A stretch of 42,111 bases of DNA from a virus, in IMG/VR virus record IMGVR_UViG_3300022745_000066, positions 1-42,111 of that record. One strand, written 5' to 3'. This document shows positions 1 to 42,111 of the stretch, piece by piece; the stretch's first letter is position 1, and each line of letters starts with the position of its first letter. The notes under the pieces were generated by a model, which saw nothing but the letters and a program-made list of their open reading frames with translations, made no database searches and was not told the origin of the DNA. Both the position numbers and the translations under genes were made by a program.

Positions 1-2
1 CG

Positions 3-263
3 TATAGCGTAAGCAACACCTTGCTCACCTCGCTGCCGTACTTCGCGGTTAAGCGCGTGACCGACGGGCGGGCGGAAGCCGAACGAATTGCCGATCCCTT
101 CGCAGATGTGAAGGAAAGCGTCCCCCTGATGCTGTCCACCTTGCGCCGCCGCTTGCTGACGGCCTACACGGTAATCGGTGGGGTGGTGAGCAGCGGTGCC
201 ACAGGCCACACTCGTGTCTACTTCACTGCGACTGGCCTCAACAAAGACCCGGTGACCACCTGA
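3..263 (+). CDS. 3' end of a head/neck-region protein (5' end outside window)
   Basis: The frame is open from the first bases of the window, so this is the C-terminal part of a gene that begins upstream; the TTG at 21 need not be a start. About 86 residues are visible, ending in VTT and a TGA that overlaps the ATG of the next gene (TGATG). I see no recognisable motif. Its place immediately before connector and tail-terminator genes suggests a head completion or head-tail adaptor protein, but that rests on gene order alone. Confidence 0.6.
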   Translation, partial: YSVSNTLLTSLPYFAVKRVTDGRAEAERIADPFADVKESVPLMLSTLRRRLLTAYTVIGGVVSSGATGHTRVYFTATGLNKDPVTT

Positions 264-1093
264 TGGACCTCAATGTCTACAGCCGATGGTTTGATGACAT
301 CCCCATCTACGATGGGTACGTGAACACGTACCTGTACGATGGTCAGGTGAGTTCGTACATCGACTCCAAAGTGGATGGCAGCATCTCCCAGCGCCGAGTC
401 CTCTCGCTTGCCACCGATCTTGTCATCCCACCTCGCCATATCATCAGCTACCTCGGTGAGATGTGGCTGGTCGGGGACGGCGTGCGGGACGGCATCCAAG
501 GGCAGGCCGTGCGCACGTCCTACGCGATGCGCAAGATCACGGACACCTTGGTGCTACGCACGCCTGGGGAGGCCGCTCTGGGACTCGGCGGCACCACAGC
601 GTACGCTCAGAAGGAGTACCTGAAGTCCACGGTCAACAGCCCGACTGAAGCCCAATACGACACGTTCTGGAACATCTACACGTCCACCACGGAGACGGTG
701 ACCAAGGGTGGGTATCTGGTGGGTGGTACGACCACTTACCGTGTCCGGAACACCTACGACTTGCTTAACGGCTACCGTGTCAGCGAAGCCGACCAGATGG
801 ACGCGTCCACGGTGCCCGTGCTGTTCCAGTCGTCCACCTTTGACCCCATCAGCGAGTCGTACTCCGGGGCCACGGTAGCGACCACAGGCTTGCTATTGGA
901 AGCCTACAAGCTCTACGAGTACCGCACACAGGCAGACCCGCTTGTGAAAGCTGGAGACCACATTCTGGTGGTCGCGTCCAGCGCTGCTTCCCCCGAAGTC
1001 GGTCGGCAGGTGGAAATCGCTGGTACCATGTATCAGATTTTCTCGGTGACAGCAGAGGCTGACTCCTGGAAGTGCTTGGTGAGGCTGGCTTGA
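263..1093 (+). CDS. Putative head-tail connector / head-closure protein
   Basis: This encodes 276 residues, starting at an ATG that overlaps the upstream stop. There is no signal peptide or membrane segment. The C-terminal part (AGDHILVVASS, then GRQVEIAGTMYQIFSV) resembles the small beta-barrel of head-closure or 'stopper' proteins, in which a loop closes the DNA channel after packaging. This reading is inferred from fold-like sequence character and from its position just before an HK97 gp10-like gene and a tail terminator. The N-terminal two thirds are not recognised. Confidence 0.5.
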   Translation: MDLNVYSRWFDDIPIYDGYVNTYLYDGQVSSYIDSKVDGSISQRRVLSLATDLVIPPRHIISYLGEMWLVGDGVRDGIQGQAVRTSYAMRKITDTLVLRTPGEAALGLGGTTAYAQKEYLKSTVNSPTEAQYDTFWNIYTSTTETVTKGGYLVGGTTTYRVRNTYDLLNGYRVSEADQMDASTVPVLFQSSTFDPISESYSGATVATTGLLLEAYKLYEYRTQADPLVKAGDHILVVASSAASPEVGRQVEIAGTMYQIFSVTAEADSWKCLVRLA

Positions 1094-1098
1094 TCTCC

Positions 1099-1608
1099 AT
1101 GTCCAGCGCCCACGCCATCCTGAGCGATGCCAAGCTGGTGCAGGCCCGTCTTGAGGGCAAAGTGACCGCTGAGTACCGAGGCGCTGTGGCCGAGATGTTC
1201 GCAGACTTGGTGCAGGTAACCCCACAGTGGTCTGGCAACTTGGTATCCAACTGGTTCATCAAGATCGGCGACGGGCGTAACCCTGCGTACAGGGAGATTC
1301 CCGCCTACAGCACCACGTGGGCTGGGCCAGGTGAAGCCAACAAGGGTGTGCAAAAGATGGGAAACGACCCAGCCGTCACGGCCACCTTGGTACGCGAGAT
1401 GCCCAAGCTGGACGCGCTGCGCTGGAACCAGAAGGTAACCTTTGTCAACCGCGCCCCGTATGCGGGGGATGTACAGGCTGGGGTAGGCCCCGACGGGCGT
1501 GACATCCGGGAGGTCAACCTTGGTCCATCTGGGGAGGTGATGATGGGGGAATACATCAAACTCAAGTATGGTCTGTCCGGGTACAATATCGTGACACGTT
1601 CTTCCTAA
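1099..1608 (+). CDS. HK97 gp10-like neck / tail completion protein
   Basis: About 169 residues from the ATG at 1099. An upstream GTG or TTG start is possible but would overlap the preceding gene. The segment VTPQWSGNLVSNWFIKIG matches the 'TP..tG.L..SW' signature of HK97 gp10-type proteins, which sit at the head-tail joint and help attach the finished tail. The following Pro/Gly-rich loop and the C-terminal RAPYAGDVQAG segment fit that family. It lies between a putative head-closure protein and a tail terminator, as in many siphovirus genomes. Confidence 0.65.
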   Translation: MSSAHAILSDAKLVQARLEGKVTAEYRGAVAEMFADLVQVTPQWSGNLVSNWFIKIGDGRNPAYREIPAYSTTWAGPGEANKGVQKMGNDPAVTATLVREMPKLDALRWNQKVTFVNRAPYAGDVQAGVGPDGRDIREVNLGPSGEVMMGEYIKLKYGLSGYNIVTRSS

Positions 1609-1614
1609 ACCACC

Positions 1615-2043
1615 ATGAGCACAGAAGCCATACGCACCGCTATCCGCACCGCTGTGGAAGCTCGCAGGACGAGCTGGTCTGGTGCCGCGCTGGGAATCGA
1701 GTATGACAACCTGCTGTTGGACCTTGGGGCACAGTCCAACGCATTTTTGCGCGTGAGCACCCAGTTCCGGGACGGTTGGCAGGTGGACTTGTCGGCGAAT
1801 CCCCTCCACCGAATGATGGGCAACATTCTCCTGGAGGGGATGGTGAAGGTCGGTAAGGGTACCCGAGCCGCCAACGAGATCCTAGACCACTTCTACCCCG
1901 CCTTGCATATGACGGACAGGCTGACGCCCATCCGAACGATGGGTGCCAAGCCTCTGCCTCCGTCGAAGCCCGTGGATGGGTGGTTGAGCATCGGCATGGT
2001 GATTCCTTTTTGGTACGACGCAACAGCTACTGGCCGTGCCTAA
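1615..2043 (+). CDS. Tail terminator-like protein
   Basis: This encodes 142 residues with an ATG start six bases after the previous stop. It begins with a helix (TEAIRTAIRTAVEA) followed by alternating beta segments and ends in GMVIPFWYDATATGRA. Size, position directly before the tail tube gene, and this helix-plus-sheet pattern fit phage tail terminators, which cap the growing tail tube and stop its polymerisation. I recognise the family by general resemblance rather than by catalytic residues, because it is a structural protein. Confidence 0.6.
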   Translation: MSTEAIRTAIRTAVEARRTSWSGAALGIEYDNLLLDLGAQSNAFLRVSTQFRDGWQVDLSANPLHRMMGNILLEGMVKVGKGTRAANEILDHFYPALHMTDRLTPIRTMGAKPLPPSKPVDGWLSIGMVIPFWYDATATGRA

Positions 2044-2204
2044 AGATCTATCCCAAGCGACCTCGGACTAAACTCAGAGGCTTACCTAGCAGCGGTGACA
2101 ATAACACCTAGGAACGTCTGACAGCCGGAGCACTATCGGCGTTCGCGGATAGTCAACGGTAGGTCAGCGCCTTACACTACGGGTCACCAACCTGGAGTGT
2201 GAAC
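2044..2204 (+). promoter_or_regulatory. Non-coding leader of the tail tube gene with an imperfect hairpin
   Basis: This is 161 bases without a gene. It contains a ten-base inverted repeat with one mismatch (arms 2132-2141 and 2144-2153, ACTATCGGCG / CGCGGATAGT). It ends in TACACT (2173-2178) followed by GGGTCACCAACCTGGAG at 2181-2197, which almost repeats the leader of the next gene (3493-3510). GGAG at 2194-2197 is the ribosome-binding site. I infer a late promoter or mRNA 5' structure that sets high tail tube expression; no clear -35 box is visible. Confidence 0.4.
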
Positions 2205-3419
2205 ATGACTACCTTAGCTTCTTCTTCCCGTCTGAACGTATCGTACATCCCCGAAGCCACCTTTGGCGTTACGCCTGCTTCCGGTACCGTCTACGCCCTT
2301 CGCGTGCTCAACGAGTCGTTCGATTACAGCATCTCCAAAGATATGTCTAAGGAGATCAACGCCTACCGCTCCGTCAGCTCGATGGTTCCTGTGTCGGCCT
2401 CCAGCTCTGGCAGCATCGGCGGCGAGCTGCAATACGCCGAATTTGACCGCTTGATGTCCTCCGCCTTGCAGAGCGCATACACGGTGTATGGTACCAACGG
2501 TGTGGGTGCCACCTTCACGGCTGACTTCACTGCCACTACGATCACTGCCTCATCTGCCCCCACAGGCTCCAGCGCCTTTACCGGCTTGAAGAAAGGTCAG
2601 TGGTTCCGAGTCTCAGCCGGTATGAACGCCAACGATGGCAAGATTCTGCGCGTCAGCAAGACTACCGCTCCCACTGCTACCGTTATCACCCTCGACGCCA
2701 ACACACCGGCAGTGGTAGGTGCTGCTGTCACAGGCGTGGCCGTCCAGTCCAGCCGCTTGACCAACGGCACCACCCAGACCTCGTTCACTTTCCAGAAAGA
2801 ATTGAACGATGTGGCCCAGTTCTTCAAGTACACCGGTCAAACCCCGTCCAAGATGGATGTGGCTCTGTCGCAGGGCGGCTTGTCCAGCATCAAGTTCGAC
2901 TTCAAAGGCTCCGGTGTTGACCGCAGCACCTCCACCCTGCTGCCCAGCGCCGCTACGCCTTCGTACACATACGACGTGCATTCGGGCGTGTCCGGCAGCT
3001 CCTGCGTTCTGTGGGAGAACGGCGCACCTTTGAGCCTGGTAAAGTCCATCAGCATGGCCTACGACAACTCGCTGCGCGAGCAGAACGCCCTGTGCAGCCT
3101 GAGCCCTGTGGGCCTTGGCTCTGGCAACATCAACCTGACGCTGCAAGCTGAGATTTACTTTGCTGATGGCTCGATCTTCGACCGTTTCATTAACAACACC
3201 AATACCGAGCTGGTGTTCAGCTCGGTGGACGGTTACGGTAACGGCTATGTGTTCACCATTCCTGTGGCCAACATCAGCACCCACAAGCTGGTGGCTGGCG
3301 GTAAGGATCAGGACTTGATGGCCAGCGTGAGCTTCACAGCCTTGCGCGACGCATCCAATGCTGACCCCACCCTGCGTCAACTGGTCTTCATCGACCGCGT
3401 GGGTGTGGCCGTCGTCTAA
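2205..3419 (+). CDS. Major tail tube protein
   Basis: This encodes 404 residues. The ATG at 2205 is chosen because GGAG lies seven bases upstream; the GTG at 2199 is too close to it. The N terminus SYIPEATFGVTPASGTVYAL carries the 'E.tfG.tP' signature of the phage tail tube family that forms stacked hexameric rings. Residues of about 100-190 contain a Gly/Thr/Ser-rich block (GLKKGQWFRVSAGMN) that looks like an extra beta domain inserted in the tube fold and probably exposed on the tail. An intrinsic terminator follows, isolating this highly expressed gene. Confidence 0.8.
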   Translation: MTTLASSSRLNVSYIPEATFGVTPASGTVYALRVLNESFDYSISKDMSKEINAYRSVSSMVPVSASSSGSIGGELQYAEFDRLMSSALQSAYTVYGTNGVGATFTADFTATTITASSAPTGSSAFTGLKKGQWFRVSAGMNANDGKILRVSKTTAPTATVITLDANTPAVVGAAVTGVAVQSSRLTNGTTQTSFTFQKELNDVAQFFKYTGQTPSKMDVALSQGGLSSIKFDFKGSGVDRSTSTLLPSAATPSYTYDVHSGVSGSSCVLWENGAPLSLVKSISMAYDNSLREQNALCSLSPVGLGSGNINLTLQAEIYFADGSIFDRFINNTNTELVFSSVDGYGNGYVFTIPVANISTHKLVAGGKDQDLMASVSFTALRDASNADPTLRQLVFIDRVGVAVV

Positions 3420-3452
3420 AGAGTTCTCTGGGGGGTCATTGACGTGACCATT

Positions 3453-3478
3453 CACGGGCGCTTGCGCCCGTGTTTTTT
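3453..3478 (+). terminator. Intrinsic terminator after the tail tube gene
   Basis: A perfect eight-base stem (CACGGGCG, 3453-3460; CGCCCGTG, 3465-3472) with a CTTG loop is followed by six T residues at 3473-3478. This is a textbook Rho-independent terminator. It would end or attenuate transcripts of the tail tube gene before the chaperone genes. Confidence 0.85.
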
Positions 3479-3482
3479 GCTC

Positions 3483-3510
3483 TACAATCCGGGGGTCATC
3501 AACCCTGGAG
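3483..3510 (+). promoter_or_regulatory. Repeated leader element upstream of the tail chaperone gene
   Basis: TACAAT (3483-3488) resembles a -10 box and sits just after a terminator, where a new promoter would be useful. It is followed by GGGTCATCAACCCTGGAG (3493-3510), nearly identical to 2181-2197 before the tail tube gene. The GGAG is the ribosome-binding site for the ATG at 3519. No good -35 hexamer is visible, so promoter activity is an inference. The sequence repetition itself is direct. Confidence 0.4.
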
Positions 3511-3518
3511 AACATTCA

Positions 3519-3923
3519 ATGTCCATCGACATTTTTTCTGACTTTGCAACTGACACCGCTGCTGAAGAATCCGGCACGTGGGTTCCCTACGCTGGCGACG
3601 TTGAGTTCTTGATTGCCCGATTTGGTAATAAGAAATTCGCCAAGATGTTTGCCCAGCAGTACAAGCTGCACAAGCGCGTGATCGAGACCAAATCGGACGC
3701 GGCCGAGCAGAAGTCTGATGAAATCACCGTTGACACGTACGCTGAAACCATCCTGCTTGGCTGGCGCGGTGACATGACCTTCAAAGGTGAGAAGCTGGAG
3801 TACAGCAAGGCCAATGCCAAGCTACTGCTTGGCGTCAAGGACTTCCGCGAGTGGGTCCATGCCCAAGCGTCTGAGATGGCCAACTTTAAAACCGAGCAGG
3901 ACGAGGCCGACGCAAAAAAGTAA
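3519..3923 (+). CDS. Tail assembly chaperone, G-like
   Basis: This encodes 134 residues from the ATG at 3519 (GGAG eight bases upstream); an upstream in-frame start at 3444 would run through the terminator and is rejected. It lies between the tail tube and tape measure genes, exactly where lambda-type chaperone G sits. The charged C terminus EQDEADAKK ends at a slippery A AAA AAG (3914-3920) immediately before the stop. The protein is expected to coat the tape measure protein before tail tube polymerisation and to be absent from the virion. Confidence 0.75.
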   Translation: MSIDIFSDFATDTAAEESGTWVPYAGDVEFLIARFGNKKFAKMFAQQYKLHKRVIETKSDAAEQKSDEITVDTYAETILLGWRGDMTFKGEKLEYSKANAKLLLGVKDFREWVHAQASEMANFKTEQDEADAKK

Positions 3924-4267
3924 GGGAGCTGTTCGAGTGGCTCGCTGAGTGGGGCGACCAGATGGAGTTCTTGCAGAAAACGGCGGACGAGATGGGAATT
4001 GTCCCTAAAGCTCTACTGGCTGCACCTACTCTGGAACCCCACCTTGCTTACTACTACGACCAGTACCAAGATCTGGCTCGTAGCCGGGCATACACAGAGG
4101 GCCAGCCGCTTCAAATACCGGTGTCTGAGCTGCTTGCTCACTGCCGACTGCACCAGTTGTCGGTGACAGACAGCGAAGAACTGCGTGAATACGTCTTCAT
4201 GTTCGATCGAATATGGCTTGACGTGCAGAAGGCCAAGCGGGCAGCAGCCGCGAAAGCTACTTCCTAG
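3519..4267 (+). CDS. Tail assembly chaperone GT fusion made by -1 ribosomal frameshift
   Basis: At the in-frame heptamer A AAA AAG (3914-3920) a -1 slip avoids the TAA at 3921 and continues GTA AGG GAG CTG into an open frame that runs to the TAG at 4265. The extension reads VRELFEWLAEWGDQ, then MEFLQKTADEMG, and totals about 115 residues, giving a product of about 249 residues. In lambda the T extension recruits tail tube protein while the G part holds the tape measure. The ATG at 3962 inside the extension has no ribosome-binding site, which supports the frameshift as the route of expression. Confidence 0.8.
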
Positions 4268-4272
4268 GCTAG

Positions 4273-4302
4273 AATGGCGGGGTCGATAACCCCGCCATTT
4301 TT
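4273..4302 (+). terminator. Strong hairpin terminator between chaperone and tape measure genes
   Basis: A perfect 11-base stem (AATGGCGGGGT, 4273-4283; ACCCCGCCATT, 4289-4299) with loop CGATA runs into a run of five T (4298-4302). The tape measure ATG at 4309 is only a few bases away. TAGAAT (4270-4275), a -10-like hexamer, overlaps the left arm. It could act as an attenuator limiting the tape measure messenger, or as a leader structure that hides its start. Confidence 0.75.
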
Positions 4303-4308
4303 AATGCC

Positions 4309-7300
4309 ATGACAACCTCTGTTGAGATCACGCAAAATGCTGTAGCTTTAGAGCGTATTGCGGACGCTATCGACAAGATAACGACCAACAGCAACCGCAT
4401 GACCAAATCGCAGGGGGCTACGCGCACGGCGGTTACGGAGTCCCGTGAAGCCATCATGCAGATGGCGACTGCAATGAACAATATGTCGTCCGGCGTGGCC
4501 GGGATGACGCGCAGCATCGAAGCCTTGGCCAGCACCTTCGTGGTGACCTTTGGCCAGATGGGCACCCAAATTTCCAACCAGATCGCCAATTCTCTGGGCA
4601 ACGTGCGTACACCGGCTGCCAAAGCAGGGTCTGACGCTGGTAAGGAGTTCGCGGATGGGTTCAAGGCATCGAGTTGGTCGGCTGCCGATGCGTTCGGTTT
4701 AAAGCTACCGGCTAAAATAGAGAAATATGCCCGATCATCTGCGTCGGTATTCCTTAAATCGTTTGGAGATGAGATTTCCGCGCCTACTCTAGACGCCCGA
4801 CGCCAGATGCGAGGTGAGGACGCGGCTAGGGCCCTGCTTAACTTAGACCCTAAGAACATACGCAAATCTGTACGCAGTTCTGCGGAAGTGTTTGCAGAAG
4901 CACTTAGACAGGAAACCTTAGATAATAAGTACGCACAGATGGACCCCAGTGCTCAGTTCCGGGTTCAAGGTCGCATACTGCGTGGACTGGATGCAGGGCA
5001 GTCGGCTGATACCTTGTCCCAGAGCTTTGGCCAGAGTGCGGTTGCTGCTGCAAAGGCGACTGGCTCCTTGGCTAACTTGAATGCTGAGACCTCTCGGTTC
5101 GCCAGGATTCAGGCCGAAGTTAAGGCAGCAACAGACGCTGCGACCGGTAGTTACACAACTATGTCTCAACGGCTGAGACTGTCGCTAGACGACCGATACG
5201 CGCAGATGGACCCCAGAGCACAATTCCGTGTGCAAGGACGCGTACTTCGTGGACTAGATGCAGGGCAGTCGGCTGACACCTTGTCCCAGAGCTTTGGCCA
5301 GAGTGCGGTGGCTGCTGCAAAAGCGACTGGCTCCTTGGCTAACTTGAACGCTGAGATCTCTCGGTTCGTCGGGATTCAGGCCCAAGTTCAGGCAGCAACA
5401 GACGCCAGACGCCAGATGCGAGGTGAGGACGCGGCTAGGGCCCTTCTTAACTTAGACCCTAAGAACCTACGCAAATCTGTACGCAGTTCTGCGGAAGTGT
5501 TTGCAGAAGCACTTAGACAGGAAACCTTAGATAATAAGTACGCACAGATGGACCCGCGTGCTCAGTTCCGTGTGCAAGGACGCGTACTTCGTGGCATGGA
5601 TGCCGGACAGTCGGCTGACACCTTGTCCCAGAGCTTTGGCCAGAGTGCAGTGGCTGCTGCAAAGGCGACTGGCTCCTTGTCCAACTTGAGCGCTCAGGTG
5701 GAGTCACTGTCTGCCAAGAAGGCCAAGATGGCCCCATTGACGCAGCTGACGAACACGAACCTGCAAAGTTTCGCACTGAACGCCAATGACGCCCGCTCCG
5801 CCGCACGGGGCTTGGCCAGCGGGTTCGACTTGCTCTGGCTGACTTGGGGCCGCATGGGCCCCTTGCTGGCTGGTGCGGCGATCAGCAACGCCTTTGTGCA
5901 GACGATCAAGCAGGGTTCTGAGGTCAACCATACGCTGGAAACCATGCGCGTGCTGGCTCAGTACACTACAGCCGATACCGCTGCCCTTACGTCCCAGATG
6001 CTGGAGATGGCCCGGTCTGGCCCCATTGGCCCCCAAGCGGTTGCCGAGGGCATGAGGACGCTGGCCTTGGCCGGACAGAATGCCACCGATGCCAGCTACG
6101 CCATCCGTGATGTACTGAATCTGTCGGTGGCGGGTGACGTGGATACCAAGAAAGCTGCTGAAGCGCTTACTGGTATCGCCACTGCCTTCAACTTGGACGC
6201 TCGCAGCTTCTCCTATGTGGGGGATGTGATCGCCAAGACAGCAGCCACCTCCAAAGCCTCGGTCGAGTCGATCACCGAAGCCATGAAAACCGCCTCGGTG
6301 GTGCACACGGAATACGGCATCAGCTTGGAGGACGTGGCCCTCGGCGTGGCCATGCTCAACAACTTGAACATCGGCGGCTCCAGCGGTGGTACGGCGCTGC
6401 GCAATATGTACGTGGATATGGCCGGTCGGTCCAAGGCTGCCCAGGACGCCATGGACAAGCTCGGGTTCAAGGCACTGGACGACGACACCAAGAAGTTCAA
6501 GGACTTGCTGACCTTGGCCGAGGAGTACACGGTAGCCATCAACAAGATCGGAGACGCGCAGGAGCGCCAACGCTTACGCCACACCTTGATGAGTGAGCGT
6601 GGGGGTAAGCAGATCGTTGCGGTAGCCGATGCCCTATCCAAGCCTGCCGAGGACCAGAAGAAGTACGGTGGCATGAACCGGGCGCAGGAGATGCGTGCCG
6701 AGATCGAGGACCACTTCGGTTTCATGGCGCAGGCGGCGGCCGAACTGGCCTTGACGAGCAAGAACCAGATGCTGTCGGTGACCAGCTCGTGGCAGGCTGC
6801 CTTGGTCGAAGCCTTCACCGCCGCCCAGCCATACATCCTTGACGTGTCCACCCGCCTGCGGGAGATGTTCCAGTCGTCGGAGATGCAATCCGGACTCCAG
6901 AAACTCATCGTAGGTATCGGTGAAACCATCGTGTTCCTGGTGAAGTGGGCTGATGTACTGGCTCTCGTCGGTGCGACCTGGGTGGCTCTCAAGTTGAGCA
7001 TGTTCGCTGGGAGCCAGTTCACACAACTTGCTATGGGCATCCAGACCTCCACCTCTGCCATGTTGGGGTTGAAGACGGCTGTGGACATGACGGCCATGTC
7101 CAAAATGAACATGGCGCAGCAGGTCACCACTGTAGGCGCAGCCATGACCACAGCCGCCACTGGCACCTCCGCATTCGCTACGGCCATGACGACTGCCGCT
7201 ACCGGTATCGCTTCCGCCATCGCGTGGATTTCCCGGTTCCTGCCCGTGATCGGCGTGGCCATCGCCGCATGGCAGCTGTACGACTTGTTCAGCGGCAAGG

Positions 7301-9144
7301 CCATGGAGTCGGCGCAGAGCAACCTGGCTGAGAACACCGCCAAGTCGATGATCGACCGACTTGAGAAAGAGACCAAGGCGCTCAACGACAAGTCGGAAGC
7401 CTTGCGCCGCAACATCTCCCTTGAGGATTTGCTGCGCGAGCGTGACATCGGCAAGGCAAAGTCTGACGCCAAGTCGTCCAGAGAGGCCCTGCAAGCAAAG
7501 CGTGACCTAGCTGACCTGCCGTCTATCGGTAATGACCCGTTCAGCGCCAGCACCGGGTACAGCCGGACTCCAGGGGCCAAGGCAGAACTGGACGCACAGA
7601 TCGCGGACTTGATCGACCTTGAGAAGAAACTCGATCTACAGATCGCTGGGCACAAGCTGGCCTCCAAGCAACTCGCTGAGGACACCAAGTACAACCAGTC
7701 GCTCAACGCGCCCAAAAACAAGTTCGGCAATCTGTCTCTGAAGGACAACATTACCGGAGCGCCGTACCTTGGGTACGCCAAGAAGGACTTGTCCTCGGCC
7801 TTGCAGGAGATCTCCAGCTCGTATGCGTCCCAGCGCCGCTTGATCGACGCTGAAGAAAAGGCTGGTCTTCGCACTCACGCGGAGGCAGTGGCGGCCAGCG
7901 TAAAGTCCATCGAGGATGAGTACAACGAGAAGGTTTCTACCATCAACCAAGGTACGGCCAAAGAGCTGGAAGCCTTGGGCAAGATGAAGGTCAAGGATCT
8001 GGCCGCTGCCAAGGAAGCCATCTACAATGCGCAGGGCAAGGCGCTGCGAGACGCCTCCCGCGTCGAGGACGAGCGTGCACAGATGGCTCGGTTGGAAGAC
8101 CTCAAGCGTTATCGGGAAGCCACTACAGGCGAGTACAACAAGATTGTGCTGGCCATGGACAAGCACGATGCACAGCTTGCAGAAAACGCCTTGCCTACAG
8201 TGTTTACCGCTGGCATGACCGACATCGAAGCTGCCGGGGCGAAGGCCAAGATTGAGTACCTGAAGAAGTACGCGGACGAGCTGGCGGGCTACAACAAAGT
8301 GGTGACCGAGGCGCAGAACAACGAGCGCATGTGGTCCAAAATCCTGGCGGATAGCGAGACGGCCAGCAACCGCACGTCATGGGAAGACTCGGTGGACAAT
8401 CGCATCAAGGCGGAAGCCAACAAGCAGGCCCTAATCCAGCGCCGCGACACCGGGGCCGAGATGGCCAAAGTCAATGCGATGAAGGCCCAACGCGAAAATG
8501 ACATCAAGCAGTTCACAGCGGACACCAGCACGGCGTTGACCAGCTCGATCACCACCAGCTTGCTCAAGGGCGGCAAGGAAGGTGGCCAGAAGCTGCGCAA
8601 CTACTTGCAAGAAGCCTTGCTGGAGCGCCCACTCACTGTGATCGTCAAGGGCATGATGGACAACCTGCTCGGCGGAGTCGGTAATGGCATCATGTCTACC
8701 CTTGGCGGGTCTCTGGCCAAAGGCGATATTGGTGGGGTGTTCTCCAGCTTACTTGGGGGCAGCAGCTTCCAGTCCTCCATGGTCAGCAGCAGCGTGGCCA
8801 TGGCTGAAGAAACCAACGCGGCCTATAACCTACTCTCCCTGACTGGCCTCGCATCCGGGGGCTCCGTGAACCCTCGGTCGGTCTATGAAGTGAACGAGCG
8901 CGGTACCGAGTTGCTCTCCATGGGCGGCCGAGACTACCTGATGACTGGTGCAAATTCCGGTGTCATCACCCCAGCCGATAAACTTGGCGGCGTAGGTGGT
9001 GTTACCATCTCGCAGAATCTGGTGGTCAACATCGACAGCCGGTCAGACCAAGGCCAAATCCGGGCGCTGGTTGGGCAAGCTGTGCAGGCGGGCAACGCCC
9101 GCCTGGTGGACCAACTTGAACAATCTGGAGCCCTACAGCGATGA
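4309..9144 (+). CDS. Tail tape measure protein
   Basis: This encodes 1611 residues, by far the longest gene, in the usual place after the chaperones; its length sets tail length. The N-terminal third is helical and repetitive: the unit beginning YAQMDP and ending near AAAKATGSL occurs three times (about residues 208-465), and a preceding block RRQMRGEDAARALLNLDPKN occurs twice. Residues of about 500-840 match the TP901-type tape measure core (GMRTLALAGQNA, SSGGTALRNM, MSERGGKQIV). Hydrophobic segments near residues 870-1000 (ADVLALVGATWVALKLSMFA; FLPVIGVAIAAWQLYDLF) probably enter the host membrane. Coiled-coil follows, then a Gly-rich C terminus. No good ribosome-binding site is visible. Confidence 0.9.
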   Translation: MTTSVEITQNAVALERIADAIDKITTNSNRMTKSQGATRTAVTESREAIMQMATAMNNMSSGVAGMTRSIEALASTFVVTFGQMGTQISNQIANSLGNVRTPAAKAGSDAGKEFADGFKASSWSAADAFGLKLPAKIEKYARSSASVFLKSFGDEISAPTLDARRQMRGEDAARALLNLDPKNIRKSVRSSAEVFAEALRQETLDNKYAQMDPSAQFRVQGRILRGLDAGQSADTLSQSFGQSAVAAAKATGSLANLNAETSRFARIQAEVKAATDAATGSYTTMSQRLRLSLDDRYAQMDPRAQFRVQGRVLRGLDAGQSADTLSQSFGQSAVAAAKATGSLANLNAEISRFVGIQAQVQAATDARRQMRGEDAARALLNLDPKNLRKSVRSSAEVFAEALRQETLDNKYAQMDPRAQFRVQGRVLRGMDAGQSADTLSQSFGQSAVAAAKATGSLSNLSAQVESLSAKKAKMAPLTQLTNTNLQSFALNANDARSAARGLASGFDLLWLTWGRMGPLLAGAAISNAFVQTIKQGSEVNHTLETMRVLAQYTTADTAALTSQMLEMARSGPIGPQAVAEGMRTLALAGQNATDASYAIRDVLNLSVAGDVDTKKAAEALTGIATAFNLDARSFSYVGDVIAKTAATSKASVESITEAMKTASVVHTEYGISLEDVALGVAMLNNLNIGGSSGGTALRNMYVDMAGRSKAAQDAMDKLGFKALDDDTKKFKDLLTLAEEYTVAINKIGDAQERQRLRHTLMSERGGKQIVAVADALSKPAEDQKKYGGMNRAQEMRAEIEDHFGFMAQAAAELALTSKNQMLSVTSSWQAALVEAFTAAQPYILDVSTRLREMFQSSEMQSGLQKLIVGIGETIVFLVKWADVLALVGATWVALKLSMFAGSQFTQLAMGIQTSTSAMLGLKTAVDMTAMSKMNMAQQVTTVGAAMTTAATGTSAFATAMTTAATGIASAIAWISRFLPVIGVAIAAWQLYDLFSGKAMESAQSNLAENTAKSMIDRLEKETKALNDKSEALRRNISLEDLLRERDIGKAKSDAKSSREALQAKRDLADLPSIGNDPFSASTGYSRTPGAKAELDAQIADLIDLEKKLDLQIAGHKLASKQLAEDTKYNQSLNAPKNKFGNLSLKDNITGAPYLGYAKKDLSSALQEISSSYASQRRLIDAEEKAGLRTHAEAVAASVKSIEDEYNEKVSTINQGTAKELEALGKMKVKDLAAAKEAIYNAQGKALRDASRVEDERAQMARLEDLKRYREATTGEYNKIVLAMDKHDAQLAENALPTVFTAGMTDIEAAGAKAKIEYLKKYADELAGYNKVVTEAQNNERMWSKILADSETASNRTSWEDSVDNRIKAEANKQALIQRRDTGAEMAKVNAMKAQRENDIKQFTADTSTALTSSITTSLLKGGKEGGQKLRNYLQEALLERPLTVIVKGMMDNLLGGVGNGIMSTLGGSLAKGDIGGVFSSLLGGSSFQSSMVSSSVAMAEETNAAYNLLSLTGLASGGSVNPRSVYEVNERGTELLSMGGRDYLMTGANSGVITPADKLGGVGGVTISQNLVVNIDSRSDQGQIRALVGQAVQAGNARLVDQLEQSGALQR
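4798..5712 (+). repeat. Direct repeats within the tape measure gene
   Basis: Two long copies begin at 4801 and 5410 (offset 609 bases, 203 codons) and are nearly identical at the DNA level. A third, shorter copy starts around the TAC at 5197 (equivalent TAC codons at 4930 and 5539). All offsets are multiples of three, so the frame is kept. The repeat uses codons such as TTA, CTA, AGA and ATA more freely than the flanking gene. The near-identity suggests recent duplication, which would lengthen the tail. Confidence 0.85.
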
Positions 9145-9755
9145 CCATTTTGAGCTTCCCTTCCACCCTACGAGTGAGTAACATGCGCTGGTCTCGCATG
9201 TCACAAGACGTGGTGCACCGAAGCATATTCGGCGTACAAGGCATCAACGGCGGATACCCGCTGTGGAAGGTCGCTGTCACGTTCGACCAGTTGACGAGTG
9301 CCGAGTCTGGCCCGTACCAAGCCCTGCTGATGCAGCTTGAGGGGAACCGTAACCATCTCGCCCTGCACAACGTCGGTCGCCCAGCCCCCATAGGGACCAT
9401 GCGCGGAAGCCCAACCCTAGCCAGCCCACTTGCTGCGGGGGTCTCCAGCATGGACATCACTGCCGGGGCTGGGCAGGCCAACACAACCCTAAAGGCCGGG
9501 GACTACCTGGGGCTTGGCTCTGGGTACGACCGCCAAGTCGTGATGGTCACTTCCGACGTCACCTTGTCGGGCACCGGAACGGCCACGGTGAGCTTTGCCC
9601 CGGCCAACCGCACGGCCCGGGTGACGACCGACCCGGTGGTGTGGGACAAGCCCACCGCCTTGTTTCGGCAGCAGCAGCCAGAGCTTGGATGGGACTACTC
9701 CACGGTGGTAGTGAGCGGCTCGGCCCTCGACCTGCTCGAAGACTGGAGAATCTGA
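9141..9755 (+). CDS. Minor tail protein at the tail tip (distal tail-like)
   Basis: This encodes 204 residues and overlaps the tape measure stop (ATGA). The segments VSNMRWSRMSQ and HRSIFGVQGINGGYPLWKVAVTFDQL look like a beta-rich tip protein, as does the end ELGWDYSTVVVSG. It is followed by two further tail-tip genes and a J-like protein, matching the lambda M-L-K-I-J order in spirit. I infer a baseplate or tail-tip scaffold role; no enzymatic motif is visible. Confidence 0.55.
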   Translation: MTILSFPSTLRVSNMRWSRMSQDVVHRSIFGVQGINGGYPLWKVAVTFDQLTSAESGPYQALLMQLEGNRNHLALHNVGRPAPIGTMRGSPTLASPLAAGVSSMDITAGAGQANTTLKAGDYLGLGSGYDRQVVMVTSDVTLSGTGTATVSFAPANRTARVTTDPVVWDKPTALFRQQQPELGWDYSTVVVSGSALDLLEDWRI

Positions 9756-9756
9756 C

Positions 9757-10344
9757 GTGTTCACGCTCACCACGGCGCAGCAAAATGCGCTGTCTGCCCA
9801 GTACATCAGCGTAGCCTTCTTCGCAGAGCTGGAGTTCCGGGCGGCCACCATCCGATTCACCACATGGAACCAGAGCTTGGTCTGGAGTGGTAACACTTGG
9901 ATTGGTGCTGGTACGTTGAGCGCCATCAACGATGTCAAGGAGATGGTGAAGCTGGAATCTTCTCCTATCGACTTGACGCTCAATATCGCTGACCCAGCCA
10001 TATTGGCCCTGACCTTGGTTCCGGCTACGGATTACCGTGGCAAGAACGCCCGGCTGTACATCTGCCCCATGGTAGATGGTGTGCTGGTTGATGTGCCTGT
10101 CATGTGCTGGAACGGCACCTTGGACCAGATGGTGGTGGACGTAGGCAAGGATGGCGGGGGATCGGTGACGGTACGGTGTAAGCCTTCGGCTGACCGGTTG
10201 CAGCGTCCGCGCAACCTGCGCCTGAACAACATCACCCACCAGAACTTGAGTCCAGGCAGCTTGGGTATGGTGTATCAGGCTGACCTGCTTGCCAACCCAC
10301 AGCTATGGCTCTCCAAGAAATTCCAGAAATCGGGATTGGTGTGA
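9757..10344 (+). CDS. Tail-tip protein (lambda L / DUF2163-like position)
   Basis: This encodes 195 residues from the GTG at 9757, one base after the previous stop; the sequence GGAG upstream (GACTGGAGAATC) supports it. It contains a beta-rich segment (SPIDLTLNIADPAILALTLV, then YRGKNARLYICPM) and ends near PRNLRLNNITHQ. Proteins with this pattern sit before NlpC/P60-like tail proteins and are thought to form part of the hub under the central fibre. No Cys cluster is seen, so an iron-sulfur hub as in lambda L is not supported. Confidence 0.55.
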   Translation: MFTLTTAQQNALSAQYISVAFFAELEFRAATIRFTTWNQSLVWSGNTWIGAGTLSAINDVKEMVKLESSPIDLTLNIADPAILALTLVPATDYRGKNARLYICPMVDGVLVDVPVMCWNGTLDQMVVDVGKDGGGSVTVRCKPSADRLQRPRNLRLNNITHQNLSPGSLGMVYQADLLANPQLWLSKKFQKSGLV

Positions 10345-10715
10345 AACTAGACCAGTACCTAATGAGCAAGCTCTATACCCCGTTCGAGTGGGGTGTACAC
10401 GACTGCGTGATGTTCGCATCGGGGTGGGTATCGTACCGCACTGGCAGGCACGTTCTGTCCGACTTGCCTCAGTGGGACAACAAGGTCGCTGCCATGCGGG
10501 TGATCGCATCCGTTGGTGGTCTGGAGTCTGGGGTGTCTGCCAGACTTGGCCCCAAGCTGCGGACGTCTCCCAAAGACGGAGACCTGGCCCTGCTTCCAAG
10601 TACACTTGGAGGTATGTGTATCGTATCAGGCCCCTACGTGATTGGTGTTTCCATACCTTCTGGATTCCAGTTCTACCCACAATCCGCTGCTTCGGCGTTC
10701 TGGAGTCTCAATTGA
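10341..10715 (+). CDS. NlpC/P60-like (DUF6950-type) tail assembly protein
   Basis: About 124 residues from the GTG at 10341, which overlaps the previous stop (GTGA). An ATG at 10305 in the same frame would add 12 residues, and I cannot exclude it. The motif FEWGVHDCVMFASGWVS places a Cys after His-Asp in the way of NlpC/P60-related cysteine peptidases, and GDLALL in the middle resembles their 'GDi' strand. Such proteins (lambda K type) are linked to tail-tip assembly and local peptidoglycan cutting at infection. A second catalytic His is not obvious, so activity is uncertain. Confidence 0.6.
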   Translation: MKLDQYLMSKLYTPFEWGVHDCVMFASGWVSYRTGRHVLSDLPQWDNKVAAMRVIASVGGLESGVSARLGPKLRTSPKDGDLALLPSTLGGMCIVSGPYVIGVSIPSGFQFYPQSAASAFWSLN

Positions 10716-13700
10716 AGGCGGTGTTCCTGCTCCTGTTGGCCCTGCTGCCGGGTTCGGCCTTTGCCGTTGAAGCGGCGGTAGTTTCCGAGATTGCCAGCTT
10801 CTTCTCCACTGTGGCTGCGTTGGGCGTGACCTACGGCCAGATAGCTTTCATGATCGGGGCGACTCTGTATGGCAACGCCCAGCAGAAGAAAGCCAAGGCA
10901 GCCCTGGCCGCCCGTGTAGCCGCCGCGCAGGCAGCAGCCATTGCGTCGCTTCAGGACCGTACGGTCACCAATGTGACCACCGAGCAATACTACCGCACCA
11001 TTTATGGCAAAGACATGGTGGGCGGTAACGTGGTGGCAATCTTCAGCAGCGGGTCCCACGATGAGTTCAAGCACCTCGTTGTAGAGATGGCGGCCCACGA
11101 AATAACTGCTTACCATGAGATATACATAGCTGACAAGCTGGTTGGTGATCTTACTGGTGACGGTTGGGTGTACAACGGCGTATACTACAATGGTACTAAC
11201 GAGTCTATCTCGGAGATTATGTACCAAGTTGACACTTGGACACTACCAAGTAACTACGTTCCCGGCTCAGTATCAGTACGTAGGAACGAAGATGGATATA
11301 CAGTACCCGTAGACTTTACCATTTCAGGTACTTTAGTTACTATTAACCCAAGTGTATACCGTATTATTGATACTTATACCATCAGTTATAACTACATTGG
11401 TAGCTTAAGTAGTACAAGTGGGTCTACGTCTAACTCCAAACTCAACATACAGAAGCACCTTGGTACGCCAGGGGAGCCTGCTGATGCGTACCTTAGAAGC
11501 ATCCTACCAACCAAATGGACAGCCGACCACACCCTTCCCGGCCACGCTTACTTGGTCATCACCCTGAACCTGACCCAGCCCGAGTTCCAGAACGGCGTAC
11601 CGTCCGTCAAGGCTTTGATCTCTGGGAAAAAGCTGTACGACCCCCGCACAGGCGTCACGGCTTGGAGCGACAACCCTGCTCTGGTGATTCTGGACTACCT
11701 ACGCGGCCCGTACATCGGTGTGCCGGACGTGTCCATCCCCATGAGTGACTACTCGGCCGCTGCCAATGACTGCGATGACATGGTGGGCACACCCACACGC
11801 AAGCGCTACACATTCAATGGTGTGGTGACAGCGGGAGAGGCACCGAAGAAGATCCTTGAGCTAATGGCTGACGCAATGGCGGGCACTCTGGACGCTACCA
11901 CTTGGAGCGTCTACGCTGGAAAGTACCGCGCACCTGTTGTAGCGTTACAACAGGATGCGATTGTTGGTTCTCTAGCCGTCAATGCAGGCCCCGGCTTGGT
12001 GGATGTGTACAACTTGGTTCGCGGCCGCTACTCCAGCCCGGCCAACCAGTATGTCCCGACGGACTACACCCCGTACACCAACGCGGCGTACAGGTCTGCT
12101 GATGGAGAAGAACTCGCCATCGACGTGGACTATCCCTACACGAACAACGTGCAGGGTGTGCATGACCTGGCACGCATAAGCATGGAGGACACGCGCAACG
12201 CGTTGTCCATCACGGCAGACTTCTCTTATGCAGCCTGGCGCTTGCGCCCCGGCGACCGCCTGACCTTGACCTTACCTTTGTTCGGCATGACCAACAAGGT
12301 GTTCAGGGTGCTGGACAAGTCGTACAAGGTTGGGGAGCCTATCAAGCTGGCCTTGAAAGAGGACGACCCAACCATCTGGGATCAAGCAGATGCTATTGTG
12401 GAGGATGAGACGCCCAATACAGGCTTGCCAGACCCGTTCTCCATCCCCTTGGTACAAGGTCTGGCCGCCGAGTCTGGGGAAGCTGTGCTGCTGGTGCTTG
12501 GGTCAGGTGACATTGTGTCCCGTCTAAAAGTATCGTGGCAGCAGACCAGTTACCTCGGTGCGTCTTTCGTCGAAGTACAAGCCAAGAAGACAGTCACCAA
12601 TACGTGGGAATCCGTGACCATGGCCATGTCGAATGGCTCCACGTACTTCTCTGGTGTGCAGGACGGGGAGTCATACACCATTAGAGCCCGAGTCTTCAAT
12701 GCGACTCTCGGTATCAGCGGGGATTGGTCGTATCTCACCCACACAATCATCGGCAAGTCTTCCCCACCGCCCGATGTACCAACCTTGACGATCTATGGCA
12801 CCACCTTGGCCTGGACTCCAGTGTCCGTGCTTGACCTGCGTGGGTACCAAGTCCGGTTCCACGTAGGGAACAATATCAACTGGGCCAGTGCCACGCCCAT
12901 GCACTCTGGCTTCCTGACCGAGACTCCCTACAGCATGACCACCATGCCGACCGGCCCGGTTACGATCCTCATCAAGGCGGTGGACACCAGCGGAAACGAG
13001 TCCGTCAACCCAACGTACATCATCACTGACCTCGGAGACGCTGCTCTGGCCAACGTGCTGGTTACCTTCGACCTAGATGCTTTGGGCTACCCTGGTACGA
13101 TCACAGGTGGGTCGATCTCTGGCGGTGACATTGTTGCAACTTATCTGGACAGTTTCTACGGGCCGGACAACGACAGCTTCTACCACTCCGACACTGGAGG
13201 CGGCTCCACGATCGGGGACAACTACCCGTTCTATGACCCAACATCCTGGAGCGAGGTGGTGTACACCACACTTGGGTATGTCCCATCGGCCATCTTGGCT
13301 GGCAGCAACGCCACTCTGCTATTGACGACTGAGGGTGCGGCCACCACCACGATCGAGTACCGAATCATCGGTCCAGTCTCTTTCTTTGGGCTGGACGCCG
13401 CCAGCTTCTATGGCCCGTCTAACTCCGACAGCTTCTACAGGGCGAGCAATGATCCCACCTATGTGGATGCTACCCCATGGGCACCTTGGCCCGGGCAGAT
13501 TCCTGCCACTGCTGACGTGTACCAGTTCCGTGTCACCTTGACTCCCTCGACCGTACAGCCCAAGATCACCTACATGGCGTTCGTGATCGACGCTCCGGAT
13601 GTTGAGGAACAAGTGAACGACTTGCCCATCAGCGCCAGCGGAACTATCATCCCGCTGACCCGCAACTTCACCAAAGTCGTCAACATTCAAGCCACCCTGC

Positions 13701-13825
13701 AAGCAAACTTGTCCGGTGGCGAGACCGTGGAGATTGACAAGATCAGCAGGCTGGTCAAGGTGTACAATTCTTCCCACGTCGCAGTGTCCGGCGCGACCGT
13801 GGATTTGACTGTCAAAGGATATTGA
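10712..13825 (+). CDS. Central tail protein, lambda J-like host specificity protein
   Basis: This encodes 1037 residues. The TTG at 10712 is chosen because GGAG (10702-10705) lies six bases upstream and the TTG overlaps the previous TGA (TTGA); the frame stays open to 10289, but that part overlaps the NlpC-like gene. The N terminus KAVFLLLLALLPGSAFA looks like a signal peptide. The core includes IQKHLGTPGEPADAYL and HAYLVITLNLTQPEF, typical of J-type hubs. Fibronectin-III-like segments lie near residues 585-780 (SYTIRARVFN; GPVTILIKAVDTSGNES). Two SFYGP-type repeats follow. It probably forms the tip that contacts the receptor. Confidence 0.75.
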   Translation: MKAVFLLLLALLPGSAFAVEAAVVSEIASFFSTVAALGVTYGQIAFMIGATLYGNAQQKKAKAALAARVAAAQAAAIASLQDRTVTNVTTEQYYRTIYGKDMVGGNVVAIFSSGSHDEFKHLVVEMAAHEITAYHEIYIADKLVGDLTGDGWVYNGVYYNGTNESISEIMYQVDTWTLPSNYVPGSVSVRRNEDGYTVPVDFTISGTLVTINPSVYRIIDTYTISYNYIGSLSSTSGSTSNSKLNIQKHLGTPGEPADAYLRSILPTKWTADHTLPGHAYLVITLNLTQPEFQNGVPSVKALISGKKLYDPRTGVTAWSDNPALVILDYLRGPYIGVPDVSIPMSDYSAAANDCDDMVGTPTRKRYTFNGVVTAGEAPKKILELMADAMAGTLDATTWSVYAGKYRAPVVALQQDAIVGSLAVNAGPGLVDVYNLVRGRYSSPANQYVPTDYTPYTNAAYRSADGEELAIDVDYPYTNNVQGVHDLARISMEDTRNALSITADFSYAAWRLRPGDRLTLTLPLFGMTNKVFRVLDKSYKVGEPIKLALKEDDPTIWDQADAIVEDETPNTGLPDPFSIPLVQGLAAESGEAVLLVLGSGDIVSRLKVSWQQTSYLGASFVEVQAKKTVTNTWESVTMAMSNGSTYFSGVQDGESYTIRARVFNATLGISGDWSYLTHTIIGKSSPPPDVPTLTIYGTTLAWTPVSVLDLRGYQVRFHVGNNINWASATPMHSGFLTETPYSMTTMPTGPVTILIKAVDTSGNESVNPTYIITDLGDAALANVLVTFDLDALGYPGTITGGSISGGDIVATYLDSFYGPDNDSFYHSDTGGGSTIGDNYPFYDPTSWSEVVYTTLGYVPSAILAGSNATLLLTTEGAATTTIEYRIIGPVSFFGLDAASFYGPSNSDSFYRASNDPTYVDATPWAPWPGQIPATADVYQFRVTLTPSTVQPKITYMAFVIDAPDVEEQVNDLPISASGTIIPLTRNFTKVVNIQATLQANLSGGETVEIDKISRLVKVYNSSHVAVSGATVDLTVKGY

Positions 13826-13826
13826 A

Positions 13827-16388
13827 ATGACGATGCTTCCCGCACGAACAGGTGTAAGCGACACCTACCCTAACCCAACCAATGGCGTTGCCAGAGCCGC
13901 TTTTGGTACCATCTGGGACGTTCTCAATGAGTCGTACCAAGCGGCCGAAGTCAGCGTCGTGGCGGCGGCCACCATTGATATCGGTGGCCAGACGAGCATG
14001 AAGCTGCTTGTCACCGGCACGGCGTCGATCACTAGCCTGGGTACCAACTACCGAGGGCCTGTGGTCGTGCGGTTCTCCGGTACACCAACGCTTACCCACA
14101 ACGCCACCACCTTGCTCCTACCCAACGGTGCCAATATCTCAGTGGTGGCTGGGGACGTCGCCATCTTCTCTCCGAAGTCGGCCTCTGGCACGGTCAATGG
14201 ATGGCAGTGTGTGAGCTATGTTCCCAGCACAGCGGCCGGTGCAAGGGCTAACCTTGGTCTTGGTACAGCGGCAGTGCTGAATGTGGGAACCAGCGCCAAC
14301 TCGGTGGTTCAGCTGGATTCGTCCGGTAAGTTGCCTGCTATAGACGGTTCTGCGTTGACTGGTATCAGTAGTGGTGGTGGTAGTAGTAGTAACGCCGACA
14401 TCTTCACGGGTAATGGTACGCAAACAACATTCACGCTGTCTGCAAATCCGGGTGCGCTGAACAACCTTGATGTCAGCATTAGCGGCATCACACAGAAGCC
14501 TGGAATCGACTACATTTGGGCAAGTGGGACGACGATTACATTCACCAGTGCGCCACCGGCTGGAACAAACAACGTGTTGATTCGGTACATGCAGGCGCTG
14601 GCGCTGGGCACTGCCGATGCGAGCTCGGTGCAGTACACGCCTGCCGGAGCAGGTGCAGTAGTCAGTAACGTGCAGGAAAAGCTACGTTCTATTGTTAACT
14701 TTGCCGGGTACACCGCTCAATCATATTACGATGCTGCGCGTGCAGCGCTTACAGGGCGAAGCGATCTCCTTGTTCGCCCAGATTCTGAGTCTACCGACAT
14801 TTTGCTCAGTGCTGCTTTGGACCAAACTCGCAGTGCACTGTTGAAAGCACGGACAGCGCCGCACGCAAATTTCAACTGGTTCACAAGCGACTTCACAGTA
14901 GCCGGGTGCCCTGGTACGGGTCAAGCTGTTGTCGTGCAAGACATTGCGGACGTTTTCCAGACCAAATTCGGGGCGCTCATCGGGGGTACTGTCAGCTATG
15001 TCCACCCAAGTGGGAGCGACGCAAACACCGGGAGTTCTTGGCGTTCTGCGTTTTTGACGCTGTCGCAAGCATTGAGGAGCACTACGAACGGCACAATCTA
15101 TATTTGGCCGGGCACTTATGACTTGAGCGACTTCCGCTACACCGACAGCTATGGTGATCACCCAAAGAAAATCATTGCGCCATATGGTGGTGTGATATTG
15201 CGCGTTGCGGGCGATGATCCGGTCGCAGCAACCTGGGGGCTTAACGGAGATTACGGAGGCGTCTATCAGATGCACGTCGTGTCCAGCAATAACCCAATCC
15301 GATTATTGCGAAAGGACTTACTAGATAAATATGGCGAACCAACGCCAATGCCTTATTTCTCTAGTTTACTTTCTCTTGCTAGCACTAACTTTGGTTGGGC
15401 TTTTGACCCGGCGTATAGCTCGGCAATCACTGGCAATACAACAAACGGCAGCAATGTACTTAGCGGTGTAAATAACGTAAAAAGCGCAGCGGTCGGCATG
15501 GCGATCACAGGGCCCGGCATTCCAGGTGGGACGACAATTACAGCCGTCATTCCGGGTACCTCGATCACAATGTCGGCTAACGCCACGGCTACTGCCACAG
15601 GCATAACTACGACCGTTACCGGACGAGCTCTGTATGTCCGCGATGCAATGAGCACCAACGTCAATACTACGACAAAAGCCAATATCCAGTTGGTCTACGG
15701 TGCAGGCGGCGATAACCGGACATTGCTTTACTCGACCACCAGCTATTGGGAGAACATCACATTCTGGGGCTACATCAGTGTGCTGAAAGTAGCTGGGCAA
15801 GCAGCCCCTCAATTTTGGGCAAAGAAGTGCAGCTTCAAATACGGAGCAACGCACGCCATTCTTGCTGAAGGTGGGCATAGCTACACGCAAGAATGCCGTG
15901 CTTATCGAATGTCCTCAGACGGGGCCAACTACAACGCGCTTAATGGGACAACGGCTCAGGGTGTGGAGATTAACTTCACGACACAGTTTGCTGGAGACGT
16001 GGACACTTACGGAACATCGCAGACCGCAAACCCGCAAGGTAACGGCCAAAATAAAAACGGGTCAAGCAATCATGACGCTTACGTCGTACGCGTGAACGGC
16101 CTTCACATCGACCCGTTTGGACCGAACATTGCCGACACAGCGACAAGCTATTCCTGGAACTTGGGGGTTCAGGCAGGCTACAGCCAGCTGACCGTCAATG
16201 GCATTCCGTCCATTCCCCGGTACGGAATTCTGAACCAAGGAAACAACGCTTGGAACGACGGGTGTTCAGTTACTGGTAACGACGCTGGCTTCAACTCTGA
16301 CAGCGGTGCAAACGTGAAAATGTTCAACTGCTTCGGAACCCAAGCCATAACCAATGGCGGTGTCTTTACAACATATATCCCATCATGA
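13827..16388 (+). CDS. Tailspike / tail fibre protein 1 with beta-helix domain
   Basis: This encodes 853 residues, ATG start, separated from J by one base. Residues 1-150 form a conserved attachment region that ends near ARANLGLGTAAVLNVGT. A Gly/Ser linker (ISSGGGSSSN) leads to a second adaptor domain (NGTQTTFTLSANP, PAGTNNVLIRYMQAL). A right-handed beta-helix probably starts at YVHPSGSDANTGSSWRSAF. A short repetitive insert (SNVLSGVNN through TTVTG, about residues 530-595) interrupts it. The fold suggests binding or cleaving of surface polysaccharide; I see no assignable catalytic pair. The stop overlaps the next small start (ATGA). Confidence 0.75.
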   Translation: MTMLPARTGVSDTYPNPTNGVARAAFGTIWDVLNESYQAAEVSVVAAATIDIGGQTSMKLLVTGTASITSLGTNYRGPVVVRFSGTPTLTHNATTLLLPNGANISVVAGDVAIFSPKSASGTVNGWQCVSYVPSTAAGARANLGLGTAAVLNVGTSANSVVQLDSSGKLPAIDGSALTGISSGGGSSSNADIFTGNGTQTTFTLSANPGALNNLDVSISGITQKPGIDYIWASGTTITFTSAPPAGTNNVLIRYMQALALGTADASSVQYTPAGAGAVVSNVQEKLRSIVNFAGYTAQSYYDAARAALTGRSDLLVRPDSESTDILLSAALDQTRSALLKARTAPHANFNWFTSDFTVAGCPGTGQAVVVQDIADVFQTKFGALIGGTVSYVHPSGSDANTGSSWRSAFLTLSQALRSTTNGTIYIWPGTYDLSDFRYTDSYGDHPKKIIAPYGGVILRVAGDDPVAATWGLNGDYGGVYQMHVVSSNNPIRLLRKDLLDKYGEPTPMPYFSSLLSLASTNFGWAFDPAYSSAITGNTTNGSNVLSGVNNVKSAAVGMAITGPGIPGGTTITAVIPGTSITMSANATATATGITTTVTGRALYVRDAMSTNVNTTTKANIQLVYGAGGDNRTLLYSTTSYWENITFWGYISVLKVAGQAAPQFWAKKCSFKYGATHAILAEGGHSYTQECRAYRMSSDGANYNALNGTTAQGVEINFTTQFAGDVDTYGTSQTANPQGNGQNKNGSSNHDAYVVRVNGLHIDPFGPNIADTATSYSWNLGVQAGYSQLTVNGIPSIPRYGILNQGNNAWNDGCSVTGNDAGFNSDSGANVKMFNCFGTQAITNGGVFTTYIPS

Positions 16389-16441
16389 CACCAGAAGAAC
16401 GCGCCGAATTCATCGCAGACATGACATCCTCCCCGCCCTAA
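16385..16441 (+). pseudogene. Truncated small gene after tailspike 1
   Basis: An 18-codon reading frame starts in an ATGA overlap with the tailspike stop and reads MTPEERAEFIADM before running into a hairpin and stopping at TAA. The start is well coupled and the first dozen residues look like an ordinary phage protein start. The end lies inside the palindrome at 16423-16458. I interpret it as the 5' remnant of a longer small gene cut off by that palindrome. Confidence 0.4.
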
Positions 16442-16458
16442 ATGAAGGAGAGGATGTC
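16423..16458 (+). repeat. Palindrome resembling an IS200/IS605 right-end hairpin
   Basis: Arms GACATCCTC (16423-16431) and GAGGATGTC (16450-16458) pair perfectly, then one mismatch and two further pairs, leaving a loop of about 12 bases. There is no T run, so it is not a normal terminator. GACATCCTCCCCGCCCTAAA closely resembles GACTTCTCCCCGCGCTAAAG, the plus-strand reading of the TnpB element's end at about 41540. I infer a scar or remnant of such an element. Confidence 0.4.
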
Positions 16459-16464
16459 AAACCC

Positions 16465-16557
16465 ATGAGTTACAATACGTTCGGAGCCACGACGGCCAAG
16501 CTCATCGAGGTGTCCGGGATTTACTACCAGTGTAGCGTCGCTACCGACGTCAAATAA
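16465..16557 (+). CDS. Possible 30-residue protein between the tailspikes
   Basis: The ATG at 16465 opens a frame reading SYNTFGATTAKLIEVSGIYY and ending TDVK just before the ribosome-binding site of tailspike 2. GGAG (16447-16450) lies far upstream. The composition looks protein-like, but the frame is short and directly follows the palindrome. It may be the 3' remnant of a gene whose front was lost. Confidence 0.3.
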   Translation: MSYNTFGATTAKLIEVSGIYYQCSVATDVK

Positions 16558-16566
16558 GGAAGGTCT

Positions 16567-18498
16567 ATGACCACGCAAGTACCTGCATCCATGCTCGCGG
16601 CAGACGTCGCCACCCAGGCTGAACTGGACGCCGCTATCGCGGCCAGCGTCCAAATCGTTAATAACGTAGCGACTTTGCGGAATATTACTCCGACCCTTTC
16701 GCGCCGTATTCAAACCTGCGGCTATTATACCGACGGCGACGGTGGGGCGGCACAATACTTCCCGAAAATCGGGGCGGCTCCTGGCACCTATGCCCACAAC
16801 GGCGGCACCGTGATTGTGCCAAACGGTGGCGACGGCTCTGCTGCCTGGCTGCTGGATATCACCAACGGAATCAGCGTTAAGCAATGCGGCGCCAGAGGCT
16901 TGAAGGGTGGCGGTGGTGACGATTCGACCGCGTTCGCAACGGCCGTCGCCAGTCTCAAGGCCGTATATGCGCCGGAAGATACCTACACCATCAACTTGAC
17001 AATCAACAATCGCACGATTATTTACGGCGACGGTTCGACTGCCACTCTCATTAAGCCTTACAACACGGCCGTCGCGGCAATGACTTACACGCTTACGGCA
17101 ATGACAGTGCCCGGAGGCACCAGCTATTGGAATTATCATTCTGAAATCCGCGACATTGGTTTCCGTAGCGCAAGCAAAGTCGGTGTGGGCTTCACTTTTG
17201 CAAAAACCAATCCGGCCGATTACGCGACCAATGATGAATATACAAACAATGTGAAGTTTTACGGTTGCGAATTCCAAGGATTCAATAAGGGCGTGCAATT
17301 CCCCTTCGGTAATATCGGAACTGAATTTTATTCATGCGGCTTTAGTCTGAATAAATACGGCATGTACACCCTGAATAACAAATTTGGGGCAATCATGCAC
17401 GCGGGAAATAAATATTTTTATGGCGGCGAAATGCACGGTAATGATTGTGCGGTTTATTGCCATAATACTGCCGACGGTTTTGGTGCAATTAGTTTTTACG
17501 GCACCATTATTGAAGGCAACAATATTGGCTTTTATCTTTACATTTCACCCCGCGTCACTGTGCCAATTCTCATTGATGGCGTTTGGCTTGAGGCTAACGG
17601 TTCCGCAATTGCAGGGTCGACCACAATTGACGCTTGGAGCGGTTCAACATTAAGCACGCAAACTTTGCCGAATAAAACAATCATTGTTGACGGTGACGGC
17701 GGCAAAGTTAATTTGGTTTCTGGCTTTGTTGGCGACGTGCGCCTCAAGGGTACGAATATTGAATTTATCGCAACGAATTCGCGGGCCGAAGCTAACGGCG
17801 GATTTGGCGGCGGTGCGTTTGTTGTGGACGACCCGACCACATCTTACATTCTCTTGGAAAATCCAACATCCGATGGCGGCTGGTGGAACGGCAATTACAT
17901 GCCGACCGTGCGCGGCAATATGCGTGAAGCCGGGATGATTCTTAACCCCGGAACGCATGCAGTAGGACGGCTATTTCAAACCAATCAACGCGGCTCAAAA
18001 GTCACGAATTACGGCCCGTCCCGTGCAATGTCCGCAAGCCTTGCGACCTCGGCAACCACGGGTAACGGTTCTTTCAGCTTGACAGGTACGGTCGTTGCTG
18101 ACGGGCGCATTTACAACAACTGTAACGAATTCACGCAGGCCGCCTTCACGGGGGCGCAATTTACTCGACTCAATTCTCCCGACTCAGTGATTACAACGGT
18201 AGCCGGTTGGTATGTCTTCACCTTGGATATGAAAATTGTGTCGGGTGCTGGCGTCAATTTCTATGTATGGGACCGTAGCACAGCGCAGCTTGCGATCGCC
18301 GGAACTTGCAACACGGTCGGCCATTGGGAAACATTCGCGGCAATCGGCTATTCGGCTGGCGGTCAAACTCTATATTTGGACTTTTCCGGTAATGGTGGCG
18401 ACGTCACTTGGCGCATTTCGGCATATCAGATTCACAGGTTTGATACTCGCCAGGACGCACAAGCCTTCATTTTGTCCAGTGTATTCGCAGAATCCTAA
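16567..18498 (+). CDS. Tailspike protein 2, pectate-lyase-like beta-helix
   Basis: This encodes 643 residues, ATG start behind a strong AAGGAAGG. The N-terminal 60 residues are helical and likely dock the spike. The line TCGYYTDGDGGAAQYF followed by VKQCGARGLKGGGGDDSTAF is the standard entry to a pectate-lyase-type beta-helix in phage spikes. The helix continues to about residue 450 with rungs such as YGCEFQGFNKGV and FYGTIIEGNNIGFYLY. A beta-sandwich C terminus (VAGWYVFTLDMKIVSG, GHWETFAAIGY) resembles a carbohydrate-binding or trimerisation module. Polysaccharide depolymerase activity is plausible but unproven. Base composition in the middle is more AT-rich than in the neighbouring genes. 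Confidence 0.75.
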   Translation: MTTQVPASMLAADVATQAELDAAIAASVQIVNNVATLRNITPTLSRRIQTCGYYTDGDGGAAQYFPKIGAAPGTYAHNGGTVIVPNGGDGSAAWLLDITNGISVKQCGARGLKGGGGDDSTAFATAVASLKAVYAPEDTYTINLTINNRTIIYGDGSTATLIKPYNTAVAAMTYTLTAMTVPGGTSYWNYHSEIRDIGFRSASKVGVGFTFAKTNPADYATNDEYTNNVKFYGCEFQGFNKGVQFPFGNIGTEFYSCGFSLNKYGMYTLNNKFGAIMHAGNKYFYGGEMHGNDCAVYCHNTADGFGAISFYGTIIEGNNIGFYLYISPRVTVPILIDGVWLEANGSAIAGSTTIDAWSGSTLSTQTLPNKTIIVDGDGGKVNLVSGFVGDVRLKGTNIEFIATNSRAEANGGFGGGAFVVDDPTTSYILLENPTSDGGWWNGNYMPTVRGNMREAGMILNPGTHAVGRLFQTNQRGSKVTNYGPSRAMSASLATSATTGNGSFSLTGTVVADGRIYNNCNEFTQAAFTGAQFTRLNSPDSVITTVAGWYVFTLDMKIVSGAGVNFYVWDRSTAQLAIAGTCNTVGHWETFAAIGYSAGGQTLYLDFSGNGGDVTWRISAYQIHRFDTRQDAQAFILSSVFAES

Positions 18499-18510
18499 AG
18501 GGGAATTCAA

Positions 18511-18651
18511 ATGGCAACAGCAAAAGATGATGCGGTCGCGCCTGAAGTTCTGGCAGCGATTGAAGCCGCAAAAAACGCACCGGCACCAATCACCGGAAAT
18601 CAGAAACTTTTGGAAGAATTGCAAAAAGCGCAATCGGAACAAGGAGTTTGA
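18511..18651 (+). CDS. Small protein after tailspike 2, apparently truncated by TGA
   Basis: The ATG at 18511 follows AAAGGGG at a good distance and encodes 46 residues, rich in Ala, Lys and Glu (ATAKDDAVAPEVLAAIEAA), ending EQGV at a TGA (18649-18651). The same frame stays open after the stop up to 18774 with protein-like content. It could therefore be a gene cut by a nonsense mutation, a stop-codon readthrough protein, or simply a short protein replacing the front of an older gene. Confidence 0.5.
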   Translation: MATAKDDAVAPEVLAAIEAAKNAPAPITGNQKLLEELQKAQSEQGV

Positions 18652-18774
18652 AGCAGGTATGTCCGAACGGAGCAATTCGACGGTGGTGCATCACCGGCAG
18701 ACCTCTACCGGTACTTTGCAGCGCAGCAACAGCCCATAATGGCATTTGATGGGCTCAAAACCATGCAACAATGA
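18652..18774 (+). pseudogene. Open 3' remnant in frame with the preceding small gene
   Basis: Forty codons in the same frame as 18511-18651 read SRYVRTEQFDGGASPADLY, then RYFAAQQQPI, and stop at a TGA that overlaps the next ATG (ATGA, 18771-18774). That overlap is a typical gene junction here, suggesting a genuine gene end. No start codon with a ribosome-binding site lies inside. Probably the C-terminal part of a gene separated from its front by the TGA at 18649. Confidence 0.4.
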
Positions 18775-19100
18775 GCGTTGCACTACTGACTACCACCATG
18801 CCTTATTCTTCCATACCTGACCTCGACGTATTCGCCTCCAAGGCAGCTGGATTAATTGGGGCCTGCTTGTCCTTCACCTTCATGAAGGGAACGATGCCCG
18901 AGAAGATCACCATGTTCCTGGGCGGCTGCGCCTTGTCGTATTATGGTGCCCAGTGGATGGCCACGCGCAGCGGCTTGCCACTGGAGTTGACCTCGCTATT
19001 CGTTGGCTTTTTCGGCATGGCTGTATGCTCAAAGGTGTACGACACCGTGCGCATGATGGACTTAGAGAGTATGATCCGTGGGTTCCTCCCGAAGAAGTGA
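18771..19100 (+). CDS. Putative holin, three membrane segments
   Basis: This encodes 109 residues. Three hydrophobic stretches are visible: AAGLIGACLSFTFM, then ITMFLGGCALSYYGAQWM, then LTSLFVGFFGMAVCS, with a Lys-rich end (RGFLPKK). Small size, three likely membrane helices, a charged C terminus and its place ahead of a lysozyme gene fit a holin that opens the inner membrane at lysis. The ATG at 18771 overlaps the upstream stop; an ATG at 18798 would remove nine residues, a dual-start pattern known in some holins. Confidence 0.6.
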   Translation: MSVALLTTTMPYSSIPDLDVFASKAAGLIGACLSFTFMKGTMPEKITMFLGGCALSYYGAQWMATRSGLPLELTSLFVGFFGMAVCSKVYDTVRMMDLESMIRGFLPKK

Positions 19101-19106
19101 ACGGCC

Positions 19107-19364
19107 ATGGACCTCATGCTTACCACCACTTGCTGCGCCTTGGTATTGATCTCGGCGTGCAGCTTCCTCGCCGTTTGGTCCCACCGGTTCGAGGACACCA
19201 ACATTCAGCGTCTGTGCTTCGCCGGTATGGCCATCTTCTCCTTGGGCTTGGCCTACGAGTTTTGGCGCACCGACTACGCGGCCGACAAGGTGCAGATCTT
19301 CATTTGGCTGGTGGCTGGGTACACCGCTGAAACTACCCGGAAAATCCGGTCGAAAGGTGAATGA
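19107..19364 (+). CDS. Small membrane protein of the lysis cassette
   Basis: This encodes 85 residues with three hydrophobic stretches (LTTTCCALVLISACSFLAVW; RLCFAGMAIFSLGLAYEF; VQIFIWLVAGYTA) and a basic tail (RKIRSKGE). It lies between two other membrane proteins before the lysozyme. It could be a holin, an antiholin or an accessory membrane protein; sequence alone does not decide. The stop overlaps the next start (ATGATG). Confidence 0.55.
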   Translation: MDLMLTTTCCALVLISACSFLAVWSHRFEDTNIQRLCFAGMAIFSLGLAYEFWRTDYAADKVQIFIWLVAGYTAETTRKIRSKGE

Positions 19365-19840
19365 TGCTTGAAATTCTGGGGTTGGTATTCGGCGGCGCAA
19401 GCCGTCTTGTTCAACATTGGATGGACCTGAAGGACAAAGACAAGGAGCGAGACCACGAGCACCGCATGACGGTGGTGCAAGTCGAGCTACAGGACAGGCG
19501 GCTTGCCCATGACGCCGAGATGCGCCGGGCGGACGCCCAAGCGGCTGAATCCGCATCCGAGTGGGATGCCTTGAAGGTGGCTGTGGCCAGCCAAACAGCA
19601 GAAGCCCGGGAGGCGGGCGGTTGGGTGGCCAAGTTCTCCGCAGTGATGCGGCCCTTGCTCACGTTCTACCACTGCATCATCATGTACACGGTGCACAAGT
19701 GTGCGCTGTTCTACTTGGCCATGATGGCCAACATGACTTGGGCCACTGCCTTCGTGGCCATCTACGGTGACTTCGATCGTGGTATCGTTGGAAGCATCAT
19801 TGGCTACTGGTTCATGGACCGTGGACTTCGGAAGAAGTAA
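19361..19840 (+). CDS. Holin-like protein with coiled-coil and C-terminal membrane helices (GTA 3TM-holin type)
   Basis: This encodes 159 residues. A short hydrophobic start is followed by a charged helical region (KDKDKERDHEHRM to EMRRADAQAAESASEWD) and then the segment KFSAVMRPLLTFYHCIIMYT, with more hydrophobic helices up to GSIIGYWFMDRGLRKK. The 'RPLLT' line and the terminal 'GYWFMDRGL' resemble the three-transmembrane holin family first seen in gene transfer agents. It is directly followed by the lysozyme. No spanin pair with a lipobox was found, so its job could also involve the envelope. Confidence 0.6.
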   Translation: MMLEILGLVFGGASRLVQHWMDLKDKDKERDHEHRMTVVQVELQDRRLAHDAEMRRADAQAAESASEWDALKVAVASQTAEAREAGGWVAKFSAVMRPLLTFYHCIIMYTVHKCALFYLAMMANMTWATAFVAIYGDFDRGIVGSIIGYWFMDRGLRKK

Positions 19841-20314
19841 GTGTCTACTTGGTACGAAACGGCCACTGCCCTGATCGCGCCCTTTGAAGGGTGCCAGATC
19901 TTGCGCGGTGACAAGGTGTACCCGTACTTGGACACCTTGGCCAAGCCGCCCGTCTGGACTCGAGGCTACGGCATGACGACGGGCATTAGCAAGGGCACAA
20001 AACCCATCTCCAAGCAAGACGCGTACGCCGAGTTGGTGGCCGCCACGCAAGCATATGGCTTGCGGGTTGCCAGTCTGGCGCCAATGCTGCTGGAGCACCC
20101 ACTTGCCCATGCCGCTTGCACCAGCTGGTCCTACAACTGCGGGCTGGGCGCATTCAAGGCCAGCCGCTTGCGCCGCGCCCTGAACGATGGACGGCTGGCC
20201 GATGCCTGCGACTTGATTACGAAGCCAAACACGGCCGGTGGGGTCGTGTACAAGGGCCTGCAACGCAGGCGGCAGGCCGAGGCTATGTTGATGCGGCAAG
20301 CATTTTTTGGGTAG
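19841..20314 (+). CDS. Endolysin, T4-type lysozyme (GH24)
   Basis: This encodes 157 residues from the GTG at 19841, immediately after the previous TAA. The catalytic pattern of glycoside hydrolase family 24 is visible: E16 in IAPFEGC, D31 in YPYLDTL and T40 in VWTRGYGMTTG. The C-terminal GLQRRRQAEAML is also typical. It cleaves the glycan strands of peptidoglycan. There is no N-terminal signal-anchor, so it should rely on a holin for release. The last 32 bases overlap the convergent gene on the other strand. Confidence 0.9.
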   Translation: MSTWYETATALIAPFEGCQILRGDKVYPYLDTLAKPPVWTRGYGMTTGISKGTKPISKQDAYAELVAATQAYGLRVASLAPMLLEHPLAHAACTSWSYNCGLGAFKASRLRRALNDGRLADACDLITKPNTAGGVVYKGLQRRRQAEAMLMRQAFFG

Positions 20315-20669
20315 CCTCTACGAGTTCGGCCACCGGCAGCTTTCCTGTCCATTCCAGAAACACACCGAGCGCTTGATCGACGACCATCGCGTCCGCCTTG
20401 TTCCACTTGAAACCACACTCGGCGCACGCCCGGAACACACCGTGCGCGGCAGCCAAGGCTTGGTACGGCTCTGAATCCTGCATCTGTCTGGCCTCCAGCG
20501 CCAAGGACAGGACCGTGAGCTGCTGGTTGAGCAGCAGCACATGTGTCGCGCAGTACTCCCCGTCATCCATCATCAGCATCTGGATGCGCATGTCCACCAC
20601 CCTCTGGCGCAGGTTGTTGAGCGCAACCTTGTGCACCAGAGGATTGACTTTCTGTACTCGGCGTCGCAT
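20283..20669 (-). CDS. Conserved-looking phage protein of unknown function
   Basis: This encodes 128 residues from the ATG at 20669, which overlaps the stop of the upstream gene (TGATG). It is mostly helical, with a basic start (RRRVQKVNPLVHKVALNN) and a Cys pair in RACAECGFKWNKADAM. No catalytic pattern is recognised. It is the last gene of the minus-strand block, and its 3' end overlaps the lysozyme gene by 32 bases with no terminator between the two convergent units. Confidence 0.6.
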   Translation of the reverse strand: MRRRVQKVNPLVHKVALNNLRQRVVDMRIQMLMMDDGEYCATHVLLLNQQLTVLSLALEARQMQDSEPYQALAAAHGVFRACAECGFKWNKADAMVVDQALGVFLEWTGKLPVAELVEATQKMLAAST

Positions 20670-20965
20670 CAGCGGTCCAGGAACAGCAGGAACAGGATGC
20701 AGCACCCAGCGTGGGCAAGGTGGCTGCGGCCGGATTCGGGGTCCAGCTTCTCACCGCCTACCCAAGCGTCCATGTGTCGCATGAGCGCGTCGTAGTATCG
20801 ACGCTTGCCATCGGGCACCTTCTTCCAGTTGTCCACGTCGTATTTCTGGGCCCCGAACTCCAGCACGTCGATGATCGAGGCCACAGTGCCAAGCGGGAGC
20901 AGCGACCAGCGCAGCTTACCGGTATCCAGCTTGCGACCTTCGGGTTGTTTCACAGTACGTTTCAT
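20669..20965 (-). CDS. MazZ-type dATP/dGTP diphosphohydrolase-like protein
   Basis: This encodes 98 residues. The ATG at 20965 has a perfect AAGGAG upstream, so longer frames reading through the SbcC-like gene are rejected. KLRWSLLPLGTVASIIDVLE, FGAQKYDVDNWKKV, YYDALMRHMDAW and GEKLDPESGRSHLAHAGC match the all-alpha MazG-like fold of the dATP/dGTP diphosphohydrolase N-terminal family (MazZ of cyanophage S-2L). Members hydrolyse dNTPs to dNMP and pyrophosphate using metal bound by acidic residues. Here it may trim purine dNTP pools. No purZ gene is in the window. Confidence 0.7.
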   Translation of the reverse strand: MKRTVKQPEGRKLDTGKLRWSLLPLGTVASIIDVLEFGAQKYDVDNWKKVPDGKRRYYDALMRHMDAWVGGEKLDPESGRSHLAHAGCCILFLLFLDR

Positions 20966-20975
20966 CAAATTCTCC

Positions 20976-23009
20976 TTACAGTTGAATGACTTGGGTTGCA
21001 AAGCTGTCAGCAAGGTCACTGTGCGTGACCAGCAAGACTTGTTCAAAGCCAGCCCCGGCGATGGTGCCGAGCATGGCCAGCTCTCGTGTGCTGTCACACG
21101 CGGCTGCTGGTTCATCCAAGGCCAGGAAGCTGGCAGTGGGTACGAACGTCTTGACCAAGGCAAGGCGCAGGGCCAGCCCAAGGGCGTCCAAAGTGGAGCC
21201 GGACAAGCCGCCCACACCTTGACCATCGACCTTGAAGCCGTCGCTGTCTCGGGTTACCATGCTGCGGGTTCCACGGACTTGCGAGAAGTAGTGGCCCACG
21301 GTGCCGAGCACGGTCGTCCAGAGCTTGTTGGCGATGACCGGGCGGGCTGCACGCAGTTTCTTGACCAGATCATTGTGGTGAGTCATGGTCTCGATCATGG
21401 TCTTCGTCTTCTCGATCTGCTCGGCCAGGCTGGCGCAGTCCAACACTTGTCGGTCATACGCCGCCTTGGCAATGGCAAACGCAGCGGCTTCCTTCGCAGC
21501 GTGAACCTTGGCATCGGCCAGTGTTGCACGCTCTTGTTCCACAATACGCTTGGCCTCCTCATAGGCACTGATGGCAACCTCCGCCTTGGTGGTGTCGATC
21601 ACAGGCACCTCGACCAGTGAGGACATCTCTGACTGGGCGGCGTCCCACTTGGCCATAGCCTCTTGGTGGCCGCGCACTGCCAGACGGGCATCGGCCAGAG
21701 CCGACTTGGTATTGCCAGGCTTCTCAATCACGCCGTGCAACCACTGTGGCGTCACAGGCATGGTGTCACCAGCCTTCCAGTGCGGTGTCATCAAGCGGCG
21801 GATACGGCGATCGTCCGCTTCCATATCCGCGTAGGTAGCGCACAGTAAGCGGGCAGCGGTAAGCTGCTCTGTTGCATCCAAGCGCATCTGCTCAAGCCGG
21901 TCTAACTCCTCGGTGATCTTGAGGTTGCTGTCGGCCACCTCTGGCACCATGGACAAGTCTTGCTTGCACAGTGGGCACACGTCATCAGAGATTCTCTTGG
22001 CCTCGGCTTGCGCCTTAGACACCATGATGTTCTGTAGGGCTTCCTGAGCAGCGATATTGTCCCAGTTGGCTGTCTGTTTGGCAGCCTCGAACTCGGCCAC
22101 AGTGCCAGCGAATCGGGGGCAGTCTGGAAACACGATCTGGCTGGCATCGTAAAGTTCTCGGGTGGTAGTCTCCTGCGCGACCTGACGAATCAGATTGTCA
22201 AGTGTCTCCTGCGAGACTGTAGCGTCTCCCGGGTGGCTGACTTGCTCCAGCACTGCTCGACGCTTGGCCACTCGCTCGTTGTTCAGCAGTGCTTGGCGAG
22301 CCTCTTGTATATCCTGCGTTGCCTGTACCCATGATCCCTTCAGACTGGACAGGTTGGACTCCATGCGGGACAAGCGGTCGGCCACGGTGGAGACGTGCTG
22401 GTCAGCAGCGTCAGCAAGTTCCCGCGAAGGCGCGTCCGGGGCTGGAGCATCCGCCTTGGCTCGCAGGTCGGACAACTGTCCGGACAAGGCCGTGGTGTTG
22501 CCGCAGGGAAGCTGGTCCTGAATCTTCTCCACAAGGGTCTCCAGCACTTGGAGATTGGCCAAGGTCTCGATCAGGGAACTGGCAGCGGCCGGGCCTTGGG
22601 CCAGGATGCCTCGGATTTCTGCCTGGTTGGCGAACAGCAGCTTGCCAGCCATCTGCGAGGACGTGCCCAGCAAGTGTTCCATGAACGTCTTGGTCTCCGT
22701 CTGGCCAGTCACGTGCTGGTCACCATAGCGGATTTCTGCGCCGCTCTTGCCCCTGGACACGTGGTAGTCCACACCGTCGATGGATACCACCAGACCGACA
22801 CGCAAGGAGCTGACAGGCTTGCCGTACGTGACTGTCTCGTCCAATGAGGTGCGCAGAGACGAGACACCGAACATGGCATAGGCGATGGCTTCGGACACGG
22901 TGGTCTTGCCATGTTCGTTGTTTCCACGCAACACATTGAAGTCCGACAGGAAGTTGATCTCACGGTCAGTGTGTTTACGGAAGTTAGTGAGTTTGAGTGA
23001 GGTGAACAT
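20976..23009 (-). CDS. sbcC: SbcC/Rad50-like ATPase
   Basis: This encodes 677 residues. Walker A is GNNEHGKTT (about 29-37), the zinc-hook CPLC is at 345-348 between coiled-coil arms, the ABC signature is GLSGSTLDALGLALRLAL (about 600) and Walker B is FLALDEPAAACD (about 628-639). This is the organisation of SbcC/Rad50 and T4 gp46, the ATPase that clamps DNA ends for its nuclease partner. It starts in a TAATG overlap with the SbcD-like gene, fitting a two-subunit complex for end processing and recombination-dependent replication. The arms are short for the family, as usual in phages. Confidence 0.9.
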   Translation of the reverse strand: MFTSLKLTNFRKHTDREINFLSDFNVLRGNNEHGKTTVSEAIAYAMFGVSSLRTSLDETVTYGKPVSSLRVGLVVSIDGVDYHVSRGKSGAEIRYGDQHVTGQTETKTFMEHLLGTSSQMAGKLLFANQAEIRGILAQGPAAASSLIETLANLQVLETLVEKIQDQLPCGNTTALSGQLSDLRAKADAPAPDAPSRELADAADQHVSTVADRLSRMESNLSSLKGSWVQATQDIQEARQALLNNERVAKRRAVLEQVSHPGDATVSQETLDNLIRQVAQETTTRELYDASQIVFPDCPRFAGTVAEFEAAKQTANWDNIAAQEALQNIMVSKAQAEAKRISDDVCPLCKQDLSMVPEVADSNLKITEELDRLEQMRLDATEQLTAARLLCATYADMEADDRRIRRLMTPHWKAGDTMPVTPQWLHGVIEKPGNTKSALADARLAVRGHQEAMAKWDAAQSEMSSLVEVPVIDTTKAEVAISAYEEAKRIVEQERATLADAKVHAAKEAAAFAIAKAAYDRQVLDCASLAEQIEKTKTMIETMTHHNDLVKKLRAARPVIANKLWTTVLGTVGHYFSQVRGTRSMVTRDSDGFKVDGQGVGGLSGSTLDALGLALRLALVKTFVPTASFLALDEPAAACDSTRELAMLGTIAGAGFEQVLLVTHSDLADSFATQVIQL

Positions 23010-24004
23010 TACTTCAGGCTCTCCAGGGTTTTCATGTCTTCAGGGGACAAAATCTCGCGCAGCGCCCCCATCACGTCGAAGGCTTCGACCTGCTCAAGCG
23101 ATTGGGCAATATCCGCGCCGTCTACCGAGTCGATCACAACGGCGTTGGCCACGACGAAGGCTTGTGAAGAGCGGCGGTAGTCCGCGACCGCTGTGGCCAC
23201 CAGCACTGCTTCATCAGCAGTTGCAGTGCCCACCATGCGAACGAACGGGGCTTGCGTGATAACCGGGTTGCGCCAGTCAATTTCAGCGTACCAGTGCGCG
23301 ATCGAGGCGATCTGCACCAAGCGAGGCTCGCCGCCATCGACTTGGATGAAGGACTTGGCCTTGCTTCCCAGGCAATCGGATACGCTGGTCGGTATCTGGT
23401 TGCCAGGAATCCAACACTTGCCAATCCTGCGGGTCTGGTGCTCATGGGCATTCACCACATGCTTGCAGGGCAGCTTGTTGAGTTGCCCTATCGTCATGTT
23501 CAGCGAGTGGTCGGCCTGTTTGGCAAACTCGTTGGAGATGTTGCAGTGGGTGTACACCACGTCGCATTCAGGCACATCGGCAAGGGCGTCATCGAACTCT
23601 TGCTGGTTGGTCAGGTGCGGTATGACGTAGCCGTGAGGCGTCATCGTAGGGGCGGCCACGTGGTGGAAGGTGTACGGGTAGTGGGCACCGAGCAACTTGC
23701 ACAAGAACTCCATGGAGGACAAGTTTTCGGAGGACTTGGACAAGTCGTGGTTTCCGTTGACTGCGTACAGGTGGTAGCCCTTGGCCAGCCACTCAGCCGT
23801 GGCCCAGTACACCTTCAGCACATCGCTCATGGGGATGTTGTAGGTATCGAGCCAGTCGCCCAGCAGCATCACGTCGTTGTTGACGCCTTGCAGCAGGTCA
23901 ATGTAGCTGTTGATTCCGTAGCTGCGCAGGGCGATGGCCGACTGCGCGGTGGTGCCGGAGCTGCGAATTGCTCCGAGGTGTAGGTCATTGAAGATGGTTA
24001 GCAT
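23009..24004 (-). CDS. sbcD: SbcD/Mre11-like metallophosphoesterase nuclease
   Basis: About 331 residues from the ATG at 24004 (GGGGAGA upstream); a longer frame to 24073 lies inside the methylase gene and is rejected. Phosphoesterase motifs are visible: FNDLHLG near the start, LLGDWLD and YAVNGNHDLS. Later HCNISNEF and VNAHEHQTR supply further metal-binding His residues. It is the nuclease partner of the SbcC-like ATPase (T4 gp47 equivalent), cutting DNA ends and hairpins. Neighbouring stop/start signals overlap on both sides, indicating tight translational coupling. Confidence 0.88.
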   Translation of the reverse strand: MLTIFNDLHLGAIRSSGTTAQSAIALRSYGINSYIDLLQGVNNDVMLLGDWLDTYNIPMSDVLKVYWATAEWLAKGYHLYAVNGNHDLSKSSENLSSMEFLCKLLGAHYPYTFHHVAAPTMTPHGYVIPHLTNQQEFDDALADVPECDVVYTHCNISNEFAKQADHSLNMTIGQLNKLPCKHVVNAHEHQTRRIGKCWIPGNQIPTSVSDCLGSKAKSFIQVDGGEPRLVQIASIAHWYAEIDWRNPVITQAPFVRMVGTATADEAVLVATAVADYRRSSQAFVVANAVVIDSVDGADIAQSLEQVEAFDVMGALREILSPEDMKTLESLK

Positions 24005-24612
24005 ACTCGGTCTCCCCACTGTGCCGCCATTGCGGCTGCGATTCCCTTGTAGGTGGTGCTGCGGATCTTCCAACGATCGGCGCTGGGCGCCAAGGTATTC
24101 TGTCCGCTATCGGTTTGGTTCCCCCACCGCTTCTTCCCCTCCACAACTCTGGGCGGGATATGCTCAGTTGGGACCAGATGTGGTAGGTTCTTTAACCACA
24201 GGCAGGTCTTTTTGCTGGCATCGTGCCCATACTCGTGCGGGTGAATAATCTGATCCGGCTTGCGTATCCTGCTGGAAATCACGCTGACTGGGTTTTCCAA
24301 GGCTATCTTCGGTATAGGGGCAGCCAGGAGTGTCGTTACAAATCTCAATGCATCCTCCGTTAGTAGGGGGTCTCGGATACCACGAGTTGTCCAGTGCATC
24401 CCACTTACAGACAAGTAGGTGCATGGCGGGTGGGCGATCATCAGGTCCCATCCATTGTTTAGGATGTCTAGGACCGACCCTTGATAGTGGGGCCCCGGAG
24501 AATCGGTGGGCAGCAAATCACAACTCATGGCGTCATGCCCTAAAGCAATGAAGGCATCCCTTACCGTCCCACTATATTCACAAGCTACCAGAACCCTCTT
24601 TTTTGTACTCAC
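23998..24612 (-). CDS. Small cytosine-5 methyltransferase-like protein
   Basis: This encodes 204 residues from the GTG at 24612, overlapping the upstream TGA (GTGA). The start VLVACEYSGTVRDAFIALG is an AdoMet-binding-type strand-loop-helix. MIAHPPCTYLSVSG carries a Pro-Pro-Cys that matches the catalytic motif IV of cytosine-5 methylases, and ALENPVSVISS matches motif VI (ENP/ENV). It is much shorter than standard enzymes and I see no space for a normal target-recognition domain. This group is common in phages; its real substrate is not known to me. It may protect phage DNA from restriction. Confidence 0.65.
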   Translation of the reverse strand: MSTKKRVLVACEYSGTVRDAFIALGHDAMSCDLLPTDSPGPHYQGSVLDILNNGWDLMIAHPPCTYLSVSGMHWTTRGIRDPLLTEDALRFVTTLLAAPIPKIALENPVSVISSRIRKPDQIIHPHEYGHDASKKTCLWLKNLPHLVPTEHIPPRVVEGKKRWGNQTDSGQNTLAPSADRWKIRSTTYKGIAAAMAAQWGDRVC

Positions 24613-25016
24613 AAAATTTCCTTCATCACTGCAACCAGCGGGCGCGGCTCAATCGGGCTCATGTCCCAACTGCCACCGTCGCGCACCAGAAAATGCTCAA
24701 CAGATTCAGCCCTCCACCCGGTGGTGAACTGGACAAGAACCCAAGACTCGGCCCCAGCACAAGCCCACATCCTCATGCGGGCCACTTGGTCAGGGGACAT
24801 ATTTTTGTGGGGCAAGCGATACGCATGCTCCACAGACTTTACTTCCAGCAAGGTAAGCTGGCCATGGCGCAGCACCATGAAGTCGCACGGTGCAGGAGAC
24901 TTGAATCCCGCCCGGAAGTCCGGGTATCTGTAGTGGATCGTGTCCACCGCGTCGATGGACTTCAGGTACTTCTTGACGGCGGCTTCCGCCGCCTTGCCTC
25001 GGTTGGCGAAGGTCAT
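24609..25016 (-). CDS. RecU-like PD-(D/E)XK endonuclease
   Basis: This encodes 135 residues, ATG start in an ATGA overlap with the ligase stop. The line RYPDFRAGFKSPAPCDFMVL followed by LTLLEVKSVEHAYRLPHK gives a D...ExK core and then a basic segment and NMSPDQVARM, resembling RecU-type Holliday-junction resolvases. The enzyme should resolve branched DNA in replication and packaging intermediates. Its place between ligase and methylase/SbcCD genes supports a recombination role. A general restriction-type nuclease is the alternative. Confidence 0.65.
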   Translation of the reverse strand: MTFANRGKAAEAAVKKYLKSIDAVDTIHYRYPDFRAGFKSPAPCDFMVLRHGQLTLLEVKSVEHAYRLPHKNMSPDQVARMRMWACAGAESWVLVQFTTGWRAESVEHFLVRDGGSWDMSPIEPRPLVAVMKEIL

Positions 25017-25891
25017 GTGTCTTCCTCCATGCGAATTGACAAAAATGTCGGGAATCGGGGCTTGTCCTTCACACCGCTAACCATCGACTTGTACTTGATG
25101 AGCTTGCCCACCAGCAAGTCTTGATTGGCCCAGAAGTTTCGGCGCTCGTCGTGCGTCATCTTGCCGGGGCCTACCGTAATGGCCTGCCCACTTGCTGTGA
25201 CACACTCCAGAGCCCCCACCATGTCCTTGGGCACCATATTTTCCTGGTGCGAGGACCGCTCGGTATGACCCAGTTCGTTGATCTTGGCTTCGTTACGGTT
25301 CTCCATCGCCTGCACGACGCGCACCACAGTGGCCTCGGCATCCGCGAACTGCTTGACGCGAATCAAGCTGCCACATGACGTGCCAGATCGGCCCGACTTG
25401 TAGGGAGCCAGCGGGTTGCGCAGGATGGTGCCTTCCATACCGGATGCCACCCATGAGGCATCCAATGCGTCGATCTCCTCCTGGTTCCACACCACTTGCG
25501 AAGGTACAGCCACAACTCGTGGATCATTAAGTGCCGCTACCCGCTCCCGCAGAGTGGCGTACCGTTTTTCGTACGGCCAATCAGACTTGTCGGTGATGTC
25601 GAACACATGCCACACCACGTCATCGGCTGAGCCGTTCACAGTGTTGAGCACTGAAGTCGTATCCCGGCACAGCGAGGTTGAGTTGATGGAGCCCCAGGCC
25701 ATCTCTCCATCGAAGTGTTGGTACTTGGGGTCTGAGAAGACTTCCATGACCGCCTTGTTCTTGAAGGGCTTTAGCGACCGACCGGTGAAGGACTCGATGT
25801 AGCAAGCCCGCACACCGTCGATCTTGGGTTGGGCGATCATCGGGAACGAGAGCTTGCACTTCTCGATGTCTTGGGCAAGGGTGGGGTTCAT
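25013..25891 (-). CDS. ATP-dependent DNA ligase
   Basis: This encodes 292 residues. The nucleotidyltransferase motifs appear in order: KIDGVR (motif I, lysine 23 is adenylated), HFDGEM (III, about 59-64), VFDITD (IIIa), EGTILRNP (IV) and LIRVKQF (V). The short C terminus is an OB-fold domain, making it a compact phage-type enzyme like T7 ligase. It seals nicks left by DNA polymerase I on the lagging strand. ATG start in a TAATG overlap with thyX. Confidence 0.9.
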   Translation of the reverse strand: MNPTLAQDIEKCKLSFPMIAQPKIDGVRACYIESFTGRSLKPFKNKAVMEVFSDPKYQHFDGEMAWGSINSTSLCRDTTSVLNTVNGSADDVVWHVFDITDKSDWPYEKRYATLRERVAALNDPRVVAVPSQVVWNQEEIDALDASWVASGMEGTILRNPLAPYKSGRSGTSCGSLIRVKQFADAEATVVRVVQAMENRNEAKINELGHTERSSHQENMVPKDMVGALECVTASGQAITVGPGKMTHDERRNFWANQDLLVGKLIKYKSMVSGVKDKPRFPTFLSIRMEEDT

Positions 25892-27450
25892 TAGGCAATC
25901 CAGTGCCGTTCTACGGCTGCAATGGTGATTGGGGCAACCTGCTTGGCAAGGTCAAGCATGGCTTGGGCGTATACCTGAATCTCGTGCTGGGCATGAGCGT
26001 GCAGACGCAGCTTGCAGAACTTCATCAGGTTGTGCAGGTCTACTGTGCAGAAGAAATGCGTGTAGGTGTTCATAGGCAGGACTCCACGTGCAAGTTCGCG
26101 GGGAACACCAGCGTCGATCATTTCCTTGTACGCGGTGAAGGCGTCTTCACAGGTCTTGCGCATCAGGTCTTGGAAGTACAGCGCCTGTGGGTGTTGCTCC
26201 TTGGTGCGCATCTGCTTGTTCGTCGGACTCTGCGTGGTGATTTGATCCACCCAAGGGGTGTAGAAGACGGCAGGCAGCTCGGAGTAGCGGGCGGATATTT
26301 CATTGAAACAGTTATGTACCAAGAAATTATTAGCTACAAAGTTATGCTCCTTATGGGCTACCGTAACGTCATACACAGGTTCAATACCATCCTTGGTAAT
26401 ACTCGTGACTGGAACACTTACCCAAGACCGGGTAGCCCTGCCTCCGTTAATCTTAGCGTCATTGGAGTTGTCTTTAGGGGATCCCCACGCCAAATTTTGG
26501 AGTCGATTATCCATTGGGTTATCATCCAAGTGTCTAAGCACCTCCATATCCCCCTTTGGGGGTAAGAACATGGACGCTACTATTGCAGACACATGCATAA
26601 CTTTATTTTTGATATTCACTACCGCACGGCGGTTGCTGCATGTGATGGTTTTATCCATCCAGATCGACCCCTTACTGCGACGTCCTTGGCCCCACAATGT
26701 CTGTACTCTACCTAGAGTGGATACCCTGTAACCGTCATGGAACTCCGCCCATTGCTCATTAGCCAACTCGTCCTCGGTGAGTACTGGTACCTCTGGCCTG
26801 CGTGGGTTACCCTTATACCCTAGTAAAGTTACATTACGCCCAGCAAGGTTTTCGGCTTTTACCCATACCCCGTCCGAATGGAATAAATGGTCTCCACTAG
26901 CCCGTATGACCCTCTTCCCTGCAACTATACGGTATAGCTGCTTAGTGCCCGACATCCAAACATCTGTTATGGATGTTTCTTCGATCTCTCCGCCACTACC
27001 CCGGCAGCGTAATTTCATACCGGAGATACGCGATCGGTTGTGTTCCTCCAAACTGAGACGGCTCGGATCTGCTCTACGATGTTTTGCTGCCGGAGGGTTC
27101 CATGACTTGGCCAAGTGGCCGATGGTTAACTTATACGGTTTACCGTCACAGGGGCGCACGAATTCCAACTTTGTGTCTCCTGCCAGACACCATGTCCGGT
27201 GCCGCATCCACTGACGCGCTACAAAAAGAGGAGCACGCACGTCGAAGGTGAAATTAACCGCCTCTAGCGGGCTCGTGTGCGAGTGCTTCACGAGGTAATC
27301 AATGAGCTTGGCATCCTTGCCTTCGTCCTCACCAGAGCGCCACTCTGCGTCGTAGCTGACGCGAGCGTTGCGCACGATGGACAAGTCGCTGCCCATGTGC
27401 TCTACCAATCGTACGCTTCCATGGTCCAGCACGTTGATGATGTTGTTCAA
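25891..27450 (-). CDS. thyX: Flavin-dependent thymidylate synthase ThyX interrupted by an intein
   Basis: The frame encodes 519 residues. It starts at the TTG at 27450, which overlaps the previous TGA (TTGA). Extein parts are residues 1-87 and 381-519, giving a 226-residue ThyX, a normal length. The ThyX motif RHRX7S is split: RHRTW is encoded before the intein and CFNEISARY after it. ThyX makes dTMP from dUMP using FAD and methylene-tetrahydrofolate. The motif residue directly after the splice point is Cys, which also serves as the splicing nucleophile. Other ThyX features are SYDAEWRSG, HTSPLEAVNFTF and the C-terminal LRLHAHAQHEI. Confidence 0.92.
   Translation of the reverse strand: MNNIINVLDHGSVRLVEHMGSDLSIVRNARVSYDAEWRSGEDEGKDAKLIDYLVKHSHTSPLEAVNFTFDVRAPLFVARQWMRHRTWCLAGDTKLEFVRPCDGKPYKLTIGHLAKSWNPPAAKHRRADPSRLSLEEHNRSRISGMKLRCRGSGGEIEETSITDVWMSGTKQLYRIVAGKRVIRASGDHLFHSDGVWVKAENLAGRNVTLLGYKGNPRRPEVPVLTEDELANEQWAEFHDGYRVSTLGRVQTLWGQGRRSKGSIWMDKTITCSNRRAVVNIKNKVMHVSAIVASMFLPPKGDMEVLRHLDDNPMDNRLQNLAWGSPKDNSNDAKINGGRATRSWVSVPVTSITKDGIEPVYDVTVAHKEHNFVANNFLVHNCFNEISARYSELPAVFYTPWVDQITTQSPTNKQMRTKEQHPQALYFQDLMRKTCEDAFTAYKEMIDAGVPRELARGVLPMNTYTHFFCTVDLHNLMKFCKLRLHAHAQHEIQVYAQAMLDLAKQVAPITIAAVERHWIA
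26311..27189 (-). mobile_element. Intein with NUMOD4-HNH homing endonuclease, inserted in thyX
   Basis: The element is 293 residues. Block A is CLAGDTKLEF with Cys1, block B is ASGDHLFHSDG, and block F/G is PVYDVTVAHKEHNFVANN followed by terminal VHN and Cys+1 of the extein. Between them lie a NUMOD4-like segment (WAEFHDGYRVSTLGRVQTL) and an HNH segment (MHVSAIVASMFLPP, LRHLDDNPMDNRLQNLAWG). All splicing residues appear intact, so self-splicing and homing into intein-free thyX genes are likely. The DNA is visibly AT-richer than the exteins, a sign of separate origin. Confidence 0.92.
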
Positions 27451-27731
27451 TGGGAACCTTTCTTAGAGGTAATCTTGCCTTGCGGCGAAATGTGAAACGA
27501 CAGACCATTTTCAAAAATGAGGTGGTCTGTCGGATAGCGCAGCATCATACTCGCAACTTCGGATAAAAACTCGGGGTCATCCGAGTTTTCAAAAACTGAC
27601 CGGTGGATGGACTCCGAATCAACGGACTCCGCCGGAACCCGCATGTGGTGGACGAAGAAGCACTCGATCAGGGAATCGAGGTTCTCGTCCATGTACACAT
27701 GCTTGCCAAGGGTAGCGTGAGCCACCCGCAT
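27447..27731 (-). CDS. Small protein of unknown function between polymerase and thyX
   Basis: This encodes 94 residues. Its ATG overlaps the polymerase stop (TGATG) and its stop overlaps the thyX start (TTGA), so it is part of the operon. The sequence is acidic in the middle (VDSESIHRSVFENSDDPEF) and ends in a short beta segment (LIFENGLSFHISPQGKIT). No known motif is recognised. Confidence 0.65.
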   Translation of the reverse strand: MRVAHATLGKHVYMDENLDSLIECFFVHHMRVPAESVDSESIHRSVFENSDDPEFLSEVASMMLRYPTDHLIFENGLSFHISPQGKITSKKGSH

Positions 27732-30700
27732 CAGATTGCCTCCATCGCAGTGGTAATCTGCTCAAGCGTTGCAGAGTCCCCCAGTTCGTTGAGCTGGAGG
27801 TAGTTGGGGCCTACGCCCACGCTGGAGCCAGCAGGCAAGCCTGGCCAGAACTCCTCGGTCATGAAGCCATGCACCGCTTTGACCAGATCGGGGCGATCCT
27901 TCGGTACGGACAGCACCACCTCGTCGTGGATGGAAGCGATGAACACAGCACCTTGGTCCAGCACGTCACTGGACCAGATGCGGGACAGGACCCGCTTGGT
28001 CTGCGTGGCGCAAGAGCCTTGGATTTCCGCGTTACCAGCTTGTCGCACTGCCTTGGCAGCAATCCACTTGTCGGGCGATTGAATCTCGTCTCGCAGGTGG
28101 CGACGGGTGCCCGGGTGCAGTGTCATGTAGCCCTGCTCCTTGACAAGTCGCTCCACTCGTGCGGCCCGCTCGACGGTGCGAGGGAACGCTTGGTCGATGG
28201 CGTCGAGAATCTTCTGGGCTTCGTCCTCGCTGATGGCCAGCGTCTCGGCAATCTTCTTGGCCGTGGCACCGTAGGCCGAGGCGAAGAAGCAGATCTTGGC
28301 CTTGTCCCTCACACCCTTGGCTGTCTTCTGGACAGCCGGGTCGGTCGAGGTGTACTCAGCGTAGAACTGTTCGTAGGGGACTCCCAGCAAGGTGCTGGCC
28401 GTGATGCTGTGGATGTCCTTTAGAGACTCACCCACAAACACAGAGCGCAGGTTCTCGTCCCCGGACAGGGCACACAGTGCACGCACTTCCTGTCCTGCAA
28501 AGTCAAGACTCGCAATGACGTGGCCGGGTTCCGGGAGCAAACACGCCCGAACCGGACCGGCTTCCATCTGCTGCAAGTTGGGCTTGCTGCTGGTGTAGCG
28601 CCGGGTGTTGGTCGCACTCTGGCGGAACGAAGGGTGCAGGCGGCCGGTGTCCCAGTGAATCATCGAGGGCCACGCGTCCCAGTAGAGAGCCTTTCGGGTA
28701 TTGCAGGACTTCATGGTCAGCAGGGCACTCAAGACGGGGGCTGTCTGCGGGGTTGCGTCCAGCTTCAGGGTCAAGCCCACCGCATCATCATCCGTGCGGG
28801 GGTTGCCCTCACGCTGGCCTGCTGCACGCTGCGTTTCCGTGGCCGGGTTGCGCAGCCGCACAGGCAGGTTCATGACGTTGTACATGAGCTTGGAGATTTG
28901 CAGGGGCGAGCCCACGTTGAAGATCGGCTTGCTTGTCCAGTGCTGCGCAACGAGCTTGTTGATGGAGTCCAGATCGTTGTCCTCGATGAAGCGAGCCAGC
29001 AGGTCTCCGCCGTCGATCTCACGAACCAGGATAGCCAGCTTGGAGATCGTGCGAATCATGGTCTTGAGTTCGGTGCCCAGCACTACCTGCACAGCTTGCT
29101 TGATGTTGGCCGGACTGATCTCAGTGAACACCGGAGGGTGCACACCTTCCCAACCGTGTTCGACCAAGTAGCTGGACAAGGTTTCCCAGCACTGGTCGTA
29201 AACGGCTTCGTCGTCACGGGACAGCTGCTTGAGTTTGGGCAGGTCGATGCGCACGCCCTTGGTAAAGGCTTGGGCCGTCAGATAAGGCGGCAGCGTCTCG
29301 GTGTCCATGAACGTGTCCCAGCTATGCTCAAGTTGCATGAACAGTCGGAAGAAGTTGAATAGGCCCGCAGTCACTGCCGTGTCGTCCGTACCGTAGCTGA
29401 ACACCTCGTCTCCGGACAACTGGTGCATCTTGCGCCCGCCTGTCACGGTGTCGTAGGACACTTGGTCGTAGTTCATCAGCCGCTTGGACAAGTCCTTCAA
29501 GCCTTGCTTGCCGGACTCGTCGTAGAACGAAGCCATGATGCGAGTGTCGATGGTGTTGGGCAGGAAGCCGCGCCACCCGTTGTCTTGCCAGTGCTTGCCA
29601 AAGGCGTTGTACAGGACAGGCAGCTCGAATCCAGCAGAGTTGTGGCACACGATGGGGAGCGGCTGCGGGATGCACTCCAGCAGGGTACGCAACTGCTCCA
29701 TGGAGCAGTTGTTGGTGTCCGCATGGTTGGTGCACACGTAGAAGCTGTAACGGCTATTGGGGCCGAATGTCAAGCCGCACCCGGTGATCTTGCTGCCGAT
29801 CACATCTATCCCATCCTTGCCAGAAGCGGCCAGCCAGTCATCGCTCTCGTCAGGCACAGTCGTTTCCAAGTCAAGCGCCACGAACTGCGAGGTCAGCAAC
29901 TGCTGCTGGAAGAAGCTCTTGGCTTTGTCGAAGTTGTCGGCGGTCACCAAACGCTGGGCCATGCTCCAAGGTTTGAGTCGCTCGTCGTCCGTGTTGCGTA
30001 CCAGACCCACAGACCAGCGCACAGGGTTGGTCAGGTTATCCACCCACTCAGGGTACAGGCGGGCCAGGTTATAGGACTTCTGTACCTCGATGCGCTGCTC
30101 AAACAGCATACCCAGCAGTGGGCACTGCCACTCCTCGGCCAGAGCTTCCAAGTCTCGCAACTTGCCGTTCTCCAGCATCTCATGGAGCTCGACCAAGCCG
30201 GTCGTCTTGTACTTGGCAATGAAGTCGAGAAACTTCTTGGGGCCGAAGCCGGGGCAGCCCTTGATGTTGTCGGACGGGTCGCCTACCAGCGCCTTGTAGG
30301 TGGTGACCAAGTGGTGCGGGAACGGGCCGAACTTGTTGTAACCGACCTCGCCGTTGATACGCACTCGGACGTTCGCGCCGTGAGCGTTGACACCGTGCAG
30401 GGCCACCAAATCACCGTCGTTGGACATGATGACCATATCCTCCTCGGTGTGCTTGGCAAGGAACGCCAGTTGATCGTCACCCTCCACGTTGTCGCAGACC
30501 ATCTCTAGCGCACCAAGGTCAAGGAACGCCTTGCGCACTTGGTCTTGCAGGGACTGGTACTCGTTGTAGTACTCGGCAGGGCGGCTGCCACGCGTCGCCT
30601 TGTAGCGGGAGTCCATGTCAAGGCGCGGGGCCTTGCTGTGCATCCCTTCGGTGACCATGATGAGATCCATGGGCATCAGGCCAAACTCGTCAAGGGCAGC

Positions 30701-30850
30701 CTTGATCGAGTTGACCACGAACTCGTAACCGTAGGCAGCGGTGTTGATCTGCACCGACTTGCCTTCGTGTTCCACTGTGTAGCCCTCAGCGTCCTTGCCA
30801 GCAGCAAGGCAAGTCTTGAGGATGGAAGCCATGTCAATTGCGATACGCAT
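27731..30850 (-). CDS. polA: DNA polymerase I with 5' nuclease, 3'-5' exonuclease and polymerase domains
   Basis: This encodes 1039 residues. The 5' nuclease domain (about 1-290) shows VEGDDQ, SNDGDL and GDPSDNIKGCPGFGPKK. The proofreading domain (about 320-510) shows ALDLETT (D327, E329), HNSAGFELPVL and YGTDDT. The polymerase domain has motif A SLDFAGQEVR (D783), motif B from R848 to YG at 860-861 with F857 at the sugar-selecting position, and motif C IHDEVV (D976). In exonuclease motif II the usual Asp appears as Glu409. It starts in a TAATG overlap. A complete three-domain PolA lets the phage extend and remove primers without host Pol I. Confidence 0.92.
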   Translation of the reverse strand: MRIAIDMASILKTCLAAGKDAEGYTVEHEGKSVQINTAAYGYEFVVNSIKAALDEFGLMPMDLIMVTEGMHSKAPRLDMDSRYKATRGSRPAEYYNEYQSLQDQVRKAFLDLGALEMVCDNVEGDDQLAFLAKHTEEDMVIMSNDGDLVALHGVNAHGANVRVRINGEVGYNKFGPFPHHLVTTYKALVGDPSDNIKGCPGFGPKKFLDFIAKYKTTGLVELHEMLENGKLRDLEALAEEWQCPLLGMLFEQRIEVQKSYNLARLYPEWVDNLTNPVRWSVGLVRNTDDERLKPWSMAQRLVTADNFDKAKSFFQQQLLTSQFVALDLETTVPDESDDWLAASGKDGIDVIGSKITGCGLTFGPNSRYSFYVCTNHADTNNCSMEQLRTLLECIPQPLPIVCHNSAGFELPVLYNAFGKHWQDNGWRGFLPNTIDTRIMASFYDESGKQGLKDLSKRLMNYDQVSYDTVTGGRKMHQLSGDEVFSYGTDDTAVTAGLFNFFRLFMQLEHSWDTFMDTETLPPYLTAQAFTKGVRIDLPKLKQLSRDDEAVYDQCWETLSSYLVEHGWEGVHPPVFTEISPANIKQAVQVVLGTELKTMIRTISKLAILVREIDGGDLLARFIEDNDLDSINKLVAQHWTSKPIFNVGSPLQISKLMYNVMNLPVRLRNPATETQRAAGQREGNPRTDDDAVGLTLKLDATPQTAPVLSALLTMKSCNTRKALYWDAWPSMIHWDTGRLHPSFRQSATNTRRYTSSKPNLQQMEAGPVRACLLPEPGHVIASLDFAGQEVRALCALSGDENLRSVFVGESLKDIHSITASTLLGVPYEQFYAEYTSTDPAVQKTAKGVRDKAKICFFASAYGATAKKIAETLAISEDEAQKILDAIDQAFPRTVERAARVERLVKEQGYMTLHPGTRRHLRDEIQSPDKWIAAKAVRQAGNAEIQGSCATQTKRVLSRIWSSDVLDQGAVFIASIHDEVVLSVPKDRPDLVKAVHGFMTEEFWPGLPAGSSVGVGPNYLQLNELGDSATLEQITTAMEAI

Positions 30851-31065
30851 TATTCACTCCGAATTGTGAACCAAGGGGACCCGAGGTACCTGAACCAGTT
30901 TGCTCCTAAAAAGATAGCAATGACGGCATACCCAACGGCTTCGTAGCCGGGGCCAACTTGCCACTTGTCAGCAAGCAGGTACCACAGAAAGGAAACCACC
31001 GCCAAGTTGGGCGGTGGTAAGTGTTGCGGGTGGATGACTGGGATAGGGGGTGGAAACTTGTTCAA
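30850..31065 (-). CDS. Small membrane protein
   Basis: This encodes 71 residues. A proline-rich start (KFPPPIPVIHPQHLPPPNL) is followed by two hydrophobic stretches (AVVSFLWYLLA; AVGYAVIAIFLGANWF). ATG start in an ATGA overlap with the zinc-finger gene, stop overlapping the polymerase start. The function is unknown. Its place directly before the polymerase in one operon may reflect membrane association of replication or simply genome packing. Confidence 0.55.
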   Translation of the reverse strand: MNKFPPPIPVIHPQHLPPPNLAVVSFLWYLLADKWQVGPGYEAVGYAVIAIFLGANWFRYLGSPWFTIRSE

Positions 31066-31310
31066 CGTCGTCTTCTTTCTTTAATTTCCTGGCAGGTGAT
31101 GCAGCGGATCTTGCCAAGCAGGAGGCGTCCATCGGGGATGTCGTCATCGCAAGCGATACAGTGCACCCCATCGAACTCTGGGTCGTACTCTTGTGCAGAC
31201 GCCAAGGCTTGCCTGCGGATGGCTTCCTGCCTGAAGAAGTCTTCCTGCTCGCAGGCAATGTCTATCGGGTCAGTAAATTTGTCTGTCACGTAAGTCTCGC
31301 TTATGGGCAC
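31062..31310 (-). CDS. DksA/TraR-type zinc-finger protein
   Basis: The frame encodes 82 residues from the GTG at 31310; a GTG at 31289 would give 75 residues and reduce the overlap with the upstream gene. HCIACDDDIPDGRLLLGKIR and then CITC give four cysteines (51, 54, 70, 73) in the C-x2-C-x15-C-x2-C form of DksA/TraR zinc fingers. Plasmid TraR and phage relatives bind the RNA polymerase secondary channel and mimic DksA plus ppGpp. This protein may redirect host transcription during infection. The preceding helical part is short, closer to TraR than DksA. Confidence 0.75.
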   Translation of the reverse strand: MPISETYVTDKFTDPIDIACEQEDFFRQEAIRRQALASAQEYDPEFDGVHCIACDDDIPDGRLLLGKIRCITCQEIKERRRR

Positions 31311-32406
31311 GGTCTAGGGTCGCGGTACTGTACTCCGTCCACCCTGTCCTGAATCGAACAATTTGCTCCTCTGAGAGTGTACTCGTTCTCAAGGACCCAA
31401 GGCGGATTCCAAAGCGGCTGCGGAATGACTCCTCCGCCATGTACTTCGTAACCAAGATGTCCGCGATGTCGTACACCCTGGAGATGTCCGGTATCGCTTC
31501 GTCCATGATGATTTCCTCGACCCGCTGGAAGTCCGAGAGCATCTCAGGGTACGTGACTTGCTTGGTCACCCTCATCTGGGTTACGCGGGAAGGTCTGCGG
31601 CGTCGTGGCCGCTTAACGATGGTCGCACCATCCGCAGCCAGCACAGCCCGTTGAGCAGCAATCAAGGTCTCGGGGTCGTTGAGGGCTCGCAGGTAGAGCA
31701 AGTGGGACTTGATCTCCTCACCATCCTCTGCCTCGTCCGCCCAGATGTACATGCAGTCCAGAATGTCCAGCGTGCCGTAGCACGAGATCGGCCCCCGCTC
31801 CAGTATCATGCTTGCCTTCAACTCAGTCGGTGTACACATGATCGTGGTACTCAAGCCGGGCAGGCACAACTGGTGGTTCTTGACTCCGATGATGCACGAG
31901 TCGATCTCCACGCAGTAGTTGTCGTTGTTCACCGAGGCAGACACCCCGAAGACCATCTCGAACACTGCGACGGACTCCGCTGCGAACTGCACCAGATCCC
32001 GGTACGCATCCCCAATAGGAGGAGAGAACAACATAGCCGCGTGGCCCACAGGGAAGCCCAGGAACTTGGACAGGTCGGGTAGCGACGTGCACTTGGAAGG
32101 CCCTGTACGAGTCAGCAGCCGGTTGCATGCCTTCTTCCACGCGCTGAAGAACAGGCCCGGGTCCCGACCTCTCATATGAGGCGTGAACACCATCAGGGGG
32201 CTCACTTCCAGCGTCTCCCTGTTGGAGGGAGCAATCAGGGCGGGTCTGGCGTACTCCAGCGGGGCATCCGGCATGTAGGCCAGCAGGTCCTTGCCAGGCA
32301 CCTTCGCCTTCGTGAGCAGGTCCACAAGCGTATTGATGATACGTTGCGTATGCTTCTTGCCAGCCGCGTGCTGGGCCGCACGAATGTGGTTCAGGGCCGT
32401 GGCCAT
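31270..32406 (-). CDS. Unrecognised 378-residue protein in the replication operon
   Basis: This encodes 378 residues, ATG in a TAATG overlap with the MazG-like gene. I recognise no family. Visible features are a helical N terminus (NHIRAAQHAAGKKHTQRIIN), a central mixed region with several Cys (NNDNYCVEIDSCIIGVKN), and a strongly basic linker KRPRRRRPSRV near residue 260 followed by an acidic helix. The basic stretch suggests nucleic-acid binding. Its place between MazG/ExoX and polymerase suggests a role in replication. The 3' end overlaps the zinc-finger gene by up to 41 bases. Confidence 0.65.
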   Translation of the reverse strand: MATALNHIRAAQHAAGKKHTQRIINTLVDLLTKAKVPGKDLLAYMPDAPLEYARPALIAPSNRETLEVSPLMVFTPHMRGRDPGLFFSAWKKACNRLLTRTGPSKCTSLPDLSKFLGFPVGHAAMLFSPPIGDAYRDLVQFAAESVAVFEMVFGVSASVNNDNYCVEIDSCIIGVKNHQLCLPGLSTTIMCTPTELKASMILERGPISCYGTLDILDCMYIWADEAEDGEEIKSHLLYLRALNDPETLIAAQRAVLAADGATIVKRPRRRRPSRVTQMRVTKQVTYPEMLSDFQRVEEIIMDEAIPDISRVYDIADILVTKYMAEESFRSRFGIRLGSLRTSTLSEEQIVRFRTGWTEYSTATLDRAHKRDLRDRQIY

Positions 32407-32915
32407 TAGCCGAGCACCTTGGCCTCAGCCGACAAGTTTCTGTTCAGCGCCGCGTAGTCGCTGTACTTGTCTCCATACCGAACCGCCAGCTTGGCAATGT
32501 TATTTTCCATCGCCTGCTCCAGTGTAAAGCCGAATCGGCTCAGGAAGCTGGATACAGCGTTGAGCAAGCTGGAACAGCCAAAGCGGGTATCGCCTATGCT
32601 GATGTTGGATGCCATCTGCGCCATTAGGTAGGCCATCTCGATATCAGAGACCGTGCGGTAGGACTTGACTGGGTAGATGTCAGGGACGAAGCCAAGGCGG
32701 CTTGACAGGAGCGCGATGCCCCAGCAGAGGTCACCGCATTCTTCCAGCAGGTTGGTGGTGTCCAGATCCTTGCCGTAGATCACGTGCTTCTTCAAGCAGT
32801 CCACCACCTCCCCTACTTCGGAGATGAGCAGCATCTTGCCGTGGTCGATGTCCAGAGCCAAGGGTAGAGTCTTCGCTGTGCGCATGGCCAGCGGGATGTA
32901 GTCGTTAAAAGTCAA
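32406..32915 (-). CDS. MazG-like nucleotide pyrophosphohydrolase
   Basis: This encodes 169 residues from the TTG at 32915, overlapping the ExoX stop (TTGA). The MazG metal motif is visible: ISEVGEVVD (E33, E36) followed by LLEECGDLCWG (E58, E59, D62). Family members cleave NTPs or dNTPs to monophosphates and pyrophosphate. The C-terminal half (RFGCSSLLNAVSSFLSRFGF) extends beyond the minimal fold with a second helical unit. Possible jobs are removing non-canonical nucleotides or lowering alarmone levels; the sequence does not choose between them. Confidence 0.75.
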   Translation of the reverse strand: MTFNDYIPLAMRTAKTLPLALDIDHGKMLLISEVGEVVDCLKKHVIYGKDLDTTNLLEECGDLCWGIALLSSRLGFVPDIYPVKSYRTVSDIEMAYLMAQMASNISIGDTRFGCSSLLNAVSSFLSRFGFTLEQAMENNIAKLAVRYGDKYSDYAALNRNLSAEAKVLG

Positions 32916-33586
32916 ACGAGCCTCACGAAGTGTTCAAGACTGCGGCGGATGGTCGGTGGCAGGTCATCCTGATCGAGCATCCACCGAACGTAGGGTTTGG
33001 GAAGCTCCATCATGAGATCCCCCTTGTGCTTGCCAAAGGGCATGCGGTGCATTAGCAAATTCGTCTGCTCACGGGCCACTGCATCTTCCAGCGTGGTGCG
33101 CCCCATGTGCAGCAACACCTTGAGCAAGGTGTTGGTCATCCTCACGTCGCCAAGTGCGCTGTGCGCCTTGTCCTGCGGAATCTCAAGGTGCTTCACGAGT
33201 GTGGCCAGCTTGTGGTTGGCGCTGTGCTTGACATACAGCCGGGCCATCTGCAAGGTGCACAAGGTCTGGACTTTTCCGGGGTAAATCCAGTTGGACAGGA
33301 ATCGGTAGTCGAAGGCAACATTGTGGCCGATCAGCGTGATCGGATCAGTGCCTAAGTCCATCACCTGTGCAAGTGTCGGGCAGTCCTTCACGTCGTCGTC
33401 GTAGACGCCGTGGACTTCCGATGCCTTGGGGTCGATGGGGCAGCCTGGGTTCACGTAGTGAGAGTGCTCGGACAACACGTTGAGGTCCTTGTCAATCTCA
33501 ACCCACGCAACTTGTACAACACCAGAGGCGGGCAGCTCTGGCGTCTTGAGACCAACGGTCTCCGTGTCGATGACGAAATATCGCAT
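32912..33586 (-). CDS. exoX: ExoX-like DEDDh exonuclease
   Basis: This encodes 224 residues from the ATG at 33586; an earlier in-frame start would run into the terminator hairpin. The DEDDh motifs are FVIDTET (D7, E9), GHNVAFD (D93) and AHSALGDVRM (H142, D147). The C terminus RMPFGKHKGDLMMEL followed by YVRWMLDQ matches the 'FGK..G' module (DUF3820) that ends E. coli exodeoxyribonuclease X, so ExoX fits better than DnaQ epsilon. It degrades DNA 3'-5' in repair and may help proofreading or recycling of host DNA. No clear ribosome-binding site is visible. Confidence 0.85.
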   Translation of the reverse strand: MRYFVIDTETVGLKTPELPASGVVQVAWVEIDKDLNVLSEHSHYVNPGCPIDPKASEVHGVYDDDVKDCPTLAQVMDLGTDPITLIGHNVAFDYRFLSNWIYPGKVQTLCTLQMARLYVKHSANHKLATLVKHLEIPQDKAHSALGDVRMTNTLLKVLLHMGRTTLEDAVAREQTNLLMHRMPFGKHKGDLMMELPKPYVRWMLDQDDLPPTIRRSLEHFVRLV

Positions 33587-33601
33587 AGCGTTTGAATGAA
33601 G

Positions 33602-33626
33602 AAAGCCCGGCACGTGGCCGGGCTTT
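33602..33626 (-). terminator. Hairpin terminator between the ssDNA-binding-like and exoX-like genes
   Basis: A perfect ten-base stem (33602-33611 AAAGCCCGGC; 33617-33626 GCCGGGCTTT) lies nine bases after the stop of the upstream minus-strand gene. On the minus strand it ends in TTTCTTC. The T run is short but both arms carry A/T ends, so it could work in either direction. It would limit readthrough into the exonuclease gene. Confidence 0.7.
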
Positions 33627-33634
33627 CAGTGGAG

Positions 33635-34306
33635 TTAAGCAACCGAGAAAGTTGCCATGGAGTAGCGGTTCGTGCCCTTGCCTTTGGCTTGGACAATCTT
33701 CGCTTCAACCACCAGAGCTTTCGCACCATCCATCAAGCCCTCGCTCACAGCGTAGGCGGTCTCGGCGCGGTAACGCACGAACTGCTTGCGGCTGGTGGGC
33801 GGCAGATCAATCTGCACAGGCTTGTTCAGGAAGCGGGTGGACTTGCCGGACTCTTTCAGGGCACCGACCAAGATCATGCGCTGGCTGATCTTGGCATCCT
33901 CGTAGCCGTCAGCCTTCAGACGGGCCAGGTGATCCTGCATGTTCACTCCGTCCTTGGACGTCACGCCATCATCGCTGTACTTGACGAGGTCAATCTCAGC
34001 GGAGTCGTCATTGGGGGAGCACACGTAGCTGTCTTGCCAAGACAGCAGCTTCAGGACAATGGTGTCGCCAAGGCTTTCTTCCGTCTCGCGCTCCAGCCAC
34101 GCTCCGGGAGACACTTTCACCTGAGTAAGCGTATCGTATTCAACGTGGAGTTTATCCTGGAGAGATGCAAGAGGGTCTGCGCCAGAGGCTCCGACCATGG
34201 CCACGGAAGATGTTGCAGGCGCTGCAACAGCCGTTGTGGGGCTGGCTTCAGGAGCAGCATTTTCGGTACCTTCGTTGGTTTCAAATTGGGGTTTTTTCAT
34301 TGACAT
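33635..34306 (-). CDS. Putative single-stranded DNA-binding or recombination protein
   Basis: This encodes 223 residues. The ATG at 34306 has GGAAA upstream; the longer frame to 34333 lacks one. An Ala/Thr/Pro-rich N-terminal 55 residues is probably disordered. The core includes VKVSPGAWLERETEESLGDT, LKLLSWQDSYVCSP and a C-terminal beta segment RAETAYAVSEGLMDGAKALV. I do not recognise the family firmly. High-expression signs (own promoter-like box, structured leader, terminator) and its place beside the primase-helicase suggest an ssDNA-binding protein. The C terminus is not acidic, unlike most SSBs. Confidence 0.55.
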   Translation of the reverse strand: MSMKKPQFETNEGTENAAPEASPTTAVAAPATSSVAMVGASGADPLASLQDKLHVEYDTLTQVKVSPGAWLERETEESLGDTIVLKLLSWQDSYVCSPNDDSAEIDLVKYSDDGVTSKDGVNMQDHLARLKADGYEDAKISQRMILVGALKESGKSTRFLNKPVQIDLPPTSRKQFVRYRAETAYAVSEGLMDGAKALVVEAKIVQAKGKGTNRYSMATFSVA

Positions 34307-34327
34307 TTTCGTTTCCTTTTTCAATGT

Positions 34328-34388
34328 GCACAAGGACCGCTTGTGCGACGGGTTCAGGCTTGCCGCCTGAATTGGGTTGGGGATTGTA
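34328..34388 (-). promoter_or_regulatory. Promoter-like box and double-hairpin leader of the ssDNA-binding-like gene
   Basis: On the minus strand TATACAAT (TACAAT at 34388-34383) is followed by two perfect seven-base hairpins: TTCAGGC/GCCTGAA (34353-34371) and GCACAAG/CTTGTGC (34328-34346), then the ribosome-binding site of the gene at 34306. This is the longest non-coding leader in the minus block. A promoter with a structured 5' leader, possibly for translational autoregulation, is the inference. No clear -35 box is seen. Confidence 0.4.
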
Positions 34389-34395
34389 TATCAAT

Positions 34396-34569
34396 TCAGC
34401 TTGGAGTCTCGCTCTTGTCTGCGACACAAGCGGCAATCAAGACGCCGATCAAGCCAAGCAGTCCGCCGACTACGGAGAAGGCGAGCACATCTCGGCCTTT
34501 CGTGGAAGCGATCAGCGCCGCCAAAGAGGCGCACGAAATGATATACAAGCTGAAAATTACCAATTCCAT
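34396..34569 (-). CDS. Small two-helix membrane protein
   Basis: This encodes 57 residues. The ATG at 34569 has AAAGGA upstream. Two hydrophobic helices are visible: MELVIFSLYIISCASLAALI and VVGGLLGLIGVLIAACVA, with a charged turn (STKGRD) between and a short polar end. The function is unknown. Small phage membrane proteins in early regions often interfere with the host envelope or superinfection, but nothing here proves that. Confidence 0.55.
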   Translation of the reverse strand: MELVIFSLYIISCASLAALIASTKGRDVLAFSVVGGLLGLIGVLIAACVADKSETPS

Positions 34570-34588
34570 TTTTAGTTCCTTTCTGGAG

Positions 34589-37477
34589 TTATCGGCGGAA
34601 AGCCCGCACGCCAAGGGCGGAGAGCCCTTGTGCATCGAACAGGATAGAGCCACCTGCACACTGAATCTTGCCCCCGGTGTGGCCCATGTTGACCACTGCG
34701 GACGCATCCCTCAAGCTGTGCAAGTAGGCAGTCTCTCCTGAAAACAGCGGACGGCTGCCAGCCATCCGACAATACTGGCGGTACTTGGCATAGGCCAGTC
34801 GAGGGGAGATCTCAACACAGTCAATGCCGCCGTGGTGCACCAGTGCGTAGTCCTTGCCGACCACCATCCGGTAGGGTAGGTTGTCGTCCAGGTACGACAT
34901 ATCGACCATGACGTTGAGCACCTTGAGCCACTCCGCTTGCGTGGAGGAGCCGAGGTCAAGCATGCGGTCGTAGAGCTTGCTGTCCAAGTCCTCGATCAGG
35001 TGGTTGAGACGGTCTCCGTAAATGTCCTCCATCAGCGACTTGAACCGGCGCAAGCCGAACCTTGCCACCGTGAAGTTGAACACCGTACGTTCCTTTGCAG
35101 AGAACTTTCGTTGCAACTGCTCAGGAGCCAGGCTGGACATATCACCCTCTTGCAGCATGAACTGCTTGCGGGCCGCCTCAAGCAAGGGGTCAAAGTCTTT
35201 CTTGAGTTGCTCGATCGTGTAGCTCGACACAATGTCTGCTGCGATGTACTTGCCGATGACTGCAAGGCATTCCTTGAACTCCGAGAACCGCAGGTAGCGG
35301 GCAAGGTTTTTGCTCGCTTGCAGGGGTGTCGGTCGGCTCATGGTGACAAGCACCACGCGCTCCATCAAGGCTGCTTCGTCTTCAACCGCTTCCGCAATGA
35401 AGGCCATGGGCGCGGCCAGCATCGCAGAGGACAGCACACGGTAGTCGTCATTGTCACGGCTGCCGCCGCCCCGGGCCACGTCGCGGCAGTTGTACGCATC
35501 ACGGAAGATCAGCTTCAACTTGTCGTGCATGGCGGCTGGCATCTCGTGCGGCTTGTACTCGTCCACCACCAGAGGGATGGACGCGCTGCCGGAGGCGCAG
35601 TAGTTGATGGCGAACACCGTAGACGATGGTGTCAACATGCGCGGCTCTTGGTTGTAGTAGAACAGCCCGAGCAACGCCTTGTTGGTCTCCGTTTTTGCCG
35701 ACCCTGCGGCTCCATTCACGTGCAACAGCGGGAACTTGTTGTACGCCTTGTGGAACAACATCCGGTAAAAGCATGCGATGTACCAGCCAAGCAAGTTGGC
35801 CATGGAATTCGGTGCTTGACACTGGAGGAAGTTTTCCAGAGCAACTCGCATCCGTTCCTTGTGGTCGCCTTCCTCAAGCCAAGTGGCAAGGTTTGGGGCG
35901 TCGTGCAAATCTGACCTGAACTGCCCCCGGGGGTCTGGAAACCCCTGGAACGAGATCTTCAAGCCGGTCTGAGCCGCTTGCGGCTCCAGCACTACACCCT
36001 TGCCGTCCGCCCAGATCAAGAAGGGCTTGCGCAGCCGCTCGTCTTGATGGTTGGGGATGTTGATGACGTCAAGTCCTTCCCGCGTCACCGCGAAATTGTC
36101 TCCACCAGTCAATTTGGCCTTCTCCATCAAGCGCAGGTACATGCCACGCACGTTGGCATCATTTCCTTGGAACGCGTGCCCGTGGCGTGCAGCGAACTTG
36201 TTGAAGTTGCCTGCGCTGTGGAACGTGTCCAGCTCGATGGGCGACCGGCAGATGGTCTTGCCGTTGACCATCACGTCGGCCTCTACCATGGCGATGGTTC
36301 CGTTGTCCGTGGAGCGCAAGGTACGCACGTTGTCAAATGAGATGGCCGACACGCGCTTGGGGCCGAACTCGGTACGGGCAAACACGCCATGTTGGTTTAA
36401 TACAACACCGGCAAGGTCATCCACATCCGGCTCCAGATGCTCGACGGGGGTGTCAATCATCGCTTGGACTTCCTCTGGAGTGGCGGACATGCCCTCCACG
36501 TCCGGTGCAGGGTGCGTCAACAACACCTTGATGGCCCCAGCGGAGTAGCTGTAGCACGGGTTGTCGTTGGTGTACACCCACATGCGGCGCAGCTCTCGCT
36601 CGCGCTTGGCCTGGCTGTTGTAGCGCGAGCCGTCCGACTCATGCGACTCCAGCAAGCCTGCACACCGGGCCACCAGATCGTCCTCGGTATACCCTCTCGC
36701 ATTGGCAAACACACCCAACTGCAAGGCGATGGTCTGGAACCCTGTGCCGGGCTTGATGCCCCGGCCTTCCATCAGGGCGTCCATCGAGGGCATCTTGGCG
36801 GGAAGCACCACAGGCTTCTCGCCCTTGCGCTTGCCCAGCACCTGCTTGATCTTCTGGGCTGCCTTGTCAAAGCGCAAAGCAAGTCCAGGGTTGAAGTCAG
36901 CAGACACGTCAATGTCGATGGCTGTGTCGGAACATACCATGCGATACCGCGCCTCGTCCATTCCGTCGAGCGTGTCGTGGTTGATGCGCACCTTGAACAT
37001 GCCGTTGGGGCGCTGCACGTTGGGCTGCCGCCACATGCGGCCCTTGCGGCCGGAATACACCCGCAAGTCCATGGTGTCCGTCACCAAGTCCAGCGCCATT
37101 TCCTTGAAGATCAGCGGCAGATGTTCCACAGCCTTCGGCTTCTCCATGAAGACCTCGGGCGGGATCTCGATGTGGAAGCCGCGACCCCCGGTGGCGTACA
37201 GCTTGTAGTGCTCATCGTTAATCCCGAGGCTGCGCAGCGACTCGATGAACGCTTGCACGTTGGGCACCACCTCGGCCACTGAAGTTCCGTCCCAGTCGAA
37301 GTACAGAGGCCCGCTGTACTTGATCTTGGAAATCTCCGCCTTGGTCATGCCATCCGTGACCAAGCGGTCTACAGCCAGCACGGTCACGAACATCGGGTCT
37401 GGCAAGGAGCTTCGGTGGCTCGCTTGAATTTCTTTCCAAGTTTCCTCACCACCCTCGATTTGGTAGTACTTGTACAT
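34589..37477 (-). CDS. Primase-helicase: archaeo-eukaryotic-type primase fused to an AAA+ helicase
   Basis: This encodes 962 residues. The N-terminal part has the AEP primase metal motif LYFDWDG (D61, D63) and GGRGFHIEIP (His102 for nucleotide binding). A linker of about 230-530 follows. The C-terminal ATPase has Walker A HVNGAAGSAKTETNK (K595) and Walker B IPLVVDEYKPHE (D639, E640), followed by a GGGSRDNDDYR sensor-like segment. The protein should unwind the fork and lay primers, the role of T7 gp4, but with an unrelated primase fold. It starts in a TGATG overlap with the upstream gene. Confidence 0.85.
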   Translation of the reverse strand: MYKYYQIEGGEETWKEIQASHRSSLPDPMFVTVLAVDRLVTDGMTKAEISKIKYSGPLYFDWDGTSVAEVVPNVQAFIESLRSLGINDEHYKLYATGGRGFHIEIPPEVFMEKPKAVEHLPLIFKEMALDLVTDTMDLRVYSGRKGRMWRQPNVQRPNGMFKVRINHDTLDGMDEARYRMVCSDTAIDIDVSADFNPGLALRFDKAAQKIKQVLGKRKGEKPVVLPAKMPSMDALMEGRGIKPGTGFQTIALQLGVFANARGYTEDDLVARCAGLLESHESDGSRYNSQAKRERELRRMWVYTNDNPCYSYSAGAIKVLLTHPAPDVEGMSATPEEVQAMIDTPVEHLEPDVDDLAGVVLNQHGVFARTEFGPKRVSAISFDNVRTLRSTDNGTIAMVEADVMVNGKTICRSPIELDTFHSAGNFNKFAARHGHAFQGNDANVRGMYLRLMEKAKLTGGDNFAVTREGLDVINIPNHQDERLRKPFLIWADGKGVVLEPQAAQTGLKISFQGFPDPRGQFRSDLHDAPNLATWLEEGDHKERMRVALENFLQCQAPNSMANLLGWYIACFYRMLFHKAYNKFPLLHVNGAAGSAKTETNKALLGLFYYNQEPRMLTPSSTVFAINYCASGSASIPLVVDEYKPHEMPAAMHDKLKLIFRDAYNCRDVARGGGSRDNDDYRVLSSAMLAAPMAFIAEAVEDEAALMERVVLVTMSRPTPLQASKNLARYLRFSEFKECLAVIGKYIAADIVSSYTIEQLKKDFDPLLEAARKQFMLQEGDMSSLAPEQLQRKFSAKERTVFNFTVARFGLRRFKSLMEDIYGDRLNHLIEDLDSKLYDRMLDLGSSTQAEWLKVLNVMVDMSYLDDNLPYRMVVGKDYALVHHGGIDCVEISPRLAYAKYRQYCRMAGSRPLFSGETAYLHSLRDASAVVNMGHTGGKIQCAGGSILFDAQGLSALGVRAFRR

Positions 37478-37974
37478 CAGAATTTAACGCCTTCGTATTG
37501 GGGGAACAGATCAACCAATCGCGGAATGTCTGTCAGGTGTTGGATACCCTCGGAGGTAGTGCTCGGGCTTGATGCTTGCCGGAACACCAGAGGAAAACGC
37601 ACCAGCATGCGGCTGTTGACGCCGACGGGCTGGTACATGGTCTCTGGAAAGAAGGGGAAGTTGGCAAAGATCGTGTTATGGCCAAGCTGAGTGGGGTGGT
37701 GGGTGATGCGCTGCTCAGAGCAGTCGTCCCCCACGATCTTGGCAGAGAACCCGTCATAGGCATCGACTGCCACGGAGACCACCCGGTAGATGTTCTCGAT
37801 GATCGGCTGCCCGTCGCGCACCCGCCACAGGGCAAGCACCTTGCCTGCTCCGCACAGGTATCTCTCGTAGTGGGTACATCCGGTGTACAGCAGGTATTCG
37901 CTCTCGCTGAGGCTCTGCTGTGCGGCTTGTCGTGTCAAGCGTTTTTCTAGGGAACTACGTACTGCGTGGTCCAT
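37477..37974 (-). CDS. Unknown protein preceding the primase-helicase
   Basis: This encodes 165 residues, ATG at 37974. Helical start (VRSSLEKRLTRQAAQQSLSE) and a beta-rich middle (GKVLALWRVRDGQPIIENIY), ending in LVDLFPQYEGVKF. No motif is recognised. It is translationally coupled to the primase-helicase, so a replication accessory role is likely but unproven. A promoter-like box lies just upstream. Confidence 0.6.
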   Translation of the reverse strand: MDHAVRSSLEKRLTRQAAQQSLSESEYLLYTGCTHYERYLCGAGKVLALWRVRDGQPIIENIYRVVSVAVDAYDGFSAKIVGDDCSEQRITHHPTQLGHNTIFANFPFFPETMYQPVGVNSRMLVRFPLVFRQASSPSTTSEGIQHLTDIPRLVDLFPQYEGVKF

Positions 37975-38000
37975 GATCTAGGTTGTCTTTCTTTTTGAAG

Positions 38001-38036
38001 CCGCGACTGTATCACAGCCGGGCGGGTCAGGACCCG
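38001..38036 (-). promoter_or_regulatory. Promoter-like box and dyads before the primase operon
   Basis: Between the helicase stop and the 165-residue gene the minus strand carries a hairpin CGGGTC/GACCCG (38023-38036) that overlaps the helicase stop, then CTGTGATACAG, a short perfect dyad containing TACAGT (38011-38006). The hexamer resembles the other TACAAT/TACACT boxes in the genome. The dyad could be an operator. No T run follows the hairpin. Confidence 0.3.
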
Positions 38037-39409
38037 TAAATTGAATTGCGAAGGGACTTCGGTGACCTCTCCACGTGTGAAACCAAGTCGTCCTTCGAGA
38101 GCAGGTCTCGGAACAGCTTGACTTGGATGGTACCCTTGGCTTGGGCAAATCGGATGTGAGGCACCTTGGTCTGCCCGGCCCGGTCGATGCGGCCGATGGT
38201 CTGCTTCATCTCCATGGGAACCGTGCTGGCCTCCAGAAACAACATCTCGTGCGAGACATGCTGCATGTTGAGGCCCACACCGGCTGACTTCGGGTGCGCC
38301 ACCAGAATCCGGCATTCCGGGTCGTTCATGATGGCGTGCACACCCTTGGATGAATCCACATCGCCGTATGCTGCTGCGATGGCGCGGTCTCCGAATTTGG
38401 CGCGAAGGTACTTGACAACGGCCTCATTAGTCATGCGGTAATTGACCCACACCGACAGCTTGGTCTTGCTCTTGTCCATGCACTGTGTGGACTCAATCAC
38501 CTCGTCAAGCAAGTCGAAGGCCGCAGGGCGCTTGTCCTGCGCGGCGAAGTGCGACCAGTTGACCACGATCTGCTGGAGCGCGTGGTACAAGCGGGTGGCC
38601 GTGGTGGCGTCGATCTTGTCTCCAGTTGTCAGGAGCAGAAGCTGCTCCTCAGCCAACTGGTTGTAGAGCTTCTCATGCGCCGGGTCAAGCCTGTACGACA
38701 TGGTGGTGTAGATCGGGTCGGGGGTGTCCCCGAAAATGTCTTCCTTGGTCAGCTTGACCGCTTGCAGGTGCAAGTTCCTGGACAGCAAGTCAATGTCCTT
38801 CCACTTGGTCACGTTGTTGTAGATGTCGCGCTCGGCCACATGGATGCGGTCGAAGTGGCCCTTGCTGCGGTACACAGCCGGGGTCTTGATGCGGGTGTAG
38901 GCGTAGCCGTCCCCCGGGTTGCTGGTGGGCGTGCCGGTGAGCAGAATGACCTTGCCTTTCGGGATGAGGACATTGCCCACCTTCTTGAACAGTTGACTGC
39001 CCGGGTTCTTCAACGCATGGGCTTCTTCCATAATCAACACGTCCTGGGACGCGTCGAATCGGTCTCGCACTTGCTCGAAGGAGTCCCGGAACACGTTGTG
39101 CGACATGAGTACCCAAGTGTGGTCAAGCTGGTCCGGCTTGCGTCGTGGCCCCCTGTAGATTGACACATCCTTTTGACCGATCGACTCAAGCCAATCAGCC
39201 CACTGGTCAAGCAAGATCGGGGGCATGGCGATGAACACCTTGCGTGGCCTCCAGATCATGGCGATCAGGGTGGCCATCACCGTCTTGCCGGTGCCCACAT
39301 CCGTGAACAAGCCTCCTCGGTCAAACTGTGCTATGTTTTCGATAGCATCACGTTGCTTGGGCTTCAGGTCGAATGGGAGTTTGATCTGTTGTAGCAGGTT
39401 GTCTAGCAT
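38027..39409 (-). CDS. SNF2-type superfamily 2 helicase
   Basis: This encodes 460 residues. Motif I is DVGTGKT, motif II is MEEAH (DExH variant), motif III is LTGTP, and the C-terminal lobe has AGVGLNMQ (motif V) and QTIGRIDRAGQ (motif VI), as in SNF2-like DNA translocases. The enzyme is compact, without extra domains. Phage members are thought to remodel DNA-protein complexes or branched DNA during replication. ATG start at 39409; the upstream small gene overlaps it by 62 bases. Confidence 0.85.
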   Translation of the reverse strand: MLDNLLQQIKLPFDLKPKQRDAIENIAQFDRGGLFTDVGTGKTVMATLIAMIWRPRKVFIAMPPILLDQWADWLESIGQKDVSIYRGPRRKPDQLDHTWVLMSHNVFRDSFEQVRDRFDASQDVLIMEEAHALKNPGSQLFKKVGNVLIPKGKVILLTGTPTSNPGDGYAYTRIKTPAVYRSKGHFDRIHVAERDIYNNVTKWKDIDLLSRNLHLQAVKLTKEDIFGDTPDPIYTTMSYRLDPAHEKLYNQLAEEQLLLLTTGDKIDATTATRLYHALQQIVVNWSHFAAQDKRPAAFDLLDEVIESTQCMDKSKTKLSVWVNYRMTNEAVVKYLRAKFGDRAIAAAYGDVDSSKGVHAIMNDPECRILVAHPKSAGVGLNMQHVSHEMLFLEASTVPMEMKQTIGRIDRAGQTKVPHIRFAQAKGTIQVKLFRDLLSKDDLVSHVERSPKSLRNSIYGS

Positions 39410-39596
39410 TGCGTCTTTTTACTGATTGGGGTATCTTGGGCTTATAGCCCCAGGCCAGTGCACCCTCGTACCACTGACCGATGATGAGCACGCCTCCCTC
39501 GTTGATGAGCAGCAAGCTCACGCCTTTGGGTGGTGGGTTGATGAGTGGATCGTAGAGCGTGGTGACTTGCTCGGTGGGGTGTAGTTTATCGCTCAA
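39348..39596 (-). CDS. Small DUF551-like protein
   Basis: This encodes 82 residues from the TTG at 39596, overlapping the previous TGA (TTGA). PPPKGVSLLLINEGGVLIIG followed by QWYEGALAWGYKP resembles the small DUF551 module common in phages (Pro-rich start, two strands, 'G.y..g..W'). Its function is unknown. The last 20 residues overlap the helicase gene in another frame and look less conserved in style (RRNARQPATTDQ). Confidence 0.5.
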   Translation of the reverse strand: MSDKLHPTEQVTTLYDPLINPPPKGVSLLLINEGGVLIIGQWYEGALAWGYKPKIPQSVKRRNARQPATTDQTPIRPEAQAT

Positions 39597-39745
39597 CTTG
39601 TTCGCCTAGCTTCTTGCCAAGTCGCCCAGCGCAGTTTAGTCATCCACATGAGGTATCGACCGTGCTCGTCTTTTCGCAGTGCGGCTTCATGGTGTATGGT
39701 GCAAGCACGAATGTGCTGCTCGAACAGTTCTTGCTCAGAGGCCAT
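39593..39745 (-). CDS. 50-residue protein of unknown function
   Basis: The ATG at 39745 opens a frame reading ASEQELFEQHIRACTIHHEA, then LRKDEHGRYLMWMTKLRWA, and ending TWQEARRTS with a TGA that overlaps the next TTG. The protein is helical and charged. It sits in the run of tiny genes at the front of the minus-strand block. The upstream gene overlaps its start by 11 bases. Confidence 0.5.
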   Translation of the reverse strand: MASEQELFEQHIRACTIHHEAALRKDEHGRYLMWMTKLRWATWQEARRTS

Positions 39746-39917
39746 GGAAAGTCACCGCAAGGATGCCGGTAATTACTGAAGCAATGATCGCCAGTGCTGA
39801 GCCGACTGCAACACCGGAATTCCGTGTGCCAAAGTCGTACCCGCAGAGCCATGCGAAGCCTGCACATAGTGCAAGTGTGATGGTGAAGGTTGTGATGAAT
39901 AGTGTGGGTTGTTTCAT
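39735..39917 (-). CDS. Small two-helix membrane protein
   Basis: This encodes 60 residues. The ATG at 39917 has a perfect AAGGAG upstream, which decides it over longer frames. Two hydrophobic helices are present: TLFITTFTITLALCAGFAWL and VAVGSALAIIASVITGILAV, separated by a short polar loop (GYDFGTRNSG). The function is unknown; many phages place such proteins among their earliest genes. Confidence 0.55.
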   Translation of the reverse strand: MKQPTLFITTFTITLALCAGFAWLCGYDFGTRNSGVAVGSALAIIASVITGILAVTFHGL

Positions 39918-39969
39918 GCTTTGCTCCTTAGATTGAAGATTCAAACCAGCCTGCTCGATGGCGCTGCCT

Positions 39970-40269
39970 TCAAGGTAGATAGTCATACTGACTCTCGCAT
40001 TCGCACACAAAGTTGTAGCAAGTCATGCAATAGCCAGCCTCTAGCATCTGCAATCGGCACGCATGGCGTAATCTGCGGTATGCGTCGATCTGAAGTGGCT
40101 GGTCGTCTTTAGGAACATCGGCATCCACAAGACGTGCAAAATCGTCGAACAACTCGTTGTGCTTAGTCCATATCGTATTAAGCGTTTCGTAGCCGCTTTC
40201 AACTTGTTTCTTTAGTCGGTCAATCGTGGCTTGTTGCTCTGCAATTACTCGCTCTAATGCTTCGCTCAT
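39970..40269 (-). CDS. Small coiled-coil protein with a cysteine cluster
   Basis: This encodes 99 residues. The ATG at 40269 overlaps the previous stop (ATGA) and has AAGGAT upstream. The first 40 residues are a likely coiled coil (RVIAEQQATIDRLKKQVES). The C terminus carries four Cys in GYCMTCYNFVCECESQ, plus one earlier (ACRLQM), which may bind zinc. Possibly a small regulator; no family is recognised. Confidence 0.55.
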   Translation of the reverse strand: MSEALERVIAEQQATIDRLKKQVESGYETLNTIWTKHNELFDDFARLVDADVPKDDQPLQIDAYRRLRHACRLQMLEAGYCMTCYNFVCECESQYDYLP

Positions 40270-40406
40270 AGGGTATCCTTCTTTGAAGTTATCTTGCGGT
40301 ACAGGCCCACCGTAAAGTCTATGGCAAGCAGTAGGGCAAGGTAGGTGGCCACCGCTGCTGCAATGAGCAGGACGATGGCGGCAGTGGTAAATCCGGAATT
40401 GTTCAA
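40266..40406 (-). CDS. 46-residue single-helix membrane protein
   Basis: The TTG at 40406 has a strong GGGAGGA upstream and overlaps the previous TGA (TTGA). A single long hydrophobic stretch (AAIVLLIAAAVATYLALLLA) is followed by a basic tail (YRKITSKKD). A longer frame upstream lacks support. The function is unknown. Confidence 0.5.
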   Translation of the reverse strand: MNNSGFTTAAIVLLIAAAVATYLALLLAIDFTVGLYRKITSKKDTL

Positions 40407-40558
40407 GCAGTCCTCCCTTGGTACTTGGCAAGCAGCCACTTGTCGCCCAGTGTGCGCACGGAGCGCACCCACTTGCGTTGGTTGGCTCGGTTGATCTCAG
40501 AGCTAACGTAAGGGGAATTGAAAAGACGGCGGGCTGCCGTCAACATCTTGATCTTCAT
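40403..40558 (-). CDS. Small basic protein of unknown function
   Basis: This encodes 51 residues. The ATG at 40558 overlaps the previous stop (ATGA) and has AAAGGA upstream. Sequence KIKMLTAARRLFNSPYVSSE followed by INRANQRKWVRSVRTLGDKW is strongly basic and helical, suggesting nucleic-acid binding. No family is recognised. Confidence 0.5.
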   Translation of the reverse strand: MKIKMLTAARRLFNSPYVSSEINRANQRKWVRSVRTLGDKWLLAKYQGRTA

Positions 40559-40815
40559 TTTTTGGTTCCTTTTTCGACAACACGGGCGGCGTGTGCCCGC
40601 ATGTATGCTTCGGCTAGGGCGCGGCGCAGGTGTGGGGTCAGGCTGCCCAGCACGGCGTTTTGCACTTCGGGTTGCTGCATTAGGCCAGGCAAGAGTTCCG
40701 CCCAAGTCTTGTGCACCAGTTGGTCATCGCACACCGCAGGCAAAGTGGTGCCAGTGGACAAGGCGCGGTGCGCCTCGTGCCACATCCTGTACAGGGCGAC
40801 TACTCGATCGCTCAA
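40555..40815 (-). CDS. 86-residue helical protein of unknown function
   Basis: Starts at the TTG at 40815, overlapping the previous TGA (TTGA). The protein is helical (SDRVVALYRMWHEAHRALST; LRRALAEAYMRAHAARVVEK). No motif is recognised. It is one of the closely packed early genes. Confidence 0.5.
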   Translation of the reverse strand: MSDRVVALYRMWHEAHRALSTGTTLPAVCDDQLVHKTWAELLPGLMQQPEVQNAVLGSLTPHLRRALAEAYMRAHAARVVEKGTKK

Positions 40816-41024
40816 GCGGTCTTGAACACGGTGTAGGTGTCGCCCTCTTTGTGCATCGTGCCCTTGCCGCCGAGCTTGCGCAGGAAGGCAGTCGCGTTGG
40901 CGGCTTGAGTTTTGGTCAGGGGCGAAATGCTGCCGCCTACACGCATCTCCCTCAAGGCGGCGGTCATGGGCGAGCGGGTACGGGTTGTAGGCATGGGACG
41001 GTCGTAGGAAACGGTGAAGGTCAT
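40812..41024 (-). CDS. 70-residue protein of unknown function
   Basis: The ATG at 41024 follows GGAG at six bases and overlaps the previous stop (ATGA). Sequence includes TFTVSYDRPMPTTRTRSPMT and ANATAFLRKLGGKGTMHK, ending in a short beta segment (DTYTVFKTA). The basic middle could bind nucleic acid or another protein. No family is recognised. Confidence 0.5.
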   Translation of the reverse strand: MTFTVSYDRPMPTTRTRSPMTAALREMRVGGSISPLTKTQAANATAFLRKLGGKGTMHKEGDTYTVFKTA

Positions 41025-41209
41025 GTGTTCTCCAGAAGGATGGGTGTTGGTTTGGATTCCGGGCCGCAATACCGAGCTACTTGCTTGGTCTTGGGTCCAA
41101 AGGTTTGCCAGCTATGAAACGAGAACCGGGCGCACTGGCTGGCAACAGCGCACTGGTATCCGAGGCACCTGTCTTGCTTTACAGGCAAGGTTTTGGGATC
41201 AGGCTGCAT
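41021..41209 (-). CDS. 62-residue cysteine-containing protein of unknown function
   Basis: The ATG at 41209 has GGAAAG upstream. Four Cys occur in CLGYQCAVASQCARFSFHSW and RYCGP, which might bind a metal. The stop overlaps the next start (ATGA) and the front overlaps the upstream gene by 11 bases. No family is recognised; a longer upstream frame is rejected because it runs through another gene. Confidence 0.45.
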   Translation of the reverse strand: MQPDPKTLPVKQDRCLGYQCAVASQCARFSFHSWQTFGPKTKQVARYCGPESKPTPILLENT

Positions 41210-41588
41210 GGTGCTTTCCAAAGAGCAAGCTGGGGAGTTGGCCAGCCTCCTGAGAGCCATCCCTTGTATGCCATGTCTTGGGCACATACTGCCCAGTGTG
41301 GAACACCCGGCGCGGCTGGGCCACAGCGAAGTCGGGGTCACCATTGATCTTGGCCAAGTGGTTGCGCCCACTTGCGGTGATGAGCACACTCTGGCCAATG
41401 AACTCTGCGAAGCGGTGCTTGACAAGATAGACCGCAGCTTGTCGGCCTTGCGATTGGCGCTCGCCAAGTGAGTCGAGGTAGCTCATGAACTGCGGGCCTT
41501 TGGCCAGCTCCGTGAGCACAGTGATTTGAAGTTCCGTGACTTCTCCCCGCGCTAAAGCACGGGGATTCTTTTTAGAATCTGTGCTCAT
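41199..41588 (-). CDS. Phage protein whose 5' end has been replaced by a transposon end
   Basis: The frame from the ATG at 41588 encodes 129 residues. The ATG overlaps the TnpB stop (ATGA) and uses an AGGAG inside tnpB. The first codons (STDSKKNPRALARGEV) are encoded by the element's right-end hairpin; genuine phage sequence seems to start near TELQITVLTELAKGP. The body (FMSYLDSLGERQSQGRQAAV, then LITASGRNHLAKI) resembles a winged-helix regulator, which is tentative. The original start has probably been lost through the insertion. Confidence 0.5.
   Translation of the reverse strand: MSTDSKKNPRALARGEVTELQITVLTELAKGPQFMSYLDSLGERQSQGRQAAVYLVKHRFAEFIGQSVLITASGRNHLAKINGDPDFAVAQPRRVFHTGQYVPKTWHTRDGSQEAGQLPSLLFGKHHAA
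41533..41567 (-). repeat. IS605-type right-end hairpin downstream of tnpB
   Basis: On the minus strand, about 20 bases after the TnpB stop, CCCCGTGCTTTAGCGCGGGG forms a hairpin and is followed by AGAAGTCAC. This is the typical right end of an IS200/IS605-family element and would form the 3' part of the omega RNA scaffold, with the guide taken from the bases beyond. The exact border is probably near GTCAC, about 41533, but cannot be fixed without an empty-site sequence. Confidence 0.65.
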
Positions 41589-42111
41589 GCTGAGGCTCCT
41601 ACAACTAGCGTCGCAAGTCCGCGACGGACAATGTTCTGTGCAGCGTTCGTATCGCGGTCGTTTTCCGCTCCACAACTACAAGTCCATTGCCTTATTCCAA
41701 GCCCTGCGACACCTTTCGGCCCCTCCACACTTGCGCATGAAGAACAGGTTTGGGTTGAATAGGCTTCGTTGACCTCCGCATAGACCACACCTGCACGATT
41801 GCTTTTATATTCGAGCATGGTCTTGAAACTTGCCCAGCCCGCATCGAGTGATGATTTACTCATGCGGGTCTTGGCAATAGCGGATGGCTTTACGTTGCCG
41901 ACGAATATCGCCCCGTGTTGGCGAACCAACCCGGTCGATGCTTTATGCAAAAAGTCGTGGCGCTGGTTCTTGACCTTGGCGTGCAGCTTCTTTGCTTGTT
42001 TCTTTTTCTTGGCGCGTTGCGCAGCACCGATGCGTTCTTGCATCTTGCGATACCAACGAGGGTGCTCTATCTTGCTACCGTTGCTGATGTTGGCCAAGTC
42101 TTTTAGGCCCA
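41585..42111 (-). mobile_element. tnpB: TnpB (IS605-type RNA-guided nuclease), 5' part outside window
   Basis: The frame is open to the window edge, so only the last about 175 residues are seen, beginning GLKDLANISNGSKI, which is the RuvC-I neighbourhood with its Asp lying outside. The zinc ribbon CSSC ... CSC is present, and RuvC-III is AENDRDTNAAQN. In the RuvC-II region the usual Glu is not found: the strand reads IFVGNVKPSAIAKT, and Glu residues appear later in YAEVNEAYSTQTC. TnpB cuts DNA next to a short motif under guidance of RNA made from the element's right end. No TnpA transposase is visible here. Confidence 0.85.

What the first reader, a model, noticed from the sequence alone, without database searches (positions are those of the whole stretch)
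41533..42111. TnpB with a displaced RuvC-II glutamate in a phage
The usual Glu strand reads IFVGNV, while Glu residues appear ahead of the zinc ribbon in AEVNEAYSTQTC; RuvC-III Asp is intact. TnpB groups with rearranged catalytic sites have been described, so it may be active, or it could be a nuclease-dead relative used for regulation. The guide would come from the phage sequence beyond the right-end hairpin, favouring homing into phages lacking the element.
Basis: partly seen in the sequence, partly recalled or inferred. Interest (0 to 1): 0.6.

Follow-up and report, generated by a model that had tools for sequence, protein, structure and literature searches.

The report
Phage TnpB element that restores start codons
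The window ends in half of a small mobile element whose RNA-guided DNA cutter has its catalytic glutamate moved to an already known alternative place, and the element sits exactly on a phage gene's start codon and carries a replacement start codon, apparently letting it jump into packed phage operons without silencing the next gene.

Summary
In detail: window 41585-42111 (-) encodes the 3' half of a TnpB with Gly at the canonical RuvC-II Glu column and Glu just ahead of the zinc ribbon. The missing 5' half is on another contig, L018 (79 bp identical overlap; a related phage, L002, keeps both flanks joined as an empty site). The whole TnpB is one intact 345-aa frame with D170, E286 and D324. 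Displaced Glu is not new: it is the published 'Ealt' RuvC of the D-hydrophobic-G clade (Yoon 2023), and every relative here lacking the canonical Glu has it except one decayed copy. So it is very probably an active nuclease, not a dead regulator. Two omegaRNA helices covary strongly. The new part is the right end. The element lies directly behind an NTGA stop/start overlap, so the downstream gene loses its start codon. Its right end supplies Shine-Dalgarno plus ATG, open through the terminal hairpin and in the downstream gene's frame. A phase-blind pattern scan found 16 distinct phage elements or remnants of this kind; all 16 are in phase and stop-free, with spacers of 34, 37, 40, 43 and 49 nt. 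None was seen in 399 Burkholderiales genomes. Homing is plausible but untested.

The parts
41585..42111 (-). 3' half of tnpB (residues 172-345 of 345). The 5' half incl. RuvC-I Asp170 lies on L018:3488-3998 (IMGVR_UViG_3300022745_000128)
41897..41899 (-). canonical RuvC-II Glu column, here Gly242 (IFVGNV)
41765..41767 (-). alternative RuvC-II Glu286 (Ealt, ExxxxxxC before the zinc ribbon)
   Evidence: PMC10711439
41651..41653 (-). RuvC-III Asp324 (NDRDTN)
41609..41626 (-). omegaRNA scaffold helix inside the tnpB C-terminal coding region (6 bp, loop GGACTT)
   Evidence: 99.5% paired, 108 two-sided changes, score 1.19 vs 0.27 shuffled
41596..41600 (-). Shine-Dalgarno AGGAG, 7 nt ahead of the ATG
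   Evidence: sequence
41585..41588 (-). ATGA: replacement start codon ATG overlapping the tnpB stop TGA
41545..41564 (-). right-end hairpin CCCCGTGC-TTTA-GCGCGGGG (omegaRNA 3' stem-loop / transposon end)
   Evidence: 91.5% paired, 40 two-sided changes
41537..42111 (-). right part of the mobile element; right end at 41537 (...GTCA). Whole element about 1,165 bp with L018:3409-3998
   Evidence: empty-site comparison with L002
41517..41536 (-). predicted 20-nt guide CGGAACTTCAAATCACTGTG, first 20 nt of flanking phage DNA
41199..41588 (-). chimeric reading frame: element-encoded MSTDSKKNPRALARGEV fused in frame to the phage gene (native start MTEIQITVLTELAKG in L002); 129 aa, gene part 101/112 identical to L002

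Best explanation
A tnpB-only IS200/IS605-type (IS1341-like) element in a tailed-phage operon. Its TnpB is an active Ealt RuvC nuclease (D170/E286/D324) guided by an omegaRNA made from the tnpB 3' end, the right-end hairpin and about 20 nt of flanking phage DNA; it would cut element-free copies of the site and so favour retention and spread. The element inserts behind NTGA motifs. In phage operons these are often overlapping stop/start codons, so the upstream stop is kept while the downstream gene loses its NTG start. The right end repairs this: AGGAG and ATG at the end of tnpB open a frame through the hairpin, and since the target always ends NTG|A and the right end ends GTC A|, the original frame is always regained, with a short N-terminal extension. 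Shown by sequence: residues, boundaries, empty site, omegaRNA covariation, frame restoration in 16 elements. Inferred: nuclease activity, translation from the new ATG, selection for it, homing.
For: Intact 345-aa TnpB. Reciprocity: all aligned relatives without canonical Glu have Glu at ExxxxxxC except one decayed copy (L057); none of those with canonical Glu do. AF2 model of relative L024 (mean pLDDT 83) matches TnpB/Cas12f structures first, mimivirus Fanzor2 at rank 7. Covarying helices. Empty site in L002, a phage ~90-95% identical where aligned. Replacement start: phase-blind pattern gave 20 viral contigs, 17 of them right ends; with the window 16 distinct, all in phase and stop-free, spacers 34/37/40/43/49, all 1 mod 3. 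Native starts checked independently: L002; Pantoea phage PdC23 and E. coli phage Bas81 for L017; Microcystis phage Mwe-JY25 methylase with a 4-bp gene overlap for L174; GcrA domain for L173. ATGA or GTGA left flanks in L017, L169, L171, L173, L178, L181, L184. Remnants without intact tnpB (L172, L184, L017) keep the SD-ATG right end. The trait needs at least 5 changes on the TnpB tree.
Against: No experiment; metagenomic contigs; the window-L018 join rests on a 79-bp overlap and synteny, not reads. 12 of 16 fused frames run 41 aa or more past the junction; in L077, L176, L180, L182 only 3-29 aa. The upstream junction of L174 is unclear. The window downstream gene has an in-frame GTG 7 codons in that could serve as a start. 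No Y1 transposase in the window, L018, L002 or L003 records, so mobilisation would be in trans. The L002 copy of tnpB has a frameshift. Some phage tnpB genes in the same part of the tree lack a recognisable right-end hairpin.
Confidence: 0.78

Rival explanations
1. Nuclease-dead TnpB kept as an RNA-guided regulator (TldR-like).
For: The canonical RuvC-II Glu is Gly; phage-encoded TldR proteins exist (PMC13418256, abstract).
Against: RuvC-I and RuvC-III Asp intact and Glu at the published alternative position, conserved throughout the clade; the guide equals the adjacent flank, not a host promoter; it sits inside a recognisable element with ends and an empty site.
Confidence: 0.05
2. Ordinary Ealt element; the in-phase ATG of the right end is a by-product of tnpB C-terminus and omegaRNA constraints, not a device for downstream translation.
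For: An AGGAG-like sequence is already conserved as part of the scaffold in standard members; many relatives end tnpB inside the hairpin.
Against: In the other relatives with a recognised right end no SD-ATG lies in that frame, and in most a stop sits 4 codons before the end; spacer lengths vary only by multiples of 3 in 16 elements; the trait is scattered over the tree; remnants that lost tnpB keep it.
Confidence: 0.15
3. Decayed, inactive remnant passing through the phage.
For: The related copy in L002 is frameshifted; L017, L172 and L184 are remnants.
Against: The window/L018 copy is an intact 345-aa frame with catalytic, zinc and RNA features conserved.
Confidence: 0.07

Closest known systems
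Ealt TnpBs with D-hydrophobic-G RuvC-I (Yoon et al. 2023, PMC10711439)
   Same: Glu six residues before the zinc-ribbon CxxC, RuvC-I DLG, no canonical Glu
   Different: phage-borne, with IS605-like ends and a translated right end that carries SD-ATG
IS200/IS605 tnpB elements such as ISDra2 and ISFba1
   Same: fold, zinc ribbon, subterminal hairpins, insertion 3' of a short TGA-containing motif, omegaRNA ending at the transposon right end
   Different: relocated Glu; no TnpA in the record; right end open in the downstream frame
Fanzor / pro-Fanzor
   Same: alternative Glu position
   Different: RuvC-I is DLG not DPG; IS605-like not IS607 ends
TldR RNA-guided repressors
   Same: TnpB relatives carried by phages
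   Different: catalytic acids are intact here
Standard Ealt elements in cultured phages (Acinetobacter phage HFM1, Salmonella phage LPSTLL)
   Same: same TnpB clade and right-end type
   Different: tnpB stops inside the hairpin loop; no SD-ATG in the downstream frame

Membership tests
RNA-guided TnpB nuclease (IS200/IS605 tnpB) | RuvC plus zinc-ribbon protein of the family above a curated cut-off | tested here: met
   (guided_TnpB 154.6 bits, cut-off 100)
RNA-guided TnpB nuclease (IS200/IS605 tnpB) | three catalytic acids present | tested here: met
   D170, E286 (alternative site), D324
RNA-guided TnpB nuclease (IS200/IS605 tnpB) | structured omegaRNA overlapping the tnpB 3' end and right end | tested here: met
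   covariation; transcription not tested
RNA-guided TnpB nuclease (IS200/IS605 tnpB) | RNA-guided DNA cleavage next to a TAM | not testable with these tools
   TAM side read as TTGA (ATGA in the L002 empty site); no assay
IS200/IS605 element | Y1 transposase TnpA | tested here: not met
   PF01797 absent from the window, L018, L002 and L003 records: tnpB-only, IS1341-like
IS200/IS605 element | precise insertion 3' of a short motif without target duplication | tested here: met
   L002 empty site versus the two junctions, (1-nt ambiguity)
Ealt D-hydrophobic-G TnpB clade | Glu at ExxxxxxC, hydrophobic residue after RuvC-I Asp, no canonical Glu | tested here: met
   tree
Fanzor / pro-Fanzor | DPG motif in RuvC-I | tested here: not met
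   VGIDLG
TldR | loss of RuvC catalytic residues | tested here: not met

The most novel reading that the evidence does not exclude
Phage TnpB elements have repeatedly evolved a translated right end: the same stretch is omegaRNA scaffold, transposon end and start module, so that insertion into NTGA stop/start junctions is neutral for the downstream gene; tnpB-less remnants stay as new gene starts.
Probability: 0.7. Interest if true: 0.72.

Novelty: new variant of a known kind. Interest (0 to 1): 0.6.

Why it matters
It answers how an insertion sequence with a strict short target can live in tightly packed, overlapping phage operons: its target motif coincides with start codons, and its end puts one back in the right frame. 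If confirmed, one RNA/DNA stretch serves transposition, guide scaffold and translation start, and it gives phage genes new N-terminal extensions. It also makes clear that the displaced glutamate is not a sign of a dead nuclease.

Tried and rejected
Rfam at gathering thresholds: no match in the window. Search for another phage with the same empty site: only L002, and only L002 carries the downstream gene. First right-end pattern brought right ends L079-L082 without an in-phase ATG, which showed the feature is a subgroup trait; L081 has an ATG near the hairpin but out of phase. Three of the 20 contigs (L177, L179, L185, one shared sequence) are not TnpB ends. My regular expression for right ends misfired on many distant relatives, so only cases inspected by eye are used. 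TldR and Fanzor membership were considered and rejected. Structure prediction gave no coordinates, so the distance of the alternative Glu to the two Asp could not be measured. The IS607 element in L002 was considered as a source of a mobiliser, but it encodes a serine recombinase and its own canonical-Glu TnpB, which would not be expected to act on these ends.

Full report
What is there. The window is a 42,111-base virus record. Its right end holds, on the minus strand, the 3' half of a tnpB gene (41585-42111). Pfam and NCBIfam place it in the TnpB family.

The missing half. A viral scan found L018 (27,372-base contig), whose last 79 bases are identical to window 42111..42033 and which carries the 5' half of the gene. 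Joined, the frame is 345 aa without a stop and has RuvC-I VGIDLG with D170. A related phage, L002 (72,401 bases, about 90-95% identical where aligned), has the L018 left flank directly followed by the window's flank at L002:630, with no insert. So window and L018 are two pieces of one phage, the element is L018:3409-4077 plus window 42032..41537 (about 1,165 bp), and L002 shows the empty site. The left flank reads CCTTGA (CCATGA in L002), the right end ...GAAGTCA, and the guide would start CGGAACTTC.

The catalytic glutamate. The position is E286, ExxxxxxC before the zinc ribbon. Yoon et al. 2023 (PMC10711439) define this as Ealt, find Ealt TnpBs separated on the tree from canonical-Glu ones, and split them into a D-hydrophobic-G and a DPG (Fanzor, pro-Fanzor) clade. 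This TnpB is DLG. Among the relatives fetched here, every one that lacks the canonical Glu has Ealt except one decayed copy (L057), and none with the canonical Glu has it. The tree puts the window inside the Ealt group, apart from the canonical outgroup with full support. A model of relative L024 (pLDDT 83) matches ISFba1 and ISDra2 TnpB first and mimivirus Fanzor2 among the top ten. Hence a nuclease-dead reading is unlikely; activity itself is inferred.

The omegaRNA. Two helices were tested on alignments of the 3' ends. A 6-bp helix inside the tnpB C-terminal coding region is paired in 99.5% of cells with 108 two-sided changes (covariation score 1.19 against 0.27 in shuffles, under 0.28 in slid controls). 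The right-end hairpin has 8 pairs, 91.5% paired, 40 two-sided changes (score 0.50 against 0.19). The window keeps both.

The right end is translated (inferred from the frame). The tnpB stop is in ATGA (41588-41585). The ATG is 7 nt behind AGGAG, and its frame runs through the hairpin and across the right end into the phage gene in its native frame: MSTDSKKNPRALARGEV followed by TELQITVLTELAKG..., where L002 has MTEIQITVLTELAKG... at the empty site. The gene part is 101/112 identical to L002, 19 synonymous against 11 non-synonymous codon differences. The reason the frame works is general: the target ends NTGA, where NTG is the start codon and A the first base of codon 2, and TGA is also the stop of the upstream gene in overlapping pairs; the right end ends GTCA with A again as first base of codon 2.

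It is not a single case. In most relatives the same frame has a stop 4 codons before the right end, and none of those outside the subgroup has SD-ATG there. A second viral scan added cases, and a pattern that fixes AGGAGCC, ATG and GGGGAGNNGTCA but leaves 28-52 nt free between them, so blind to phase, returned 20 contigs. Three of these share one unrelated sequence. The other 17, with the window, are 16 distinct elements or remnants: all 16 are in phase and free of stops, with spacers 34, 37, 40, 43 and 49, all 1 mod 3. None was found in 399 Burkholderiales genomes. The fused genes include DNA methylases (L174, L172), a GcrA regulator (L173) and conserved phage proteins. Independent records confirm that the natural gene starts at the junction: Pantoea phage PdC23 and E. 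coli phage Bas81 for L017, Microcystis phage Mwe-JY25 with a 4-bp gene overlap for L174. By inspection the left flanks of L017, L171, L173, L178, L181 and L184 are ATGA and of L169 GTGA. L184 has both ends but no tnpB, L172 only a right end, L017 a tnpB tail; all keep SD-ATG in frame, as expected if the downstream gene now depends on it. On the TnpB tree the trait needs at least five changes across well-supported branches, so it was gained or lost several times.

What is not shown. No activity, transcription or translation was measured. Four of 16 fused frames are short (3-29 aa after the junction). Mobilisation must be in trans, since no Y1 transposase is in the phage records. Homing into element-free phages follows from how TnpB works in general (from knowledge; the abstract of PMC11870625 reports an IS gene drive in plasmids) but is untested here; L002 differs from the guide at positions 6, 14 and 17.

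Verdict. The displaced glutamate is real, known and expected to be functional. The translated, start-restoring right end is, as far as eight literature searches in an open-access library could tell, undescribed; that library is incomplete.

Noticed in passing
25891-27450 (-): thyX (thymidylate synthase complementing protein) is interrupted by an intein with an HNH endonuclease domain.
   Followed up: no
window and L018: The window record and IMGVR_UViG_3300022745_000128 (27,372 bases) are adjacent pieces of one phage genome, broken inside tnpB; the relative L002 is 72,401 bases.
   Followed up: yes
L002:5031-6842: The related phage also carries an IS607-type tnpA (serine recombinase) plus a canonical-Glu tnpB about 0.5 kb from its frameshifted Ealt tnpB copy, an insert absent from the window (window 39446-39449).
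   Followed up: partly
L002:3300-3490: A small gene like a ribbon-helix-helix DNA-binding protein lies between the element left end and tnpB in the L002 copy, overlapping the tnpB start; the window/L018 copy lacks it.
   Followed up: no
L018:1333-2503: About 1.1 kb of degenerate tandem repeats, open in several frames, upstream of the element.
   Followed up: no
L049, L053, L058 right ends: Polynucleobacter-type copies have extra hairpins inserted in the right-end loop.
   Followed up: no
L119, L164, L101: Phage Ealt tnpB genes without a recognisable right-end hairpin; in L119 and L164 the tnpB end runs into the start of the next gene, perhaps domesticated copies without omegaRNA.
   Followed up: partly
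L189 (Salmonella phage LPSTLL, MN737551): An Ealt TnpB with a standard right end is annotated there as 'putative head morphogenesis protein'.
   Followed up: partly
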